From positions 62,001-126,000 of the IMG/VR virus record IMGVR_UViG_3300043446_004500: a stretch of 64,000 nucleotides of DNA, one strand, 5' to 3'. Of the stretch, positions 1-64,000 are shown piece after piece. Below the pieces are notes generated by a model, which was given only the letters and a program-made list of their open reading frames with translations, was not told the DNA's origin and did not search any database. The stretch comes from a virus. A program made the translations under genes and the position numbers. Positions within the stretch are counted from its first letter, which is position 1, and every line of letters starts with the position of its first letter.

Positions 1-2
1 CT

Positions 3-143
3 TATTACCATATTAATCATGGTAGACCAAATCCAAGAGACAATTTTTACTCTCAGGATACTTACACTAACAAAGAAAATTGGGGATTTGTTGATTACAC
101 CGAAGATAAACTAAACGAAAACACTATTTTGATTAGATCATGA
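3..143 (+). CDS. C-terminal end of an unidentified protein (5' partial)
   Basis: An open frame enters from the left edge and ends in TGA at 141-143. About 46 codons are visible, rich in Asn, Tyr and Asp, ending in ENTILIRS. The stop overlaps the next ATG as ATGA, the join used throughout the downstream operon, so this is very likely the preceding gene of the same glycan cluster. Too little is present to name a family. Confidence 0.6.
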   Translation, partial: YYHINHGRPNPRDNFYSQDTYTNKENWGFVDYTEDKLNENTILIRS

Positions 144-907
144 TTTTAGGACTAAAAAAATATCAAGAATATATTCTACACCCAGAATCTAGACTTTTAG
201 GAACATATTCTACAGAAAGACTAACTTCAGAAAAAGAAGTAAAGTGTCCTTGGGGATCACCTGAAACAAACTCAGCAGATCCTGGGCATAAAAATGGAGG
301 TCTTTTTGAAAGACATGGATTCAAATATCCAAATGGGGTAATTCACGTTGGAATGTGGAAATTTGAAGAGTCTGAGGACTATGAATATCTTGTTGATAGT
401 AATGTCATTGGTATTGAAGCACATCCAGATGTATACAAAGATTATAGTAGAGTAACTTCTGATCTTTATGGATTTAAATCATTTAACTTTGCTGCAAGTG
501 ATGTTGATGATGATTATGCGATTCTTTTTTGCAATCCCTATAGACAAGATACTAGTACAATATGTGCTAGTTATTTGAATGATAATGCTGAGTATGAAAT
601 TAAAAAAGTAAAAACAAAAACTCTTGATACTTTTGTTGAAGAGAACAGTATTGATGTTAAAAAGTTTAATTTCTTAAATGTTGATGCTGAAGGTGCGGAA
701 TACAAAGTTATTAAAGGATTTTCAAAAAATTTGAAGGATATTGACTATATTGTTTTAGAAACATCTGTGAATGATAGATTTGGAAATAATCAAGATCTGG
801 ATGTTATTAATCCTTTTTTAGAAAAACATGGTTTTGAAATTAAAGAAATGGATGGCAACTTTCTTTATGAAGGTTGGGGTGATGTATTTTTTGCAAGAGT
901 AAAATGA
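140..907 (+). CDS. FkbM-family SAM-dependent methyltransferase
   Basis: A 255-residue protein. The central motif LNVDAEGAEYKVIKG near residue 178, followed by YIVLETS, is the FkbM/Methyltransf_21 signature (usual form KIDVEGAE.EVLKG). This family transfers a methyl group from S-adenosylmethionine to hydroxyls of sugars or polyketides. Residues 85-97 (VIGIEAHPDVYKD) fit the SAM-binding strand with an acidic ribose contact. Encoded among sugar transferases with ATGA overlaps on both sides, so O-methylation of a surface or virion glycan is the likely role. The family call is firm; the substrate is inferred only from context. Confidence 0.82.
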   Translation: MILGLKKYQEYILHPESRLLGTYSTERLTSEKEVKCPWGSPETNSADPGHKNGGLFERHGFKYPNGVIHVGMWKFEESEDYEYLVDSNVIGIEAHPDVYKDYSRVTSDLYGFKSFNFAASDVDDDYAILFCNPYRQDTSTICASYLNDNAEYEIKKVKTKTLDTFVEENSIDVKKFNFLNVDAEGAEYKVIKGFSKNLKDIDYIVLETSVNDRFGNNQDLDVINPFLEKHGFEIKEMDGNFLYEGWGDVFFARVK

Positions 908-1710
908 AACAGAAATTTAATCTAGTTGGAAATACTTTTACCCACCTTACAGATGGCAATAAAGGATATTCTGTTCACGGGAAAGAATCTAAATTTATTG
1001 AATGGGTGAAAGATGGAAGTGGTAATGCCACTTTTTATATTGACAGTACTCTATCTCAAGCACAGTTTGATGATGTTTCTGGACCAAAATATGGATGGTT
1101 ATTGGAGTCTCAATATATTACTCCTCAGATTGTAGATTCTGTAAAAATGTTTCCAGAAAAATATTTGGAATCATTTGATGCAATTTTTACTCACAATCAA
1201 GAACTTCTTAAAATTGATTCTAAGTTTAAGTGGGTTCCTGCCCAAGGATTTTGGATTAAAGAACCTAAAATTTATGAGAAATCAAAAATGATTTCTATGA
1301 TTGCATCAAATAAAAGAATGTGTGATGGGCATAGGATTCGTTTAGAGTGGATAGAAAGATTGTGGGGACAAGTAGATCTTTACGGTAGAGGATTTAATGA
1401 AATTGCTCTAAAAGAAGAAGGTTTATGTGATTATATGTTTTCTGTTGCTATTGAAAATGGACAATATGAGACATATTTCACAGAAAAGATTTTAGACTGT
1501 TTTGCTACTGGAACTATTCCAGTTTATTTGGGTGCTCCTGATATTGGAAACTATTTTAATAAGAAAGGTATTATTGATCTTACTGAAGAATTTGACGTAT
1601 CCGATGAAATTTATTATAGTAAGATGGATGCAATTAAGGACAATTTAGAACGTGCTAAGAAAATGGAAATTTTGGAAGATTTCATTTACGAAAATTATCT
1701 GAGAGGTTGA
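904..1710 (+). CDS. GT10-like alpha-1,3-fucosyltransferase
   Basis: A 268-residue protein whose C-terminal half carries the GT10 (FUT) donor-binding signature: FSVAIENGQYETYFTEKI near residue 178, then DCFATGTIPVYLGAPDI. Known GT10 enzymes move fucose from GDP-fucose to GlcNAc or Glc in Lewis-type glycans. The N-terminal half is poorly conserved, as usual for the family. It overlaps the preceding gene by 4 bp and lies 1 bp from the next. Together with two GT11-type genes downstream it suggests that the cluster makes or edits a fucosylated glycan. Donor and acceptor are inferred from the family. Confidence 0.8.
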   Translation: MKQKFNLVGNTFTHLTDGNKGYSVHGKESKFIEWVKDGSGNATFYIDSTLSQAQFDDVSGPKYGWLLESQYITPQIVDSVKMFPEKYLESFDAIFTHNQELLKIDSKFKWVPAQGFWIKEPKIYEKSKMISMIASNKRMCDGHRIRLEWIERLWGQVDLYGRGFNEIALKEEGLCDYMFSVAIENGQYETYFTEKILDCFATGTIPVYLGAPDIGNYFNKKGIIDLTEEFDVSDEIYYSKMDAIKDNLERAKKMEILEDFIYENYLRG

Positions 1711-1711
1711 A

Positions 1712-2215
1712 ATGAATAATATTTCAAAAATGTTTAAGAAATATCGAAAAGGATGCTCTTACTTTATTGAAACGGGCACATATAAAGGATATGGAATTGA
1801 CGCGGCCAAAGATGTTGGATTTGAAAAATACTATAGTGCAGAATATTTAACTTCTCTTTATAAGGAGTGTTTGGAAAAATTCAAAGATCATGATGATATA
1901 TTCCTCTATAATGGATCTTCTGAAGATTGTTTAGAATCATTTCTTGATGAAGTTGATAAAAGAAGTCTATTTTGGTTAGATGCTCACGACAGCTTTGGTA
2001 CTGGTGGTGGAGTTCCTACATTTGAAGAACTTAAAATAATTAAAGAACATCCAATCAAAAATCATACTCTTTTGATTGATGATATTCCTCTTTATTTTGG
2101 AGATGGTCAAGAATTAAAGGAACGAATTCTGGAAATAAATACAAAATACAAATTTAAAACACACGATCCAGATACAAGACCAGATTACATTTTGGTTGCG
2201 TATATTGATGAATGA
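1712..2215 (+). CDS. Small SAM methyltransferase-like protein
   Basis: A 167-residue protein with a Rossmann-like layout: FIETGTYKGYGIDAA near residues 18-32 resembles methyltransferase motif I (E.G...G), followed by FWLDAHDSFGTGGG and LLIDDIP, which resemble the later strands of class I methyltransferases. The fold is suggested rather than proven. It starts 1 bp after the GT10 gene in the same operon, so a role in glycan decoration is plausible. The exact reaction is unknown. Confidence 0.6.
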   Translation: MNNISKMFKKYRKGCSYFIETGTYKGYGIDAAKDVGFEKYYSAEYLTSLYKECLEKFKDHDDIFLYNGSSEDCLESFLDEVDKRSLFWLDAHDSFGTGGGVPTFEELKIIKEHPIKNHTLLIDDIPLYFGDGQELKERILEINTKYKFKTHDPDTRPDYILVAYIDE

Positions 2216-2250
2216 TGTTAGTATTACTAATTCGAAAAGAGATTTGAATA

Positions 2251-3162
2251 ATGAAAAAATTTATCGTAACAACAACAATCAATAGTCCAACTATTGCCAC
2301 TAAAAAATTCTGCGAATTTAAAGATTGGACTTTAATAGTAGTTGGCGATACTAAAACTCCTCATCGTGAATATGAGGATTTAGATTGCATTTACTTGTCT
2401 CCTGATGAACAGGAAAATATTAGTAAAGAACTTTCTGATATTATTGGATGGAAAAGTATTCAACGAAGAAACGTTGGGTTCCTCTTTGCATATCAACAAG
2501 GCGCAGACATTGTTGCAACAGTTGATGATGATAATATTCCTTATGATGATTGGGGGAAAGATGTTTATGTTGGACAAGAGATAGAGTGTGACCTTTATGA
2601 GTCGGAGCACGGTGTTTTTGATCCTCTTTCTGTAACTTCAAGAAATGAAGTTTGGCATCGTGGATATCCTATTGAATATGTTCCTACTCGTCATAGAGTT
2701 GAGTATAAAGGTAAAACAAAACGAAAGGTTTTAGTTCAAGCAGATTTATGGGACGGTGATCCTGATATTGATGCTATGGCAAGACTTTCAATTAAACCCA
2801 TTGTCAAGTATACTGATGTAACAAAACCATATTGTTCCAATCAAATTGCTCCATTTAATAGTCAGAATACTTTTCTTGCCCGTGAAGTAATTCCTTTTTA
2901 TTCAGTTCTTCCGCACATTGGCAGGATGGATGATATCTGGGGTTCTTATATTCTTCAACACTATTTCCCAAATTCAGTCATTTATAATAAAGCATCGGTT
3001 TATCAGGATAGAAACGTTCAAGATTTAATTACAAATCTTGAAAATGAAATTATTGGTTATAGGAATACTTTGAAACTCGTAAATAATCTGGAAAATTATG
3101 AAGACTATCTTCCAGAAAAAGCAAAATTGTTCTACCAAATTTATAGAAATTGTTTTAACTAA
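2251..3162 (+). CDS. STELLO-type (DUF288) glycosyltransferase
   Basis: A 303-residue protein. The N-terminus reads FIVTTTINSPT, then WTLIVVGDTKTP, IYLSPDEQ, and near residues 66-97 QRRNVGFLFAYQQGADIVATVDDDN. This order and spacing is the STELLO/DUF288 signature; the DDDN is a DXD-like metal and nucleotide-sugar binding motif of GT-A enzymes. STELLO proteins are known from plants and protists and are widespread in marine bacteria and phages; the substrate here cannot be read from sequence. It lies 35 bp after the preceding gene, with AAAAGAGA as a possible ribosome site. Confidence 0.8.
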   Translation: MKKFIVTTTINSPTIATKKFCEFKDWTLIVVGDTKTPHREYEDLDCIYLSPDEQENISKELSDIIGWKSIQRRNVGFLFAYQQGADIVATVDDDNIPYDDWGKDVYVGQEIECDLYESEHGVFDPLSVTSRNEVWHRGYPIEYVPTRHRVEYKGKTKRKVLVQADLWDGDPDIDAMARLSIKPIVKYTDVTKPYCSNQIAPFNSQNTFLAREVIPFYSVLPHIGRMDDIWGSYILQHYFPNSVIYNKASVYQDRNVQDLITNLENEIIGYRNTLKLVNNLENYEDYLPEKAKLFYQIYRNCFN

Positions 3163-3165
3163 AAA

Positions 3166-3999
3166 ATGTCTACTACTACAATTGTTGTCACTTCAAGAAA
3201 TGATGGATATGGCGGGAACCTTGAATTACGTGGTTCCCACGCATTAAATACTATGATCCAGCATTATGATGAAGTCATTTATGTGGATTGGAATTCGCCT
3301 AATGATGATAGTCTAATTAATCACTTAACATTGGAGGGAAAGGAAAACCTTCGTCACATTCAAGTAAAAAGATCAGATATTGAAAAAATAAATCCAAAAT
3401 TACTTGAACTGCCAATAGTTGAAGTTCTTGGAAGAAATATTGGTATTCGTAGAGCAAAATCTGATTGGATTGTTTCAAGTAACATTGACATTATGCCAGA
3501 CGAACTTGACACTTCCAATCTAGAAGAAAATGTCTTTTATGCAGTGGCACGAAGAAATGTTCCAGTTCCATTTTTTCAATCTGTAGAGAAAGACTTTTTT
3601 TCATATTGTAAGAAAAACGTTAATAAGTTTGAGCAAGCATACATCATAGAAAACGAACAATGGGCAGGGCAATACAATCCCTGGTCCTTGGTCGTTTGTT
3701 GTGGTGACTATCAATTAGCACATTCAAGTCTTTGGAATAGAATGAAAGGATTTGAAGAGAGAATGATATATAGAGACTGTGCAGACACTAATGTTATGAA
3801 GAAAGGAAAAATCTATGGTGATGATTCTAGAATTTTGGATCTAGATGTTTTTCATTTGGATCATAGTGGGCACGAAATGAAAGTTGGAGGAAAGTCGTTA
3901 TTTAATAGTTGGGATGAATATGTTGTAAATTTTGAAAATACTTTTAACGAAGATAGTTGGGGATTGGTTGACTATCCATTCTTTGAGGAGATAATCTAA
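3166..3999 (+). CDS. GT-A fold glycosyltransferase (GT2-like)
   Basis: A 277-residue protein that begins TTTIVVTSRNDGYGG and continues EVIYVDWNSPNDD, the nucleotide-binding start of a GT2-like GT-A enzyme. GRNIGIRRAKSDWIVSSNIDIMP near residues 92-115 matches the usual ARNxGxxxAxGexixxxDxD block, with NIDI in place of a canonical DXD. It is separated from its neighbours by 3 bp upstream and overlaps the next start by 1 bp. Sugar specificity is unknown. Confidence 0.7.
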   Translation: MSTTTIVVTSRNDGYGGNLELRGSHALNTMIQHYDEVIYVDWNSPNDDSLINHLTLEGKENLRHIQVKRSDIEKINPKLLELPIVEVLGRNIGIRRAKSDWIVSSNIDIMPDELDTSNLEENVFYAVARRNVPVPFFQSVEKDFFSYCKKNVNKFEQAYIIENEQWAGQYNPWSLVVCCGDYQLAHSSLWNRMKGFEERMIYRDCADTNVMKKGKIYGDDSRILDLDVFHLDHSGHEMKVGGKSLFNSWDEYVVNFENTFNEDSWGLVDYPFFEEII

Positions 4000-4619
4000 T
4001 GCTAGAAAACTATAATAAAAATAAAGATGGAATAATCTATCAAGTTGATAAGACTCCATTTGACTATACTGGTTCATACAACGAATATTATAAAAAGATT
4101 GAGTCTTATAGTTGGCATACTTCATATCTTCGTTTGGGTTATATTGTTGGTTCTATTGGAAGAGTTCCAAAAAGTATTTTGGATGTTGGGTATGGTACTG
4201 GTGCATTTTTGAAAGTGTGTGAGGATGAAATTGTAGATAGATATGGGCACGATATATCTGGATGGCAAGTTCCTGATGGATGCTTTTTTGTTGAAAATAT
4301 TTTAGAATCTGAATATGATGTAATTACATTTTTTGATTCTTTAGAGCATATGAATGACATTGAGTTTGTCAAAGATTTGAAATGTAATTACGTTTGTATA
4401 TCAGTGCCTTGGTGCCATAATTTTAGTGATGAATGGTTTAAAAGTTGGAAGCATAGAAAACCAGATGAGCATCTTTGGCACTTTAATGATCAATCTCTTC
4501 AAACATTTATGAGTAGGATGGGATACGAAACCATCAATGTATGTAATTTGGAAGATATTACTAGAAAAAATAATCAACCATATCAAAATATCCTTACAGG
4601 AATTTTTAAAAAACTATGA
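3999..4619 (+). CDS. Class I SAM-dependent methyltransferase (Methyltransf_23 type)
   Basis: A 206-residue protein. ILDVGYGTGAFL near residues 60-72 is a clear SAM-binding motif I; YDVITFFDSLEHMND is the motif IV region with the typical DxLEH; VCISVPWC follows. This pattern matches Methyltransf_23/11 enzymes, which often methylate sugars or amino groups in O-antigen clusters. It overlaps the next gene by 4 bp (ATGA). The acceptor is unknown. Confidence 0.8.
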   Translation: MLENYNKNKDGIIYQVDKTPFDYTGSYNEYYKKIESYSWHTSYLRLGYIVGSIGRVPKSILDVGYGTGAFLKVCEDEIVDRYGHDISGWQVPDGCFFVENILESEYDVITFFDSLEHMNDIEFVKDLKCNYVCISVPWCHNFSDEWFKSWKHRKPDEHLWHFNDQSLQTFMSRMGYETINVCNLEDITRKNNQPYQNILTGIFKKL

Positions 4620-5341
4620 CTAAAACTTGTTTAATATATCAACCTTTGGGACTAGGTGATATCATTTGGTTACTCCCAATCGTTGATACTATTATTAAAA
4701 GTGGATATAAAGTTTATTATCCAGTTGGTGATGTTTATTATGATATGGTTTCTGAATATATTGAAAAAGAAAATTTATTTTGGGTAAAGGAATCTGATGA
4801 TTTTCCATTAAAAGATTATTATGGATCTTTTAATGTTATTGATAAAGAAGATATTCTTTATTTGCCTTTAAGATTTGCTGATAGATATATTCCAAATTGC
4901 TCTGTAATGATCTCCAAGTATTACTTTTTATCCATTCCAATTGGTGATTGGAGGAAAAGTTTTGAATTAAAAAGAAATTATGACCGAGAAATGGTATTGA
5001 TGAAAAAATATAATTTAGATGATGATTATATTTTAGTTAATAAATCGTTCGGAACTGAATATCAGAATAGAGAATTGGTGATTGAATCTGATAAGAAAGT
5101 TCATTATATGGATATTGAAGAAGATAAGAAAAATGGATTTCACCTATTTGATTGGATTGGTGCTTTAGAAAATGCTGGTGAGATTCACACTGTAGAAACT
5201 TCTCTGTGCTTCTTAATTGACAAGTATTGTTTGAATAATAAGATTCATATGTATGAAAAGAGAAAGGAATCGGAAGAAAATACATATTATAAAAATATAA
5301 ATTTGCTTTTTAGAAATCCTAACTGGGTATATGAAAATTGA
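4616..5341 (+). CDS. Putative GT-B/GT9-like glycosyltransferase
   Basis: A 241-residue protein that starts TCLIYQPLGLGDIIWLLPIVDTI, like the LGD...P motif that opens heptosyltransferase-type GT-B folds (GT9). The C-terminal GALENAGEIHTVETSLCFLIDKY resembles the donor-site region where GT9 proteins read xSG/xTGxxHxA. The protein is shorter than typical GT9 enzymes (about 320 residues), so it could be reduced or inactive. The operon context supports a role in glycan assembly. Confidence 0.5.
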   Translation: MTKTCLIYQPLGLGDIIWLLPIVDTIIKSGYKVYYPVGDVYYDMVSEYIEKENLFWVKESDDFPLKDYYGSFNVIDKEDILYLPLRFADRYIPNCSVMISKYYFLSIPIGDWRKSFELKRNYDREMVLMKKYNLDDDYILVNKSFGTEYQNRELVIESDKKVHYMDIEEDKKNGFHLFDWIGALENAGEIHTVETSLCFLIDKYCLNNKIHMYEKRKESEENTYYKNINLLFRNPNWVYEN

Positions 5342-5702
5342 AGTTTCTAATGGAGAGATAGTAGATAAGTTTACTATACTTGAAATTAAAAAAGAAAAGT
5401 GCTATGATTCTAATAAATTATTTAATATTGAAAGAGAATTAAATTACTTGTCAATCATTGTATCATCTTTAAATGTTCCAGTAGATCTCATTGAATCTTT
5501 AAGAGATATTAATAAAAAACTTTGGGAAATAGAAGATGAGATTAGAACATTTGAAAAGAAATTTATTTTTGATGATGACTTTATATCTCTAGCAAGACTG
5601 GTTTACTATACGAATGATAAGAGATTTGAGATTAAAAACAAAATTAATAATCTAACTAATAGTAACTTTAAAGAAGAAAAAATTCTACCAGATTATGAAT
5701 AA
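5331..5702 (+). CDS. DUF6165-like protein
   Basis: A 123-residue, highly charged, largely helical protein. The opening KIEVSNGEIVDKFTILEIKKEK, followed by IERELNYL, resembles the conserved start of DUF6165 proteins, which I recall near polysaccharide genes. No catalytic motif is visible. It overlaps both neighbours (11 bp upstream, 8 bp downstream), so it is co-translated with the glycan operon. Confidence 0.55.
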   Translation: MKIEVSNGEIVDKFTILEIKKEKCYDSNKLFNIERELNYLSIIVSSLNVPVDLIESLRDINKKLWEIEDEIRTFEKKFIFDDDFISLARLVYYTNDKRFEIKNKINNLTNSNFKEEKILPDYE

Positions 5703-6036
5703 TAGAGAAACGAGACCTTGGGGTTGGTTTGAAACAATAGAAGAAGCACCAAACTACAAGTTAAAAAAGATTTATGTAAATCCGAATCAACAATTTTCAC
5801 TTCAATACCATAATAATCGTGATGAACATTGGATTATTGTTGAGGGTACTGGAGTTATTACCTTAGGGGAGGAAAAATCTTTTGCAAAAGAAAATGATTC
5901 ATATTTTATAGAAAAAAAATTAACTCACAGAATGAGTTCTGGAAATAATGGTATTTTGTTCTATGAAGTTCAGATGGGAATTTGTGAAGAAGAAGATATT
6001 GTTAGAATTGAAGATGATTATGGGAGAGTAAAATGA
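5695..6036 (+). CDS. Cupin domain of type II phosphomannose isomerase, stand-alone
   Basis: A 113-residue protein that matches the C-terminal cupin of type II phosphomannose isomerase / GDP-mannose pyrophosphorylase: RPWGWFE, SLQYHNNRDEHWIIVEGTG with the His/Glu metal ligands, LTHRMSS, and the closing EEDIVRIEDDYGR. In bacteria this domain is usually fused to a nucleotidyltransferase; here it is alone. It could supply mannose-6-phosphate for GDP-mannose, the precursor of GDP-fucose used by the GT10/GT11 genes nearby. Fold call is strong; substrate is inferred. Confidence 0.8.
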   Translation: MNNRETRPWGWFETIEEAPNYKLKKIYVNPNQQFSLQYHNNRDEHWIIVEGTGVITLGEEKSFAKENDSYFIEKKLTHRMSSGNNGILFYEVQMGICEEEDIVRIEDDYGRVK

Positions 6037-6875
6037 CTATAGGATATAATCGTTTGGGATCCAATGGAAGACTTGGAAACCAAATGTTTCAGTATGCAGG
6101 ACTTCGTGGAATTGCAGCACATAAAAATTATGAGTGGATGATTCCTGAACCTGTAAGTTATGGTGATAGTAACTATGGATTATTTGACTGTTTTGAAATG
6201 TCCACAGTTGCAAAAAAGAATTTTGGATTTGTAAAAGGACAATCAATTCAAACTGGGTGCTTTCATTTCAGTCAAGAATTTTTTGATAACTGCCCAGACA
6301 ATGTAAATCTTCATGATTATTTTCAAACCGAAAAATACTTTGAAAATATAACCGACACTATTCGTGAAGACTTTACTTTTAAGAAAGAAATATTGAATCC
6401 TTGTTTAGAAATCATTGGTGAACTGGATAGTCCAATTTTTATTCATATTAGAAGGGGAGATTATGTAAACCAACCCAATAATCATCCAGTTTGTCCATTT
6501 TCTTATTATGAAAAATCATTAGAACTATTTGATAATAATTCTCCAGTTCTTGTTTTTTCTGATGATCTTGATTGGTGTAGGGAAAATTTTAAAGATGATA
6601 GATTTCTAATTCCAACAGAAAATCCCATGTATAATCATCTGTCTGATACGAATGATGGTAGAGTTAACTCATTTATTCCATATTATGATCTTTGTATGAT
6701 GTCAATGTGTTCTGGAGCAATTATTGCAAATAGCTCCCTAAGTTGGTGGGGTGCTTGGTTAATTGAAAACCCAAATCAACCAATTGTTGCTCCAATTCCT
6801 TGGTTTGGAGAAAACTATGGTCATTTTATAATGAAAGATTTAATTCCTGAGAGGTGGGTAATAAAGAATGTATAA
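6033..6875 (+). CDS. GT11 alpha-1,2-fucosyltransferase-like protein (copy 1)
   Basis: A 280-residue protein with the full GT11 signature: GRLGNQMFQYAGLRGIA at residues 11-27, HIRRGDYV near residue 136 (the HxRRGDY GDP-fucose site), DDLDWCRENF, and ANSSLSWWGAWL near residue 231. Known members add alpha-1,2-fucose to galactose from GDP-fucose; a few use other donors. A diverged paralogue lies at 7671-8495. ATGA overlap upstream and an 8-bp overlap downstream. Confidence 0.88.
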   Translation: MTIGYNRLGSNGRLGNQMFQYAGLRGIAAHKNYEWMIPEPVSYGDSNYGLFDCFEMSTVAKKNFGFVKGQSIQTGCFHFSQEFFDNCPDNVNLHDYFQTEKYFENITDTIREDFTFKKEILNPCLEIIGELDSPIFIHIRRGDYVNQPNNHPVCPFSYYEKSLELFDNNSPVLVFSDDLDWCRENFKDDRFLIPTENPMYNHLSDTNDGRVNSFIPYYDLCMMSMCSGAIIANSSLSWWGAWLIENPNQPIVAPIPWFGENYGHFIMKDLIPERWVIKNV

Positions 6876-7674
6876 TTTAACTTTTCTTATTCCAATTAGA
6901 ATTGAGACTGAAGATAGACTAAGAAACGTCATATCTTCAGTTTCTTATTTGCTTAAAAATATTCCAGCAAAGGTACTAGTTAAAGAGGTATCAAATCATC
7001 CTACTTTCCAATTTAGAGCAATTCCAGAAATTAAAAAGCACATAGATACGTCAAATCTTGAATATCTTTATGAAGAATCTCAAGAACCTCTTTTTTGTAA
7101 AAGCAAAGTTTTGAATGATTTGATTGTTACATCATCTACCAAAGTTGTTGCAAACTATGATGCTGACTGTATTCTCCCAATTAGTTCATATCACCAGGCA
7201 TATAATGCAATCAATGATGATCAGGTAGACTTAGTGTATCCTTATGGTTGTGGGATTTATCAATGGAGAGCAGAATATAATTCGGAGATTTATGAAAAGT
7301 TTATTAAATCTTTAGACATTTCTATTTTAGATCAAAACAAATCTCTTTCTAATTCTACGATTGGGTGGACTCAATTTGTGAATAGAAAAAAATATATTGA
7401 GTCTTATATGATGAATGAAAACTTTATTTCTTGGGGATGTGAAGATGATGAATTTTATTATCGCATGAGTATGCTTGGAAATCGTATTGGAAGAATTGAT
7501 AATTATGTTTATCATTTAGAACATTCAAGAACTCATAACTCTTGGTTTAGTAATCCAAAATTTAATAGTAACTATCATCTTTGGAATCAAATTAAAACAT
7601 TTGACAGAAATAAACTGATAAGATATTATGAAAGTCAGGACTATGTAAAAAATCGCAGAAGTCAAATACAATGA
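6868..7674 (+). CDS. GT-A glycosyltransferase with galactosyltransferase-type C-terminus
   Basis: A 268-residue protein. The N-terminus LTFLIPIRIETEDRLRNV starts like a GT2-type domain, ANYDADCILP near residue 92 supplies the DxD, and NENFISWGCEDDEFYYRMSMLG followed by YHLEHSR is the Glyco_transf_7C (galactosyltransferase C-terminal) pattern in which the acidic WGxEDxE motif binds the acceptor. It sits between the two GT11 genes. Donor sugar is not determinable. Confidence 0.7.
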   Translation: MYNLTFLIPIRIETEDRLRNVISSVSYLLKNIPAKVLVKEVSNHPTFQFRAIPEIKKHIDTSNLEYLYEESQEPLFCKSKVLNDLIVTSSTKVVANYDADCILPISSYHQAYNAINDDQVDLVYPYGCGIYQWRAEYNSEIYEKFIKSLDISILDQNKSLSNSTIGWTQFVNRKKYIESYMMNENFISWGCEDDEFYYRMSMLGNRIGRIDNYVYHLEHSRTHNSWFSNPKFNSNYHLWNQIKTFDRNKLIRYYESQDYVKNRRSQIQ

Positions 7675-8495
7675 TTGGGTTTAATGCATTAGGTAGAATG
7701 GGACGTTTGGCAAATCAAATGTTCCAGTATGCTTCACTTAAAGGAATTGCAAAAAATATAGGAACAGATTTTTGCATACCAAATCATTCTCAAGCAATTG
7801 ATGATGGTATTGGAAACAAACTAAGGACAGAACTTTTTGATTCTTTTGATTTGAGAGTTAACGTTGGTCTTTTAAATAATGGGCACGCTCCTACAGTTCA
7901 GGAAAGGTATTTTCATTTTGATGAAGAACTCTTTAAAATGTGTCCTGATCATGTAAATCTCCAAGGTTATTTTCAAACAGAAAAATACTTCAAACATATT
8001 GAATCTGAAATTCGTGAGGATTTTACTTTTAAGGATGAAATTCTGAAACCTTGTAAAGAAATGATTTCTTCTGTTGAAAATCCAATAGCACTTCATGTGA
8101 GGAGAACTGATTATATTGTAAATAGTGATAATCATTTTAATCTGCCATTAGAATATTATGAGGCAGCACTAAATTATTTTGATAATGATCGCAACGTGAT
8201 TATTTTTTCTGATGATCCTGAATGGTGTAAGTCTCAAAAATTATTCTCAGATGATAGATTTATGGTTTCTGAAAATACAGACAACAGAGTTGATCTCTGT
8301 TTAATGTCTCTTTGTAATGACTTTATTATTGCAAATTCGTCTTATTCTTGGTGGGCTGCTTGGTTGTCCTCTAATAAGAATAAAAAGGTTATTGTACCTT
8401 TCCAGTGGTTTGGTAAAACTGGATATACAAAAGATCACGATACCAAAGATTTGATTCCCAATGAATGGACAAGAATTACTGATGGACAAGAATAA
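7671..8495 (+). CDS. GT11 alpha-1,2-fucosyltransferase-like protein (copy 2)
   Basis: A 274-residue paralogue of the gene at 6033-6875. Shared motifs are GRLANQMFQYASLKGIA, GYFQTEKYFKHI, REDFTFK, HVRRTDYI near residue 140 and ANSSYSWWAAWL near residue 220. The GDP-fucose motif reads RRTDY instead of RRGDY, a common alternative in GT11. The divergence between copies, including whole-segment length differences, argues for different acceptors rather than recent duplication. ATGA overlap with the gene before it. Confidence 0.87.
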   Translation: MIGFNALGRMGRLANQMFQYASLKGIAKNIGTDFCIPNHSQAIDDGIGNKLRTELFDSFDLRVNVGLLNNGHAPTVQERYFHFDEELFKMCPDHVNLQGYFQTEKYFKHIESEIREDFTFKDEILKPCKEMISSVENPIALHVRRTDYIVNSDNHFNLPLEYYEAALNYFDNDRNVIIFSDDPEWCKSQKLFSDDRFMVSENTDNRVDLCLMSLCNDFIIANSSYSWWAAWLSSNKNKKVIVPFQWFGKTGYTKDHDTKDLIPNEWTRITDGQE

Positions 8496-9279
8496 GTCCT
8501 TATATAAACTCAAAGGAATTCCTCATATTTACTGGTTAAATTTAGATGCAGATACTCATCGTCGTGAGTATATGGAGTCGCAGTTTAAATACTGGGAAAT
8601 AGAAAATCATACTCGTATTTCTGGGTATGATGGAAGAGAAGATGATGTATCAAGTTATCTTAGGGGAAGAATTCCTGATAATGTCACTCAAAATGAGTTG
8701 GGATGTTGTATGTCTCATCTTAAGGCAATCAAACATTTTTATGAAAATAGTGCAGATGATTATTGTTTGATTCTTGAAGATGATGTGAATTTTGATATTG
8801 TAAAATATTGGAACTTTACTTGGACTGATTTTTTTGCCGAAGTTCCTTATGATTGGGACTGTGTACAGTTAACTACAATTTGCACTGGAGATATTCATGT
8901 TAAGTTGCATTTAAAATTTATTAATGATTTCTCTGCAGCAATCTATCTGATTACAAGACATCATGCATCTAAGATTATCAAGAACCACATTCGTGGTGAC
9001 AAATATAAACTTGATAATGGTGTGAAACCTAGGGCAGTTTCTGAAGATGTCATTTTAGAAACTGGGAAGACATATACAATCCCACTATTTTTGTATAATC
9101 TTCAAATGGGATCCGCAATTCATCCAGAACACATTGATATATTTCATAAAGCACCTCATGATGCATTGCTAAATTATTGGCAACAAATGGGTGCTCAGAT
9201 TAATATTAAGGAACATATGGATTATGATCCTTATCTTGGTCGGATAACCGAAAATTCATCCGCACAAAAACAAGCTTGA
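8482..9279 (+). CDS. GT25-family glycosyltransferase (LPS biosynthesis type)
   Basis: About 265 residues from the second in-frame ATG (8482); an earlier ATG at 8461 would lengthen it by 7 residues and deepen the overlap with the previous gene. PHIYWLNLDADTHRREYM, then ENELGCCMSHLKAI-like TQNELGCCMSHLKAI, and CLILEDDVNF form the Glyco_transf_25 signature (LxRRxxM, GcxxSHxxxw, ExD). Family members include LPS core and oligosaccharide galactosyltransferases. Last gene of the glycan operon; a promoter for the next unit overlaps its 3' end. Confidence 0.85.
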   Translation: MDKNKSLYKLKGIPHIYWLNLDADTHRREYMESQFKYWEIENHTRISGYDGREDDVSSYLRGRIPDNVTQNELGCCMSHLKAIKHFYENSADDYCLILEDDVNFDIVKYWNFTWTDFFAEVPYDWDCVQLTTICTGDIHVKLHLKFINDFSAAIYLITRHHASKIIKNHIRGDKYKLDNGVKPRAVSEDVILETGKTYTIPLFLYNLQMGSAIHPEHIDIFHKAPHDALLNYWQQMGAQINIKEHMDYDPYLGRITENSSAQKQA

Positions 9280-9309
9280 CACAATCCTAAAAAAATTGTA
9301 AGATAAATA
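9276..9309 (+). promoter_or_regulatory. Sigma70-type promoter plus late-like box for the porin
   Basis: TTGACA at 9276-9281 and TAAGAT at 9299-9304 are separated by exactly 17 bp. GATAAATAC at 9302-9309 overlaps the -10 and resembles a T4 late promoter core (TATAAATA). The -35 overlaps the stop of the GT25 gene. Start would be near 9311, giving a leader of about 68 nt before the porin. Confidence 0.75.
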
Positions 9310-9327
9310 CCGTGATGTGACGATGCC

Positions 9328-9339
9328 GCAATTAATTGC
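9328..9339. repeat. 12-bp perfect palindrome in the porin leader
   Basis: GCAATTAATTGC is a perfect palindrome about 17 bp downstream of the expected start. It could be an operator for a dimeric host or phage regulator, or a short RNA hairpin; nothing else supports either. Confidence 0.4.
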
Positions 9340-9378
9340 AAAGTTGCATAATGTCCTATAGAACAAAAACAAATTTTT

Positions 9379-10887
9379 ATGAAACTCAAACAACTGATGC
9401 TTGCACCTGTTGCTCTGGGAATGGTTGCTCCTGTTGCTGCAAGTGCGGCAGACCTTAATATTGCAGCAATCAACCAGTACTCTACTGAACAGGTCACAAG
9501 TATCAATCAACTGTCTGATGTAAAATCTACTGACTGGGCATATCAAGCACTCAGCAACCTTGTAGAGCGTTATGGTTGTGTTGCTGGTTATCCTAACGGC
9601 ACCTATGGTGGTGGTCAAGCAATGACTCGTTATGAAGCAGCAGCTCTTCTGAATGCTTGTCTCGATCGTGTAACTGAAGTTACCGACGAACTGAAGCGTC
9701 TTCAAACCGAATTTGCTGCTGAACTTGCTGTAATCCGTGGTCGTGTAGACAAACTGGAAGCACAAGTCGGCACTCTTGAGGCAACTCAATTCTCCACGAC
9801 TACCAAACTTCGTGGTGAAGCATCCTTCGTTCTTGGTGGTGTTGATAATGCCTGGACCCCTGGTACTTCCAAGAATCCTGCTAGTACGAATGTTGGTAAC
9901 ACCGCATTCAACTATGACCTCCGTATCAACCTTGATACTTCGTTCACTGGTAAAGACCTGCTTCGTACTCGTCTGCGTTCTGGTAACTTCTCTTCCCAAC
10001 CGTTTGGTTCCAGTTCTTCACTCTTTAAACTGGATAAAGCAGAGAACACTGCTGATGCAGTCAAAATTGATCGCCTGTATTACAGTTTCCCTGCCCTTAC
10101 AAAAGGTCTGACTCTGACTGCGGGTGCTCTGGTTCGTAACACCGAAATTGCGTGGGTTCCTTCCGCATACAAATCGGATGTTCTGGACTTCTTCCAACTT
10201 GCTGGTGCTCCTGGTGTCTATAACAAGGCAACTGGTTCTGGTTTTGGTATTCAGTATGTTCAACCTAATAAGAAGGGTGGATTCGTTGCTGGTGTCAACT
10301 ATGTTGCACAAAGCGGTTCTGACTCTACCAAAGGTGAGTTTAATGAAAAGGGTGCTCTGAACACTCTTGCTCAGTTTGGTTATCGTGCTCCTAACTATGG
10401 TATTGCCTTTGGTTATCGTTATGGTACAGAAGGCACCCGTGTTCGCACTTTCAATGGACTTGCTGGTGCTTCTGGTGCCCTTGCTCCTGGTCAGACCTCT
10501 AATGGTTATGCTCTGAGTGCTTACTGGCAACCTTCCAAGTCAGGTATCATTCCTTCGGTGAGTGGTGGTTATGGTTGGAACACTGTAAGTCGCAATGCCC
10601 TTAATCAGGAAACTCCTGCTGGTGCTACTAATTCGCAAACTTGGTATGCTGGTCTCCAGTGGTCTGATGTGCTTGCAAAGGGCAACTCCGCTGGTTTTGC
10701 TGTTGGTCAACCTGGCAATGCAGAAGGACTTGATAAGGATGCAACTATGTGGGAAGCATTCTACAAGTATCGTGTAAGTGATAATATCACCATCACACCT
10801 GCTGTGTTTTATGTTTCTAACAATCAGGCACTTGCTGATACTTCCTCCAACTTTGGTGGAATTATTCAGACAACCTTTAGGTTCTGA
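9379..10887 (+). CDS. Cyanobacterial-type outer-membrane porin with SLH domain
   Basis: A 502-residue protein with a signal peptide (MKLKQLMLAPVALGMVAP..AASAA), an SLH domain (residues about 45-105: LSDVKSTDWAYQAL, GCVAGYPNGTY, MTRYEAAALLNACLD), a short coiled coil (EVTDELKRLQTEFAAEL...VDKLEAQ) and a beta-barrel ending in an aromatic residue (TTFRF). This is the layout of cyanobacterial Som/OprB-type porins, anchored to peptidoglycan through SLH. Codons are richer in CTG, GGT and CGT than in the flanking glycan genes, suggesting host origin or high expression. Such porins are known beside pstS in some cyanophages; a role in nutrient uptake is inferred. Confidence 0.88.
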   Translation: MKLKQLMLAPVALGMVAPVAASAADLNIAAINQYSTEQVTSINQLSDVKSTDWAYQALSNLVERYGCVAGYPNGTYGGGQAMTRYEAAALLNACLDRVTEVTDELKRLQTEFAAELAVIRGRVDKLEAQVGTLEATQFSTTTKLRGEASFVLGGVDNAWTPGTSKNPASTNVGNTAFNYDLRINLDTSFTGKDLLRTRLRSGNFSSQPFGSSSSLFKLDKAENTADAVKIDRLYYSFPALTKGLTLTAGALVRNTEIAWVPSAYKSDVLDFFQLAGAPGVYNKATGSGFGIQYVQPNKKGGFVAGVNYVAQSGSDSTKGEFNEKGALNTLAQFGYRAPNYGIAFGYRYGTEGTRVRTFNGLAGASGALAPGQTSNGYALSAYWQPSKSGIIPSVSGGYGWNTVSRNALNQETPAGATNSQTWYAGLQWSDVLAKGNSAGFAVGQPGNAEGLDKDATMWEAFYKYRVSDNITITPAVFYVSNNQALADTSSNFGGIIQTTFRF

Positions 10888-10895
10888 TAAATATG

Positions 10896-10919
10896 GGGAG
10901 AAGTTTTTCTCCCTTTTTT
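10896..10919 (+). terminator. Rho-independent terminator after the porin
   Basis: GGGAGAA (10896-10902), loop GTTT, TTCTCCC (10907-10913), followed by six T. It begins 8 bp after the porin stop. Confidence 0.85.
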
Positions 10920-10931
10920 ACAAATAAAACA

Positions 10932-11231
10932 ATGAAAAAGATACTTTCTACTATTGCTTTAGTTTTTATTCCATCCATTGCTTATGCAGGTCCTACCCTG
11001 ACATATGGAATTAAACAAGGTGGAAGTCAAATTGCTTGCATTCAAAAAGCAGAATCTAAACTAGCACAAATTTCTGCTACCAATATTTCAAAAAATAATT
11101 CAATAAACATTTTTGGAGAATATCCAAAAACAACCATTGGGATTATGTGTAGAAATAATGGTGAAGTTCTTGTAACAGTTGCAGGAGAAGATGCATATCT
11201 TTTTAGAGATGAAATTCTAAATGCATTTTGA
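10932..11231 (+). CDS. Small secreted or periplasmic protein
   Basis: About 99 residues from ATG 10932. This start is chosen because it opens a clear signal peptide (MKKILSTIALVFIPSIAYAG) and because an upstream in-frame ATG at 10893 would place codons inside the porin terminator. The mature part contains two Cys (residues near 33 and 75), likely a disulfide in the periplasm. No family recognised. It lies between porin and pstS, so a role at the host envelope or in phosphate uptake is a guess from context. Confidence 0.7.
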   Translation: MKKILSTIALVFIPSIAYAGPTLTYGIKQGGSQIACIQKAESKLAQISATNISKNNSINIFGEYPKTTIGIMCRNNGEVLVTVAGEDAYLFRDEILNAF

Positions 11232-11253
11232 TAAGGTACTCATAGGTTGAGTT

Positions 11254-11282
11254 GAACCACTCCAACAGAGTGGTTCTTTTTT
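11254..11282 (+). terminator. Rho-independent terminator upstream of pstS
   Basis: GAACCACTC (11254-11262), loop CAACA, GAGTGGTTC (11268-11276), six T. Nine perfect base pairs. Confidence 0.9.
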
Positions 11283-11292
11283 ATGAAATCAA

Positions 11293-11325
11293 AACCTTAA
11301 CCAAATCTTAGTGGACTTTAAGGTT
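11293..11325 (+). promoter_or_regulatory. Inverted repeat / possible Pho box of pstS
   Basis: AACCTTAA (11293-11300) and TTAAGGTT (11318-11325) form a perfect 8-bp inverted repeat. CTTAACCA at 11296-11303 also matches 7 of 8 positions of the cyanobacterial Pho-box unit CTTAACCT, with a weaker CTTAGTGG 11 bp further. The element overlaps the -35 of the pstS promoter, where PhoB-type activators bind. Only one good Pho unit is visible, so this is tentative. Confidence 0.45.
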
Positions 11326-11340
11326 GTTTTCCAGTATTAT
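11312..11340 (+). promoter_or_regulatory. Promoter of pstS with weak -35
   Basis: TGGACT (11312-11317) and TATTAT (11335-11340) are 17 bp apart. The -35 matches only 4 of 6 positions, as expected for a promoter that needs an activator. Confidence 0.55.
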
Positions 11341-11364
11341 TACTTACGAAGTTATTCACTTTTT

Positions 11365-12327
11365 ATGAAACTCAAAAACTTTATTGCTGTTGGTCTGGTT
11401 GCTGCTCCTGCTGCTGCTGTTGCTGGACCTGCTCTGAATGGTGCTGGTGCCACCTTTCCTGCACCGATTTACCAACGTTGGTTCCAAGATTATGCACGAA
11501 CTTCTGGGAGTAGGATTAATTATCAGTCCGTTGGTTCTGGTGCTGGTGTTCGTCAATTCGTTGCGGGCACAGTTGACTTCGGAGCAAGTGACGAACCCAT
11601 CAAACCCGCAGAAGCAGCAAAAGTGAAACGTGGTGTCGTTCAAATCCCGATGGTCGGTGGAACGATTGCTGTTGCTTACAATAAACCTGGATGCTCTCTG
11701 AAACTGACACAGAAGCAAACTGTTGATATTTTTGCTGGACGTACTAAAGATTGGAAAGCACTTGGATGTGCTTCTGGTCCTATTCGGGTTGTGCATCGTG
11801 CTGATGCTTCTGGAACCACCTTTGCCTTCACTAACTCTCTGGAAGCATTTGGTGGTTGGACTTATGGTGTTGCCAAGTCTGTGAACTGGCCCATTGGTGT
11901 TGCCTCTAAGGGTAATGAAGGTGTTGCTGGTACAATCAAGAACACTCCTGGATCTATTGGTTATGTAACGACTGGATTTGTTCGTTCTAACAAACTCCAA
12001 GCAGCAGCAATTCAAAACAAGGCAGGTAAGTTTATTCTTCCGACTGCTTCTTCTGGTTCTGCTGCTCTGAACAGTATTACTCTTGATAGTAATCTTGCTG
12101 GTGAAAATCCAAATCCTGCAAATGTAGGTGCTTATCCTATCTCCACTCTGACTTGGATCCTTGCCTATAAGACAGGTAATGGTGAGAAGGTAGATGATAT
12201 TCGTGCTGCCATTAAGTATGCTCTGAGCACTCCAGCACAGAGTATTGCTGATGATCTGGGTTATGTCCCTTTGAGTGGTTCTGTTCTCAACAAGGCACGT
12301 ATTGCTACTGACCGTATCGGTAAGTGA
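11365..12327 (+). CDS. pstS: Phosphate-binding protein PstS
   Basis: About 320 residues from ATG 11365, chosen because it opens the signal peptide MKLKNFIAVGLVAAPAAAVAG. The mature protein has the PstS hallmarks LNGAGATFPAPIYQRWF, YQSVGSGAGVRQF, DFGASDEP and HRADASGTTFAFT, which build the phosphate pocket. PstS is the periplasmic phosphate receptor of the PstSCAB importer; cyanophages carry pstS alone and rely on the host permease. GC-richer codons like the porin. Preceded by a terminator and a possible Pho-box promoter, so phosphate control by the host PhoBR system is plausible. Confidence 0.95.
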   Translation: MKLKNFIAVGLVAAPAAAVAGPALNGAGATFPAPIYQRWFQDYARTSGSRINYQSVGSGAGVRQFVAGTVDFGASDEPIKPAEAAKVKRGVVQIPMVGGTIAVAYNKPGCSLKLTQKQTVDIFAGRTKDWKALGCASGPIRVVHRADASGTTFAFTNSLEAFGGWTYGVAKSVNWPIGVASKGNEGVAGTIKNTPGSIGYVTTGFVRSNKLQAAAIQNKAGKFILPTASSGSAALNSITLDSNLAGENPNPANVGAYPISTLTWILAYKTGNGEKVDDIRAAIKYALSTPAQSIADDLGYVPLSGSVLNKARIATDRIGK

Positions 12328-12342
12328 CGAAACTCTGACAGT

Positions 12343-12371
12343 CAGGACGGGAAACCGTCTTGACTTTTCTT
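12343..12371 (+). terminator. Terminator after pstS
   Basis: CAGGACGG (12343-12350), loop GAAA, CCGTCTTG (12355-12362) with one G-T pair, then ACTTTTCTT. The U tract is interrupted. The 3' arm contributes the -35 of the next promoter. Confidence 0.65.
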
Positions 12372-12388
12372 AACATTTCCTATATACT
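12360..12388 (+). promoter_or_regulatory. Sigma70-type promoter for the hli operon
   Basis: TTGACT (12360-12365) and TATACT (12383-12388) with 17 bp between. The -35 shares bases with the terminator arm at 12355-12362. Confidence 0.8.
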
Positions 12389-12413
12389 ATTGTTGTAAAT
12401 CGTTACAAAAGAC

Positions 12414-12608
12414 ATGACTGTTACTTCTAATGAGTACGGACAACAAAATATGTGGGCGAAAGAACCCGTAATGTACTATGAAAACTACGGAATGCTGACC
12501 CCCAACCAAGTCAAGGAGAGGACTAATGGACGCTGGGCGATGATGGGATTTGTTGCTGGTGTTATTTCTTATGCTATCACTGGCAACTTCTTCTTCGGTA
12601 TCTTCTGA
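12414..12608 (+). CDS. hli: High-light-inducible protein (Hli)
   Basis: A 64-residue protein. ERTNGRWAMMGFVAGVISY near residues 35-53 is the chlorophyll-binding ExxNGRxAMxGF helix of the Hli/ELIP family, followed by an aromatic C-terminus. Hli proteins sit in the thylakoid membrane and protect photosystems from excess light; phage copies are thought to keep photosynthesis running during infection. It is the first gene of a four-gene unit whose members overlap as ATGA, and it has its own promoter. Confidence 0.95.
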   Translation: MTVTSNEYGQQNMWAKEPVMYYENYGMLTPNQVKERTNGRWAMMGFVAGVISYAITGNFFFGIF

Positions 12609-12694
12609 TGACTGAAGCAATCTTTACCGTCACTAGTGTTGCATTTTTAGTTCTTCTGAGTTATTCTGTAGAGAAACTTTGTGAAACTTACTGA
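12608..12694 (+). CDS. 28-residue single-pass membrane peptide
   Basis: Codons run from ATG 12608 to TGA 12694 and overlap both neighbours as ATGA, which makes translation likely. About 14 hydrophobic residues (IFTVTSVAFLVLLSYSV) could form one membrane helix. It lies between two hli-linked genes, so an accessory role with Hli in the thylakoid is a guess. Confidence 0.55.
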   Translation: MTEAIFTVTSVAFLVLLSYSVEKLCETY

Positions 12695-12969
12695 TGAGTA
12701 TTAATGTTAATGAGCAAATTGAAAATGCTCTTGAAAAACTTAAATGGGAAAAAAGTGATGAAATCGTAGTTGAAATTGGTGGAGTAGCAGTAACAGGAAC
12801 TGCTACTTCTCCTACTTCAAATCCAAAATGGTCTAAACCTTTTGGTACAGTTTCATATCAAAATGATTCTTTTATTATTATTAAAAACAAATCTAGGAAT
12901 CCTGTGATTCCATCTCAACCAAATCCTGAACTTAAACAACAACATTCTTATCAAGGAGAAAACAAATGA
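12694..12969 (+). CDS. Hypothetical protein of the hli operon
   Basis: A 91-residue protein with an amphipathic N-terminal helix (NEQIENALEKLKWEKSDE) followed by a beta-rich middle (IVVEIGGVAVTGT, FGTVSYQNDSFIIIK) and a polar tail. No family recognised. Overlaps the following hli gene as ATGA, with AAGGAG just before that start. Confidence 0.65.
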   Translation: MSINVNEQIENALEKLKWEKSDEIVVEIGGVAVTGTATSPTSNPKWSKPFGTVSYQNDSFIIIKNKSRNPVIPSQPNPELKQQHSYQGENK

Positions 12970-13085
12970 ACAAAATTTTTACGGATGCTGCTGAAAAACT
13001 GAACGGTCGCGCTGCGATGATTGGATTTGTTGCTGCTGCTGGTTCTTATCTGATTACCGGTCAGATCATTCCCGGTGTCTTCTGA
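12966..13085 (+). CDS. hli: Short high-light-inducible protein (second Hli)
   Basis: A 39-residue protein from ATG 12966 with AAGGAG 8 bp upstream. AEKLNGRAAMIGFVAAAGSY is the Hli helix motif and TGQIIPGVF the typical end. It is little more than the chlorophyll-binding helix, the phage-type short form. Co-translated with the preceding gene through ATGA. Confidence 0.92.
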   Translation: MNKIFTDAAEKLNGRAAMIGFVAAAGSYLITGQIIPGVF

Positions 13086-13101
13086 TTAATAGATTATAAT
13101 T

Positions 13102-13677
13102 ATGTTTAATATTTTTAAGAAAAAGGAAGAGAAAACTGTGGAGGTTAAAATGCGTAGTGAAGGTTATCAAATTCCTCATGTTGAATTTGTGTTCCGTGAG
13201 TCTGGTGAGTTTGTAAATCATACTTCTGCTGAACTTTTTCACGGAAAACGTGTAGTTATTTTCTCTCTTCCTGGTGCATTTACTCCTACCTGTAGTGCTT
13301 ATCAACTTCCTGGATTTGAGGAAAAGTATAATGAATTCAAAGCACTTGGTATTGAAGAAATCTATTGTATCTCAGTGAATGATGGTTTTGTTATGAATGC
13401 CTGGGCACAAGATCAAAACATTCAAAACGTAAAACTGATTCCTGATGGAAATGCACACTTCACCCGTAGTATGGGTATGCTCGTTAATAAATCAAACTTT
13501 GGGTTCGGTGAGCGCAGTTGGCGTTACTCTGCTGTGGTAGACAACGGGATTATTGAAAAGATCTTTGTTGAAGAAGGTCAACGTGATAATGCTGATACGG
13601 ATCCTTACGAAGCAACAAAACCAGAATCAGTTCTGGATTATGTAAAATCTACAATTTTAGAAAAAGAACTGGTGTGA
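13102..13677 (+). CDS. Prx5-type peroxiredoxin
   Basis: A 191-residue protein. PGAFTPTCS near residues 55-63 holds the peroxidatic Cys in the PxxxTxxC motif of the Prx5 subfamily; the conserved Arg appears in GERSWRYS. Prx5 enzymes reduce peroxides with thiol donors; the glutaredoxin at 21622 could supply electrons. It follows the hli genes by 16 bp and ends at a terminator, consistent with a light-stress module (Hli plus peroxide removal). Confidence 0.88.
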   Translation: MFNIFKKKEEKTVEVKMRSEGYQIPHVEFVFRESGEFVNHTSAELFHGKRVVIFSLPGAFTPTCSAYQLPGFEEKYNEFKALGIEEIYCISVNDGFVMNAWAQDQNIQNVKLIPDGNAHFTRSMGMLVNKSNFGFGERSWRYSAVVDNGIIEKIFVEEGQRDNADTDPYEATKPESVLDYVKSTILEKELV

Positions 13678-13680
13678 TTT

Positions 13681-13707
13681 AAAGGAGGGGTAAAACTCTC
13701 CTTTTTT
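13681..13707 (+). terminator. Terminator after the peroxiredoxin
   Basis: AAAGGAG (13681-13687) pairs with CTCCTTT (13698-13704), followed by T to 13707. Confidence 0.75.
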
Positions 13708-13716
13708 AATAAATAC
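13708..13716 (+). promoter_or_regulatory. Late-like promoter box for the lysis genes
   Basis: AATAAATAC directly follows the terminator T tract, 22 bp before the peptidase start. It resembles the T4 late core TATAAATA with one change; late timing would suit lysis genes. Confidence 0.5.
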
Positions 13717-13737
13717 ATTTGCTCATGCAAAAGAGAA

Positions 13738-14439
13738 ATGCAAATAGATCTTCATAACTTTTTTAGATATTATGATGAAAAGAATCCCAAACACGTTGCG
13801 GCAGTAGAGCAACTTGAAAAGGATTTGCTCTTGAAAGCACAAGGTCTGATGCAAGATGATGCAAATTGGGTAAGAATCTATAGAACAAAACCAGAAGCAC
13901 CAAAATCAAATATTCTTGCGGTTCCATTTTACCCACAAACAGACAACTACAGGGATGCAAATAGAACCTGCAATTCTTCTTCCTGTGCAATGTGCCTTGA
14001 GTATTTTAAACCAGGAACTTTAAAAGGAGCAAAAGGCGATGATGCCTATGTTCAAAAAGTTTTTGCAATTGGTGACTCAACTGATCACTTGGTTCAAACC
14101 CGTGTGCTGGCGTCTTATGATGTTCAGTCATCTTTTAGTTACAGCCTCTCTTTTGATGATCTTGATAATGAGTTATCCAACAATAGACCTGTTGTCATTG
14201 GTATTTTACATAGGGGTCCTATATCTGCTCCTACTGGTGGGCACATGATTGTAGTTATTGGCAAAACTCCAGCAGGAGATTATGTTGTAAATGATCCTTA
14301 TGGTTCTTTAAATGATGGATATACTGGTGCGGTAATTAATGGTAAAGGTGTAATATACAAGAAATCTGAACTAGTTCGTAGATGGACTCCAGATGGTCCT
14401 AAATCTGGTTGGGGAAGAATTTTCCGAACAAAAAAGTAG
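13738..14439 (+). CDS. C39-like cysteine peptidase domain protein (0-frame of a putative frameshift fusion)
   Basis: A 233-residue protein. VPFYPQTDNYRDANRTCNSSSCAM near residues 61-84 and GGHMIVVIGKT near residue 170, followed by YVVNDPYG, give the Cys, His and Asp of the Peptidase_C39_2 (papain-like) fold. Such domains in phages may cut peptide cross-links or tails. No signal peptide is visible. The gene ends in ACA AAA AAG TAG: the slippery A-AAA-AAG lies right at the stop, and a -1 shift continues into the lysozyme frame, giving a product of about 393 residues. Confidence 0.75.
   Translation: MQIDLHNFFRYYDEKNPKHVAAVEQLEKDLLLKAQGLMQDDANWVRIYRTKPEAPKSNILAVPFYPQTDNYRDANRTCNSSSCAMCLEYFKPGTLKGAKGDDAYVQKVFAIGDSTDHLVQTRVLASYDVQSSFSYSLSFDDLDNELSNNRPVVIGILHRGPISAPTGGHMIVVIGKTPAGDYVVNDPYGSLNDGYTGAVINGKGVIYKKSELVRRWTPDGPKSGWGRIFRTKK
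14411..14436 (+). other. Putative -1 ribosomal frameshift site (SD-like stimulator plus A-AAA-AAG)
   Basis: The heptamer A-AAA-AAG (14430-14436) sits in register in the peptidase frame, directly before its TAG. GGGGAAGA at 14411-14418 lies about 11 nt upstream, like the AGGGAG stimulator before the same heptamer in E. coli dnaX. A 9-bp inverted repeat (ATCCCTCAA 14460-14468 / TTGAGGGAT 14494-14502) lies downstream, farther than usual. Shifting -1 gives GTA GAA TCA, the lysozyme frame. Confidence 0.6.
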
Positions 14440-14918
14440 AATCAACATTGCAAGGCAGTATCCCTCAATGTGGTGTTGATTTAATCAAACAATTTGAGGG
14501 ATGTCACTTGAATGCTTATCCTGATCCTTTAACTGGAGGATTGCCTATTACAATAGGGTGGGGAAGCACTAAAGATTTTGATGGATCTTTCTTTAAGATG
14601 GGAAGAAAAATAACACAACAGTATGCAGATAAACTGTTAATTTATAGTTTAAAAGTAAGATTTATTCCTTTATTAGAAAAAATACCTTATTGGAATGAAA
14701 TGAATGAAAATCAACAAGGAGCACTTATTTCTTTTGCTTATAATCTTGGTGCTAGTTTTTACGGGTCTCCCAATTTTAATAGTATAAGTAAAGTTCTTAA
14801 ATATAAGCAATGGAATAAAGTTCCTGATACTTTGTATCTTTATAGGAATCCTGGAAGTAAAGTTGAAGAAGGATTGATGAAAAGAAGAAAAACTGAGGGA
14901 CAACTTTGGATGAATTAA
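14437..14918 (+). CDS. GH24 phage lysozyme domain (-1 frame of the fusion)
   Basis: About 160 residues. LIKQFEGCHLNAYPDPLTGGLPITIGWGST holds the GH24 catalytic pattern E-8-D-5-T, and ALISFAYNLG and MKRRKTEGQLW match the C-terminal half of lambdoid and T4-type lysozymes. The enzyme cuts peptidoglycan between MurNAc and GlcNAc. No ATG opens this frame; the only early starts are TTG codons at 14409 and 14445 without a ribosome site. The frame begins at GTA 14436/14437 after a -1 shift, so it is probably made as the C-terminal part of a peptidase-lysozyme endolysin. Confidence 0.85.
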
Positions 14919-14949
14919 TCAATAGTCCAATGATGGATATATTTTTTAT

Positions 14950-15288
14950 TTACATATAAGGATGAGCAATACCTTCATTCAACATTTTTTGATTTACTGT
15001 AATTGAATCGCCTACACAATAAAGAGTACCAAGTATTCTTCCATACTTATCTTCTTTAAATGTTTCTACAATCCACTCTCCTTCACGGGAGAGTTCTTTT
15101 TTTAGATATTCTTTTGCTTGTAGACCTTTTTCTTTCTCTTCTGCATTTAAGGTTCTTGTTTCCGAAGCATTGATACCTTTTAGACGAACTCTTTGCTTAA
15201 TTGTAAGACTAAACCCCAGATCAATATCAAGATCAACGGTGTCTCCATCAATCACTCTGTTGATCTTTTTTATTTTGTACTGATACAT
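14950..15288 (-). CDS. Staphylococcal-nuclease-like (SNase) protein
   Basis: A 112-residue protein. INRVIDGDTVDLDIDLGF, RVRLKGINASET, and EDKYGRILGTLY match the SNase OB-fold; the catalytic Asp/Arg/Glu positions are represented by D in DGDT, R in VRLKGI and R in GRILG. SNases degrade DNA or RNA with Ca2+. No signal peptide is seen, so it would act inside the cell, for example on host nucleic acid. Last gene of a four-gene minus-strand unit convergent with the lysozyme. Confidence 0.85.
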   Translation of the reverse strand: MYQYKIKKINRVIDGDTVDLDIDLGFSLTIKQRVRLKGINASETRTLNAEEKEKGLQAKEYLKKELSREGEWIVETFKEDKYGRILGTLYCVGDSITVNQKMLNEGIAHPYM

Positions 15289-15388
15289 TTTCTTGATTTG
15301 CAGTGAGTAGAATTTTATAAATTGCCCAAGCAGTTCCTAATAATCCAATTCCAAGTAAAATATTTACACTCCAGACTACATCGGTCAT
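15248..15388 (-). CDS. 46-residue single-pass membrane protein
   Basis: ATG at 15388 (minus) to TGA at 15248. It overlaps the preceding gene as ATGA and runs 41 bp into the nuclease start. The segment VNILLGIGLLGTAWAIYKILL would cross the membrane once, with a polar Gln/Lys-rich tail. Unknown function; overlap on both sides supports translation. Confidence 0.55.
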   Translation of the reverse strand: MTDVVWSVNILLGIGLLGTAWAIYKILLTANQENVSVQNKKDQQSD

Positions 15389-15576
15389 CTTTCCTCTTGT
15401 TTATGGATCCAAGTCTTTAATTCACTTACATATACTCTCAGCATTTCTGCTTTTTCTAGATGCCACAAATCACCACTCTTGAAATACTCTTGAGTGTGAT
15501 TATCTATTGCTTTAAGGATATTATGAATAGGTGCGTTCCAAGGTTCCCTTTTGGGAGTATTCCATTCTCGTGGCAA
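15385..15576 (-). CDS. Hypothetical protein, mostly helical
   Basis: A 63-residue protein with a short Pro-rich start (PREWNTPKREPWNAP) and a helical body (HNILKAIDNHTQEYF, HLEKAEMLRVYVSELKTWI). No family recognised. Middle gene of the minus-strand unit, 9 bp after the Lys-rich peptide gene. Confidence 0.6.
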   Translation of the reverse strand: MPREWNTPKREPWNAPIHNILKAIDNHTQEYFKSGDLWHLEKAEMLRVYVSELKTWIHKQEER

Positions 15577-15585
15577 GGTGACACC

Positions 15586-15687
15586 TCACTTTTTCTTGCC
15601 ACCATTTTTTGCTTTCTTCGCAGTCGCATTACCTTGATTTTGTTTTGAAGGTCCCTTCTTACCCTTCTTGTTAGGCGACTTAGACAT
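15586..15687 (-). CDS. 33-residue lysine-rich peptide
   Basis: ATG at 15687 (minus) to TGA at 15586, preceded by AAGGAC as ribosome site. Thirteen of 33 residues are Lys, with Gly, Asn and Pro; no hydrophobic core. It may bind nucleic acid. First gene of the minus-strand unit and divergent from psbA. Confidence 0.5.
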   Translation of the reverse strand: MSKSPNKKGKKGPSKQNQGNATAKKAKNGGKKK

Positions 15688-15722
15688 TAGTAGTCCTTAT
15701 GATACAAGAGTATTTAGAGGGG

Positions 15723-15751
15723 TTGACAGGTCCATGAAGAACTGTTATAAT
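15723..15751 (+). promoter_or_regulatory. Perfect consensus sigma70 promoter of psbA
   Basis: TTGACA (15723-15728) and TATAAT (15746-15751) are separated by 17 bp: both hexamers and spacing are at consensus. The bases after the -10 continue as AAATAC, so AATAAATAC overlaps it as a late-like box, which could allow both early and late expression. Confidence 0.92.
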
Positions 15752-15757
15752 AAATAC

Positions 15758-15921
15758 ATCAACAAGTTAAGAAATGTAACAAGTTCTTAATGTTGCCCTC
15801 TACCTAACCGAGACCTATGGGGAGGTTAAACACAGTCTCTCATATCCACACTGGAGGGTGCTGTGGAACATAACAATAATCGTTCGTCCCCCCGAACTCT
15901 TATCTAACTCTCTTAACAAAA
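15758..15921 (+). promoter_or_regulatory. Long structured 5' leader of psbA
   Basis: About 160 nt lie between the expected start and the ATG. TTAAGAA (15767-15773) and TTCTTAA (15784-15790) form a perfect 7-bp hairpin, flanked by CAAC/GTTG that can extend it, and GAGAC/GTCTC near 15810-15838 can pair. It is the longest leader I can trace in the window. No known riboswitch is recognised; a role in mRNA stability or light-linked translation is a guess. Confidence 0.5.
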
Positions 15922-17259
15922 ATGACTGCTACACTTTCACAACAACGACAATCAAATACTTGGGAACAATTTTGCGAATGGGTCACTTCCACTAATAATC
16001 GTCTATATATCGGAAATTTTGGAACCTTGATGATTCCAACGCTGCTTGCTGCAACAATGTGCTTCATCATTGCCTTCATTGCTGCACCTCCTGTAGACAT
16101 TGACGGTATTCGTGAACCAGTTGCTGGTTCACTTATGTATGGAAACAACATCATTTCAGGTGCTGTAGTTCCTTCAAGCAACGCCATTGGTCTTCACTTC
16201 TATCCAATCTGGGAAGCAAATTCACTTGATGAATGGCTTTATAATGGTGGTCCTTACCAACTGGTAGTGTTCCACTTCCTTATCGGTGTATTCTCTTATA
16301 TGGGTCGTGAGTGGGAACTTTCCTATCGTCTTGGTATGCGTCCTTGGATCTTCGTTGCTTACAGTGCTCCTGTTGCTGCTGCAACTGCCGTATTCCTGGT
16401 TTATCCTTTCGGTCAAGGTTCTTTCTCTGATGGTATGCCTCTGGGTATCTCTGGTACGTTCAACTACATGCTTGTGTTTCAGGCAGAACATAACATTCTG
16501 ATGCACCCTTTCCATATGCTTGGAGTTGCTGGTGTCTTCGGTGGATCATTGTTCAGTGCTATGCACGGTTCTCTGGTGACTTCTTCCCTTATTCGTGAAA
16601 CGACTGAAGATATCTCTCAGAACTATGGTTATAAGTTTGGTCAAGAAGAAGAAACCTATAACATTGTTGCTGCTCATGGATACTTTGGTCGTCTGATCTT
16701 CCAATATGCTTCCTTCAACAACTCTCGTTCACTTCACTTCTTCCTTGCTGCTTGGCCTGTAGTTGGTATCTGGTTTGCTGCTCTTGGTGTTTCCACGATG
16801 GCATTCAATTTGAATGGATTCAACTTTAATCAATCACTTCTGTCTTCTGATGGTCGTGTGATTAATACTTGGGCTGACATTCTGAATCGTGCCAATCTCG
16901 GATTCGAGGTGATGCACGAAAGGAACGCTAGATTTGTTGGTGTTCTTGCCTAGTAATAGGCATTAGTAAAATCGGGTTAAACGGGGAAACTCTCTATGAG
17001 ACAATCCCGTACCAAGTCAGAAAGGGTTTAAGTTTTCTGAAAGGTCTAACGACTAGGTAGTGAGTCCCAACAATAATCTACCCACGAATGCCCGACTCCT
17101 TAATAAACATAAGGATGAAGAGATAGTCTGAACTTACTGGTGACAGTAAGAAGTAAAGAATAAAGAGTCTTTACGATAACAAAATTGCACAACTTCCCAC
17201 TTGATCTTGCGGCAGCAGAAGTAACACCAGTTGCTCTTACTGCTCCTACTATTGGTTGA
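15922..17259 (+). CDS. psbA: Photosystem II D1 protein, split by a group I intron
   Basis: Exon 1 is 15922-16929 (336 codons) and exon 2 is 17188-17259 (23 codons plus stop), giving a 359-residue D1. Exon 1 contains the typical D1 helices and ends [10 protein letters not shown]; exon 2 continues [23 protein letters not shown], the normal C-terminus cut after Ala by CtpA. Read without splicing the frame stops at 16953 and loses the residues that bind the Mn cluster (His332/Glu333 region is in exon 1, His337 and Asp342 in exon 2). D1 carries the plastoquinone and Mn sites and turns over fast in light; the phage copy keeps photosynthesis going. GC-rich host-like codons. Confidence 0.97.
16930..17187 (+). 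ncRNA. Group I self-splicing intron in psbA
   Basis: A 258-nt insert interrupts the D1 frame. P1 can be drawn: exon end GAACGCU pairs with GGUGUUC at 16939-16945, with the U-G wobble at the 5' splice site (U16929). The intron ends in G17187 as required. P7 strands GACTA (17051-17055) and TAGTC in GATAGTC (17124-17128) are visible, with AACGACTA and AGAGATAGTC as the R and S elements. No ORF is inside. A psbA group I intron was first described in cyanophage S-PM2. Confidence 0.92.
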
Positions 17260-17286
17260 TATAAAATTGAATATGTGATATAATTA

Positions 17287-17309
17287 AGAGACCTTCGGGT
17301 CTCTTTTTT
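17287..17309 (+). terminator. psbA terminator with TTCG loop
   Basis: AGAGACC (17287-17293), loop TTCG, GGTCTCT (17298-17304), six T. Its last T is also the first base of the late box that follows. Confidence 0.92.
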
Positions 17310-17316
17310 ATAAATA
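17309..17316 (+). promoter_or_regulatory. T4-type late promoter box
   Basis: Exact TATAAATA, 27 bp upstream of the homing-endonuclease start and fused to the psbA terminator T tract, so this gene would be transcribed separately from psbA and late. Confidence 0.7.
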
Positions 17317-17342
17317 GTTATGGAAAGTTATGAGCAACTTAT

Positions 17343-17940
17343 ATGGATTTACACAAATTAGTAATAAATGAATGTGAAAGACGAGGACTGGAATTAATAT
17401 ATCTCCCAGAAAAACTTGTGCGTCGTTCTACTGATGTGATTGTTAGTTGCCCCTGCACAGGAAAAAGAAATATGAGTATAAGAAACTTTATTGTGACTTA
17501 TGAGAAAGATGGTGAAGCATTTTGTTGTAAAAGAAAATCAAAAGTTGGAAAAAACAATCCAGCATTTGGAAAACCAACTTGGAATGCTGGAACTGTTGGT
17601 GTATCAAAAAGTTATGGATTTTTTGGGTTTAAGGAGGAATGGTCTGATAGAGAAGATTATTTGTATTTTATAGAAACTACATATGGAACCTATAAAATAG
17701 GTAGGTCTTTTCACGGAATAAAATATCGTTTTACTGAAACTACAAAAGAACTTGGTGAATGGAAAGCAACTCATAAAGAAGTATTTGATTGTGAAAGATA
17801 CATATTGAACACATATAAACAATATCAAAAAAAAGATTGATGGTATAATTGGAGGGTCTGAACATTTCACAAAAGATTTGCCTATAGATAAAGTTATAGA
17901 ATACGCTAATAGTAATTTGCACAAGAACAATGTCTCATAA
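17343..17940 (+). pseudogene. GIY-YIG (T5orf172-like) homing endonuclease with a frameshift
   Basis: The first 165 codons encode a Cys-rich N-terminus (SCPCTGK, FCCKRK), a NUMOD3-like DNA-binding motif (GKNNPAFGKPTWNAG) and a GIY-YIG variant (YLYFIETTYGTYKIGRS), then the frame stops at 17840. At A8 (17827-17834) a one-base shift restores the frame: IDGIIGGSEHFTKDLPIDKVIEYAN, the expected end of a T5orf172 domain, to a stop at 17940. Either a poly-A indel inactivated the gene, translation slips there, or it is a sequencing error. Placed just after an intron-bearing psbA, it probably promotes intron homing, as free-standing endonuclease F-CphI does in S-PM2. Confidence 0.75.
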
Positions 17941-18049
17941 ACCTCAACACGAACCTATGGAGCCCTGGGTAGTCTGGGCAGGTATAGGGATTATGTTGTT
18001 CACAGTTATTATATTTCTCGTATTTACTCTCAGTTTAATATATTTTTAA
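17930..18049 (+). CDS. 39-residue single-pass membrane protein
   Basis: ATG 17930 to TAA 18049, overlapping the restored end of the endonuclease frame. A polar, His/Pro-rich start (SHKPQHEPMEP) is followed by about 28 hydrophobic residues (WVVWAGIGIMLFTVIIFLVF). It looks like a small thylakoid or inner-membrane subunit, but no family is recognised. Confidence 0.5.
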   Translation: MSHKPQHEPMEPWVVWAGIGIMLFTVIIFLVFTLSLIYF

Positions 18050-18053
18050 ACAT

Positions 18054-18122
18054 ATGTTTTTCATTCTCGCAGTTCTTATTCTTTTTGGAATCTTTATGTT
18101 TGTAATGTCTATGATAGAGTAA
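18054..18122 (+). CDS. 22-residue hydrophobic peptide
   Basis: ATG 18054 to TAA 18122, 4 bp after the previous small membrane gene. Nearly all residues are hydrophobic (FFILAVLILFGIFMFVM). No ribosome site is obvious, so it may not be expressed. Confidence 0.3.
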   Translation: MFFILAVLILFGIFMFVMSMIE

Positions 18123-18145
18123 TATCTTCAATTCATAACATTTGG

Positions 18146-18173
18146 ATGACATAGAAAAAGGACTCAGTATAAT
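18146..18173 (+). promoter_or_regulatory. Promoter of the talC-zwf-gnd unit
   Basis: ATGACA (18146-18151) and a perfect TATAAT (18168-18173) with 16 bp between. The -10 lies in the loop of the hairpin at 18154-18192, so transcripts started here would lack the 5' arm. Confidence 0.7.
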
Positions 18174-18196
18174 TACTTAGGAGTTCTTTTTCTTTT
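18154..18196 (+). promoter_or_regulatory. Hairpin that hides the talC ribosome site
   Basis: GAAAAAGGACTC (18154-18165) pairs with GAGTTCTTTTTC (18181-18192), 12 bp with one G-U, and is followed by TTTT, so it also looks like a terminator. The 3' arm covers part of TTAGGAG, the ribosome site of talC (ATG 18197). Read-through RNA would fold; RNA from the internal promoter would not. Confidence 0.65.
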
Positions 18197-18862
18197 ATGA
18201 AGATCTTTTTAGACACAGCAGATGTTGATATGATTGGTCCAGCATATGATACTGGACTGTTGGATGGAGTCACTACGAACCCAACTCTCATCCTCAAAAG
18301 TGGAAGACAATTAAAGGAAGTTATTGAAAATATTTCACAAGCATTTTCAAAGTTGGAAAGCATTTCTGCAGAAGTAGTTGCAGATACATCAGAAGAAATG
18401 CTTTCTCAGGCAGAAAAGTATTACACAATTGCACCAGCAGTCACAATCAAAGTTCCTTGTACTGTAGAAGGACTGAAGGCTTGTAAGTTTCTTTCTGACA
18501 AAGGAATTAAAACGAATGTAACTCTTGTGTTCTCAGTTGCACAAGCAATCCTTGCATCAAAAGCAGGAGCAACTTACATCTCTCCTTTCGTAGGAAGATG
18601 GATGGACAACTCTATTGATGGTATTGAACTCATCAAGAATATTCGTAAGACATTTGATCTTTCTGGTACATCAACACAAATTCTTGCAGCATCTCTTCGT
18701 GATGTGAGGCAGGTAGAACAATCTGCTCTTTCTGGTGCAGATGTTGTTACAATTCCACCAGTTGTATTCTGGTCAATGTATAAGAATGTAATGACTGAAG
18801 TTGGACTTGATTTATTCCAAAAAGATTGGGAGGAAGTTCTTAAGAGTAAAGGTGAAGAATGA
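18197..18862 (+). CDS. talC: Transaldolase TalC (fructose-6-phosphate aldolase type)
   Basis: A 221-residue protein, the short transaldolase form. FLDTADVDMI opens the barrel with the conserved Asp, GVTTNPTLI follows, VTIKVPCTVEG near residue 87 contains the Schiff-base Lys, and GATYISPFVGRW is the phosphate-binding stretch. Transaldolase moves a dihydroxyacetone unit between sugar phosphates in the pentose phosphate pathway. Cyanophage TalC is known to divert carbon from the Calvin cycle to NADPH and ribose. Overlaps zwf by 4 bp (ATGA); translation may be gated by the hairpin before it. Confidence 0.96.
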   Translation: MKIFLDTADVDMIGPAYDTGLLDGVTTNPTLILKSGRQLKEVIENISQAFSKLESISAEVVADTSEEMLSQAEKYYTIAPAVTIKVPCTVEGLKACKFLSDKGIKTNVTLVFSVAQAILASKAGATYISPFVGRWMDNSIDGIELIKNIRKTFDLSGTSTQILAASLRDVRQVEQSALSGADVVTIPPVVFWSMYKNVMTEVGLDLFQKDWEEVLKSKGEE

Positions 18863-20184
18863 AAGGTATAGTTATATTCGGGGCAACTGGAGATCTCTGT
18901 AAAAAGAAATTAATTTCGGCACTTTATACTCTTCATAAGAAAAGTCTTTTGCCAAAAGGACTAAAGATCATCGGTGCCTCCAGAACCCAACACACAAAAG
19001 AAAGTTGGGTTGGAATTCTTGATAGTTATTCTCAAGAGTTTATTAAGAGACTTGAATATGTTTCTTGTGATTTAAGTGATGCTGAATCTCTTAAATCGTT
19101 GCCTGATTATGAGGATATGACATACTTCTTGTCAGTTCCTCCAGAACGATATGCCGATGCTGTTACAAACCTCAAAGAAGCAGGTAAGTTAGATGACGCA
19201 GAAAAATCAAGAGTTATTATTGAGAAACCTTTTGGCACCGATCTTCAATCTGCTAATTATTTACAATCTGTGGTGGCTGGATATCTACGGGAAAAACAAG
19301 TATATCGCATTGACCATTATCTCGGTAAAGATACTGTTAATAACATTCTTGCCACTCGTTTTAGCAATATACTTTTGGAACCACTATGGAATAGAAGTTT
19401 CATAGAAGAAATCCAGATTTTTGCTACGGAAACAATTGGTTGTGAAGGACGAGCACAGTATTATGATACTGCTGGTGCTGTGAGAGATATGCTCCAGAAC
19501 CATATGCTTCAGGTTCTGGCACTGATTGCTATGGAACCACCTTGTAGAAATGACGCAAGGGAAATCCGTAGAGAGAAGGTTAAGGTTCTTGCTGCAACCA
19601 GATTAGGTGATAATGTAGTTCTTGGACAATATGATGGTTACAAGAATGAAGACGGAGTAAAGTATGACTCGCAAACACCAACCTTTGTTGCTGGTGAGTT
19701 GTATATTGATAACTGGAGATGGAAAGGAGTTCCTTTTTACTTCATGACTGGTAAGAAAATGCCAGTTGGATGTGTGGAAGTTGTGATTAAATTTAAAGCA
19801 CCTCCACAGCAATTGTTTGAAGGGCATGAATGTAATGATAGAATAGTCATGAGATTACAACCAGATCCACATTTGGATATGCGTATTGATATTAAATCTC
19901 CAGGACTAAATGATAATGTAGAACCAGCACTTCTTCAGTATCATTATCCTGTGGAGAAAGCGATTGATGGTTATGTGAAACTTTTTTATGATGCTCTTAA
20001 CGAAGATCAATCACACTTTGTTCACGCAGATGAAGTGTTGGAGTCGTGGAGAATTGTTGATGATCTCTTATGTACTGGAGATTATTGCCCGATTAATACA
20101 AGACCTTATTCTTATAATGAAAGCACTTGGGGTCCAGAAGAAAAAACAATTACGAAGTGGGACTATCCACTCAAATTAAAGTAG
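18859..20184 (+). CDS. zwf: Glucose-6-phosphate 1-dehydrogenase
   Basis: A 441-residue protein, shorter than the usual 490-510. The N-terminus IVIFGATGDLCKKKL is the NADP-binding fingerprint, EKPFGTDL and RIDHYLGKDTVNNI (with the catalytic His/Asp region and substrate Lys) are the family signature. It oxidises glucose-6-phosphate to 6-phosphogluconolactone with NADP+, the entry step of the oxidative pentose phosphate pathway. Sits between talC and gnd, so all three act in one route that yields NADPH and pentose for phage DNA. Confidence 0.96.
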   Translation: MKGIVIFGATGDLCKKKLISALYTLHKKSLLPKGLKIIGASRTQHTKESWVGILDSYSQEFIKRLEYVSCDLSDAESLKSLPDYEDMTYFLSVPPERYADAVTNLKEAGKLDDAEKSRVIIEKPFGTDLQSANYLQSVVAGYLREKQVYRIDHYLGKDTVNNILATRFSNILLEPLWNRSFIEEIQIFATETIGCEGRAQYYDTAGAVRDMLQNHMLQVLALIAMEPPCRNDAREIRREKVKVLAATRLGDNVVLGQYDGYKNEDGVKYDSQTPTFVAGELYIDNWRWKGVPFYFMTGKKMPVGCVEVVIKFKAPPQQLFEGHECNDRIVMRLQPDPHLDMRIDIKSPGLNDNVEPALLQYHYPVEKAIDGYVKLFYDALNEDQSHFVHADEVLESWRIVDDLLCTGDYCPINTRPYSYNESTWGPEEKTITKWDYPLKLK

Positions 20185-20194
20185 GAGAAAGAAG

Positions 20195-21217
20195 ATGAGA
20201 GTAGGAATGATTGGACTGGGAAGAATGGGAGAAGGAATGTCCCGTCGTATGATGAAAGCGGGAATTGAAGTGTGGGGTTACAGGAGGAACTATGAGAAGG
20301 CAAAAGAAGCATATGAAAACGGATATGTTAATGGTGTTACAACTACTATACAAAGCCTTGTTCAAGTAGTTAAGCAAAAAGACCAACCAGGAATTTTCCA
20401 GATGGTAGTTCCAGCAGAAACTGTAGAGGAGACGATTAATGAGTTACTACGATTTTGTGGTGAAGGAGATATTATTATTGATCATGGCAATAGCAATTTT
20501 AAGGACAGTAGGAAGAGAGCAGAAAGGTTGGCAAAACTTGGCATCCAATATATTGATTGCGGCACTTCTGGGGGTGTTTATGGTTTGGATCGTGGATACT
20601 GTCTTATGGTTGGCGGTGGAGATACTGCAGTCGCCACTTGTAAAAGCATTTTTAATGCCCTTGCCCCAGGAGTCGATGCTGCCCCGAGGACTGAGTTTGA
20701 CTCACCTATAACATCTGCTGAGTATGGTTGGTTGCATTGTGGTGGTCCTGGTGCTGGACATTTTGTGAAGATGGTTCACAATGGCATTGAGTACGGTATT
20801 ATGCAAGCATATGCCGAAGGATTTAATATCATCAAGAACGCAAACGCAGGTGTCAAATATGTTAGAGAAGGAGACGCAGAGGTGGCCCCTATGGCAGACC
20901 CAGAATCCTACTGCTATGATATTGACGTTGCTGAGGTTGCTGAGTTATGGCGTCGTGGTAGTGTTGTTGGTTCTTGGTTACTTGACCTTACTGCTGATGT
21001 GTTGCGCCGCAGCCCACAGCTTTCTAACTTCTCTGGAGGGGTATCCGACAGTGGTGAAGGTAGGTGGACGGTTAATGCTGCTGTGGATCTGGGGGTTCCC
21101 GCTCCTGTCATCACAACTGCTCTTTATGAAAGATTTAATAGTCGCAATCTGGGTACTTTCGCAGCCAAGATTCTAAATGGTATGAGATATATGTTTGGAG
21201 GACACCACGTTAGATGA
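20195..21217 (+). CDS. gnd: 6-phosphogluconate dehydrogenase (short form)
   Basis: A 340-residue protein of the short, YqeC-like class (the classical enzyme has about 470). VGMIGLGRMGEGMSRRM binds NAD(P), GTSGGVYGLDRGYCLMVGG is the substrate signature, and GPGAGHFVKMVHNGIEYG contains the catalytic Lys and Asn. It decarboxylates 6-phosphogluconate to ribulose-5-phosphate with a second reduced cofactor. AGGAGAAAG precedes the ATG, 10 bp after zwf. Its stop overlaps the next small gene as ATGA. Confidence 0.95.
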   Translation: MRVGMIGLGRMGEGMSRRMMKAGIEVWGYRRNYEKAKEAYENGYVNGVTTTIQSLVQVVKQKDQPGIFQMVVPAETVEETINELLRFCGEGDIIIDHGNSNFKDSRKRAERLAKLGIQYIDCGTSGGVYGLDRGYCLMVGGGDTAVATCKSIFNALAPGVDAAPRTEFDSPITSAEYGWLHCGGPGAGHFVKMVHNGIEYGIMQAYAEGFNIIKNANAGVKYVREGDAEVAPMADPESYCYDIDVAEVAELWRRGSVVGSWLLDLTADVLRRSPQLSNFSGGVSDSGEGRWTVNAAVDLGVPAPVITTALYERFNSRNLGTFAAKILNGMRYMFGGHHVR

Positions 21218-21333
21218 TTAGTTCAACAACTCCTTATAAAGTTGCTGAGATTATTCGGGATACTTGGCCTGGACTTTACAGACCACCAAAGAAGACCTAT
21301 AATAAGTCCAATACTCCAAAAAAGAATGAATGA
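21214..21333 (+). CDS. 39-residue hypothetical protein
   Basis: ATG 21214 overlaps the gnd stop; TGA ends at 21333. The middle reads KVAEIIRDTWPGLYRPPKKTY and the end is Lys/Asn-rich. Overlaps on both sides indicate translational coupling. No family recognised. Confidence 0.55.
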   Translation: MISSTTPYKVAEIIRDTWPGLYRPPKKTYNKSNTPKKNE

Positions 21334-21601
21334 ATACTATTCAGTAATTAACCTCAATACTGGTGAAAAAGTCTGCGAATGTGCTACATTAGAAGATGCT
21401 CAAATGGTAGTTGGATTAAATCCAGCAAATAGAGCATACCGAAGGGATAGATTTCTTTTAGATCAAGTGATTGATGTAACATCAACAACCGATAAACAAC
21501 TCCCAGGTCAATTGGGATTACCTGAAGGTAAATATCCTCTACCTCCACTTCAACAAGAAATATGTCTTCCTGAAAGTGAAGCAAAACCAATTAATATATA
21601 A
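21326..21601 (+). CDS. 91-residue hypothetical protein
   Basis: ATG 21326 is preferred over an upstream in-frame codon at 21242 because it overlaps the preceding small gene by 8 bp like its neighbours. The N-terminal half (YYSVINLNTGEKVCECATLEDAQMVV) looks like a small beta-alpha domain; the C-terminus is Pro-rich. Unknown function. Confidence 0.65.
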   Translation: MNEYYSVINLNTGEKVCECATLEDAQMVVGLNPANRAYRRDRFLLDQVIDVTSTTDKQLPGQLGLPEGKYPLPPLQQEICLPESEAKPINI

Positions 21602-21621
21602 TATTAAGTTTTATAAAGCAT

Positions 21622-21861
21622 ATGAAATTTACAGTTTATTCTAAGAACGGTTGTCCTTATTGCGAAAAAATTAAACAAGTGTTAGAGTTGGCAAATCTTG
21701 AACATGTTGTTTATACTCTTGATGAAGATTTCACAAGGGATCAGTTTTATGCTGAATTTAGTGAAGGGTCAACCTTTCCTCAAGTTATTTTAAATGATCA
21801 AGAACATCTTGGTGGATGCACTGATACAGTCCTATATCTAAAGGAGAATAGTTTAGTTTAA
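21622..21861 (+). CDS. Glutaredoxin
   Basis: A 79-residue protein with the thioredoxin fold: VYSKNGCPYCEKIKQVLE near residues 5-22 holds the CPYC active site, TFPQVILNDQEHLGGCTD contains the cis-Pro and glutathione-binding GGCTD. Phage glutaredoxins reduce ribonucleotide reductase or protein disulfides; here it may also serve the peroxiredoxin at 13102. Its stop overlaps the next ATG by 1 bp. Confidence 0.93.
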   Translation: MKFTVYSKNGCPYCEKIKQVLELANLEHVVYTLDEDFTRDQFYAEFSEGSTFPQVILNDQEHLGGCTDTVLYLKENSLV

Positions 21862-22220
21862 TGGAATCAACAGTTCACGAAATTTATTTTGATGTAGAAA
21901 AAGCAATTGACTATGCATTTAATGGGCAATTTGTGTTAAAGTTTTATGATTACCTAAAAGTTCGTGGAACAAAAAAAATGGAAGTTGAAGAATTTATTGA
22001 AAGTAAGACAGCATTCAATATTAGTGAACTTGTGATGGATCTTGATCAATATCTAGAAGGTGGTTCTGATATTAATCATAAACAACTTCGTGAGGCATAC
22101 GGGCATATTCCAAAACCTCAAGCAAGAAAAATAAAGAATTACCTTTATGGCATTCTTGAAGATGCATGGAGATATAGTAATGATAGAAGACCAGGAAGGA
22201 GAAAAAAGCAAACTAAATAA
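21861..22220 (+). CDS. Hypothetical protein with basic tail
   Basis: A 119-residue, mostly helical protein (DVEKAIDYAFNGQFVLKFYDYLK, EEFIESKTAFNISELVMDLDQYL) with a very basic C-terminus (RRPGRRKKQTK), which may touch nucleic acid. Family not recognised. Confidence 0.7.
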   Translation: MESTVHEIYFDVEKAIDYAFNGQFVLKFYDYLKVRGTKKMEVEEFIESKTAFNISELVMDLDQYLEGGSDINHKQLREAYGHIPKPQARKIKNYLYGILEDAWRYSNDRRPGRRKKQTK

Positions 22221-22386
22221 CAATGAACTCCAAATTAATCGGGGTGTTGAATTACTACTACGCAATAGGAGAAGAAAGGAATCAAAACCAAAAACTTTTC
22301 AAGTGAAGTTTGGTAAGATGATTTCTCTCTTCCAAAGAGAGTTTCATTTTTTTATAGAATTTAACTTTGATGTAAAGAAGAAATAA
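22180..22386 (+). CDS. Small basic protein ending over a terminator-like hairpin
   Basis: About 68 residues from ATG 22180, which overlaps the preceding gene by 41 bp. Starts acidic (MIEDQEGEKSK), then is basic (LLLRNRRRKESKPK), then aromatic (ISLFQREFHFFIEFNF). The aromatic end is encoded by CTCTCTT-CCA-AAGAGAG followed by a T-rich run (22325-22353), which looks like a terminator, so the reading frame may simply run across it. Confidence 0.5.
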   Translation: MIEDQEGEKSKLNNNELQINRGVELLLRNRRRKESKPKTFQVKFGKMISLFQREFHFFIEFNFDVKKK

Positions 22387-22405
22387 ACTCTCTGGAGAAA
22401 AAAAA

Positions 22406-22630
22406 ATGGAAACAGCATACGTCATAACATTCACAGTAATGTTCACTTTGCTCTTTTTTATGGTTGGTAGTATAATTGGGTGGTTAGTGTATAGGCATCT
22501 TTTAGAGTCTAGACCTCCATATCTGCATCCAGAGTTTTTTGATGAAAATGGTCAGGTGATTCCTGATGAAATTGTATCTGTAAGATTTGAAAACGATTAT
22601 GACTACGACGACGAAGACGAAGAGGACTGA
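22406..22630 (+). CDS. Single-pass membrane protein with acidic tail
   Basis: A 74-residue protein: an N-terminal membrane helix (YVITFTVMFTLLFFMVGSIIGWLVY), a Pro-containing middle and a run of Asp/Glu/Tyr at the end. TGGAGA lies before the ATG. Type and topology are clear; function unknown. Confidence 0.65.
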   Translation: METAYVITFTVMFTLLFFMVGSIIGWLVYRHLLESRPPYLHPEFFDENGQVIPDEIVSVRFENDYDYDDEDEED

Positions 22631-23165
22631 AAAACCATTAGAAACTCTTCCAACAAATCCTTTTGTATTTGAAATTCTAGAACTTGCTTCTAAACAAAGA
22701 AGTAATGCAAAGAAAGTAGAAGTTCTAAAAACATATGAACACGATTCTCTTAAGACTGTTTTTATTTGGAATTTTGATGATTCTGTGATTTCTCTTCTTC
22801 CTGAAGGAGAAGTTCCTTATGGGAATGCTGATCAGCAATCCGTATATTCCGGAACTTTATCGGAGAATCTTAAAAAAGAAGCATACGGTGGAGAATCTGC
22901 CACAGGACAAGATCTAGATGGTCGTGGTAGAACTTCATTACGCAGAGAGTATCAAAATCTCTACCACTATGTAAAAGGTGGAAACAATACTCTTACTACA
23001 ATTCGTAGAGAGATGATGTTTATTAATCTCCTACAAGGACTTCATCCAAAAGAAGCAGAAGTAATAATTCTTACTAAGGATAAAAAACTTACTGATAAAT
23101 ACAAAATAAGTTTTGATAATGTAAAAGAGGCTTATCCTGATATTCAATGGGGTGGTCGTTCATGA
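22599..23165 (+). CDS. Conserved phage hypothetical protein (DUF6433-like)
   Basis: About 188 residues from ATG 22599 (a TTG at 22587 lies upstream). The start overlaps the acidic tail of the previous gene by 32 bp in another frame. NPFVFEILELASKQRSNAKKVEVLKTYEHDSLKTVFIWNFDDSV is the segment I associate with DUF6433 proteins of T4-like cyanophages. C-terminal KEAEVIILTKDKKL and VKEAYPDIQWGG. Function unknown; overlaps the next gene as ATGA. Confidence 0.65.
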   Translation: MTTTTKTKRTEKPLETLPTNPFVFEILELASKQRSNAKKVEVLKTYEHDSLKTVFIWNFDDSVISLLPEGEVPYGNADQQSVYSGTLSENLKKEAYGGESATGQDLDGRGRTSLRREYQNLYHYVKGGNNTLTTIRREMMFINLLQGLHPKEAEVIILTKDKKLTDKYKISFDNVKEAYPDIQWGGRS

Positions 23166-23497
23166 GTGTAGCAGTAAGCACGGAGAAAGATATGGCAGAT
23201 TATGGAAACGAAGAAAGAGAAGTTCTGCCCTCTAAATATGGTTGTGAAGTTCTTCTAGAAAAAACAACACTGGCAAAAGCAAAAGATTCTTCATTTCCAA
23301 ATGATGCTTATCTAATTTGGTATGAACTAAAAGGAAAAGAACATATGGACTTAGTTCGTGGAACAAGAGTTCGTATTTTTGATATGTACTATGACAAATA
23401 TGGTCCTGGTGCTATTAAAAAAATTGATTTTGGTTATGGTCGTGTGAGCCCCAAATTGTGGGGTTATAAACAACCTGAAAAGAAGAAAAGAAAATGA
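23162..23497 (+). CDS. Hypothetical basic protein
   Basis: A 111-residue protein from ATG 23162, chosen for the ATGA overlap. Contains AYLIWYELKGKEHMDLVRGTRVRIFDMYYDKYG, a beta-rich core, and ends in KKKRK. No family recognised; part of a chain of coupled small genes. Confidence 0.6.
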   Translation: MSVAVSTEKDMADYGNEEREVLPSKYGCEVLLEKTTLAKAKDSSFPNDAYLIWYELKGKEHMDLVRGTRVRIFDMYYDKYGPGAIKKIDFGYGRVSPKLWGYKQPEKKKRK

Positions 23498-23706
23498 GTG
23501 CTGGATTTGGGGGAGATCCTAATCAGGGAAGAACTGGTAAGGACTTAAGTATCAATATTGATCTAGATAATGTTGACTTTATTTTAAGGCAATATAAAAA
23601 GATTAAAAAATATCAAAAATCATCTCTGTATGCTATCAAAACAATGGACGGCACAGAAGAGATTGTGAGTTCATTGATTAAAGAGGCGGAGGATAATCCA
23701 CTATAA
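23494..23706 (+). CDS. 70-residue hypothetical protein
   Basis: Gly-rich start (SAGFGGDPNQGRTG), then LSINIDLDNVDFILRQYKKIKKYQ, likely one strand and one helix. ATGA overlap with the gene before; ends directly before speD. Unknown function. Confidence 0.6.
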   Translation: MSAGFGGDPNQGRTGKDLSINIDLDNVDFILRQYKKIKKYQKSSLYAIKTMDGTEEIVSSLIKEAEDNPL

Positions 23707-24033
23707 ATGGGAAAGCATTATCTACTTAACTTGTATGGATGCTCGTTTGTTCTTTTGGACGACGAGCGTTGTCTTATAGACCTATTAGAAAACGCAGCAG
23801 CAGCAAGTGGTGCTACTGTGGTTCAGACAATTTCAAAAAAGTTTGAACCACAGGGAGTCACTGTAATTTGTTTGTTGTCGGAAAGTCATATTAGCATTCA
23901 TACATGGCCAGAAGAAGGTAAAGCAGCAGTAGATGTTTATACTTGTGGAGACTGCAACCCAAAGATTGGATGTGATATAATCATTCAACAATTATATGCA
24001 ACTAATCATACTCTGAGTTATATTGAAAGATAA
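23707..24033 (+). CDS. speD: S-adenosylmethionine decarboxylase (class 1B)
   Basis: A 108-residue pro-enzyme. LLSESHISIHTWPE contains the self-cleavage site before the Ser that becomes the pyruvoyl cofactor, and YTCGDC supplies the conserved Cys. It makes decarboxylated SAM, the aminopropyl donor for spermidine. Polyamines may neutralise packaged DNA or aid photosystem function; speD is a known accessory gene of some cyanophages. It starts immediately after the preceding stop. Confidence 0.93.
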   Translation: MGKHYLLNLYGCSFVLLDDERCLIDLLENAAAASGATVVQTISKKFEPQGVTVICLLSESHISIHTWPEEGKAAVDVYTCGDCNPKIGCDIIIQQLYATNHTLSYIER

Positions 24034-24041
24034 ATTTTGTA

Positions 24042-24069
24042 TTGAATTATACAAAATAAATCTTATACA
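24042..24069 (+). promoter_or_regulatory. Promoter in front of the glutamine riboswitch
   Basis: TTGAAT (24042-24047) and TATACA (24064-24069), 16 bp apart. The expected start falls at the first base of the riboswitch P1 stem. Confidence 0.65.
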
Positions 24070-24075
24070 TATTTT

Positions 24076-24124
24076 ACGTTCATCACATTATGTGACGGAA
24101 GTACCATTTAGGGAAGGAACGCAC
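24076..24124 (+). promoter_or_regulatory. Downstream-peptide motif (glutamine-II riboswitch)
   Basis: P1 is CGTTC (24077-24081) with GAACG (24117-24121); an inner hairpin is TCACA/TGTGA (24082-24086, 24091-24095). The conserved strings GACGGAAGTA and GGAAGGAACGCACC match what I know of the glnA / Downstream-peptide RNA family, whose ligand is L-glutamine. The class is named for the short ORF that follows, and one is present 27 nt downstream. Family members occur in marine cyanobacteria and cyanophages. Confidence 0.85.
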
Positions 24125-24151
24125 CAATACCAAAAGTAAAGGAGCAAACCA

Positions 24152-24238
24152 ATGGCACTTATTCTGATTAAACAGAAACTTCTCAAAGAGCAACGTCTTC
24201 GTGAAGCACAACTTTATATGGCATCACGACTTGCCTGA
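24152..24238 (+). CDS. 28-residue peptide under the glutamine riboswitch
   Basis: ATG 24152 with AAAGGAG (24138-24144) as ribosome site, TGA 24238, then a strong terminator, so the riboswitch and peptide form a stand-alone unit. The peptide is helical and basic: IKQKLLKEQRLREAQLYMASRLA. In cyanobacteria glutamine riboswitches control small glutamine-synthetase inactivating factors; the Arg-rich helix vaguely resembles these, but similarity cannot be shown here. Confidence 0.75.
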   Translation: MALILIKQKLLKEQRLREAQLYMASRLA

Positions 24239-24242
24239 TATC

Positions 24243-24271
24243 AGAGGGGACTTGACTCCCCTCTTTTTTTT
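24243..24271 (+). terminator. Strong terminator of the riboswitch unit
   Basis: AGAGGGGA (24243-24250), loop CTTGAC, TCCCCTCT (24257-24264), eight T. Perfect 8-bp stem. Confidence 0.93.
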
Positions 24272-24280
24272 GTCTATAAT
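24252..24280 (+). promoter_or_regulatory. Promoter nested in the terminator
   Basis: TTGACT (24252-24257) lies in the terminator loop, TATAAT (24275-24280) follows after 17 bp. Drives the 54-residue gene and thyX. Confidence 0.85.
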
Positions 24281-24303
24281 TGATTGCGTGAGAGTTCTAT
24301 CAA

Positions 24304-24468
24304 ATGAACAAAGAAAAATTAAAATTAATCGTAAGAAATCTTGAACTGCTTGTTCAATCACTAAAAGAAGAACTTGATTTGGAAGATAGACCACAATATA
24401 ATTACGAAGAAATTACATCTAATTTAACTGATTACGACGAAGTATTTTATGACGAAGACGATGAATGA
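24304..24468 (+). CDS. 54-residue acidic hypothetical protein
   Basis: ATG 24304 to TGA 24468. An N-terminal amphipathic helix (KLKLIVRNLELLVQSLKEELDLE) could form a coiled coil; the end is strongly acidic (YDEVFYDEDDE). Overlaps thyX by 8 bp (ATGAATGA). First gene after a clear promoter, so expression is likely. Family unknown. Confidence 0.6.
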   Translation: MNKEKLKLIVRNLELLVQSLKEELDLEDRPQYNYEEITSNLTDYDEVFYDEDDE

Positions 24469-25183
24469 ATTCTTAACAGAGTTTGAGTTTATGAAACCCG
24501 AAGTAAAACTAGTATCAGTAACACCAGATGCAGAAAAGCATATGGCATATTGTGCTCGGGTTTCAAATCCATCAAATCAAACAAACCAAAAGTTTGCAGG
24601 ACTTCTCAAATACTGCATTGAACACCAACATTGGAGTATCTTTGAACAGGCAATCATGACAGTAGAAATCAATACTACAAGAGGTATTGCTGCTCAAATT
24701 CTACGTCATAGGTCATTTACTTTTCAGGAGTTTTCCCAAAGGTATGCTGATACCAATCTTCTAAATCAAACTATTCCTCTTCCTGAACTTCGTCGTCAAG
24801 ACACAAAGAACCGACAGAACTCAATTGATGATCTTCCAGACTATTTGAAACTTACTCTACTAGAAGACATTCGTGTTCTGTTTGAGCAGTCGCAGAGAGT
24901 CTACAACCGTCTTCTGGACAAAGGAGTAGCAAAGGAGTGTGCAAGGTTTGTACTACCCTTAGCAACCCCTACAAGACTCTACATGACAGGTTCTGTGAGG
25001 TCTTGGATTCATTACATCAATCTTCGTGCTGGACATGGAACACAGAAAGAACATATGGATATTGCTGAGGCAATTCGTTGTATTTTTACTTGTCAATTCC
25101 CAGCAGTTTCTTCTGCTCTTGATTGGACTCGTGATAACTGTGTCGATTGTGAAAGTATTCAACCATCAGTTCGTATAGACTAA
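24461..25183 (+). CDS. thyX: Flavin-dependent thymidylate synthase ThyX
   Basis: About 240 residues; ATG 24461 is chosen for its 8-bp overlap with the gene before, though 24449 is in frame. RHRSFTFQEFS near residue 85 is exactly the ThyX motif RHRx7S that binds dUMP and FAD, followed by QRYA; the C-terminal SVRSWIHYINLRAG.GTQKEH block is also typical. It makes dTMP from dUMP with methylene-THF and NADPH, linking to the NADPH-yielding talC-zwf-gnd unit. ThyX is common in cyanobacteria and their phages. Confidence 0.95.
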   Translation: MNEFLTEFEFMKPEVKLVSVTPDAEKHMAYCARVSNPSNQTNQKFAGLLKYCIEHQHWSIFEQAIMTVEINTTRGIAAQILRHRSFTFQEFSQRYADTNLLNQTIPLPELRRQDTKNRQNSIDDLPDYLKLTLLEDIRVLFEQSQRVYNRLLDKGVAKECARFVLPLATPTRLYMTGSVRSWIHYINLRAGHGTQKEHMDIAEAIRCIFTCQFPAVSSALDWTRDNCVDCESIQPSVRID

Positions 25184-25212
25184 ATATTGACATATAAAAT
25201 GGAGGAATAAAT

Positions 25213-25461
25213 TTGGCGACTTATCCTGTTGTTAATACAAAAACTGGTGAGCAAAAAGAAGTTGTCATCAGTGTTCATGAGTGGGATCAGTGGAAAAAAG
25301 ATAATCCAGACTGGACAAGAGATTGGAGTGATCCTTCAACTTGCCCTGCTTCTGGAGAAGTTGGTGAAGTTTATGATCGTCTTAAAAAATCTCATCCAGG
25401 TTGGAACCAAATCTTACATAAAGCAAGCAAGGTTCCGGGATCAAAAGTTAAACCAGTTTAA
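25213..25461 (+). CDS. Conserved cyanophage hypothetical protein with TTG start
   Basis: An 82-residue protein. GGAGGA (25201-25206) stands 6 bp before TTG 25213, which must be the start because no ATG lies in frame. Trp-rich middle (HEWDQWKKDNPDWTRDWSDPSTCP) and a basic end (HKASKVPGSKVKPV). I recognise the type from T4-like cyanophages but know no function; perhaps structural or DNA-binding. Confidence 0.65.
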   Translation: MATYPVVNTKTGEQKEVVISVHEWDQWKKDNPDWTRDWSDPSTCPASGEVGEVYDRLKKSHPGWNQILHKASKVPGSKVKPV

Positions 25462-25505
25462 TCCATGTTATAATATAAATAGTTTATATTATTCCAACCT
25501 GGTTT
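25450..25505 (+). promoter_or_regulatory. Nested hairpins with a late promoter inside, ahead of the HNH gene
   Basis: Outer stem AAACCAG (25450-25456) / CTGGTTT (25499-25505) ends at the base before the HNH ATG. Inner stem ATAATATAAA (25470-25479) / TTTATATTAT (25483-25492) is 10 bp with loop TAG. TATAAATA, a perfect late box, is at 25474-25481, inside the inner stem. Early read-through RNA would fold over the start region; late RNA would lack the 5' arms. Confidence 0.65.
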
Positions 25506-26108
25506 ATGCGTAAAAATTATACAAAACATCCAGAAATAAAAGTTGGGGATAAATTTTATTTTCTTGAAGTTATATCTCCTCCTTTTTTTGAAACATATCC
25601 AAATGGAAAAAAAAGAAAAAAACTTTTATGTAGATGTATTTGTGGAAAAGAAAAAATTTTTAGATATGATAGTTTTGTATGTAAAAATGAATTAGACAGA
25701 GCAAAAAGTTGCGGATGCAAACATGTTTATAGAAACAATCTTAATGCTCAAAAAAGAAGAAAACCTGAGAGTGTTTACAGATACATTTATGAACAATATC
25801 AATCTAGTGCTAAAACTAGAAATATAGATTTTTTATTGACAAAAGATGAATATATTGAAATTGTAAAGAAAAATTGTAATTATTGTGGAGAACCTGCACC
25901 AGTTAAACAACCAAATAGAGGAAAGGAAAAATACGTAGGAGTTCCTGTTACATATAATGGAATTGATAGGATAGATAGTAATAGAGGATACGAAAAAGAA
26001 AATTGTGTATCTTGTTGCACTAAATGTAATTATATGAAAAGTGATATGGATGTATCTTTATTTACTGAACACATTTTAAAAATTGCAAACCATTTACAGA
26101 AATTTTAA
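25506..26108 (+). CDS. HNH homing endonuclease
   Basis: A 200-residue protein. N-terminal Cys pairs (LCRCICGKEK, SCGCKH) look like a zinc-binding domain, followed by a helical part and NCNYCGEP, then NGIDRIDSNRGYEKENCVSCCTKCNYMKSDMD, the ending of HNH/endonuclease-VII-like phage enzymes with two CxxC zinc ligands. It is inserted between a conserved gene and phoH and has its own leader, typical of a mobile free-standing gene. AT-richer than phoH. Confidence 0.85.
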   Translation: MRKNYTKHPEIKVGDKFYFLEVISPPFFETYPNGKKRKKLLCRCICGKEKIFRYDSFVCKNELDRAKSCGCKHVYRNNLNAQKRRKPESVYRYIYEQYQSSAKTRNIDFLLTKDEYIEIVKKNCNYCGEPAPVKQPNRGKEKYVGVPVTYNGIDRIDSNRGYEKENCVSCCTKCNYMKSDMDVSLFTEHILKIANHLQKF

Positions 26109-26863
26109 TGGCAAGAAGAAATCGGAAGGAAGATCAACCAATTGGTGTTGGAATGACTGCTAAGCAGATGAAGAGGAAAAAACCAATCAACTCAGATTTA
26201 ATGAGAGAGATTGAACCTTTAACAGAAAATCAAAAACTATTGTATTCTGCTTACGAAAAGAATCAGAATATCGTAGCATATGGATGTGCTGGTACTGGTA
26301 AAACCTTTATCACTCTCTATAATGCACTTCAAGATGTTTTAGATGAAAGAAGTCCTTACGAAAAAATTTATATTGTAAGATCTCTTGTTGCTACCCGTGA
26401 GATTGGATTCCTTCCTGGAGATCATGAAGATAAATCCTCTCTCTATCAAATTCCGTATAAGAACATGGTTAAGTACATGTTCCAACTTCCTACAGATGCT
26501 GACTTTGAGATGCTCTATGGAAACCTCAAAACTCAAGGAACGATTAGTTTTTGGAGTACTTCTTTTATTAGGGGAACTACTCTGGACAATGCAATCATTA
26601 TCGTAGATGAATTTCAAAACCTAAACTACCATGAGTTAGATTCTATTATTACCCGTGTTGGTGAAAATAGTAAAATTATGTTCTGTGGTGATGCAACTCA
26701 GAGTGATCTGATCCGAACAAATGAAAAGAATGGAATCATTGATTTTATGAAGGTTCTTCGCATCATGCCTTCAATGGATATTATTGAATTTGGTGTTGAT
26801 GATATTGTTCGTTCTGGTCTAGTTAAGGAGTATATTCTTGCAAAAATGCAAATAGGTGTATGA
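26108..26863 (+). CDS. phoH: PhoH-like ATPase
   Basis: A 251-residue protein. LTENQKLLYSAYEKNQNIVAYGCAGTGKTFI contains the Walker A motif, AIIIVDEFQN the Walker B, and FCGDATQSDLIR the sensor region. PhoH proteins are predicted RNA helicase or ATPase-type enzymes; phoH is a marker gene of marine phages, though its link to phosphate stress in phages is unproven. It shares one base with the HNH stop and overlaps the nuclease gene as ATGA. Confidence 0.94.
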   Translation: MARRNRKEDQPIGVGMTAKQMKRKKPINSDLMREIEPLTENQKLLYSAYEKNQNIVAYGCAGTGKTFITLYNALQDVLDERSPYEKIYIVRSLVATREIGFLPGDHEDKSSLYQIPYKNMVKYMFQLPTDADFEMLYGNLKTQGTISFWSTSFIRGTTLDNAIIIVDEFQNLNYHELDSIITRVGENSKIMFCGDATQSDLIRTNEKNGIIDFMKVLRIMPSMDIIEFGVDDIVRSGLVKEYILAKMQIGV

Positions 26864-27540
26864 GTTTTATTCATCATAATTTTCTAGGTGATATTGAATT
26901 AGAAAAGAAAGAAACAAACGGCATCCGCCTTTACCATCTTCCTGATGGACAGTGGGTGCCTTCTATTACTTCTGTTACTTCATTTTATAATCGTCAAATC
27001 TTTATTGACTGGCGAAAACGAGTAGGACTTGAAGAAGCAAATCGCATTACCAAAAGAGCAACTGCAAGAGGAACTGATTTCCACCTAATCTGCCAAGATT
27101 ATCTTGAAAACAAAGAACTTGAATGGAATGATTATCAACCTCTGACAAAGATTATGTTTCATTATGCTAAACCTTATCTTGATAAGATAAATAATATTCA
27201 TGCAATTGAAAGAACTTTGTACTCTCAGTATTTTGGACTTGCTGGACGAGTTGACTGTATTGCTGAGTATGAAGGAGAACTTGCAGTTATAGACTTTAAA
27301 ACTTCAGATAAAATCAAGCCAGAAAAATGGATTGAGAATTATTTTGTTCAAGAGATGTTTTATGCATCTGCTTATTATGAGATGACTGGAAAACCAATTA
27401 AAAAACTGATTACATTAATGGTGACTCCTGGTGGAGAAGTTAAAGTATTTGACAAAAGAAACAAAGGGGATTATATTAAACTATTAGTTCGGTATATTAA
27501 AGAATTTGTACATCACAATATTAGGGAAAATGGAGAATGA
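26860..27540 (+). CDS. PD-(D/E)XK exonuclease (MGME1/Cas4-like)
   Basis: A 226-residue protein. GLAGRVDCIAEYEGELAVIDFKTSDK near residues 127-152 contains the catalytic Asp and the DxK of the PD-(D/E)XK nuclease fold, followed by the usual QEMFYASAYYEMTG helix with its Gln. Similar phage proteins are annotated as exonucleases related to mitochondrial MGME1. It lies in the replication block with gp33, gp59 and gp32, so a role in recombination or DNA end processing is likely. Confidence 0.82.
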   Translation: MSFIHHNFLGDIELEKKETNGIRLYHLPDGQWVPSITSVTSFYNRQIFIDWRKRVGLEEANRITKRATARGTDFHLICQDYLENKELEWNDYQPLTKIMFHYAKPYLDKINNIHAIERTLYSQYFGLAGRVDCIAEYEGELAVIDFKTSDKIKPEKWIENYFVQEMFYASAYYEMTGKPIKKLITLMVTPGGEVKVFDKRNKGDYIKLLVRYIKEFVHHNIRENGE

Positions 27541-27787
27541 ATTAGAGAAAGCATTAGAAAATAAATTTTATTGCCCATCTAAATTCGCACAAGAAATTGA
27601 AAATCTTGTGAGGTATAACAATGACATGAATTATATTGATGCTATTGTTTATTTTTGTGAGCAGAATAATCTAGATTTAGAATCTGTTCCAAAACTAATT
27701 TCAAAGCCACTTAAAGAAAAAATTCGTTATGAAGCAATGGAACTTAATTTTCTGAAAAAGACCTCCCGAGCAAAATTAATCTTTTAA
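27530..27787 (+). CDS. 33: Late-transcription co-activator gp33
   Basis: An 85-residue protein from ATG 27530. The middle (MNYIDAIVYFCEQNNLDL) and C-terminus (KEKIRYEAMELNFLKKTSRAKLIF) match the layout of T4 gp33, whose hydrophobic tail binds the sliding clamp while the body bridges RNA polymerase and gp55. It enables late promoters such as the TATAAATA boxes in this window. Overlaps the nuclease gene by 11 bp and the gp59 start by 1 bp. Recognised mainly by position and pattern. Confidence 0.72.
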   Translation: MENELEKALENKFYCPSKFAQEIENLVRYNNDMNYIDAIVYFCEQNNLDLESVPKLISKPLKEKIRYEAMELNFLKKTSRAKLIF

Positions 27788-28383
27788 TGGTCCCTTTTGA
27801 TTGCTATAAAACATATCTTGCATTAAAAAATCATTTCACAAAAGATAGTTACGACTATCATAAGTATTGTAAAAAAACTAGAGCAACTGTTCAATCTTTT
27901 TATAAGAGGAAAGATAGGTTTTTCTTTGAAAAAATGTCCAGACAAAGAAATGAAAAGGAAGTAGAAGATTTCTTTGTAGCAAATTTTGTTTCTTGTAATG
28001 ATCCAGAATCTTTATGGATTGGTGAAATAATTAAAGAAGGAGAAGGTAGGTATAGGAATTGGCAGAAAAAACTGCAGTCCTTATCCTACCTTTTTAAAGA
28101 AGAATCTCAGTCTCTCTTTGAAGAGAATAAGTTTGATGATGTTTTTAATTGTTCTAAAGGTCATCCCCCTCTTCTAAAAAAATTCCTTATTGGGAAAATT
28201 AGTCTAGAAACATTGGTAATTTATGATAAAATATTCCTATTTGGGAATAAGTTTGATAAGAAACTTCAAGATCCAGTGTGGGAAACCGTAAGTCGTAGAA
28301 TTAAAAAATATAGTCCGTTTCTAAATATTGATGTATTTCTTTATCGTAAAATTTTAAAAGAATTGATCCTGGGGGAAAAATGA
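27787..28383 (+). CDS. 59: Helicase loader gp59
   Basis: A 198-residue all-helical basic protein. PFDCYKTYLALKNHFTKDSYDYHKYCKKTRAT..YKRKDRFFFEKMSR is the N-terminal HMG-like part of gp59, and LLKKFLIGKISLETLVIYDKIF fits the C-terminal part. gp59 loads the gp41 helicase on gp32-coated DNA at forks. The gene order gp33-gp59-(DUF1825)-gp32 mirrors the T4 gene order 33-59-32. Confidence 0.85.
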   Translation: MVPFDCYKTYLALKNHFTKDSYDYHKYCKKTRATVQSFYKRKDRFFFEKMSRQRNEKEVEDFFVANFVSCNDPESLWIGEIIKEGEGRYRNWQKKLQSLSYLFKEESQSLFEENKFDDVFNCSKGHPPLLKKFLIGKISLETLVIYDKIFLFGNKFDKKLQDPVWETVSRRIKKYSPFLNIDVFLYRKILKELILGEK

Positions 28384-28724
28384 GTTTTTTTGAATCTGAA
28401 GTTGTTCGTGCTGAAATGGTAGAAATATCAGAACTTCAAGAAGAAATATATTCTAATGTATTTGAATTTCCTAGTATGTCAAAAGAGGAAAAAATTGAAC
28501 ATGTCAACATATTAGAAAAACTTCTTGACAAACAAAAAGTTTTGTATACACGTTTGAGTTTATCTGATGATCCAGAAGCCCAGGAAATGAAAGAAAGAGT
28601 TATTGAATCTGCTCAATTGATGGGACTTCCTCCCAATGTTGACATGAATGTTATTTTTAACAACATGTCAAAAATGCTTGAGGTCATGAAAGAGCAGATT
28701 GACAAAACGGGTTCCGACCTGTAA
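28380..28724 (+). CDS. DUF1825-like protein
   Basis: A 114-residue helical protein that starts SFFESEVVRAEMVEISELQEEIY, like the DUF1825 proteins that are almost confined to cyanobacteria. The rest is a Met-rich helix (MKERVIESAQLMGLPPNVDMNVIFNNMSKMLEVM). Function unknown. ATGA overlap with gp59. The promoter of gp32 is inside its last codons. Confidence 0.72.
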   Translation: MSFFESEVVRAEMVEISELQEEIYSNVFEFPSMSKEEKIEHVNILEKLLDKQKVLYTRLSLSDDPEAQEMKERVIESAQLMGLPPNVDMNVIFNNMSKMLEVMKEQIDKTGSDL

Positions 28725-28727
28725 AAT
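28699..28727 (+). promoter_or_regulatory. Promoter of gp32 inside the DUF1825 gene
   Basis: TTGACA (28699-28704) and TAAAAT (28722-28727) with 17 bp between. Gives gp32 its own transcript in addition to read-through. Confidence 0.8.
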
Positions 28728-28730
28728 AAA

Positions 28731-28772
28731 GAGGTACACAAAGGCCAAATCCAATTTAATCCGAGGTACACA
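28731..28772 (+). repeat. Repeated ribosome-site element before gp32
   Basis: GAGGTACACA occurs at 28731-28740 and again at 28763-28772, the second copy running into the gp32 ATG. Both contain the GAGG of a ribosome site; the 22 nt between are C/A-rich and look unstructured. Confidence 0.7.
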
Positions 28773-29731
28773 TGTCTAATTTCGCAAATCTTAAAAAACA
28801 ATCTTCCGTTGGTTCACTTACCGAAAAACTAGTGAAGCAAGTAGAGAAGATGAACTCCACTTCTGGTGGTTCTGATGAACGTCTCTGGAAACCAGAAATG
28901 GATAAAACTGGAGTAGGTTCAGCAGTTATTCGTTTCCTTCCTGCCCCTGATGGAGAAGAACTTCCTTGGGTCAAGATGTATTCCCATGGATTCCAAGGTC
29001 CTGGTGGTTGGTATATTGAAAACTCACTAACAACTCTTAGTCAAAAAGATCCCGTTACTGAGTACAACCGTATGCTCTGGAACAGTGGTAATCCTAAAGA
29101 TCAAGACACTGTACGTAAGCAAAAACGCAAACTCTCTTACTACAGCAATATTTACGTCGTAAAGGATCCTCTTCATCCTGAGAATGAAGGTAAGGTATTC
29201 CTCTTCAAGTATGGTAAGAAAATCTTTGATAAGATTCTGAATGCTATGCAACCTGAGTTTGATGATGAAGAACCAATCAATCCATTTGATTTCTGGAAAG
29301 GTGCTAACTTCCGTCTGAAGATTCGTAAGGTAGAAGGTTACTGGAACTATGACAAGTCAGAGTTTGATTCATCTTCACCTCTTCTAGATGATGACGATGC
29401 ACTAGAAGCACTATGGAAAAAAGAGCATTCTCTCTCTGCTCTGATTGCTCCAGATCAATTTAAAACCTACGAGGAACTTGAGAAACGTCTGAACTATGTT
29501 CTGGGAATTAATCAGACAAGTTCTCCTACTCAATCCCGTGCTGTGGTTGAACAAGAAGATGATTATGAATCATATTCTCAACCAGTAAGTCGTGAAGAAA
29601 AAGTAATGGAAGAACTAGAACAATCTTATACTCGTTCTAAGTCACCTTCACCATCACTTCCTAAAATCACACAGGATGATGAGGATGAAGATGATGCTCT
29701 CAGTTACTTCCAACGACTTGCAGAAGATTGA
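28772..29731 (+). CDS. 32: Single-stranded DNA-binding protein gp32
   Basis: A 319-residue protein. The basic N-terminal part (FANLKKQSS) is the cooperativity region, residues about 45-230 form the OB core (VIRFLPAPDGEELPWVKMYSHGF, YYSNIYVVKDPLHPENEGKVFLFKYGKKIFDKI, GANFRLKIRKVEGYWNYDKSEF), and the end is acidic (DDEDEDDALSYF), as in T4 gp32, where it recruits partners. The T4 Cys/His zinc ligands are not visible, as in other cyanophage gp32. Own promoter and a duplicated ribosome-site leader suggest autoregulation. Confidence 0.95.
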   Translation: MSNFANLKKQSSVGSLTEKLVKQVEKMNSTSGGSDERLWKPEMDKTGVGSAVIRFLPAPDGEELPWVKMYSHGFQGPGGWYIENSLTTLSQKDPVTEYNRMLWNSGNPKDQDTVRKQKRKLSYYSNIYVVKDPLHPENEGKVFLFKYGKKIFDKILNAMQPEFDDEEPINPFDFWKGANFRLKIRKVEGYWNYDKSEFDSSSPLLDDDDALEALWKKEHSLSALIAPDQFKTYEELEKRLNYVLGINQTSSPTQSRAVVEQEDDYESYSQPVSREEKVMEELEQSYTRSKSPSPSLPKITQDDEDEDDALSYFQRLAED

Positions 29732-29739
29732 TTAACTGA

Positions 29740-30552
29740 TTAACTGAATAACTTAATATTATCTCCTCTCTTCAGGGTTCTAGACACATACTGTTTAGAA
29801 CCCTGTTTATATGGCATAATATCACTCATATCATTTAGTACAATATTTAAGTACTGTTTCTTAAGTAAAAATATATTTCTCTTCCCCTCTTCAAGTTTTA
29901 CTTCATATTCATAGTTTGTAACTGGATTAGTAAATTCAGTTGTAGGAATTACAACCTCTGTTTGAAGCCCATTGTCATAATATGAATAACCGATTACTAA
30001 GGTTGTGTTTCCATTTGCAGCAACAAACCTTCTAGTTTCTGGAAGGAAGTATGGAACTGCAACTCTTTTAACGGCATCTTTTTCTACTACATATTCTACT
30101 CTATAACCTAGTCTTACTCCTTTTGGAATTAATGTTATTCCATTAGAATCCTTTACATCATTAGTTACTTCAAAGTGATGAGGAGCATAAAAATCTGTTC
30201 CAGTATCTCCAACAGAATATAGATTTTCATAGGAACCATACTTATCTAAAACACAATTCTCAAAGGATTGCTGAGGCATAGGCCATTCACTTTGAACATT
30301 CAAAATATTATTTGATAATAATACCAACCAATCTAGAGTCTCATCCCCATAATATTTAAATGCTACGTTATCTGGTCTTTCATCTCCAATAATATTATAT
30401 TTTTCAAAGAACACAGCACTTTGAAATATTTCATCTCTAATCTTTCCTCTTTTGAAAAGATTTTTTACTGGTATGTATTCTGAAATGTTTCTTTCTTTTG
30501 GGTTCCTATTGACATATTCAAAGTTAGGAACTTGTCTAAAGTAACTTGGCAT
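29740..30552 (-). CDS. 53: Baseplate wedge protein gp53
   Basis: A 270-residue protein. YFRQVPNFEYVNRN, then DEIFQSAVFFEKYNIIGDERPDNVAFKYYGDETLDWLVLLSNNI and WPMPQQSFENCVLDKYGS are the conserved start of gp53 in T4-like phages, which binds wedges to one another in the baseplate. The C-terminal half is divergent. Convergent with gp32 and only 1 bp after gp48 on the minus strand. Confidence 0.9.
   Translation of the reverse strand: MPSYFRQVPNFEYVNRNPKERNISEYIPVKNLFKRGKIRDEIFQSAVFFEKYNIIGDERPDNVAFKYYGDETLDWLVLLSNNILNVQSEWPMPQQSFENCVLDKYGSYENLYSVGDTGTDFYAPHHFEVTNDVKDSNGITLIPKGVRLGYRVEYVVEKDAVKRVAVPYFLPETRRFVAANGNTTLVIGYSYYDNGLQTEVVIPTTEFTNPVTNYEYEVKLEEGKRNIFLLKKQYLNIVLNDMSDIMPYKQGSKQYVSRTLKRGDNIKLFS
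29773..29809 (+). terminator. Putative terminator of gp32 within the end of gp53
   Basis: CAGGGTTCTA (29773-29782) and TAGAACCCTG (29796-29805) form a perfect 10-bp stem with a 13-nt loop, followed by TTTAT on the plus strand. It lies in the last codons of the convergent gp53 gene. Confidence 0.55.
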
Positions 30553-30553
30553 C

Positions 30554-31951
30554 TTAGAAACCTATTGGGTGATCTTCTTCATAATCCTTATCATATAGTG
30601 GAACAAGTTCTGAAAATGTTAAGTTTATGGTATAAGAAACCATGGTTGCTTCATCATCAATAAATGTTGAATATGTACCTAATGGAGTATAATCAACTAC
30701 ACAATTTTGCAATGCACACATTTTAATCAGATTAATAGATTTGTGATTATCACTCGTTCCTCCATTTATGTATTGTATTCTAAAAATATTTGGAGCACCT
30801 AAAAATATTCCATTAATTTTTGGTGCCATATTTTTTTTGAATGCTCTAATAATTTTTTTTACAATATCAGACTCGTCTTCACTTCTTGGCGAAAGTTTAA
30901 ATGTAAAATTAAATGGTCTTAATTGTGGACCTTGGAATAGTAATTCCATATTTGGATTTAAAATTCCACCAGTTGCTCTTGAAAGTAATCCTGGTGCTTG
31001 AACTGCTTGTTCAAGGAGAGCAGTAAGAAGTAAATTTTGAAATTGTCCACCATAGTTTTTTACAGTGGTTGCAATATCTTGCATTCCTTTGCCTAATGCA
31101 GATGCAAAACCACCAGGACTAGTCATTCCCGTGGCTGAAGCTTTTACTAACATTCTTTGTAATTCATTTAATTCTCCTGGTCCCCAATTCACAACGTTTT
31201 GATCATTAATTGGTGCTTGTATTGGAAGAATTATTGGTTTTTCTGATGAAACTTTTTCATACAAATTAGTGTCTACACTTGATCCAAATTTTTGATTTTC
31301 TCTTGCACTTTTAAAAGCATCTGGAAGTTTTTTATAATCCATGTCAGGATTTTTTTTCAATTTCCAAATTTCAAATCTTACATGATCTTGCGATTCAAGC
31401 ATTTTTTCTGGATAAACAAGAACCGTTGGATCTTTTGTTACACGAAATGGTTGTTCATTTGGTGCTGTTGGTGCTGGAGTAGATCCACCTGTTGGAGAAG
31501 ATTGTGAATTTGGATCTGTTGGTGCTGGAGTAGATCCTCCTCCTGGTGTTCCTTGTTGGTTTGGATCTGTTAGTTGTCTTCTTAAATTTGAATCTGAAAA
31601 GATAGAAGTTGCTTGATCATAATTTCCATTATCGCGTTCATTTCCAGGAGGATATGTTGTGAAGGTCCAATTTCCATTCGGTTGTTGTACATATCCAGAG
31701 TGTTGAACATAAAATTTTCCAGTAGTGGGATCTCTTCCAGCATATTGACTTCCACTTACTTGAGATGTTGTTTGCTGAGAAACTGGTGCATTTGGGTTAT
31801 TAATTATTGTATATGTTTTGTTAGCAACTCTTTGTGCTTCAGTTTCATTCGTTTCATAGTATATAAAAACTGTTTTTCCGTCCTCACTAGGTACTGATTT
31901 CCAGGGTAATTTCCTTCCTCCGTGCATAAAGGTTTGTTCTTTTAATGTCAT
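30554..31951 (-). CDS. 48: Baseplate tail-tube cap protein gp48
   Basis: About 465 residues from ATG 31951, preceded by GGGAGGTGAT. The C-terminal 250 residues carry the gp48 core (WGPGELNELQRMLVKAS, GPQLRPFNFTFKLSPRSEDESDIVKKIIRAFKKNMAPK, IFRIQYINGG, TINLTFSELVPLYDKDY). The N-terminal third has an unusual Pro/Thr/Gly-rich linker with two copies of GGSTPAPTxPN. gp48 caps the hub and starts the tail tube. Confidence 0.82.
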   Translation of the reverse strand: MTLKEQTFMHGGRKLPWKSVPSEDGKTVFIYYETNETEAQRVANKTYTIINNPNAPVSQQTTSQVSGSQYAGRDPTTGKFYVQHSGYVQQPNGNWTFTTYPPGNERDNGNYDQATSIFSDSNLRRQLTDPNQQGTPGGGSTPAPTDPNSQSSPTGGSTPAPTAPNEQPFRVTKDPTVLVYPEKMLESQDHVRFEIWKLKKNPDMDYKKLPDAFKSARENQKFGSSVDTNLYEKVSSEKPIILPIQAPINDQNVVNWGPGELNELQRMLVKASATGMTSPGGFASALGKGMQDIATTVKNYGGQFQNLLLTALLEQAVQAPGLLSRATGGILNPNMELLFQGPQLRPFNFTFKLSPRSEDESDIVKKIIRAFKKNMAPKINGIFLGAPNIFRIQYINGGTSDNHKSINLIKMCALQNCVVDYTPLGTYSTFIDDEATMVSYTINLTFSELVPLYDKDYEEDHPIGF

Positions 31952-32025
31952 CAAATCACCTCCCAACCAAGAGGATTAACAATCTCAATTTTTTGTAGAG
32001 TATGAGACATTGATGAGAGTGGTTT

Positions 32026-32418
32026 TTATTTATTTAGACGGAATTTTTCATAAGGTATTGAAAGAAGTTCATCTAATTCATTATACTTGACACTATAAAG
32101 TTTTCCGGCAACTTCTGCCCAAGTATAATTCCTATATTTTCTCCAATGAAAATTTAAACCTCTAAATCCCCAATTAAACAATTTTGTACAAACAATTAAA
32201 GGGTGTTGATCGTATTCAATATCGGGAGTTTTTGGATTATATACAAAAGTATAAAACTTATCTTGTTCGGGAAGTATGGAATCTTCTTTGAAGATTTCCA
32301 TAATTAACAACATTAAATCTTCAGCATCAGTTACTTTTTCTTTGGCAATTCTTTTTTTTAATTCTCTAACTCTTGGAGTTGTTGATTTTTCTATGTACTG
32401 ACCGAAACCTTCTGCCAT
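32026..32418 (-). CDS. Conserved hypothetical protein between gp48 and gp4
   Basis: A 130-residue protein. A helical start (RVRELKKRIAKEKVTDAEDLMLLIMEIFKE) is followed by an aromatic core (DKFYTFVYNPKTPDIEYDQHPLIVCTKLFNWGFRGLNFHW) that I recall as conserved in cyanomyoviruses. Its position suggests a virion part. It overlaps gp4 by 1 bp. Confidence 0.7.
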   Translation of the reverse strand: MAEGFGQYIEKSTTPRVRELKKRIAKEKVTDAEDLMLLIMEIFKEDSILPEQDKFYTFVYNPKTPDIEYDQHPLIVCTKLFNWGFRGLNFHWRKYRNYTWAEVAGKLYSVKYNELDELLSIPYEKFRLNK

Positions 32419-32861
32419 TATTTGATACCTAAGTGATCTTCTGTAACCAGCATAAATTCTATCATTCTATCTTTACAAAATTCTTCTGCTGCTTTCCACT
32501 TTGCTTGATTGACTGCATAAGTTCTGCATTCGTGCAGATAAGATTTAGTCACTCTTGATTTTTGTTTTGGTGGAACTGTTTGCTTCTTTGGTTTCACTTC
32601 AACAACATAAGTTTTAATTTGTCCTGATTGTTCTTTGACTTTAATAAGATAATCAGGAAAATATCTATGAACTCTATTATCTATAGGTGACACATAAGGA
32701 ACACAAAATTCCTCTGAAGCCCAGGAAACTATACTTGGATTATGGTCGCACCAATAACAAAATTTTCTTTCCCAACTACTTCTACAAATAATATTATTAT
32801 AGTCTCCTTTGTACTTGTTAGGATGAGAAGGTTTGTAGATGCTCTTGAGACTTTCTGCCAT
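32418..32861 (-). CDS. 4: Head completion protein gp4 (PD-(D/E)XK fold)
   Basis: A 147-residue protein. YKPSHPNKYKGDYNNIICRSSWERKFCYWCDHNPSIVSWASEEF is the gp4 (gp50/65) signature. SWERKF, YFPDYLI and YVVEVKPKKQ supply the Glu, Asp and ExK of a TnsA-like nuclease fold, so the protein may trim or hold packaged DNA ends. Four-gene minus-strand unit with a late box at 32892-32899. Confidence 0.9.
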   Translation of the reverse strand: MAESLKSIYKPSHPNKYKGDYNNIICRSSWERKFCYWCDHNPSIVSWASEEFCVPYVSPIDNRVHRYFPDYLIKVKEQSGQIKTYVVEVKPKKQTVPPKQKSRVTKSYLHECRTYAVNQAKWKAAEEFCKDRMIEFMLVTEDHLGIK

Positions 32862-32891
32862 TATCCTGTCTACATAATATATTAGTAAAAG

Positions 32892-32899
32892 TATTTATA
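32892..32899 (-). promoter_or_regulatory. Late promoter of the minus-strand baseplate unit
   Basis: Exact TATAAATA on the minus strand, 31 bp upstream of the gp4 start and directly next to the divergent start at 32901. Confidence 0.75.
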
Positions 32900-32900
32900 G

Positions 32901-33704
32901 ATGGCTGGTCCCTCTACAAGAACATATTCTGTAGCAGACTTAAAAGCAAGGTTAATGAGACCTGCTTTAACTTCTCATTATGTGTGCAGATTTCAACCTC
33001 CTCAAGATGTTGTAGAATGGATGGCAGCAAGATCTGATGCAGGTGCTTCTGGAGAAAACTATAATGATACTTTTATTCAAGAATTGATTGAAATTTCTTG
33101 TTCTGAAGCATCTTTGCCAGGATCATCACTGACTACAAACGATGTGAATGATGATTATACTGGTGTAACCCAAAAGTTTGCGTATAGAAGATTATATGAT
33201 TCTACTGCAGACTTTACTTTTTATGTTGATAATAATTACACGACTCTTAGTTTTTTTGAAGGTTGGTTGTCTTATATTGTAAGAGAAGACATAACCAGTG
33301 GAGTTCAAAATGAAAATTATTTTTATCGTGTAAGATTTCCAGAATCTTATAGAACACCTTATTTGTATATTACCAAATTTGAAAAAGATCATAACAGTCT
33401 TGAATCTGGACCATATTTGAATTATCAATTTATTGGAGCATATCCAATAAGCATTTCTTCAATGCCAGTAAATTATGATCAATCTCAATTATTAAAGTGT
33501 ACTGTTTCTTTTACTTATGATAGATATGTACTTACTAAAACTCCGTTAAGTCCACTTCAAAGAGGATTTATTCAAGATAGACTTGTTCGTGAAGATAATG
33601 CAAGAGGAGCAGCTGCAGCAGCTGCTGGACGTGGATTGGAAGAATTAAATAGAGCAAACGAAGAAGCATATTATAGAGCAAATCCTGATCAAAGACCTAA
33701 ATAA
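32901..33704 (+). CDS. Tail-tube-fold baseplate protein (gp54/gp19-like)
   Basis: A 267-residue protein. CSEASLPGSSLTTNDVNDDYTGVTQKFAYRRLYDSTADFTFYVDNNYTTLSFFEGWLSYI fits the tail-tube fold of gp19 and of the tube initiator gp54. FIGAYPISISSMPVNYDQSQLLKCTVSFTYDRY is the second sheet. The C-terminal tail is Ala/Arg-rich. Encoded next to gp26 and opposite gp4, so tube initiator is more likely than the major tube protein, but I cannot separate these. Confidence 0.65.
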   Translation: MAGPSTRTYSVADLKARLMRPALTSHYVCRFQPPQDVVEWMAARSDAGASGENYNDTFIQELIEISCSEASLPGSSLTTNDVNDDYTGVTQKFAYRRLYDSTADFTFYVDNNYTTLSFFEGWLSYIVREDITSGVQNENYFYRVRFPESYRTPYLYITKFEKDHNSLESGPYLNYQFIGAYPISISSMPVNYDQSQLLKCTVSFTYDRYVLTKTPLSPLQRGFIQDRLVREDNARGAAAAAAGRGLEELNRANEEAYYRANPDQRPK

Positions 33705-33731
33705 TCACACCTGAAAATTCTATAGGACATC

Positions 33732-34451
33732 ATGCCATTACCTAAGATTTCTACACCAACTTATGAACTTGAGTTGCCTTCATCTGGACAAACAATCAAG
33801 TACAGACCATTTCTAGTAAGAGAAGAAAAACTTCTGGTTCTTGCTATGGAATCGGAAGACACAAAAGAAATTACAACAGCAATTAAGGCAGTAATTAAAA
33901 ATTGTATTGAAACGAAAGGAATTAAAGTAGAGACTCTTCCTACTTTTGATATTGAATATATCTTTTTAAATATTCGTGCAAAGTCAGTTGGAGAAGATAT
34001 TGAAGTTAATATTCTCTGCCCTGATGACGAGGAAACTTCTGTTCCTGTAAAAATTAGTGTTGATGATATTAAAGTTCAAAAGAACGAAGAACACAATAAG
34101 CAGATTAAAGTAGATGACAATATTATGATGGAAATGAAATATCCATCACTTGAGCAATTTATTAAAAATAATTTTGACATCTCAAATCAAAGTAATGTTG
34201 AGCAATCTTTTGATTTAATTGCTTCTTGTATTGATAAAATTTATACTGAAGATGAAGTTTGGTCAGCATCTGATGTGACTAAAAAGGAACTTAATGAATT
34301 TCTTGATCAAATGAACTCTGTTCAATTTAAACAGATTGAAAAGTTCTTTGAAACTATGCCCAAACTATCTCATAAAATTTCAGTTACTAATCCAAATACT
34401 GGAGTTGAAAGTGAAGTTGTTCTAGAGGGTCTTTCCAGTTTTTTCGCCTAG
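33732..34451 (+). CDS. 26: Baseplate hub protein gp26
   Basis: A 239-residue protein. LPSSGQTIKYRPFLVREEKLLVLAMESEDTKEI near residues 15-47 is the signature of the T4 baseplate hub protein family (T4_baseplate), followed by a beta-rich middle and IASCIDKIYTEDEVW. gp26 acts with gp51 and gp29 in central hub assembly; the next two genes fit that group. Confidence 0.88.
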   Translation: MPLPKISTPTYELELPSSGQTIKYRPFLVREEKLLVLAMESEDTKEITTAIKAVIKNCIETKGIKVETLPTFDIEYIFLNIRAKSVGEDIEVNILCPDDEETSVPVKISVDDIKVQKNEEHNKQIKVDDNIMMEMKYPSLEQFIKNNFDISNQSNVEQSFDLIASCIDKIYTEDEVWSASDVTKKELNEFLDQMNSVQFKQIEKFFETMPKLSHKISVTNPNTGVESEVVLEGLSSFFA

Positions 34452-34453
34452 GA

Positions 34454-34630
34454 ATGTCCCATATGAACTTGGAGAATTACTTCAAGTTAAACTTTGCCTT
34501 GATGCAGTATCATAAATATTCATTAACAGAGATTGAAAATATGATGCCTTGGGAAAGGGACATCTATGTGATTTTACTTCAACAGCATCTGGAAGAAGAA
34601 GAACAAAGATTAAAACAAGCAAATGGATGA
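34454..34630 (+). CDS. 51: Baseplate hub assembly protein gp51
   Basis: A 58-residue protein from ATG 34454 (a second ATG at 34463 is also possible). YFKLNFALMQYHKYSLTEIENMMPWERDIYVILL is the compact gp51 pattern known from T4-like phages, in which gp51 helps hub assembly. Lies 2 bp after gp26 and overlaps the next gene by 8 bp. Confidence 0.82.
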   Translation: MSHMNLENYFKLNFALMQYHKYSLTEIENMMPWERDIYVILLQQHLEEEEQRLKQANG

Positions 34631-37421
34631 TCAGGATTCTAATAATCAAGTCATAACTATAGAACCTGAGATTTCTCAAATTCTTGGGTTACAGGATGAC
34701 TTTGATTTAGATCCTGATGAATATTTGCAACTTGTAAGAGAGAAGTTAGTTCAATATGATTTTTTAAGTGGTTCTAATGAAATTACAGATGAGCAAAAAG
34801 AAGAACAAAGATTATTAGCAACTAAAGTTAGAGAAATACGAGGTCAAAAAAGAGAAGGTGTTGTAAAATATAATACAGGTAAAGTAGGAAAAAAGATAAA
34901 TGTAGACTCTTTTTTTGGAAGAAAACCGGAAGAAGAACAGGATCAGAAAAAAATTACCGATCCGTCAAAACTTCTTCCTGGAACTGCTGCTAAAACAGGT
35001 GACATAATTAAATATAAATCCCAACAAGTTGAAGATTTAAAACAACCAGAAGAGAAAAAAGAAAATAAAGAAATTGCTACAATATTAAAAATATTAGATT
35101 CTATTTTAGACACATTAAAAAATAATTTTAAGTTTGATCAGAAAAAAACGGAAGTAGATAGAAAAGACAAAGAAAAGAAGAAGAGGGAAGCAAGAGAATC
35201 TAATCTTGAAAAAGGATTTGGAATGGTTAAAGGTGCCATTCAAAAAATGCTGGCACCATTTCAAAATATTCTTGATGCGATTTGGAGATATATTTTCTTT
35301 ACTTTCTTAGGTAAAATGTTTACCGATTTGATGAATTGGTTGAAAGATCCTAAGAATAAAAAGAAAATAGAAGTTATTGGTAGATTCTTAAAGGACTGGT
35401 GGCCTTTATTATTGGGTGCTTATCTTTTATTTGCATCTCCTCTTGGGTTGTTTATCAAAGGTGCAATCAAATTAATTGGAGGTTTAACTTCTCAGATTCT
35501 TAAACTTCTTCCAAGATTATTAAAACTTTCTGGAAGTTTGCTAAGAGGTGCTGCGTCTGCGGCAAGAGCTGCTGCACCACTTTTAACAAGTCCAGAAGTT
35601 GTGATTCCAGCAACGGTTTTGGGCGCTGGTGTTGTAATAAATGAACTAACAGGACAAAGAAAAGCAGCACCAGTACAAGCAGAAAATAAGGCAAGAGCAC
35701 AAACAGGAAAAGGTTTAGGTGTTCAGGGTGTTGATACTGCTGCAGAATCAAAAGCAGCAAAAGCACCAACTCCAGGAAGTATGGGTCCAACAACACCTTA
35801 TGGACTTTTGCAAGGTGTAAAACTTGGTGGAATTGTTCGTAGTCCTCGTAACATACGCAGATATACAAATGGAGCAGAAGTTGTTGAAGATGGATATAGT
35901 GGAGTAGATTCTGATACCGGAATTTCAATTACTGGTGCAGGTAAAGATACACAATTGATTGCAGCAAGACCAGGAGAAGTTGTATTAACTCCAGAGGATG
36001 CTGGACACATTCAACAAAAAACAGGATTTGATGTTTATAAATTTGTAGGAAACAGAAAACCTGGATATACTAATTTTAATAAAATTAAAACATCTGGTGG
36101 AATTTCTCTTGCAAATAAAGGAGGAATTTTAGGATTTGCTGATGGTGGTATTGTTGGAGGAAATACACCTCAACAATCAGAAAATCCAAAAATAAATTTA
36201 CCCGATTATTACTCTTTATTAGCAATATCCGCATTAGAAGATGATAAACCTCAAGGTAGAGCAGACGTTGCACAATCAATTTACAATAGATTGCTTGCAG
36301 CAAATAGGTATGGTGTTAATTTCTATCAAAGAACTAATAGTTTGAAAGATTTAATTACTGCCGGAGGAGGAAAAAAAGATGGAGGTCAATATGAACCAAC
36401 TTTTTCAAATAAGGGCGATTGGTTAAATATCAAGGATAAAAATAGTGCAGTGATTGCAATTATGAACTCCAAAAAAGGTAGAGATCATAAGTGGACTTTT
36501 AAAGATGCTATGGATCAGTTGAATGCTACAGAATCTGCTCTTAGAAATCCATCTTTACAATCATCTGCCCAAAAACATGTTGGTGGAAGAGCATATTTCT
36601 TAGGAACTTCTGAACAAAAAAATATGAAACCTGGTTCTGGTGATGTTTTAAGAGGAAAAGAATATAATTATTTTTCTCCTTGGTTTTTGGAAGGAAAACC
36701 ATACGATAAAGAAAGAAGAAATATTGCTTCTCCAATTCCTCAAATGCTATTACCTAAACCCGAATCAACATCAGGAACGGAATCTTCAAATATTTCTCAA
36801 GATAAAAATAAACAAAATCCAATTCAAAATTTTGCTTCCAATATTTTTAACTTATTTTCGTCACCACCATCAGGATTTGCAAAACCTACAAAGACTAAAC
36901 CTTCATCAAAACCACCAAAGAGATGGGCAATTGATCCTCGTGGATGGTTTGGTATGCAAGGTGGAGGTTCTATTATGCCAATAACAACTAAAATTGGAAT
37001 ACCTACATCTAAAATGAATATTGAAGCAGGTGCTGATACACAATATCTTCCTCAATACAACGTTGCAGTTCAACCTGGAGAGCAATTATTTAAATATGTA
37101 ATTCCAAAAGATGCTGCCGAAAAGGGTGCAGGAAATCAATTATTATATGCTGCAAATAAGATTATTGGAGATAAAGATTCAAATTCAAACGCAGCAAAGA
37201 TTGGAATAAGAAATAAATCCATAGGAATAAAACCATATTCATCTGGAGGATTAAATAGTAGTAATATTACTATGCTTCCTCCTATTAAAAATTCTTCAAT
37301 GAGTGGACAAGGAGTAAAAGGATCCATAAGTGGTTCTCAACATTATTCCTTTAGTCCTGTTCTAGATTCTGCTTTTGATGTTAGAAAAATGAATTGCGAT
37401 ATCTACGAAATCGTTGATTAA
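34623..37421 (+). CDS. Tape-measure-like tail protein with SleB-type hydrolase domain
   Basis: A 932-residue protein in the gp29 position. Residues 1-200 are charged, Lys/Glu-rich coiled coil; RYIFFTFLGKMFTDL (about 221-235) and LLLGAYLLFASPLGLFIKGAIKLIGGL (about 262-288) are hydrophobic helices, expected in tape measures that enter the membrane. Residues 530-650 resemble SleB/CwlJ hydrolases: SALEDDKPQGRADVAQSIYNRLL with the catalytic-type Glu. It may cut peptidoglycan at DNA entry. A related giant gene follows 2 bp later. Confidence 0.72.
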   Translation: MDDQDSNNQVITIEPEISQILGLQDDFDLDPDEYLQLVREKLVQYDFLSGSNEITDEQKEEQRLLATKVREIRGQKREGVVKYNTGKVGKKINVDSFFGRKPEEEQDQKKITDPSKLLPGTAAKTGDIIKYKSQQVEDLKQPEEKKENKEIATILKILDSILDTLKNNFKFDQKKTEVDRKDKEKKKREARESNLEKGFGMVKGAIQKMLAPFQNILDAIWRYIFFTFLGKMFTDLMNWLKDPKNKKKIEVIGRFLKDWWPLLLGAYLLFASPLGLFIKGAIKLIGGLTSQILKLLPRLLKLSGSLLRGAASAARAAAPLLTSPEVVIPATVLGAGVVINELTGQRKAAPVQAENKARAQTGKGLGVQGVDTAAESKAAKAPTPGSMGPTTPYGLLQGVKLGGIVRSPRNIRRYTNGAEVVEDGYSGVDSDTGISITGAGKDTQLIAARPGEVVLTPEDAGHIQQKTGFDVYKFVGNRKPGYTNFNKIKTSGGISLANKGGILGFADGGIVGGNTPQQSENPKINLPDYYSLLAISALEDDKPQGRADVAQSIYNRLLAANRYGVNFYQRTNSLKDLITAGGGKKDGGQYEPTFSNKGDWLNIKDKNSAVIAIMNSKKGRDHKWTFKDAMDQLNATESALRNPSLQSSAQKHVGGRAYFLGTSEQKNMKPGSGDVLRGKEYNYFSPWFLEGKPYDKERRNIASPIPQMLLPKPESTSGTESSNISQDKNKQNPIQNFASNIFNLFSSPPSGFAKPTKTKPSSKPPKRWAIDPRGWFGMQGGGSIMPITTKIGIPTSKMNIEAGADTQYLPQYNVAVQPGEQLFKYVIPKDAAEKGAGNQLLYAANKIIGDKDSNSNAAKIGIRNKSIGIKPYSSGGLNSSNITMLPPIKNSSMSGQGVKGSISGSQHYSFSPVLDSAFDVRKMNCDIYEIVD

Positions 37422-37423
37422 AG

Positions 37424-40400
37424 ATGGCAATAAACACTCAAAATTTTTTACCTTTAGCAAAATCTTCCACAGCAATTGTAAAACATGCTGGATCTCAAAT
37501 TTCTACTGAAAAGAAAGATAAAGGTGGAGCAATAATTAAGCAGAAAAAAATAGATATACAACGGTTTAGACCACCAGAAAAGCAAGAAGAAGAAAAGAAA
37601 GAAGAATCTTATGGTGCTATTGTAAAAAGTTTAATTACAATTGATAAATTCTTAAAGACAAATTCTTCATCAGAAAAGAAAACTTTTGAAAAAGATAGAT
37701 TAGAAAAAGAAAAAGAAGAATCGCAAAAAAAAGAAAAGAAATTAGAAAGTAAAGAAAGGGGAAAAGGTAAAGGAATTAATTTACCTTCAATATCATTACC
37801 CAAATTTGATTTCTTAGATGCTGTAAAACGATATTTTCTTTTTACATTTCTTGGTTGGTTATTTACTAATACTCAAAAATTTCTTCCTCAGTTAACTAAA
37901 ATTTTAGACATTATTAAACCTGTAGTAAATGCTGCCGAATTTATATTCAAAGGTTTATTAAATGGTTTTGTTACTTTTATTGAACTTGGATATAATGCAT
38001 ATGATAAGGTAAGAGATACTGTAAAGAATCTTGGTGGAGAAGGGGCTCAAAAAGTATTTGATGACCTTTCTAAAAATCTCAATACATTAATTACAACAAC
38101 GATTTTAGTTGCTGGTGCTATTGCTACTCTTGGAGAAAAAAGTAAACCTAGTGGACCAAAAGGTGGAGTTCCTGGAAGTCCAAGAGGTGGTGTTCCAAGA
38201 GGTGGTCCAAGAAGATCTCCAATTACTGGCAGACCAGTCCCAACTACAAGTGGTGGAAGAACTGCTGGTAGACCAGATATTAGAAATCCACTTAGAGAAA
38301 GACCAAGAATAACTGGAAGTGGTGGTGGTCGTGCAGGTCAAATTGATATTAGAAATCCTCTGAGACAAAGACCAGCAATAACTAGAAGTGGTGGAGAAGG
38401 AAGATTTGCAGGTAAAGGTTTAGGAAAGTTCTTGTCAAAAGGTGCTCCAATCATAGGACCACTAATTGATTTTTCAATTAGGACATTAATTTTTGGAGAA
38501 TCTCCTGGTCGTGCTGCAGCTGGTGCTATAGGTGCTGGAGTAGGACAAGCATTGGGTGGTGTTTTAGTTGGAACAATTGGAGGAATCGTTGGAAGTGTAA
38601 TTCCAATTGCTGGTACTCTTTTGGGAGGATCTGCAGGTGCTTTTGTCGGACAATTGATTGGTGGATTTGTTGGAGATTGGATAGGAACTTCTTTATATGA
38701 TGCAGTGGCATCAATGAAAGATAAGAAAAAAATTGAGAAAAAAGAGACTGGTGGAAAAGTATCACCAAAAACAAGAGTTAAAGGAAAGAAAAACTCTAAA
38801 AGATCAATTAAAGTTGCTTCAAAGAGACATCCAAAAATAACACCACAAGTATCTCAACCTGGTAAAGATGTTGGTGGAGAGAAAAATATTAAGGTATTGT
38901 ATCCAGATCCAGACAAAAAAATGTCTTTGGATGAATTTCTTATAAGTGAAATGGGTCAGGGTTCATATTCATATAGTCAATATGAAAATGACTTTAAGAA
39001 AAGAACAAAAAAACCAAATCCATTTAAAGCACTCACAGCAACTGCAAAAATATTAAAAGAAATTCCATTATTTGGTGGCACGATTGGTTCAATAATGGGG
39101 GCAGGTGTTGATATTGCATTGGGACAGAAACCTGACAAAAAAGTATATCAGTCAATTGCATCAGGAATTGGTTTTCTTGTTGACACTCTATCAGATCAAA
39201 GAGTTAATAAAAGTATGGGTTCTTTGATGTCTCAAATTAGAGGATTTGCTGAAGGTGGAACAGTTCCTACAAGAGAATTAAAATTAGGAGATGATACTAC
39301 AAATACTACTAAATTACTTACAAAAATTATTGAACCTGCAATAAGTCAAAAAGTAAATCAGGCATTTCAAAGTATTCAAAAAGAATTGCAATTAAAAGGT
39401 AAAAAAGAACCTGGTCAACCTGGTGGAGGTCAACCTGGTGGAGGTGGACCTGGTGGTGGAGGAGGACCTTCAGTAGAATCTATTGATATGAATGGATTAA
39501 GTAAAGAAGATGTTGATGCATTAGGTAGAATGGTTCAAGCAGAAGCAGGTAATCAATCTGCCGCAGGAAAGGCATCCGTAATGAACGTTATACTTAACAG
39601 ATATCGTTTAGCAAAAGCAGGTAAAGGATATCTTCCCTCAGGTAAAACTAAAGATACCGTAACAATAAGAGATATTCTTTATGATCCAAATCAATTTTCT
39701 CCTATTGATGATGGCAGATTTGATAGAACTTCATCGGCTGCCGGCAGAAGTGCATTAGCACAAGCAATTTCTGCTGGTGGAAATGATCCAGAAAAACTTA
39801 AAAAAGTTTTAATGGAAAAATATAATTTGAATGAGCAAGATGCAAATTATGTTATAGTTTCAACTGTTTTTTCCAATCCAGAAGCTAGAGGTTCTAGACC
39901 TTTTAATACTAGAGAAGTTACCGTAGGTGATCACACTTTCCAAGAATCTCCTGATGCAAGATTAAGAGCTCCTGGTCAAAAAATTGATGCTACAGTTAAG
40001 GAAACTCCATCACTAATAATTAAAGGTGGTCCAATTAAAGGTGGAGCAATAGTAACTCAAAGAGGAGATCCTGATAACGAACAAACTGGATCAGATATTG
40101 CAGTTGGTAATTATCAAGTGGGAGATCAAATTCAAAATCCTTTCCAAAGTTTAAAAATCACTAAAATAGGTTTTCAGGGAAAGGGGTCTGGAGAATCTGG
40201 ACAAGGATTTGGTAGATATGTAACAGGTGAAACAATTATTAATGGAAAGAGATATGAAATTTTATTGGGACACTTAAATAAAGCACTTGTAAAAGAAGGA
40301 GACATTTTAGAAGCAGGTGATGTTATTGGAACCCAAGGAATTTCTGGACATGCAACTGGTCCTCATGTTTCAACTCACATTAATGCTTTAGATGGTGGAG

Positions 40401-41131
40401 ATCCATCAAAGGTATTATCATCTGTAGAAAATGTTTGGACAAGAGGTGGTGCGATTGAAACAAAGTCTATGGGAAGACCAACATCTCAATCACAACCACC
40501 AAAAGCACCACCCGGACAAACTCCAGGTAGAACGGGCACAGAACTTGCCGAAGAAATGGAACTACTTCAAAAACCAGTAGTAGAATCATTTAAAGTTGGA
40601 AGTGATACCTATACTCATAGGCAAGGCGGAGTATATACAAAAAATGGAAAGAGAATAAACAAAGATGAATTTGATAAATCTAAAGGATCTCAAGGACAAG
40701 GAAACTGGTGGTCAAATCTTTTTGGTCAAAACAAACCAACACCATCAGCAAAAGTAGAAGGAATAATAAATCATAATGGACAAACTTATTATAGACAAGG
40801 CGACAAATACTTTAAAAAACCTGGACCAGGAGAAGACATCATACAAATACCTAAATCCATTTACGATACGGTTTTAAGAGCAGAAACAATACAAGCACGT
40901 GGTAATCTTCAAGGTGGTGGTTTGATAGGGAAACCAAAATCAAAATTACCAATACCAAATAAGTTTGCCTCTTATGAAAACTATGGTCAGCAATCAATGA
41001 TTGCTATTCTTCCAATTCAAACAGAAGTTATGGTTCCTGTTCCTACAGATGGTGGAGGACCTATGATGTTCCCATCAGCAAATCTAAATACAAAAGATTC
41101 TCACAAAATTCATAGTCTAAGTAGGGGATAA
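37424..41131 (+). CDS. Second giant tail protein with SleB-type and degenerate M23 domains
   Basis: A 1235-residue protein. The N-terminus is Lys/Glu-rich, then RYFLFTFLGWLFTN (about 135-149), like the preceding gene, then Gly-rich hydrophobic repeats (IGAGVGQALGGVLVGTIGGIVGSVIP). Near residue 705 MVQAEAGNQSAAGKASVMNVILNR matches SleB hydrolases with the Glu kept. Residues about 885-985 follow the M23/LytM pattern (GHLNKALVKEGDILEAGDVIGTQG, ATGPHVSTHI), but the first zinc His reads Gln (QTGSD) and HxH reads HVS, so activity is doubtful. Probably cell-wall penetration at the tail tip. Confidence 0.7.
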   Translation: MAINTQNFLPLAKSSTAIVKHAGSQISTEKKDKGGAIIKQKKIDIQRFRPPEKQEEEKKEESYGAIVKSLITIDKFLKTNSSSEKKTFEKDRLEKEKEESQKKEKKLESKERGKGKGINLPSISLPKFDFLDAVKRYFLFTFLGWLFTNTQKFLPQLTKILDIIKPVVNAAEFIFKGLLNGFVTFIELGYNAYDKVRDTVKNLGGEGAQKVFDDLSKNLNTLITTTILVAGAIATLGEKSKPSGPKGGVPGSPRGGVPRGGPRRSPITGRPVPTTSGGRTAGRPDIRNPLRERPRITGSGGGRAGQIDIRNPLRQRPAITRSGGEGRFAGKGLGKFLSKGAPIIGPLIDFSIRTLIFGESPGRAAAGAIGAGVGQALGGVLVGTIGGIVGSVIPIAGTLLGGSAGAFVGQLIGGFVGDWIGTSLYDAVASMKDKKKIEKKETGGKVSPKTRVKGKKNSKRSIKVASKRHPKITPQVSQPGKDVGGEKNIKVLYPDPDKKMSLDEFLISEMGQGSYSYSQYENDFKKRTKKPNPFKALTATAKILKEIPLFGGTIGSIMGAGVDIALGQKPDKKVYQSIASGIGFLVDTLSDQRVNKSMGSLMSQIRGFAEGGTVPTRELKLGDDTTNTTKLLTKIIEPAISQKVNQAFQSIQKELQLKGKKEPGQPGGGQPGGGGPGGGGGPSVESIDMNGLSKEDVDALGRMVQAEAGNQSAAGKASVMNVILNRYRLAKAGKGYLPSGKTKDTVTIRDILYDPNQFSPIDDGRFDRTSSAAGRSALAQAISAGGNDPEKLKKVLMEKYNLNEQDANYVIVSTVFSNPEARGSRPFNTREVTVGDHTFQESPDARLRAPGQKIDATVKETPSLIIKGGPIKGGAIVTQRGDPDNEQTGSDIAVGNYQVGDQIQNPFQSLKITKIGFQGKGSGESGQGFGRYVTGETIINGKRYEILLGHLNKALVKEGDILEAGDVIGTQGISGHATGPHVSTHINALDGGDPSKVLSSVENVWTRGGAIETKSMGRPTSQSQPPKAPPGQTPGRTGTELAEEMELLQKPVVESFKVGSDTYTHRQGGVYTKNGKRINKDEFDKSKGSQGQGNWWSNLFGQNKPTPSAKVEGIINHNGQTYYRQGDKYFKKPGPGEDIIQIPKSIYDTVLRAETIQARGNLQGGGLIGKPKSKLPIPNKFASYENYGQQSMIAILPIQTEVMVPVPTDGGGPMMFPSANLNTKDSHKIHSLSRG

Positions 41132-41135
41132 TTGA

Positions 41136-42482
41136 ATGGGAAAGAATACTGCGGCAGCTGCAGGAGAAGGTAAAATTGAAGAGTTTGTTATTTTTTCAAA
41201 CGATTCAAGTGAAAAAGAAAAAAAATTAGATATAGTTGGTGGATTAATAGAACTTATAATTACAGAAAGTATTCTTGACAATTCAGTTAGAGCAAGGTAC
41301 ACCTATGCTGATGTTGGACATGGAGAAGGAAGAACAACAGCATCGGATGAAAAGGGTGATATAAATCTAAGCACTTCAGAAAAATGTCACCTAGTGGTTT
41401 CTGATGGATTTGGTAATAAAATTGTTTTTAAAGATGACTACCATTTAAGAGTAAAAAATAGAGGCAATAAAGAAACTACTCGTAATTCTATATTAACTTT
41501 GGATTTTTACTCGGAAGAAAGTATAAAAAATACTTGGGAAGAAACAAGAGTCATTAAAAGTTTTGATGGAAAAATAACAAATCACGTATATGATATATTA
41601 AAAAATATTTTAAAAACTCCTAAAAATGTTTCTGGTGATCCTGGACTGAATAATTTTGTTTTTACTGGAAAAACTGAAATGCCATTTTATGTTATTCCTT
41701 GGTTAGCAAAAAGATGTATTCCAGACTTCGGACCACCTGGAAAATATGCAGGATATTTTTTCTATGAGGTTTCTGATAATGGAAGTAAAACTGGAGGTTA
41801 TAGATTTAAATCAATAGATGTATTAACGCAACAAACTCCAAAATTAAAACTTTCTTATACTGATACTACAGTTCTTCCTATTGGATATGATATGGGAATT
41901 GTTGATTATTCATTTAATAATAACTTGGATTTAGAAAAAATATTAAAAACAGGTTCTTATGTACCTTCAAAATTAAAAACATTTAGTCCATATTCAAATG
42001 AATATAAAGAGACAGTATTTAATGATTTTGAAAGATTGACTCAATTTAATTTATTAGGTCAAGAGATTCCAAAAATAGGAACGGATTTAGATTTGATCAA
42101 TAAGTCAACAAGAATCTCAACAAAAATAAAACAAGATGATGTAAGTAACACTGGAAAATCTTTAAAAGATCAATTAGAAGTGTCTAAAGGAAAATATATT
42201 AACTACCCAGAGGATCAAATTATAAATCAATCTAGATCAAGATATAATAATCTTTTTAACATAAGACTTAGTATTACTATTCCTGGAAGATTTGATCTTC
42301 ATGCGGGAGATTTAGTTCATTGCGATTTTCCAGAAGTATCATCAAAGAAAACACAAGTTGTAAGTGATAAAAAAAGTGGACTATATATGATAGTAGATGT
42401 GGGTCATCGAATTAGTAAAAACAGTTGTTATACTACATTAAATCTCACTAGAGAATCTATTTACAGAAAAGGATCAAGATGA
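41136..42482 (+). CDS. 27: Baseplate hub protein gp27-like
   Basis: A 448-residue protein with the hub ring layout: an N-terminal beta barrel (KKLDIVGGLIELIITESILDNSVRARYTYAD, KCHLVVSDGFGNKIVF), a middle alpha/beta part (VIKSFDGKITNHVYDILKNILK..KTEMPFYVIPWLAKRCIPDFG), and a C-terminal barrel (FNIRLSITIPGRFDLHAGDLVHCDFP, GLYMIVDVGHRI) typical of gp27/VgrG-N/gp44 proteins. It would form the trimer that holds the gp5 spike encoded just downstream. Confidence 0.82.
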   Translation: MGKNTAAAAGEGKIEEFVIFSNDSSEKEKKLDIVGGLIELIITESILDNSVRARYTYADVGHGEGRTTASDEKGDINLSTSEKCHLVVSDGFGNKIVFKDDYHLRVKNRGNKETTRNSILTLDFYSEESIKNTWEETRVIKSFDGKITNHVYDILKNILKTPKNVSGDPGLNNFVFTGKTEMPFYVIPWLAKRCIPDFGPPGKYAGYFFYEVSDNGSKTGGYRFKSIDVLTQQTPKLKLSYTDTTVLPIGYDMGIVDYSFNNNLDLEKILKTGSYVPSKLKTFSPYSNEYKETVFNDFERLTQFNLLGQEIPKIGTDLDLINKSTRISTKIKQDDVSNTGKSLKDQLEVSKGKYINYPEDQIINQSRSRYNNLFNIRLSITIPGRFDLHAGDLVHCDFPEVSSKKTQVVSDKKSGLYMIVDVGHRISKNSCYTTLNLTRESIYRKGSR

Positions 42483-42694
42483 CAAGATCACTTCAACAAC
42501 ACATTAATGATGATAGGGATGAACTTGATAATCCCAACACAAGTGGACAAAGAAAACGCCATCTAGAAGATGAACTAAATTCACTTGAACAATACCAATC
42601 AAATCATCCAGATACAAATCACGATCCAAATCCCTTAGAACTTTATTGTGATTTAAATCCAGAATCTCCAGAGTGTAAATTTTATGAGGTGTGA
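42479..42694 (+). CDS. 71-residue polar protein between gp27 and gp5
   Basis: Charged, Asn/Asp/His-rich helix (QQHINDDRDELDNPNTSGQRKRHLEDELNSLEQYQ) with two Cys in the last 20 residues (YCDLNPESPECKFYE). ATGA overlap with gp27 and 6 bp before gp5 suggest a hub accessory or spike chaperone; no family known. Confidence 0.65.
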   Translation: MTRSLQQHINDDRDELDNPNTSGQRKRHLEDELNSLEQYQSNHPDTNHDPNPLELYCDLNPESPECKFYEV

Positions 42695-42700
42695 TAAGTA

Positions 42701-45442
42701 ATGACCTTTTATAATAATCAATCCATAGGTGAATATGGAGGATTCTGGATTGGTCAAGTAGTTGATGAAGCAAATTGGATTGATAATGTCAATCCAAAAT
42801 TCCATAATCGTGATGATATTCCTGGTTGGGGATCTAGATGTAAAGTCAGAATTATTGGTAGAGATCCTCAACAAAAAGTAACTCCAGATGATAAATTGGA
42901 GATGGCAGAAATTTGGGTTCCAACCACGGCAGGTAGTGGTCATGGTGGGGCTCATCAAACACATAGTATTCGTCAAGGATGTTATGTTGCAGGTTTTTAT
43001 AAAGATGGTATTGATAAAAGAGAACCTGTTGTAACTTTTATACTTCCAAACAATTCTCAAACCAGATTATTTGGCGGAGATCCTGATATAGGATATGTTG
43101 CTAGAAGTGGATATCTAGGCAAAAGTGGAAACGTTCCAGTATCAACAAAGAACATTTATCTTGCTGGACCAAATAGTTCAACAATAGATGAAGCAAAAGG
43201 AACATCTCCTACAACTTCCGATGTCAGAAATGCTGACCAACAAAAAGATGGAAATAGATGTCATTATATTCCAAAAACAAAAGCTTGCGATGGTGCTGGA
43301 GGAGAATTAAAGGGAATACAGAAATTTATTAAAGATGCTCTTGCTCTTATTAATAGAATTAAAGCAGAGGCAAATGCATTTTTAGGAGCAGCATCAGATC
43401 TTACTGCAAGTATTTCTCAAATTGTAAATAACGTAAGTTCTGCAATTTCTGGTTTATTCAAAACTCTTCTCGGTAGAATGAGAGGTTATATTACTAAAAA
43501 ATTAAATGCAGGAGTAAAAGATTTACTTGATATTATAGTACCAAATCAAAGAGCTAAAATTAATCAATTAAATGAAAAGATAACAGACACACTTCAGTGC
43601 GTTTTTAATAAGATAATCAATCGTCTTAAGAGTTTAGTTTCAACATTATTAGGACAAATTATAGACAAATATATAAATGCACCTCTATGTGCTGTTGAAA
43701 GTTTTGTAGCAAATTTACTAAGTTCCGTTTTAGGAGATATTACAGGTGCAATTCAATCGGTAATTTCTCAAGTAAGTGGAGTGCTTGGAAAAATTGGCGA
43801 TATTGCAGGGAAAGTTTTTGATGTGTTGGATATGGTAACGGGCATTTTAAACTTCTTGTCCTGTGATGAACCATTGGATTGTACAATGGGAGAAGAGTGG
43901 AGTTTCTGGGGTGGTGTAAAATGTGCAACTACAAGTGCAAAAGATGCAGTATCATCTGGTATAAAATCCACATCCGATAAAATTAAAGGATGGATTGCCG
44001 GATCTACCGATGCCCCACCTTGCAACACTTCTCAACTTCCTTGTGGTCCACCAACCATATCAATTACTGGTGGTGGGGGAAGTGGAGTTTTAGCAAATCC
44101 AATTATAAGTGCGACTGGTTCAATTCTTGGAATTGATTTTGTGAATGGAGGTTCTGGATATGTTTCTCCTCCTAATATTAATATTGTTGATAGTTGTGGT
44201 ATTGGCAATGGTGCGGTAGTTGTTCCAATTATAAGCACATCTGACACTCAAGAAAATACTGGATTAACTACAATAAATGAGGATACAGTGACCACCACCG
44301 AAGGTGAAACGGTTATTGAAGGAGGATCAATAACCATCACTAATGGAAGTAATGGGTCAACTGAAGAAACATCTTTAGGAGGTACTGGTGCTGGAGGTAC
44401 TGGTACTGGTGGAACTGGAAGTACTAGTACTGGTGTCGGAAATATTATAGGAAGTGGTCAAGCAGTAATTTCTCAAGCAGGAACTTCTGGTGCTAATTAC
44501 ATTACTAACGCAACTATTATGTCAAGTGGAGGAAAAGTAACTTCTACTGGCGGAAATACTGTAGCAACAACTACAGGAGGAAATACTACTGGATATGGTT
44601 TAAATGTATCAATAACTGGAGGAACATCAACATTTGTAAATGGGGTTCAAACTGTTACTGGAGGAAAAGTAACTCTTACTGGAGGAACAGTTACTACCAA
44701 TGGAGGATCTACTCAAGTTTCTTCTTTAAATAATGCAGGTTCTATAGTTGGATCAGTGATTGTCAATCCAGGAACTGGATACTTATCTGCACCTAATGGA
44801 AGCACTGGTGGAAATGGATCTGTATTTTCTAAAGTTGGAGATACGATATTATTCAATAGTAATTCTGGGTATAACGTTTATGGACCAAATCAAACTATAT
44901 CTGTTTTAGATGGGGATTTAATTTATACTCCTGCAGGAACTGTTTCTGAAGTGTATAATAATGATGGAGAAATAGTTCAAACGATAATAGGTAAAGGAGG
45001 AACTTCACCAATTAATATAACGTCTTCTGGAACCTTAACAACTCCAAACTATGTTTCCGATGAAGCACTCGGTATGAATAGAGATTCTCCCTCTTCTAAT
45101 GGATCTTATCCTGTTGTATTAACGATTAAAGATGTTGCGATTTTAAATGGTGGTGTAAATTATGATCCAAATGATGAAATTGTCATTTCACCAGACAATG
45201 GGGCAGAGTTGAAACCAATATTTAATGATGTAGGAAGACTGATTGATGTAAAGATTATAAATTCAGGTATTGGATTTACAGAGTTTCCAAATCTTTTCAT
45301 ACAATCACAAAATGGTATTAATGCCGTAATTGTTCCAGTCTTTGATATTTTAAGAGTCAATGATCTTTCTGAAGATCAAGATATTATTCCACCTGGAACT
45401 CCTATAATTAGTGTAGTAGATTGTGTAGGTAGAGTAATTTAA
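42701..45442 (+). CDS. 5: Baseplate spike protein gp5 (no lysozyme domain)
   Basis: A 913-residue protein. Residues 1-130 are the gp5 OB-fold domain (FWIGQVVDEANWIDN, GWGSRCKVRIIGRDP, AEIWVPTTAGSGHGG, IRQGCYVAGFYKDG). The lysozyme domain of T4 gp5 is absent; instead residues about 205-400 are long amphipathic helices, then Gly/Thr/Ser-rich beta repeats (about 450-700) and globular beta modules of the GGSGYVSPPNINI type. The beta-helix end is encoded by the next gene, whose ATG overlaps this stop by 1 bp. Confidence 0.82.
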   Translation: MTFYNNQSIGEYGGFWIGQVVDEANWIDNVNPKFHNRDDIPGWGSRCKVRIIGRDPQQKVTPDDKLEMAEIWVPTTAGSGHGGAHQTHSIRQGCYVAGFYKDGIDKREPVVTFILPNNSQTRLFGGDPDIGYVARSGYLGKSGNVPVSTKNIYLAGPNSSTIDEAKGTSPTTSDVRNADQQKDGNRCHYIPKTKACDGAGGELKGIQKFIKDALALINRIKAEANAFLGAASDLTASISQIVNNVSSAISGLFKTLLGRMRGYITKKLNAGVKDLLDIIVPNQRAKINQLNEKITDTLQCVFNKIINRLKSLVSTLLGQIIDKYINAPLCAVESFVANLLSSVLGDITGAIQSVISQVSGVLGKIGDIAGKVFDVLDMVTGILNFLSCDEPLDCTMGEEWSFWGGVKCATTSAKDAVSSGIKSTSDKIKGWIAGSTDAPPCNTSQLPCGPPTISITGGGGSGVLANPIISATGSILGIDFVNGGSGYVSPPNINIVDSCGIGNGAVVVPIISTSDTQENTGLTTINEDTVTTTEGETVIEGGSITITNGSNGSTEETSLGGTGAGGTGTGGTGSTSTGVGNIIGSGQAVISQAGTSGANYITNATIMSSGGKVTSTGGNTVATTTGGNTTGYGLNVSITGGTSTFVNGVQTVTGGKVTLTGGTVTTNGGSTQVSSLNNAGSIVGSVIVNPGTGYLSAPNGSTGGNGSVFSKVGDTILFNSNSGYNVYGPNQTISVLDGDLIYTPAGTVSEVYNNDGEIVQTIIGKGGTSPINITSSGTLTTPNYVSDEALGMNRDSPSSNGSYPVVLTIKDVAILNGGVNYDPNDEIVISPDNGAELKPIFNDVGRLIDVKIINSGIGFTEFPNLFIQSQNGINAVIVPVFDILRVNDLSEDQDIIPPGTPIISVVDCVGRVI

Positions 45443-46113
45443 TGGCAATAGATCTTTCAAGTTTAAAAATTAGAAGTGCAACTGGCGAAAAGGAAAATCC
45501 ACATTTAACTTCCTACGGAAATGATCTTGGCGAAATTCAATTTGGAGTTTTAAGAGCATCAAATCCAGAGGTTACTTCTTCTGATACTACTGCTGGTGTT
45601 CATTTGCAAGGTTATAATTCTCTTCATTATATGACCTTTGAGGCTGATGGTCCTAGAGCAGGATGGACATTAAATCGTTGTCCAGGTCCTTATCAAATTA
45701 TATCTGCTTCAAATAATGCTGGGGTAGTTGGAGAAACAGGATCGCAAACTTGGCCGGGTGTTGGATATTTTCTTTTAGCAGAAAACGGAGACATTGTAAT
45801 CCGTGCTCCTAAAGGTAGAATTCGTATGTCTGCTTTAGATATAGATATAAGAGCAGATGGTCCGGATAATACAAAAGGATCTATTAACTTAGATTCTAAT
45901 CAATCAGTAAACATCAAAACTCAAACTTTTGATGTGTCGGCAGATTCTGGAATAAAAATTTTTACTCCAAAAAGTATGAATCTTGTTGCTAATACTTCCA
46001 TGGCAATGGTAAGTAATTTTATAAATGGATTAACTGCTGCTTCTGCAAATAAACCAAATAAATCTGCACCAGCAACTCAATCTAGTTCAAGATTAAATCA
46101 ATATTACGTTTAA
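45442..46113 (+). CDS. Spike tip protein, gp5 C-terminal beta-helix type
   Basis: A 223-residue protein. AENGDIVIRAPKGRIRMSALDIDIRADG, then SINLDSNQSVNIKTQTFDVSADSGIKIFTPKSMNL, have the short alternating beta repeats of gp5C/VgrG needle domains. The N-terminal part (IQFGVLRASNPEVTSSDTTAGVHLQG) is globular. It would extend the gp5 spike as a separate chain. Adjacent to gp5, co-translated. Confidence 0.68.
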   Translation: MAIDLSSLKIRSATGEKENPHLTSYGNDLGEIQFGVLRASNPEVTSSDTTAGVHLQGYNSLHYMTFEADGPRAGWTLNRCPGPYQIISASNNAGVVGETGSQTWPGVGYFLLAENGDIVIRAPKGRIRMSALDIDIRADGPDNTKGSINLDSNQSVNIKTQTFDVSADSGIKIFTPKSMNLVANTSMAMVSNFINGLTAASANKPNKSAPATQSSSRLNQYYV

Positions 46114-46117
46114 AATT

Positions 46118-46903
46118 ATGGCATTTCAACAAGACGATGTATGCGTATCCCATCAACTTGTGGTAGGAGATGGATTTCCAGTCACAGTTTTAGGAGTTGG
46201 AGAAGCAAAAGTCAGAGGATCTGCATTCATAGAAGGTCCTGCAGTATTTGGAGATTCAATGACATTTCCAAATGTTTGGGCAACGGTGATGATAGGTCCA
46301 AATTCTAATATTGATTCATTACCACCTATAATTCCTGGCACACTATGCACTGGAGTTCATAATCCATATTCTCTTGCAGTTCAAGGACCATCCGCATTTA
46401 TGGATACCGTTGACACAGCATTAGGAATTAATGTTGGAACAAATCTAATAGCACAGGGAGAGGTAATTTCACGTTGCGGAAAACATATTCTTTCTGCTAA
46501 AAAGAATTTTGATATTCCTCACCCATCAAAAGAAGGATGGAGATTGAGACATACTTGCCCAGAAGGTCCATCTAATGATGTCTATATAAGAGGAAGAATT
46601 AAAAATAAAACAGAAATAGATCTTCCAGAATACTGGGAAAATTTGGTAGATTCAAAGTCAATTACAGTTAATTTGACTCCTATTGGTGCTCATCAAGATA
46701 TAATTGTAAAAAGAATTGGAGAGAATAAAATATTTTTGCAATCAAAAGGTGGCATTCCAATTGATTGCTTTTATCATATTTTTGCCGAAAGATGTGATGG
46801 TGAAAAATTAATTCCAGAATACAAAGGAGAAAGTCCTGCAGATTATCCGGGAAATAATGATGAGTATTCAGTTTCAGGATACCACTATGATGTTAAGGAG
46901 TAA
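46118..46903 (+). CDS. Virion structural protein with phage fibre-type C-terminal domain (copy 1)
   Basis: A 261-residue protein. Residues 1-115 are beta-rich (VRGSAFIEGPAVFGDSMTF, LAVQGPSAFMDTVDTALG). The C-terminal 140 residues (KKNFDIPHPSKEGWRLRHTCPEGPSNDVYIRGRIKNK.EIDLPEYWENLVDSKSITVNLTPIG) are shared with the next gene and resemble modules found at tips of marine phage tail or fibre proteins. Likely part of the central tip or adhesion apparatus. Confidence 0.65.
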   Translation: MAFQQDDVCVSHQLVVGDGFPVTVLGVGEAKVRGSAFIEGPAVFGDSMTFPNVWATVMIGPNSNIDSLPPIIPGTLCTGVHNPYSLAVQGPSAFMDTVDTALGINVGTNLIAQGEVISRCGKHILSAKKNFDIPHPSKEGWRLRHTCPEGPSNDVYIRGRIKNKTEIDLPEYWENLVDSKSITVNLTPIGAHQDIIVKRIGENKIFLQSKGGIPIDCFYHIFAERCDGEKLIPEYKGESPADYPGNNDEYSVSGYHYDVKE

Positions 46904-46908
46904 TTAAA

Positions 46909-47529
46909 ATGACTGATAAATTTACACCAAAAAATATTGGTAATGAAGATTGCAATTATGTCAATACTACTTTAGTTCCTACAAGTTCTTGGCAATTTCA
47001 AATTTACCCCTCAACAGGGGATTCTGAGTATCCAGTTGATGCTTGCCCAATTTATAGGCACGATTTCCTTGAATGCACTGATTTAAAATGGGCAGGAGGA
47101 ATTTTATCGGTAAAAGCACCAATTTGGGATTCTAAAAAATCATTTGATATTCCTCACCCCACAAAAGAAAACCATAGAATTCGTTATATTTGTTTAGAAG
47201 GTCCAGAAGCAGAGGTTTATTTTAGAGGAAAATTAAAAAACGAAACAATTATTAAACTTCCTGATTATTGGAGAGATTTAGTTGATGTTGAGACAATAGG
47301 AGTCACATTAACTCCTATTGGAAATTGGCAAGAATTGTTTGTTGAGAAAGTTGAATGGGGAACTCACATTCATATAAAAAATAATTCTGGTGCATCAATT
47401 AATTGTAGTTTCGTTGTTTATGGAGAAAGAAAAGACGTTTCTAAAAATATTTCTGTCTACGAAGGAAAATCGCCAAATGATTATCCAGGAGATAATAGAG
47501 AGTATGTAATTAATGGGGGGAGGTCTTGA
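46909..47529 (+). CDS. Virion structural protein sharing the same C-terminal domain (copy 2)
   Basis: A 206-residue protein. The C-terminal 130 residues (KSFDIPHPTKENHRIRYICLEGPEAEVYFRGKLKNETIIKLPDYWRDLVD..TIGVTLTPIG) parallel the preceding gene nearly block by block; the N-terminus is unrelated. Ends with DYPGDNREY as the first copy ends with DYPGNNDEY. A domain duplication with swapped N-terminal attachment parts. Confidence 0.65.
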   Translation: MTDKFTPKNIGNEDCNYVNTTLVPTSSWQFQIYPSTGDSEYPVDACPIYRHDFLECTDLKWAGGILSVKAPIWDSKKSFDIPHPTKENHRIRYICLEGPEAEVYFRGKLKNETIIKLPDYWRDLVDVETIGVTLTPIGNWQELFVEKVEWGTHIHIKNNSGASINCSFVVYGERKDVSKNISVYEGKSPNDYPGDNREYVINGGRS

Positions 47530-47554
47530 CACCAGCACCCCACCGTGCTATGAT
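47526..47554 (+). promoter_or_regulatory. Sigma70-type promoter after the structural block
   Basis: TTGACA (47526-47531) and TATGAT (47549-47554) with 17 bp between. The -35 overlaps the stop of the gene before. Drives the small genes and tRNA region. Confidence 0.85.
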
Positions 47555-47580
47555 ACTAAGGTAATCACGAGACGAACCGA

Positions 47581-47763
47581 ATGCAAGATGAGTACCTGAC
47601 ACGATGCGTCGTTGATCCAATCAAACGAACCGTGTATCTTTACTCTAGTGAGGGGTCAGAAAAGCAAGTGTCCTGTGATACGGTTGAAGAGTTTATGAAT
47701 GTGCTAGAATTTGTTCGTGCTACAGTGGATGAGGAAACACTCTCATACGCAAATCCACTTTAA
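47581..47763 (+). CDS. 60-residue hypothetical protein
   Basis: DEYLTRCVVDPIKRTVYLYSSEGSEKQVSCDTVEEFMNVLEFVRATV looks like a small beta sheet followed by a helix. First gene after a consensus promoter. Family unknown. Confidence 0.65.
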   Translation: MQDEYLTRCVVDPIKRTVYLYSSEGSEKQVSCDTVEEFMNVLEFVRATVDEETLSYANPL

Positions 47764-47821
47764 AATCCATTTTTGGTCGAAAAAATTCTCCGGTAAAAAT
47801 TGCCCTTATTACTTTTTTTAA

Positions 47822-48001
47822 ATGCGTCCAGAAACACGACAATCAATGGAAATGTTGTTCACTGCAAAGTGGAACGTTCCGACCGCAGCAAAAAACTGTA
47901 ATCTCACAAACAAAGAAATGAAGATTACGTTTAATGAATACTGCACTTTACATCCACCGACTTATGTGGTAGAATCGGGTAGTCAACTCAATCTTTTTTG
48001 A
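47822..48001 (+). CDS. 59-residue conserved-type hypothetical protein
   Basis: ATG 47822 to TGA 48001. RPETRQSMEMLFTAKWNVPTAAKNCNLTNKEMKITFNEYC looks like a small helix-turn-helix-type domain (AAKNCNLTNKEMK), possibly DNA-binding. The last codons and stop are part of a terminator hairpin. I recall similar small proteins in cyanophages but no function. Confidence 0.65.
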   Translation: MRPETRQSMEMLFTAKWNVPTAAKNCNLTNKEMKITFNEYCTLHPPTYVVESGSQLNLF

Positions 48002-48008
48002 GTTTTTT
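47985..48008 (+). terminator. Terminator overlapping the stop codon
   Basis: AACTCAA (47985-47991), loop TCTTTT, TTGAGTT (47998-48004), T to 48008. The TGA stop (47999-48001) lies in the 3' arm. Confidence 0.8.
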
Positions 48009-48020
48009 ATGAGTTAAAAA

Positions 48021-48458
48021 ATGAAAATATAGGGTCCTTATACTGGAAAAGACGGAAGACAAAGAATTGTTCTTTATGAAAATGGAAAAAGAACAACGGT
48101 TTCTTATCCAAAATATCTTTTAGAACAAAAAATTGGTAGACCTCTTTTGCCCGATGAAACTTGTGACCATATAGATGGAGATGTATCAAACAATTCTCTT
48201 GACAATTTACAAGTTTTAAGTAGAATTGATAATATAAAAAAACACGCAGCGGTACATAATAAAGCAGAAATGATTTATTCTGTGTGTCCCGAGTGTAATA
48301 AATCTTTCTATAAATCAGCAAGAGACATTAGACATAACAATATAAAACAACAAAAAGTTGGTCCATTTTGTTCTAAATCTTGTGCTGGTAAATATGGTCA
48401 AAGATTAAACAAAACTTTTAGAGGAGGAAAACCAAATCTAAACTATAAGCCCGTGTGA
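48021..48458 (+). pseudogene. HNH endonuclease with an in-frame amber codon near the start
   Basis: From ATG 48021 the frame reads Met-Lys-Ile-TAG-Gly-Pro-Tyr and is then open to 48458. The body matches HNH_3-type homing endonucleases: KRTTVSYPKYLLEQKIGRPL, CDHIDGDVSNNSLDNLQVLSRIDN (the HNH-forming His, Asn residues), and a Cys zinc motif (CPECNKSF, PFCSKSCAGKYG). The amber at 48030 probably replaces a Tyr codon. Translation could start only at non-ATG codons downstream (for example TTG 48147, which would remove the domain start). The stop overlaps tRNA-Leu. Confidence 0.75.
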
Positions 48459-48522
48459 CCCAGCGGAATGAGGTTCTCGACTTAAAATCGAGCAGTCGGC
48501 GGTTCGAATCCGCCCACGGGTA
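48449..48522 (+). tRNA. tRNA-Leu (UAA), short variable loop
   Basis: Acceptor GCCCGTG/CACGGGT (first pair G-U), D stem ACC/GGT, anticodon stem CTCGA/TCGAG with loop CTTAAAA, so anticodon TAA, variable region CAGTC (5 nt), T stem GGCGG/CCGCC with loop TTCGAAT, discriminator A. Leu tRNAs normally have a long variable arm; this one does not. The 3' CCA is not encoded. Reads UUA, common in this AT-rich genome. Confidence 0.88.
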
Positions 48523-48571
48523 TTGGAAGATTTAAACGTCTTCTAAATAATCAAAAGTAGGAACAAATCCT

Positions 48572-48841
48572 ATGAAGTACAGAATTGATACCAGATATGT
48601 ATGGTACAATCGTGGATCCCAAATAGTCCTAATGTATTTCATTCAGAATATTCCATTTTCTTTTGATGATGTTCCAGATGATGGTTTAAATGATTTGGAA
48701 CTAATTAATTTGGCAGATAAACAAAAACGTTGGGAACCAGAGGATTTATATCAAGCATCCTACTATCTTATGATGGAAGAATGTCATCCTCTTATGTTTG
48801 AAGTCGATCTGGAAAATCCAGAAATGATGCCTGCAGATTAA
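48572..48841 (+). CDS. 89-residue hypothetical protein
   Basis: Lies between the two tRNAs. RYVWYNRGSQIVLMYFIQNIPFSFDDVPDDGLNDLELINLADKQKRW and an acidic, Met-rich end. No family recognised. AGGA stands about 14 bp before the ATG. Confidence 0.6.
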   Translation: MKYRIDTRYVWYNRGSQIVLMYFIQNIPFSFDDVPDDGLNDLELINLADKQKRWEPEDLYQASYYLMMEECHPLMFEVDLENPEMMPAD

Positions 48842-48842
48842 T

Positions 48843-48913
48843 GCCCCTAAAGCATTGTGGTGATGCACCGCTCTTGTAAAGCGGAGACGACAGTTCAATT
48901 CTGTCTAGGGGCT
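48843..48913 (+). tRNA. tRNA-Thr (UGU)
   Basis: Acceptor GCCCCTA/TAGGGGC, D stem GCAT/ATGC, anticodon stem CCGCT/AGCGG with loop CTTGTAA (anticodon TGT), 4-nt variable region, T stem GACAG/CTGTC with loop TTCAATT. All stems are perfect. It begins 1 bp after the preceding stop. CCA not encoded. Confidence 0.93.
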
Positions 48914-48933
48914 CTTAAAACACAAGTTTTAAA

Positions 48934-49104
48934 ATGAAAATCAATCTCTGGTACTGCAAAGATATGCAACAGTGGCGTTGGACGCTATGTGATGATTCAC
49001 GTCCTATTGTCAAACAAGAATCGGGGCAACAACCATTTCTTCGTGATGCTATGAATGATGTTGCCAATACCGTAGAATATATGATGAAACCCTCACAAGA
49101 ATGA
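48934..49104 (+). CDS. 56-residue hypothetical protein
   Basis: ATG 48934 to TGA 49104, overlapping the Mom-like gene as ATGA. A short Trp-rich strand part (INLWYCKDMQQWRWTLCDDSRP) followed by a helix (LRDAMNDVANTVEYMM). May act with the downstream modification gene; unknown. Confidence 0.55.
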   Translation: MKINLWYCKDMQQWRWTLCDDSRPIVKQESGQQPFLRDAMNDVANTVEYMMKPSQE

Positions 49105-49727
49105 GTAAAAATACTCAATACTTTATAGATAGAGTAAGTAAAAAGGAACTTGAACCACTCCTTTTAACTTATCATTATCTTAAGGATGAAAGTAAATCAT
49201 ACAAGTCGGGTTTTAATTATGGACTCTTCAAGTATAACGAATGGGAATGCCCTCTTAGAATTGGCAGCCCTCTTGCTTGCTGCATTTTTACTGGTTTCCC
49301 AGTACCAGAAATAGCAGTTGGTGCTTTTGGATTACAAAGACACGAACAAGAAGGTCTTTATGAACTCTCTAGACTATGCGTTCATCCAGATCTTCAAAAG
49401 ACCGAATATAATATCACTTCTTGGTTTGTTTCAAGGTGCATAAAAAGGTTTCGTAAGGAAACAAACGTAAGAGCAATATTATCTTATGCTGACTCCTCTC
49501 ATCATTCTGGAGTGATTTATCGTGCTACAAACTTTAAATATTATGGACTCACAGATCCTAAAAAAGACTTTTATTATGCTGATGGTACAAAACATTCAAG
49601 AGGAAGTGTTAAAGGTGCTGAAGGAGAATGGAGAGAGAGGAGTCGTAAACACAGATATCTTTTGGTATATGATAAGGCATTAAATATTCTTTGGAAAGAA
49701 CAAAAATATTTCTCAACCTCCGAGTAA
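49101..49727 (+). CDS. Mom-like DNA modification protein (GNAT fold)
   Basis: A 208-residue protein. LYELSRLCVHPDLQKTEYNITSWFVSRCIKRF and AILSYADSSHHSGVIYRATNFKYYGLT match the core of the Mom family, named for phage Mu Mom, which turns adenine into a carbamoylmethyl form that resists restriction. The fold is related to N-acetyltransferases. Coupled to a 56-residue ORF by ATGA. The target base and cofactor here are not known; a plain acetyltransferase is the main alternative. Confidence 0.72.
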   Translation: MSKNTQYFIDRVSKKELEPLLLTYHYLKDESKSYKSGFNYGLFKYNEWECPLRIGSPLACCIFTGFPVPEIAVGAFGLQRHEQEGLYELSRLCVHPDLQKTEYNITSWFVSRCIKRFRKETNVRAILSYADSSHHSGVIYRATNFKYYGLTDPKKDFYYADGTKHSRGSVKGAEGEWRERSRKHRYLLVYDKALNILWKEQKYFSTSE

Positions 49728-49738
49728 TCGGGGGTTTT
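49715..49738 (+). terminator. Terminator overlapping the end of the Mom-like gene
   Basis: AACCTCCGA (49715-49723), loop GTAA, TCGGGGGTT (49728-49736), one T-G pair, short T tract. The TAA stop (49725-49727) is in the loop. Confidence 0.75.
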
Positions 49739-49744
49739 CTTGTT

Positions 49745-49752
49745 GATAAATA
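49745..49752 (+). promoter_or_regulatory. Late-like promoter of the giant structural genes
   Basis: GATAAATA, one base from the T4 late core, lies directly after a terminator and 32 bp before the 1898-residue gene. Confidence 0.55.
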
Positions 49753-49783
49753 ACTTATAACGGAACTATAAGAATTAATAAAA

Positions 49784-52700
49784 ATGGGTCTCTCCAGATT
49801 AGATAATTTTTTGAAGAACACTAAGGGAAATCTAATTTATGTAAATCCAAACGATATTGATGCTACAGACGCAATTGAAAATCAAGGCAACTCTTTGACA
49901 AGACCTTTTAAAACAATTCAAAGAGCACTAATAGAAGCAGCAAGATTTTCATATCAATCTGGTAGAAATAATGATAGGTTTGGAAAAACCACGGTTCTTG
50001 TTTATCCGGGAGAACATGTAGTTGATAACCGACCTGGATGGATTCCAGTTCATGATACTCCAATTAATGGCAACAATTATCTGTTAAGAAGTAGTGCAAC
50101 TTCTGATAATTTAATACCTTTTAGATCTGTTACTAATTTTAACGTCAATAGTGCAGATAATGACTTATACAAGTTGAATAGTATTCACGGTGGTGTTATA
50201 ATTCCAAGAGGTGTTTCTTTAGTTGGTGTTGATCTTAGAAAAACAAAGATCAGACCTAAGTATGTTCCTTCTCCAGAAAATGATGATATTGAAAGATCTG
50301 CAATCTTTAGAGTAACTGGTTCTTGTTTCTTCTTCCAGTTCAGCATCTTTGATGCCGATCCAAATGGAGTTATATATAAAGATTACACTGACAATTTATT
50401 TGTACCTAATTTTTCCCATCACAAACTCTCTTGTTTTGAGTACGCCGATGGAGTAAATCCAGTCTCAATTGATGATCAATTTATTACATATTCAACATCA
50501 AGAACTGATCTTGATATGTATTATGAGAAGATTGGTCTTGTTTATGGACCTTCATCAGGTAGACCTATTCCTGCTACTACAGATACTCTTTATGGAGATT
50601 ATCCTGCAGTAGTTGATATTGAGAAAAAGGTTGATGAATACCGTATTGTTGGATCTACTGGTTTAGAAGTTGGAATTTCAACAATTACAGCAACAGCAGG
50701 ATCAACTGCAATTACTGTTGGTCTCCAAGAATCTCTTCCTGGTCTTGAAGTAGATACTCCTATTCAAATTAATGGAGTTGGTGCAAATGGATATGATGGA
50801 CAATACGTTGTAAGTGAAGTCCTTGATTCCAAAACTATTAAATATGAAGTACAAAATACTCCATTAAACTTAATTCCACCAATCGCAAGTGCTACATTAA
50901 GTCTTTCTGTAGATACAGTAACTTCTGCATCTCCATATATCTTTAACGTATCATTGAGATCTGTCTGGGGTATGTGCGGTATGCTTGCTGATGGTAGCAA
51001 GGCAGATGGATTTAAATCAATGGTTGTTGCTCAATTTACAGGCATTGGTTTACAAAAAGATAATAATGCTTTTGTGAAGTATAAGACTTCAGAAACAGAA
51101 GGTTTATATCAAGACACTACAGCAAGTGGAAATGAAAATATACATACCGATTCTCTTGCAAGATATAAACCAACTTACGAAAACTTTCATATTAAAGCAA
51201 TAAATGATTCTTTCTTGCAGTTAGTTTCAGTATTTGCTATTGGATATGCTGCTCACTTCGTTGCCGAAAGTGGTGGTGACTTATCCATTACTAACTCAAA
51301 CTCTAACTTTGGTGCAAAGGCATTAGTTGCAGATGGATATAAGAGCACTGCTTTTGCAAAAGATGATACTGGATATATTACTCATATTATTCCACCAAAG
51401 CAACTTGAAACATTAGAAAGTAGTGTAGAATATATTGCAGTTGATGTTGGAGTAACTACAGGCATAGGAAGCACAAGTAGATTATATCTCTACAATCAAA
51501 CAAATTCCGCAGTTTTGCCCGATTACACAATTGATGGGTATAGAATTGGAGCAAAAGTTAATGATAAATTAAATGTAATTCTATCAAAATCTGGAATCAG
51601 CACTCAGTATTCGGCAAGAATTATTATGCCGAATACTCAAAATAATCAAGAAATATCTTTTGAAAAATCATATTTTGTTGGAAAGAGTACTTTAGGAATT
51701 AATAGTATTTCCTCTAGTACTATTACCTTTACAGAACCACACTCTTTTTTAAATGGTGAAAGTGTTCGTGTTATAAGTTTGGATGGAAATATTCCTGATG
51801 GAATAAGAGCAAATCAACTTTATTATGTAATTACTTCTGGAATTGGAAGTGATCAGATTAAACTCGCACAGACTTTCAATAATACTATAACTAATGACTT
51901 TATTTCAATCAATAATAGAGGAGGAACATTAAAAGTTGTAAGTAGAGTTTCCGATAAGAAATCTGGAGATATTGGACACCCAATTGGATTTGATACTTCA
52001 GTAAATCAATGGTATGTTAATGTTGCAACAGCAGCATCTGAAAATAGCATTTATCCAGCATTGTCTGGTTTAGGTGGTGTCGCCGTTCTTGGTTCAGCAA
52101 CACCTAGAACATTTATTACAAGAAGACCAGATACTAGAAACTTAGTTGATACAATTTATCGTGCAAGATATGTAATTCCTGCAGATTCTTTTGCAAGACC
52201 ACCTCTTGATGGATTTGTAATTCAAGAATCTAGTGAAACAATCGGTATTACTACCAGTGAAGTTGAATCATACTCAAGTATTCTTCCATTTACTCTTGCA
52301 AATACAACTCAACTAAGAAATTTTAGAATTATTTCAAATGCGGAGTGGAGTTCAAATGTAGCAAAATACACTACTGAACTACCTCATGAATTGAGTGCAG
52401 GTTCTGAAGTTGAAATCTTAAACATTAAGAGTGCAAATAATTCAACTGGAGTTGGAAACTCAGGATTTAACGGAATTTTCACTGTAACACAAATTAACAA
52501 TTCTAAACAATTTAGTGTTACATTAAATAGTGCTGTTGGTCCCGGAACATTTACGAGTGACACTTCACTAAGAAATGTTTCTCTTCCATACTTTAAGAGA
52601 AAAAAATATTCAAACACTTATACTGTATATAGATCTCAAGAAGTACAAAAACATGTTAGAAAAGATGTTGCAAATGGAATAAGTGGACAAGATGGAATTT

Positions 52701-55480
52701 ATCATTTACTTTTAGTAAACAACTCTAACAGTCCAGATATTTCTCCATTTACTGATTTAAATTTCTCACAACCAATTCAGAATCTCTATCCACAAACAAA
52801 TAGAGATAATCCAAATTCAGATCCAAGAGAATCAACATCGTTCTCTCTTCCAGACCCAATTGGACAAGTTGTTGTTAATGATCCACAATATAGTATCACA
52901 AAAGAAACTGTCAATAAGATTGCAAATGATTTTGGTCTTGGAATTGGAGTAACTAATGTTTATTCTACTAGTGGTTCTGATCACATTATTCACACTGAAA
53001 TTGATCATGGATTAAATCGTATTACTAGAGTAGGTATTGTAAGTGCCGGTCTTAATTATGGTTCAGGTATTGGAGTAACTCAAACATTTTATAATGCAAG
53101 ACTTGTTGGATTTGCGGGATCAACTACGGGAGATTATGCTACCGCAAGAGTAACTGTTAATAATGTTGGTTCAATTACTGCCGTTAAGATTATTGATGGT
53201 GGTAGTGCATATGGTATTGGAAATACTTTAACAGTTGTTGGTATTGCAACAACAACTGGACATATTGTTGGTGTAGTAAGTGTAACATCTATTTACAATA
53301 ATGTTGGTGATTCATTAAAACTAGATGGAATTATTTCTGACGTATATACAAAATATAATACTCTTTATAGAATTACTGGAATTGACACCGGATCTACAAA
53401 AATAGTTAAAGTATCTTCAGCATCAACATTATCATCGCCATATGCAGTATCGGGAATTGGCAATACAGTTGCAGCAAACGCATTTATTTCTTTAACAGGA
53501 CAAGCACTTAAAGTTAATTCTATACAATATAATCCAGTCTCTGGATTGGCAACAGTCACAACTCAGCAAAGACATGGTTTATTTGTCAATAATTCAGTAA
53601 AAGTTGGTGGAGCAAATAATTCATTCTATAACGGCGACTTTATAATTAAAAAAATTCAGTCCTCTAATTCTTTCCAACTTTTTATAGGAATTAGTACGGT
53701 TGGATTATCAACTTCTGGCAATATCTATGCATTTAGAACTGGATATTCTGCAAATGGCGGAAATGTTTCAATTGATGACGAAAATGTTTCTGGAAGAATG
53801 GTTTCAGAATATGCAGGAATTACAACTACTATTTCTGCACCAATTGTTGACGAACTAACAACAACTGTTGAAATTGCAAATCTTACCACACTAGATTTAC
53901 AAATTGGTGATCATTTAGAGATTGATAATGAAATCGTTAGAATTAAAACAACGGTTTTACCAGCAGATACAACAGTTTCTGTCTTTAGAGGAGTATTAGG
54001 AACAAGACCAACACAACACGATACAAACTCTGTTATTCGTAAAATTAAACCAAGACCAATAGAATTAAGAAGAAATTCAATTATTCGTGCTTCTGGACAT
54101 ACGTTTGAATATGTTGGATTTGGTCCTGGAAACTACTCCACTGCACTTCCATCAAAACAAAACCGACAAATTACTGCACAAGAAGAAATTCTTTCCCAAT
54201 CATTCAAGACTGATGGTGGACTTATTGTTTACACTGGAATGAATAATGATGGAGACTTCTACATTGGAAATAAAAAAGTAAGTTCTGCAAATGGCCAGGA
54301 AGAGGTTTTTGATGCTCCTATTCCGACTATAACTGGAGATGATATTTCTTCTGGTGGTTTTAGTCTAGGATTTGATGTTCTTACTCCACTTGAAGCATCA
54401 ATTAGTAGATCACTCAGAGTTGAAGGTGGTCCAAATGCAGATATTGTATCCGAATTTGATGGTCCCATTATTTTCAATAATAAGGTTACATCTAATTCTG
54501 AAAAGGGTATTGAAGCATATTCAATATATTTGCAAGGTGATGCTACAATCTCAAGAAAATATACTGTTGGTATTGCTACACCATCTACTTCAGGAACACC
54601 TGGAGATGTTGTCTTCCGTTCAGAACCAGTAAAAGGTGGAACTGTTGGATGGGTATACACTACAGATAATGATTGGTATCCTTTTGGAAATATTAGTATT
54701 TCCAAAAATTCTAGAATTGGAATTTTTGATCAAGTTGGAATTAACACAACCGATCCTGGAACTTGTCTCTTAAGTATTGTTGGATCTGCTTCTACTTATT
54801 TCTGCTTTAATCAGTGGGGCGTTGGTATTAATACCAACGCAAATGCAACTTACGATTTAAATCTCTTAGGAACAGCAAATATCACGGGCGATCTTTATGT
54901 AACTGGAACAATTTATGGAGCAGTAAATATTGATTCTCTTTGGTCATCAAATGCAACTGGTATACATACTACAAGAAGTGTTGGAATTGCAACCACATCT
55001 GCAAAAGCAAATACTGCATTATATGTAAATGGTAAAACTGAAATTAATGGTGCCTTAAAAGTAGTTGAAGTTATTGAAAAGGCAACTGTTAACACATCAA
55101 CAGTTCCAACAGGAACTTTGAATATTGATCTTGCAGAAAATAATGTTTATTATTATACCCAACAAGCAACAGGAAATTGGACTATTAACTTTAGAGGAAA
55201 TTCTGGACAAACTCTTGATAATTTCTTAGAAGTTGGAGATTCAATTACTGTTGCAATTATTACAACCCAAGGAGTAACACCTTATTATAATAACATAATT
55301 AGAATTGATGGACTTCAAGTTACACCAAAATATTATGGAGGAACCCAGATTTTATCTGGAAATTCAAGTGGAATTGATATGTATACATATGTTATTGTAA
55401 GAAAAGCAAACTCTTCTGGTCCATCATACAATCCAAATGATGATTTCACTGTGCTTTATTCACAATCCCAGTACGCATAA
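49784..55480 (+). CDS. Giant tail fibre / baseplate structural protein
   Basis: A 1898-residue protein with no signal peptide. The start (LIYVNPNDIDATDAIENQGNSLTRPFKTIQRALIEAARF) is the entry of a pectate-lyase-like right-handed beta-helix as in many phage fibre and wedge proteins. It continues as a long series of beta modules (GGSAYGIGNTLTVVGIATTTGH, SEVEILNIKSANNSTGVGNSGFNGIFTVTQI) and ends near GNWTINFRGNSGQTLDNFLEVGDSITVAIITTQG. Fibre or gp10-like wedge extension; it would be exposed and important for host range. Confidence 0.75.
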   Translation: MGLSRLDNFLKNTKGNLIYVNPNDIDATDAIENQGNSLTRPFKTIQRALIEAARFSYQSGRNNDRFGKTTVLVYPGEHVVDNRPGWIPVHDTPINGNNYLLRSSATSDNLIPFRSVTNFNVNSADNDLYKLNSIHGGVIIPRGVSLVGVDLRKTKIRPKYVPSPENDDIERSAIFRVTGSCFFFQFSIFDADPNGVIYKDYTDNLFVPNFSHHKLSCFEYADGVNPVSIDDQFITYSTSRTDLDMYYEKIGLVYGPSSGRPIPATTDTLYGDYPAVVDIEKKVDEYRIVGSTGLEVGISTITATAGSTAITVGLQESLPGLEVDTPIQINGVGANGYDGQYVVSEVLDSKTIKYEVQNTPLNLIPPIASATLSLSVDTVTSASPYIFNVSLRSVWGMCGMLADGSKADGFKSMVVAQFTGIGLQKDNNAFVKYKTSETEGLYQDTTASGNENIHTDSLARYKPTYENFHIKAINDSFLQLVSVFAIGYAAHFVAESGGDLSITNSNSNFGAKALVADGYKSTAFAKDDTGYITHIIPPKQLETLESSVEYIAVDVGVTTGIGSTSRLYLYNQTNSAVLPDYTIDGYRIGAKVNDKLNVILSKSGISTQYSARIIMPNTQNNQEISFEKSYFVGKSTLGINSISSSTITFTEPHSFLNGESVRVISLDGNIPDGIRANQLYYVITSGIGSDQIKLAQTFNNTITNDFISINNRGGTLKVVSRVSDKKSGDIGHPIGFDTSVNQWYVNVATAASENSIYPALSGLGGVAVLGSATPRTFITRRPDTRNLVDTIYRARYVIPADSFARPPLDGFVIQESSETIGITTSEVESYSSILPFTLANTTQLRNFRIISNAEWSSNVAKYTTELPHELSAGSEVEILNIKSANNSTGVGNSGFNGIFTVTQINNSKQFSVTLNSAVGPGTFTSDTSLRNVSLPYFKRKKYSNTYTVYRSQEVQKHVRKDVANGISGQDGIYHLLLVNNSNSPDISPFTDLNFSQPIQNLYPQTNRDNPNSDPRESTSFSLPDPIGQVVVNDPQYSITKETVNKIANDFGLGIGVTNVYSTSGSDHIIHTEIDHGLNRITRVGIVSAGLNYGSGIGVTQTFYNARLVGFAGSTTGDYATARVTVNNVGSITAVKIIDGGSAYGIGNTLTVVGIATTTGHIVGVVSVTSIYNNVGDSLKLDGIISDVYTKYNTLYRITGIDTGSTKIVKVSSASTLSSPYAVSGIGNTVAANAFISLTGQALKVNSIQYNPVSGLATVTTQQRHGLFVNNSVKVGGANNSFYNGDFIIKKIQSSNSFQLFIGISTVGLSTSGNIYAFRTGYSANGGNVSIDDENVSGRMVSEYAGITTTISAPIVDELTTTVEIANLTTLDLQIGDHLEIDNEIVRIKTTVLPADTTVSVFRGVLGTRPTQHDTNSVIRKIKPRPIELRRNSIIRASGHTFEYVGFGPGNYSTALPSKQNRQITAQEEILSQSFKTDGGLIVYTGMNNDGDFYIGNKKVSSANGQEEVFDAPIPTITGDDISSGGFSLGFDVLTPLEASISRSLRVEGGPNADIVSEFDGPIIFNNKVTSNSEKGIEAYSIYLQGDATISRKYTVGIATPSTSGTPGDVVFRSEPVKGGTVGWVYTTDNDWYPFGNISISKNSRIGIFDQVGINTTDPGTCLLSIVGSASTYFCFNQWGVGINTNANATYDLNLLGTANITGDLYVTGTIYGAVNIDSLWSSNATGIHTTRSVGIATTSAKANTALYVNGKTEINGALKVVEVIEKATVNTSTVPTGTLNIDLAENNVYYYTQQATGNWTINFRGNSGQTLDNFLEVGDSITVAIITTQGVTPYYNNIIRIDGLQVTPKYYGGTQILSGNSSGIDMYTYVIVRKANSSGPSYNPNDDFTVLYSQSQYA

Positions 55481-55486
55481 TAACAG

Positions 55487-58400
55487 ATGAGTCCACTATT
55501 AGGTGCTATCGGCGGAATTTCCGAATATAACTATAGAGGTAATTTTGATGATTGGCCAAATCCTTTTATATTCGGAAATTTAGTTAATGTTGAACCTGGT
55601 TCAACTGTTGGAGTTTCTACAGTTATTACTGGAATTAATTATAAATCAATAGTAACAACTTCACCAGGTTCTCAAGTATCCGTCAGAAATATTATTGGAA
55701 TAACTAGCATTTATTCTGGGGATAGTAATACACCTTCTTCAACTGCTACAGTTTCAATTGCAAAAAGCACTACTGAATTGGCAGTAGGAAAAAATATAAG
55801 AATTTTAAATACTTCAGATTCAACTTATAATGGAGTTTTTGTAGTTTCATCAGTCATTGACTCTCCTTATGTAACTAGATTTACTTATGAACTGCCAGGA
55901 ATCGCATCTACTGCTAGACCTGGAATAAGTACAGCAGAGTTTAATTATGAAGTTTATCCTTTTTCCGAAAGTGGATTAACCTATATTAGAAATGATCAAA
56001 TATTAGAGGTAAGTCTTTCAACAACTTCTGGAAATAATGTTGATTTTGATAAGCAATACAGAACTACTGTAAAGGTAGGAAAAAGAACATCAGATTGGTC
56101 AGTTAGAACTAGATCAAAAGATTCTACTCCAGATCCATTTTTCTTCAGCAATTTAATTGATTTAAATGTTGGAATTGCTACCACAAGCAATTCAATTACT
56201 TTAGCAGGACTTGAACCGGGAATTCCATCTTTTGCTTTTATTTCTTCCGGAATTGGATCGTTTAGTGTAAATGGTTCTGTAGGAGTAACTACGGCAAATG
56301 TAAATAATGGTGACATCATTTTTATGAATGAAGTCACCTCACAAAATTATTTGTCCACAAAAACTTCATTTATTACTGTTGGAACTTATACAACATCATT
56401 TAGTGTTACTACAAGAGCAGCAGATAGAACACTAAATCAATTTGCATTTAATACTTTAGTTAATGTTCCAATTAATCAAGATCAAGTTAGTATAACTACA
56501 AGTTTAACCGGTGCTGATAACAATATACCATTATCAGCATCTGTTTCTTCACCTGGACAATTGCAGGTAAATTCCGATAACTATATTTCTGGATCTACAG
56601 AAGTCTTTAATGGAGATAATGTAAAATTAAAAATTCTAGGATCAACAATTAAAGAATATGGAACTACTTATTCGACATCTTTATCCATTTCTGGTGTAAG
56701 TAGTAGTTTTTTTGTTACAACAAGACCAAGACCAATAAAAACTTTTCCAGATCAATTTACATTTACCGATATATTAAATGCCTCTCCAAATTCAACTGTT
56801 GAAAGTTCTTTAGTAACTCTTTCTGGAATGACAGTTGGAGTTGCAGATACTGGACTTGCAACAATTACTGGTGGAGCAGAATTTAGAGTTTATAGAAATG
56901 GATCACTGATTCGTGATTATAATTCATCTTCATTTCCTGTAAAAAATTCTGACCAAATTCAATTAAGAACTATTTCAGCAGGTGAAGGTTCAAGAATTCA
57001 ACCAAAATTAACAGTTTCTGGAGTAGATACAAGACAGGTTATTAGTGGAGTAGAAGGTTCTACAAGTGATACTTGGGATGTAATATCTAGATTTTTATCA
57101 TGTAAGGTCAATCAAACGACATTTAATGCGGCATTGTCTACCGTATCTAATGCAAAAATTAGAGAACTTAAATCAACCAGTTTTACTGTTTCTGGATTAG
57201 ATAATGGTTGCGATACTATTATTACAACATCAAATCCAGACTCTTATATTAGAAATCAAAATGGAACTCAAGTAACATATTCACAACCTCTTGATATTAA
57301 AAATGGTGATGTGATTACCATTTACATGACTGCTTCGGCAGCATATAATACAAATAAATCAACAACCATAGAATGCAAAAGAAGAAATGGTTCAGATTTA
57401 GTTTCTGGAACTTGGACAATTAGAACACAAGTTGAAGATAGATTACCAGATCCTTTTGATTTAATTTTTAGAAGTCTAAATGATATAACTCCTTGTACTT
57501 ATCGTTCTACATTTGTAACAGAAAGTTTGTCTGGACTGTCTGAAGAAACTATAGTTCCAGCTTCTGTAACTTCAACAAATGGAACTGCACAAATTTCCAA
57601 AAATGGAGGAATATTTGGAACCTCTATTGATGGTGGAGTTAAAAACGGAGACAGAATTGATATTCGTCTAAAATCAAATTGCGAATATGGAGGATCTTGT
57701 GAATCTGCAACTGTTACTGTTGGAGAAAGATCTGAAGATTGGGTTCTATGTCCAGAGAAAATTTCATTACCAACAGTAAATCTTCAAGCAAATTCAACTT
57801 CAATTAATTATGATGGATCAGTAACTTTAACTTGGACTTCTACATTTGCTGCTTCTGTTAGAAGCAGCAGTGGAACAGGATTTGTAGGTGTTGGATCTAC
57901 TCAAGGAACTATCACTATTAATAATTTAAAAGCAAACACAACATATTCAATTACTGTAGAAAATTCTAAAGGTTATGCTACTTCTTCAGTTGATATCGTA
58001 GTTGCTCCAGAACCATCACCAACAGTAACTTTAAAAAATATTGATAAAACAACTATTGCGCCAATTTACACTGGGGTTAAAGAGGGAATTTATGCAAATG
58101 GACAATATATTTTTATTGGCGGATATGATCCTTATATTTTTGATCCATATGCTTATATTCCAGGGAAATCATATATTTTTATAAGTAATAATGGATTTTC
58201 TTGGGAAGTTATTTCTACAAATATTAGTGACTTACTATATGATGTATCATATAGTTCCGGATCTACATTTGTATCTGTTGGTAGTAGAGGGACAATAGTA
58301 AAAACTACGGATAATTGGAAAACAATTACAAATCATTCTATTGCATTTGAAGGAGATTTTCCATCGGTTACTTATGGTAATGGAAAATTTATAGCAATTA

Positions 58401-60916
58401 CTCGTATAAGAAATCAATATGTATATACGTCTACGGATGGAGCAACCTGGGTAAAACAAACTATAGGAGGATCATCAAATCTTTCTCAATCGGGTAGATA
58501 TTTTAGAAAAATTAGATTTTTAAATGGAAATTTTTATCTTTTGACAAATAAAGACTCTTCCGATGCAAAAATTTATAGAAGTTCTGATGGACTCTCTTGG
58601 ACTGAGGTGTTTAGTTATAACAATACTGCGACTTATTATTTAAATGATATTAGTTATGATGGAAACGTTTATATTGCCGTAGGAGGAGGATCCAGTTCTA
58701 ATTCTGGATTAATTGTAAGAAGTATTGATGGAATTAATTGGAATATTGTCGCACAAGTTTCAAACATATATGAATCATTTAATCACGTTAAGTCTGATGG
58801 AAGTTTGATCATTGCACAAACATCTTCTGGAAATGTATTAATACCTTATTATACAAGTAGTGATGGTGGTATTTCTTGGATAAGAAGAACTAGTCAAATA
58901 TCAGATCTTTATTCTACACGACTTTGTGGACCCATAATTTTTGATGGAACTAGATTTATATCTATGGGTGGTAGTCCTACACATTCATTTATTTGTAAAA
59001 CTACCATTAATGGAACAAGTTGGGACTTTACTGGACAATCTGTAAGATACAAACTTAGCAGTAGTACTTCTCTGTATTCTCCATTAGATAGTTTAAATAG
59101 AAGTTTTAGTATTGCGGTCAACAATCTCAATACAGGAACAGTATCTACCAGTTTAATTGAAGGAAATTATTATAGAATCAGATCTGGAATGTATGATTAT
59201 CAAATTAATACAAAAACCTCTGATGGTTCTTTTGCAGCATCAACTTCAATTTATACAGGTTCATCCGATTTAGTTTGGTCTTCTATTAATTCAACTTCTG
59301 TAGTATCCACTTCAGGTTCCGGATTTACTAATATAACTGCACTAAATGGAACTACTACAGTATCCCCAAGACAAACAACTGATTATTCTATAACTGTACA
59401 AAATTCTTCTGGAGTAAAGGCAACAGCATCAACTACTATCTTTATTGCTGGTACAACACCATCCCCTACACCTACACCATCCCCTACACCTACACCTACG
59501 GTAGTACTAAGTTCAAATACAACATCAATAGAAAGAGGTGGTTCTGTCACATTAACTTGGTCTTCTGCTAATTCAACATCTATAAGTTCATACACTGGAT
59601 TTGGATTTATTCCAACGTCAACTTCTGGTTCAGTGACTGTAAACAATATTACGCAAAATACGTCTTATAGTATTACAGTAACTGGACCAGGTGGAACAGT
59701 AACATCTAATACTATTTCTGTAGCAATTAAAGCACCAACAATTACTTTAAGTGCCAGTCCAACAACAGTTAATTATAATGGATCAACAACATTAACTTGG
59801 TCCTCCACTAATGCAACATCGGTAGATTCTTCAAACTTTGGCGCTTCATCGGTCGGGGGAAGTTTAACATTATCCAATTTAACTACTACAACTTCATCAT
59901 TTTCTGCTCAAACTTATTCTATAACAGTAAGAGGTCCAGGAGGAACTGCAACTGCTTCTGTAGATGTAAATATTTTACCCCCACCTCCTTCGGTAACACT
60001 TACCGCATCTCAAACTTCAATTCCTTATAATGGATCTGTCACTTTAACTTGGACTGCTTCTAGAGGAATTAGTGGAACTTCAAACTTTACATCAATTGGT
60101 TTATCAAATTTAAATGGAGGATCTGTAACTCTAAACAATTTAACAACCAGTAAAAATTATTATGTCACAATTTATGGAATTGGAGGACAATCCACAACTG
60201 CATCAGTGGACATAACAGTTTTACCACAACCACCAACAGTAAATCTTTGTGCTACAAATGGTGGCGATGGATTAATGGCACAATCAACAACTTGCACCTC
60301 CACAAAAACTGTCGGATATGCTGCTCAAGTTAGTTTGTCATGGACTTCAACAAATGCAACTTCTGTAGTGTCAACATCAGGAAAATCATTTACCGGAATA
60401 ACAGCAGTAAATGGAGGATTTTCTCTCCCATATTCATATACAAGTGAAGAAACATATTCAATTACTGTTTCTGGACCTGGAGGAACTGCTACTGATTCTA
60501 TAAAGATCACTCCTACAGCATGTACTCCAAATACAGGAAATAATACTTTCTCCAATTATAAATTAGGAACAGTAATTTATAATAATGGATCTAAAGATAC
60601 TCTAGCAATATATCATACTTCATCTACATCATATGCCATTTCCACTAAACTCACAAATAAACCAACCTTTACCTTTGACCAGGTTCAAACCTATATCTCA
60701 AATTATTATCGTAACAATTTAGGAAGACCTGTTGATATTAATGATCTTTCAAATTGGGTCACATTCTTCAATACAAGTTCTTATACATCTTTATCACAAT
60801 TAGATGCTGACATTTTAAATAATTATAATAATGTAACTAAAGAAGCACAAAAAGTTTCTGCAAGTGGAGGAAGAAAAGGAGTTTATGATACTTGTGATAA
60901 TATTTGGACTCTATAA
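55487..60916 (+). CDS. Giant modular structural protein: fibre modules, beta-propeller-like region, Ig-like repeats
   Basis: An 1809-residue protein. The N-terminal third holds five related modules of the PDPFxFxxLxxV type (near residues 20, 215, 315, 420 and 653). Residues about 865-1165 contain BNR/Asp-box-like repeats (ISNNGFSWEVIS, TSTDGATWVKQT, RSSDGLSWTEV, RSIDGINWNIV), a likely beta-propeller that may bind sugar. Ig-like domains marked by SVTLTWSS-type strands occur near 770 and five more times at 1260-1660, with a TPSPTPTP linker. Likely adhesin of the tail, late transcribed. Confidence 0.75.
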   Translation: MSPLLGAIGGISEYNYRGNFDDWPNPFIFGNLVNVEPGSTVGVSTVITGINYKSIVTTSPGSQVSVRNIIGITSIYSGDSNTPSSTATVSIAKSTTELAVGKNIRILNTSDSTYNGVFVVSSVIDSPYVTRFTYELPGIASTARPGISTAEFNYEVYPFSESGLTYIRNDQILEVSLSTTSGNNVDFDKQYRTTVKVGKRTSDWSVRTRSKDSTPDPFFFSNLIDLNVGIATTSNSITLAGLEPGIPSFAFISSGIGSFSVNGSVGVTTANVNNGDIIFMNEVTSQNYLSTKTSFITVGTYTTSFSVTTRAADRTLNQFAFNTLVNVPINQDQVSITTSLTGADNNIPLSASVSSPGQLQVNSDNYISGSTEVFNGDNVKLKILGSTIKEYGTTYSTSLSISGVSSSFFVTTRPRPIKTFPDQFTFTDILNASPNSTVESSLVTLSGMTVGVADTGLATITGGAEFRVYRNGSLIRDYNSSSFPVKNSDQIQLRTISAGEGSRIQPKLTVSGVDTRQVISGVEGSTSDTWDVISRFLSCKVNQTTFNAALSTVSNAKIRELKSTSFTVSGLDNGCDTIITTSNPDSYIRNQNGTQVTYSQPLDIKNGDVITIYMTASAAYNTNKSTTIECKRRNGSDLVSGTWTIRTQVEDRLPDPFDLIFRSLNDITPCTYRSTFVTESLSGLSEETIVPASVTSTNGTAQISKNGGIFGTSIDGGVKNGDRIDIRLKSNCEYGGSCESATVTVGERSEDWVLCPEKISLPTVNLQANSTSINYDGSVTLTWTSTFAASVRSSSGTGFVGVGSTQGTITINNLKANTTYSITVENSKGYATSSVDIVVAPEPSPTVTLKNIDKTTIAPIYTGVKEGIYANGQYIFIGGYDPYIFDPYAYIPGKSYIFISNNGFSWEVISTNISDLLYDVSYSSGSTFVSVGSRGTIVKTTDNWKTITNHSIAFEGDFPSVTYGNGKFIAITRIRNQYVYTSTDGATWVKQTIGGSSNLSQSGRYFRKIRFLNGNFYLLTNKDSSDAKIYRSSDGLSWTEVFSYNNTATYYLNDISYDGNVYIAVGGGSSSNSGLIVRSIDGINWNIVAQVSNIYESFNHVKSDGSLIIAQTSSGNVLIPYYTSSDGGISWIRRTSQISDLYSTRLCGPIIFDGTRFISMGGSPTHSFICKTTINGTSWDFTGQSVRYKLSSSTSLYSPLDSLNRSFSIAVNNLNTGTVSTSLIEGNYYRIRSGMYDYQINTKTSDGSFAASTSIYTGSSDLVWSSINSTSVVSTSGSGFTNITALNGTTTVSPRQTTDYSITVQNSSGVKATASTTIFIAGTTPSPTPTPSPTPTPTVVLSSNTTSIERGGSVTLTWSSANSTSISSYTGFGFIPTSTSGSVTVNNITQNTSYSITVTGPGGTVTSNTISVAIKAPTITLSASPTTVNYNGSTTLTWSSTNATSVDSSNFGASSVGGSLTLSNLTTTTSSFSAQTYSITVRGPGGTATASVDVNILPPPPSVTLTASQTSIPYNGSVTLTWTASRGISGTSNFTSIGLSNLNGGSVTLNNLTTSKNYYVTIYGIGGQSTTASVDITVLPQPPTVNLCATNGGDGLMAQSTTCTSTKTVGYAAQVSLSWTSTNATSVVSTSGKSFTGITAVNGGFSLPYSYTSEETYSITVSGPGGTATDSIKITPTACTPNTGNNTFSNYKLGTVIYNNGSKDTLAIYHTSSTSYAISTKLTNKPTFTFDQVQTYISNYYRNNLGRPVDINDLSNWVTFFNTSSYTSLSQLDADILNNYNNVTKEAQKVSASGGRKGVYDTCDNIWTL

Positions 60917-60919
60917 ATA
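60912..60919 (+). promoter_or_regulatory. T4-type late promoter box
   Basis: Exact TATAAATA, containing the TAA stop of the preceding gene, 30 bp before the next ATG. Confidence 0.7.
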
Positions 60920-60949
60920 GTTAAAACTTAGGGTGGATAGGGAAACCCA

Positions 60950-61588
60950 ATGGCATCTATTAACAAAAATTTTGTAGTTAAGAATGGCATTGAAGTTGGA
61001 AGTAATTTAATATTTGGAAATAATTTAACTGGAAGAGTTGGAATAGGAACAACAAATCCAGTAGAAGATGTTGATTTATTTGGAACTACTGCAGTTGATG
61101 ATTTAATCATTTCCGGCACAGTAAGTGCTGGTAGTACCATAGGCAAATCAAATCAATATTTAAGGGCAACTGGAACTGGAGTAACTTGGACAGACTTTCC
61201 AAGTTTAAGAACTGGATTTACTACAACTGCTTTAGGAAATCAAACCACCTTCACATCAACTGGTTTTTCATATACACCAGGAATCATTGATGTTTATGTA
61301 AATGGAGCAAGATTGAGAGGAAATGGTTTATCAGATATTTCTGAATTTTCTGCTACAGATGGAAGCACAGTTACATTACAAAATCCTTGCTTTGGTGGAG
61401 AAACTGTAGATGTATTTGGATATTCAGGAATTAGTGCAGCACAAATGGATGGTGTTGCTGGAATCGTAACAGCAACTCAAGGTTTTATTAGTATTGCAAA
61501 TACTTCTCCTGTTCAAATTTTAGTTTCTGCCAATATATTAACATTTAATGTTGTTGGCATTGGAAGTACCTCTTTAACTTTATATTGA
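60950..61588 (+). CDS. Tail fibre-type structural protein
   Basis: A 212-residue protein. It starts INKNFVVKNGIEVGSNLIFGNNLTGRVGIGTTNPVEDVDLFGT, a repeat-like beta pattern shared by fibre tips of marine myoviruses, and has SYTPGIIDVYVNGARLRG, GETVDVFGYSG in the second half, like short carbohydrate-binding fibre modules. Function as small fibre or adaptor is inferred from place and composition. Confidence 0.68.
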   Translation: MASINKNFVVKNGIEVGSNLIFGNNLTGRVGIGTTNPVEDVDLFGTTAVDDLIISGTVSAGSTIGKSNQYLRATGTGVTWTDFPSLRTGFTTTALGNQTTFTSTGFSYTPGIIDVYVNGARLRGNGLSDISEFSATDGSTVTLQNPCFGGETVDVFGYSGISAAQMDGVAGIVTATQGFISIANTSPVQILVSANILTFNVVGIGSTSLTLY

Positions 61589-61594
61589 TAAATA
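61587..61594 (+). promoter_or_regulatory. Late-like promoter box
   Basis: GATAAATA overlaps the TGA stop of the preceding gene and lies 20 bp before the next ATG. Confidence 0.5.
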
Positions 61595-61614
61595 ATTAAA
61601 AATCCTCAAGACAA

Positions 61615-61947
61615 ATGGCAGTTTCAGCAGTTAATATTGTCATAGAACAAGGCACTGATTATCAAGAAGTTTTTACTGTAAACAATCCAGATGGAACTCC
61701 ATTAGATCTTACGGGATACACTGGAGCAGCAAAAATTCGCAAGTTTCCAGAGTCAACAACATCTACTTCATTTAGTGTCGGTATTGTGTCTACTGCAGGA
61801 CAAGTTGTAGTTTCACTTGCAAATACAGTCACCGATGACTTAAAGGGTGGAAGATATTATTATGATATAATAATTACTTCTTCTGTTGGTAAAAAAACTA
61901 AAGTCGTTGATGGAATGGTGCTTGTAAATCCTAGTGAGTCAATCTAG
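61615..61947 (+). CDS. 110-residue structural protein, baseplate or fibre adaptor type
   Basis: NIVIEQGTDYQEVFTVNNPDGTPLDLTGYTGAAKIRKF, then VVVSLANTVTDDLKGGRYYYDIIITSSVGKKTKVVDGMVLVNP, follows the compact beta-sandwich used at the start of phage receptor-binding and upper-baseplate proteins. Encoded right before the collagen-like fibre, so it may be its anchor. Function inferred. Confidence 0.65.
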   Translation: MAVSAVNIVIEQGTDYQEVFTVNNPDGTPLDLTGYTGAAKIRKFPESTTSTSFSVGIVSTAGQVVVSLANTVTDDLKGGRYYYDIIITSSVGKKTKVVDGMVLVNPSESI

Positions 61948-61957
61948 TGAGTCAATC
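61932..61957 (+). repeat. 13-bp tandem duplication at a gene junction
   Basis: TAGTGAGTCAATC occurs twice in direct succession (61932-61944 and 61945-61957). The first copy encodes the last residues of the preceding protein; its stop is the start of the second copy. Confidence 0.85.
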
Positions 61958-61959
61958 TA

Positions 61960-64000
61960 ATGAGTTATAACGTAACAGTAGGATATACTCCTTCTCTCAA
62001 AGTTTCAAGAGAAGCAGCTGGTTTGCAAGGAACTCAGGGAACAACCGGTTCTCAAGGAATTGGTGGTTATATTGGTGCTGATGGATCTCAAGGAACTCAA
62101 GGAACTCAAGGGACTCAAGGGACCACAGGATCTCAAGGGGCTCAAGGATCTCAAGGAACTCAAGGAACCACAGGATCTCAAGGAACACAAGGAACCACAG
62201 GATCTCAAGGAACACAAGGAACCACAGGATCTCAAGGAACTCAGGGGACCACAGGATCTCAAGGAACTCAAGGGACTCAAGGAACACAAGGAACCACAGG
62301 ATCTCAAGGAACACAAGGAACCACAGGATCTCAAGGAACACAAGGAACCACAGGATCTCAAGGAACACAAGGAACCACAGGATCTCAAGGAACACAAGGA
62401 ACCACAGGATCTCAAGGAACTCAGGGGACCACAGGATCTCAAGGTATTCAAGGAACCACAGGAACCACAGGATCTCAAGGTATTCAAGGAACCACAGGAA
62501 CCACAGGATCTCAAGGTATTCAAGGAACCACAGGAACCACAGGATCTCAAGGTATTCAAGGAACCACAGGATCTCAAGGTATTCAAGGAACCACAGGATC
62601 TCAAGGTATTCAAGGAACCACAGGAACCACAGGAACCACAGGATCTCAAGGTGCTACGGGTTCTCAAGGTTCAACAGGTTCTCAAGGAACACAAGGTATT
62701 TACGGTCCAGTAGCAGGTTCTGCTAATCAAGTTGTTTACAAGGATGGATCTAATAATCCAGCTGGATCTGGTAATTTAACATTTGATGGAACTAATCTTT
62801 ATGTTGCAGGAAACATAACAGTTGGTGGAACATCTTCATATATTATATCTAATCAACTTAATGTTGCAGATAAAGATATAGTAGTTGGATACACTACTAA
62901 TGCTTTTGGTGTTGATGTTTCTACAGATACAACTGCAAATACTGGTGGTATTGCAGTTGCTTCTACCATAGGAACTCCACTAGTTAGCTTTAACTCTGGA
63001 GGAGAAATTACTCCAGATACTTATAAGCAACTAATGTGGTTTAAGGCTGGTACTTTTACTGGATTAAACACGGATGCCTGGGCATTCAACTATGCTCTTG
63101 GTATTGGAACTTTACAAATTCCAAATGGAGTAAGACTTGCTGTAGGTGGAATGCAAGTTACTGATTCAACAGTAAGCACTCCACAATTGAGTATTTCTGG
63201 TCTTTCTACTTTTGGAAATACCATTAAACTTAATGCTGGAATACTTGATTTTTATAGTAATGTAGGCACTGCAGGATCAATTTTAATTTCTACTGGTGCT
63301 GGAGTTTCTTGGACAACTCCTTATGCTGCCGGATTACAAGGTGTTCAAGGTACACAAGGTCTTCAGGGAACTCAAGGTACTCAAGGTTCAACAGGTTCTC
63401 AAGGAGCCACTGGAACTCAAGGTGCTACAGGTTCTCAAGGTGCTACAGGTTCTCAAGGAACTTTAGGTTCTCAAGGAGCCACTGGAACTCAAGGTGCTAC
63501 AGGTTCTCAGGGTGCTACAGGTTCTCAAGGAACTTTAGGTTCTCAAGGAGCCACTGGAACTCAAGGTGCTACAGGTTCTCAAGGAACTTTAGGTTCTCAA
63601 GGAGCCACTGGAACTCAAGGTGCTACAGGTTCTCAAGGTGCTACAGGTTCTCAAGGAACTTTAGGTTCTCAAGGAACTTTAGGTTCTCAAGGAACTTTAG
63701 GTTCTCAAGGAGCCACTGGATCTCAGGGTTCAACAGGTTCTCAAGGTTCAACAGGTGCTCAAGGAGCCACTGGATCTCAAGGTTCAACAGGTTCTCAAGG
63801 AACTTTAGGTTCTCAAGGAGCCACTGGATCTCAGGGTTCAACAGGTTCTCAAGGTTCAACAGGTGCTCAAGGAGCCACTGGATCTCAAGGTTCAACAGGT
63901 TCTCAAGGAACTTTAGGTTCTCAAGGAACTTTAGGTTCTCAGGGTTCAACAGGTTCTCAAGGAACCACTGGAACTCAAGGTACTCAAGGAACTCAAGGTA
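61960..64000 (+). CDS. Collagen-like tail fibre protein (3' partial)
   Basis: From ATG 61960 the frame stays open to the window end (680 codons). After an N-terminal anchor of about 20 residues come Gly-X-Y repeats of the GTQGTTGSQG kind (about 21-248), a globular part of about 210 residues (LTFDGTNLYVAGNITVGGTSS, ADKDIVVGYTTNAFGVDVSTD, WFKAGTFTGLNTDAWAFNYALGIGT) and a second Gly-X-Y block from about residue 459. Collagen-like fibres form stiff trimers. Pro is almost absent; Thr, Gln and Ser fill X and Y. Confidence 0.88.
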   Translation, partial: MSYNVTVGYTPSLKVSREAAGLQGTQGTTGSQGIGGYIGADGSQGTQGTQGTQGTTGSQGAQGSQGTQGTTGSQGTQGTTGSQGTQGTTGSQGTQGTTGSQGTQGTQGTQGTTGSQGTQGTTGSQGTQGTTGSQGTQGTTGSQGTQGTTGSQGTQGTTGSQGIQGTTGTTGSQGIQGTTGTTGSQGIQGTTGTTGSQGIQGTTGSQGIQGTTGSQGIQGTTGTTGTTGSQGATGSQGSTGSQGTQGIYGPVAGSANQVVYKDGSNNPAGSGNLTFDGTNLYVAGNITVGGTSSYIISNQLNVADKDIVVGYTTNAFGVDVSTDTTANTGGIAVASTIGTPLVSFNSGGEITPDTYKQLMWFKAGTFTGLNTDAWAFNYALGIGTLQIPNGVRLAVGGMQVTDSTVSTPQLSISGLSTFGNTIKLNAGILDFYSNVGTAGSILISTGAGVSWTTPYAAGLQGVQGTQGLQGTQGTQGSTGSQGATGTQGATGSQGATGSQGTLGSQGATGTQGATGSQGATGSQGTLGSQGATGTQGATGSQGTLGSQGATGTQGATGSQGATGSQGTLGSQGTLGSQGTLGSQGATGSQGSTGSQGSTGAQGATGSQGSTGSQGTLGSQGATGSQGSTGSQGSTGAQGATGSQGSTGSQGTLGSQGTLGSQGSTGSQGTTGTQGTQGTQG
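62086..62664 (+). repeat. Tandem repeat block 1 of the collagen-like gene
   Basis: Units built from GGATCTCAAGGAACACAA plus GGAACCACA (27 bp) and shorter 9- or 18-bp variants, in near-perfect copies at the DNA level. The open frames on the other strand and in other phases are by-products of this repeat. Confidence 0.9.
63337..64000 (+). repeat. Tandem repeat block 2 of the collagen-like gene
   Basis: Units of GGTTCTCAAGGAGCCACT, GGTGCTACAGGTTCTCAA and GGAACTTTAGGTTCTCAA in shuffled order; a longer segment recurs several times. Different sequence from block 1, so the two were amplified separately. Continues past the window. Confidence 0.88.

Follow-up and report, generated by a model that had tools for sequence, protein, structure and literature searches.

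Probable signals for programmed -1 ribosomal frameshifting between the peptidase and lysozyme domains of a cyanophage endolysin gene

The junction between a C39-like peptidase and a GH24 lysozyme domain in a viral genome from IMG/VR is very probably a programmed -1 ribosomal frameshift cassette, located in a cyanophage endolysin gene with predicted products of 233 and 393 amino acids. This reading is built on the two frames, the slippery heptamer A-AAA-AAG, the stop codon beside it, the lack of an ATG for the lysozyme, a predicted stem with compensatory changes, the conservation of the junction and the exchange of the domain downstream, all of which can be observed in the DNA of this virus and its relatives. 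The arrangement is not universal: other architectures occur within the best 80 of 532 relatives of the peptidase encoded in the window, as the whole 64,000-nucleotide stretch analysed is called here, which is part of a virus record of 153,677 bases.

Organization of the locus

The features of the locus are collected in Table 1. A direct reading of the 3′ end of the peptidase gene gives AGA ATT TTC CGA ACA AAA AAG TAG, and the initial annotation of this DNA had correctly placed the heptamer (14430-14436) in the -1 register at the stop that closes these codons. It had also proposed that a -1 shift enters a complete GH24 lysozyme with neither an ATG nor a ribosome site of its own. Both points hold, as the frame matches Phage_lysozyme (E=2e-20), no ATG is present in the window's -1 frame ahead of the catalytic Glu, and no AGGAGG-like site was found in the 20 nt upstream of either of the two TTG codons in the lysozyme frame, at 14409 and at 14448. 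The first of these TTGs lies inside the peptidase gene and is only a mechanical start, from which the feature had been drawn as 14409-14918. The sizes of 233 and 393 residues agree with the frames (231 + 162 = 393 aa for the predicted shifted product, peptidase plus lysozyme), and the arrangement recurs in relatives.

Table 1. Features of the peptidase-lysozyme junction, in positions of the window
Feature	Position	Strand	Basis or remark
C39-like peptidase, 0-frame product	13738..14439 (stop included)	+	ORF, 233 aa; Pfam PF13529 Peptidase_C39_2, E=1.1e-12
N-terminal module, ~50 residues	13738..13890, end approximate	+	Relatives show the module before separate lysozymes too
GGGGAAGA, Shine-Dalgarno-like	14411..14418	+	Exactly 11 nt before the heptamer; stimulator role putative
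Slippery heptamer A-AAA-AAG, in phase with frame 0 as -1 slippage requires	14430..14436	+	Direct reading
0-frame stop TAG, abutting the heptamer	14437..14439	+	Direct reading
-1 frame extension: linker and GH24 lysozyme domain	14430..14918	+	162 codons and TAA (14916-14918); Pfam PF00959 Phage_lysozyme, E=2e-20
Predicted stem-loop stimulator: 14 bp, 3-nt bulge, 3 bp, 7-nt loop	14439..14482	+	62-nt fold, -16.3 kcal/mol, z -3.1

Residues Cys78, His169 and Asp186 of the peptidase are invariant in six aligned homologs, and we take them to be candidate catalytic residues; similarly, Glu23, Asp32 and Thr41 of the lysozyme fragment, invariant in seven aligned sequences, are presumably candidate active-site residues. 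By domain matches and conserved residues, the product is predicted to be a phage endolysin that combines a C39-like peptidase domain with a GH24 lysozyme domain, preceded by the N-terminal module, for which no Pfam family was found at the curated cut-off. The peptidase gene sits after a peroxiredoxin-like ORF and ahead of psbA (names from the annotation of relatives and from recall), and the window holds, besides psbA, other genes found in cyanophages.

On the other hand, AAAAAAG is found 50 times in the 64 kb window when both strands are counted, six of these copies being followed by a stop, and five slippery heptamers near the ends of the 83 long window frames, the one at 14430 included, lead into -1 extensions of more than 150 nt. 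Since such combinations recur, the window alone is not convincing, and it is the conservation in relatives that carries the argument.

Conservation among relatives

A first protein search of IMG/VR was carried out with six aligned peptidases as the query, the heptamer not being a criterion, and the best 80 of 532 confirmed relatives were classified; these were ranked by their likeness to the window peptidase, its Lys-Lys end included, and are therefore not a random sample. A -1-frame lysozyme without an overlapping ATG or GTG was found in 36 of these 80, and all 36 show the heptamer in phase, either directly at the stop or with one codon between. The other relatives within the best 80 of 532 were six with the heptamer and an overlapping ATG or GTG, 12 with an overlapping ATG and no heptamer, five with the lysozyme upstream of the peptidase, two with an in-frame peptidase-lysozyme fusion and 19 in which a lysozyme was not detected. 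Collapsed to 71 clusters, the six classes number 34, 5, 10, 4, 2 and 16 in the same order. A second IMG/VR protein search, with a divergent peptidase as the query, yielded 71 loci on contigs partly shared with the first. Wherever a -1-frame domain lay within 100 nt of the stop and neither ATG nor GTG overlapped, the heptamer was present (30 of 30 loci); it was lacking in all eight loci with the domain 182-671 nt away.

A scan for the heptamer pattern, biased by design, was added for the stem and codon statistics, so that its listed matches do not speak of prevalence. Together with the searches and the fetched phage records, these matches make up a combined set of 234 loci, reduced to 146 representatives, 85 of them with the heptamer: class A, with no overlapping start (n=77), and class B, where the heptamer is followed by one codon and then by an ATG, GTG or TTG that overlaps the stop (n=8). 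In the course of this work 39 of 206 loci were dropped, the peptidase being absent, and four more (L049, L252, L272 and L275) were left out of the junction counts, as they have no stop within the locus. Class A spans divergent contigs, with 18 GH24 and three GH19 leaders at 80% peptidase identity. The heptamer is absent from L251, an in-frame fusion, and L108, considered as another fusion, was rejected as one, being a frame-disrupted peptidase. In the stretch inspected, the fused isolates S-N03, ME01 and S-B68 lack an A or T slip site in register; they were counted neither way, as were S-CREM2, B23 and PSS2, since their junction is not placed by the motif.

The initial annotation had suggested comparing the junction in related phages, and the heptamer is found both in the 36 of 36 comparable loci (best 80 of 532) and in the isolate S-PM2. 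In the latter, A-AAA-AAG stands directly before TAA in the records AJ630128 and LN828717, which are identical in 2000 of 2000 compared bases, the second deriving from a spontaneous deletion mutant, and which may not be independent sequencings. Both annotate a 'putative lysin' from a start inside the lysozyme domain.

These comparisons bear on a trivial explanation, already raised in the initial annotation, by which one A of the run would have been lost through sequencing error or a recent inactivating deletion. The form that it had set against frameshifting, a run of seven A with one continuous frame, does exist as a minority, in L052 and L066 (two of the best 80 of 532; L146 is the contig of L066), and L066 falls in a starred group with the class A loci L070 and L079. 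However, the 36 comparable loci do not fit a lost A, the same heptamer and stop recur in both S-PM2 records and in divergent contigs, both frames are intact and the stem is kept. A lost A is hence hardly credible, and an error in a single genome is rejected for the family on the strength of S-PM2 and of the conservation. L052 and L066, which also keep the stem, may be recent variants or errors.

In a FastTree of 144 peptidases built without the junction, no fewer than 41 changes are needed for the nine architecture states, versus a mean of 66 when shuffled, and the presence (class A, class B, reversed polarity and S-CAM7) versus absence of the frameshift signal requires 31 on the same tree, of whose 141 inner branches 56 are weak. 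The region 3′ of the peptidase seems to be exchanged often.

Slip site, stop codon and start codons

In all 36 architecture-defined loci (best 80 of 532), the last Lys-Lys of the peptidase is written AAA-AAG and preceded by the base A, whereas at other sites of the peptidase gene, over all 146 representatives, Lys-Lys is AAA-AAG in only 16 of 123 cases. The run has six A in the same 36 loci of the best 80 of 532, except for L026, with seven. Among the 85 heptamer representatives, the codons on either side of the slip site differ synonymously, and by these comparisons the slip site is conserved beyond the protein sequence. The presence of AAA AAG in 85 of those 85 is circular, since these loci were detected by the heptamer itself, and carries no weight here.

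The stop codon abuts the heptamer in 72 of the 85 heptamer representatives, and is TAG in 65 of those 72. More generally, TAG closes the peptidase in 67 of the 77 class A representatives, as opposed to three of the 53 non-heptamer, non-fused homologs. Because all three stops give Val in the -1 frame, this preference may reflect slow termination or merely the next -1 codon. The strong choice of TAG would also suit a readthrough of the stop codon, but past the TAG the 0 frame reaches another stop after 14 codons and never the lysozyme, which refutes readthrough as the route to this domain and makes its probability practically nil.

No ATG, GTG or TTG precedes the catalytic Glu in the -1 frame of 41 of the 73 class A GH24 representatives, and some such codon does so in the other 32, being ATG in five. 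A separate lysozyme, produced by termination-reinitiation or from a weak internal start, is likely for related classes, that is, the relatives with an overlapping ATG and no heptamer (12 of the best 80 of 532) and class B, which includes S-SRM01. For the window, it could draw on the TTGs at 14409 and 14448, as it could on the start codons of those 32 representatives. Nevertheless, the 41 representatives without any start codon lead us to reject an independent lysozyme start for them, and less firmly for the rest; the window TTGs lack an AGGAGG-like site, and a separate start leaves the stem and the fixed heptamer unexplained. As an account of this locus, it is very improbable.

The downstream stem-loop

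The strongest evidence, a predicted stem-loop 3′ of the slip site, is not mentioned in the initial annotation. For the 85 representatives with the heptamer, the 50-nt fold that starts 3 nt past it has a mean z of -2.84, versus -0.42 to 0.27 at four control positions. The 45-nt fold has a mean z of -3.04 in class A (n=77; 55 below -2 and 22 at or above -2), of -0.41 in class B (n=8; none below -2), and of -0.36 both in ATGA-type homologs without the heptamer (n=16; three below -2) and in the other non-heptamer homologs (n=45; five below -2). In the 66-nt fold, a helix of at least 8 bp beginning at most 12 nt away is present in 70 of the 77 representatives without an overlapping ATG or GTG (median of 13 bp over all 77). 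The window is among the seven exceptions, as a competing hairpin wins in its 66-nt fold (-18.3 kcal/mol). Since four of the eight representatives with an overlapping ATG or GTG and 21 of the 61 non-heptamer homologs pass the same 8-bp test, helix length discriminates less well than energy.

The two arms appear to be matched within each locus: own arms pair at a mean of -16.7 kcal/mol and swapped arms at -9.3, with none of 2000 permutations as low. The 3′ arm falls where the lysozyme domain begins, and two main registers, offset by one codon, cover 27 and 26 representatives; pairing in them reaches 90% and 83%, versus 32-50% and 36-46% when slid, although the registers were picked by best pairing, which favours these percentages. 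Double changes affect six and eight pairs in 13 and 25 cells of the two registers; slid controls show them in up to four and eight pairs, but in at most six and 14 cells, the second register slid by one base also having eight such pairs (14 cells versus 25). Among the 20 and 18 arm pairs that are distinct, covarying sequence pairs number 152 versus 40 shuffled and 174 versus 42, a level that none of 1000 shuffles reached in either register; the shuffles ignore relatedness. In S-PM2, the arms are further apart, and the stem is seen in the 62-nt fold (z -3.5) but not in the 45-nt fold (z -0.4). The stem-loop 3′ of the heptamer, with its compensatory changes, is thus a supported candidate for the stimulator, and it is predicted for most junctions free of an overlapping start, but not for those that combine the heptamer with one.

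The same data bear on transcriptional slippage, in which RNA polymerase would add an A on the run of six and the longer mRNA would be translated normally into the fusion, with an identical protein as the result. Transcriptional slippage requires no codon phase, whereas the run of the 36 comparable loci (best 80 of 532) lies in the ribosomal phase A-AAA-AAG, with its final G, and the compensatory stem that comes right after it was not found together with an overlapping start (0/8). Although the isolate S-CAM7 has a run of eight T and such slippage is known for the dnaX gene of Thermus thermophilus, as a passage of PMC5009743 describes, this mechanism is very improbable here, and ribosomal frameshifting is the reading that we keep.

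The upstream motif

The initial annotation had likened GGGGAAGA, about 11 nt upstream, to the stimulator of dnaX. Its position is exact, but a selected role is not supported, because the motif codes for a Trp-Gly-Arg that the peptidase conserves, and it is no weaker in homologs that lack the heptamer: the predicted anti-SD pairing has a mean of -6.1 kcal/mol with the heptamer and of -6.7 without it (measurable in 53 of 61). TGGGG within TGGGGAAGA ends 15 nt (74/85) or 18 nt (11/85) before the heptamer. The SD-like motif may help frameshifting, and is not claimed as a selected stimulator.

Natural variants of the junction

In four loci (L137, L169, L230 and L134, the last one cut by the contig end), the same heptamer and stop lead into a different -1-frame domain, and a hairpin follows the stop in each of them (45-nt z of -3.9 to -6.2). 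The domain of L137 gives a weak GH19 match (Pfam E=2.2e-5, 0.7 bits under the cut-off); that of L169 gives no Pfam match at 0.001 and resembles stretches annotated as endolysin in several cyanophages.

In the case of S-CAM7, two records read GTT TTT TTT CCA CAG TAG, that is, U-UUU-UUU in register. Its -1 lysozyme of 174 codons has no ATG, GTG or TTG ahead of the catalytic Glu, and the stem has z values of -4.2 and -4.8 in the two records. As annotated, the lysozymes of S-PM2 and S-CAM7 are a short 'lysin' or a hypothetical protein with a start inside the domain.

The five fetched records of ACG-2014f (L006 and L404-L407, the latter four alike in the stretch inspected) encode a one-frame fusion, yet all five have A-AAA-AAG in register. 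A single further codon is read in their -1 frame before a stop (KKV*), and next comes a hairpin, of -9.9 kcal/mol in L006 and -13.4 kcal/mol in L404 (z -2.2 and -2.8 in 30 nt, -1.4 and -2.3 in 45 nt). L218 and L277 show the same reversed arrangement, with KKV* and KKA*, and a long-range stem in the 62-nt fold (-15.1) with none in shorter windows (z 0.4 to 1.1). An AlphaFold2 model of the in-frame fusion of L218, from a five-row alignment, was poor (pLDDT 61.6, pTM 0.39). These loci are suggestive of a reversed polarity in which the long form would be the product of frame 0, as in E. coli dnaX.

Proposed mechanism

The most likely pathway would start with ribosomes that translate the C39-like peptidase up to A-AAA-AAG, where tRNA-Lys would re-pair one base upstream, aided by the stem-loop a few bases on and perhaps by the slow UAG as the next codon. 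Ribosomes that do not slip would stop at UAG and release the 233-aa peptidase, whereas slipping ribosomes would produce the 393-aa peptidase-lysozyme. We infer from the DNA the slippage itself and its efficiency, the roles of UAG and GGGGAAGA, and the action of both products in host lysis. A Cyanobium MAG, which stands in for the host and may be incomplete, has 39 tRNA matches with one tRNA-Lys (TTT) and no CTT, and no tRNA-Lys was found among the 11 tRNA matches of the window's virus record. According to a passage of Atkins et al. (PMC5009743), few sequences are as prone to shifting in E. coli as A_AAA_AAG, both codons of which are read there by a single tRNA-Lys.

Relation to known systems

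The closest parallel is E. coli dnaX (tau/gamma), with the same A-AAA-AAG, a downstream stem-loop, an upstream SD-like motif, and a short and a long protein from each gene. However, the gene is unrelated, and in the class A relatives the long form requires the shift; a reversed form of this kind, with the long product needing the shift, is described for some bacterial dnaX genes in a passage of PMC5009743. The window gene itself was rejected as a dnaX, since Pfam at E<=0.001 gives only Peptidase_C39_2, a weaker Peptidase_C70 and Phage_lysozyme. The phage tail assembly chaperones (lambda gpG/gpGT and kin) also gain a C-terminal extension through a -1 frameshift late in a phage ORF, and some phages use A-AAA-AAG for it, as part of PMC3483164 relates. 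In contrast to tail assembly genes, two predicted wall-cutting domains are joined here, and the window gene was rejected as a G/GT chaperone on its peptidase and lysozyme domains and on its neighbours, the peroxiredoxin-like ORF and psbA.

Among lysins, the Lactococcus vML3 gene likewise gives two products from overlapping genes, although neither a conserved cassette of heptamer and stem nor an exchange of domains is known to us in that system. It is the first reference given where PRFect (PMC10885494) names lysins among the genes known to contain a frameshift, and an excerpt of PMC3111421 describes its larger lysin as homologous to lysozymes, next to a smaller holin-like lysis protein. From the same excerpt, mycobacteriophage Ms6 LysA shares the production of two endolysin forms from one gene, but by means of an embedded in-frame second gene, a frameshift at GTGA being only a suggestion. 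In Streptomyces phage, a section of PMC9671017 mentions putative frameshifts in genes near predicted endolysins. The PHROG families 3617 and 10051 (unknown function / endolysin) are protein families and silent on frameshifting; phrog_3617 covers the peptidase and the lysozyme together in a single profile of 405 columns. Among the matches listed in a PMC full-text search, none reported frameshifting in an endolysin of a cyanophage, as judged by titles and the beginnings of abstracts in mainly non-subscription literature. As far as the literature was searched, the frameshift device is known, and its conserved, modular use in cyanophage endolysins appears to be new.

Implications

The finding would amount to conserved programmed frameshifting that joins two endolysin domains and has lain hidden in isolates already in databases. 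It would provide gene finders with a concrete rule to correct cyanophage lysis genes, and cultured phages would allow a direct test of why two endolysins, one short and one long, are needed by a single phage. The natural variants (the GH19-like swap, U-UUU-UUU, the reversed polarity, and an overlapping start in place of the stem) offer a ready comparative experiment.

A last and more tentative idea, possible though on balance doubtful, is that selection keeps a ratio of free peptidase to peptidase plus second wall-cutting domain, near the half-and-half of dnaX, by means of a portable cassette. Its muralytic domain (GH24 or GH19-like), its slip site (U-UUU-UUU in S-CAM7) and its polarity (ACG-2014f, L218/L277) would be exchangeable, with both products retained. 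If true, the cassette would serve as a general means of setting the timing or stoichiometry of cyanobacterial lysis.

Stop and start codons at the heptamer junctions

The stop codon directly following the slippery heptamer A-AAA-AAG is strongly biased towards TAG, which was found in 65 of the 72 junctions where a stop adjoins the heptamer, whereas homologs lacking the heptamer use it in only 3 of 53 cases. The heptamer is also retained in the class B loci, despite the ATG, GTG or TTG that overlaps the peptidase stop, and no significant stem was detected by folding in these eight loci. The records of the isolates S-PM2 and S-CAM7 list the lysozyme as a short ORF whose start lies within the domain, as would be expected if the frameshift had been overlooked by annotators. 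Other slippery heptamers near frame ends of the window lead to -1 extensions of more than 150 nt; judging from the window alone, these are probably chance gene overlaps.

Features of the window and of the compared loci (L-numbers)
Feature	Source	Position	Remark
TAG stop of heptamer junction	window	14437-14439	
Other slippery heptamers, -1 extension >150 nt	window	7647, 26075, 28353, 34439	
Class B loci	L003 (S-SRM01), L016, L046, L057, L071, L075, L139, L236		
Short lysozyme ORF, start within domain	S-PM2 AJ630128	116499-116717	record annotation
Same	S-CAM7 NC_031927	156765-157037	record annotation
Same	S-CAM7 MT586120	158149-158367	record annotation
N-terminal module (~50 residues)	window	13738-13890	ahead of C39 peptidase
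Same or similar-sized N-module	L001	1941-2078	
Same or similar-sized N-module	L038, L269		second genes
Lysozyme-peptidase, reverse order	L005 (S-CREM1)	589-1770	annotated as single ORF

Domain organization of the predicted lysis enzymes

The same two domains occur in the opposite order, lysozyme first, in S-CREM1 and in L045, L051, L056, L062 and L064, the latter five encoding both in one frame a short distance apart. An N-terminal module of ~50 residues repeatedly precedes the C39 peptidases of cyanophages, and N-modules of comparable size are found ahead of GH24 and GH19-like enzymes that are encoded separately. A Pfam search with this module gave no family that reached its own cut-off; the module may possibly represent a wall- or envelope-targeting part.
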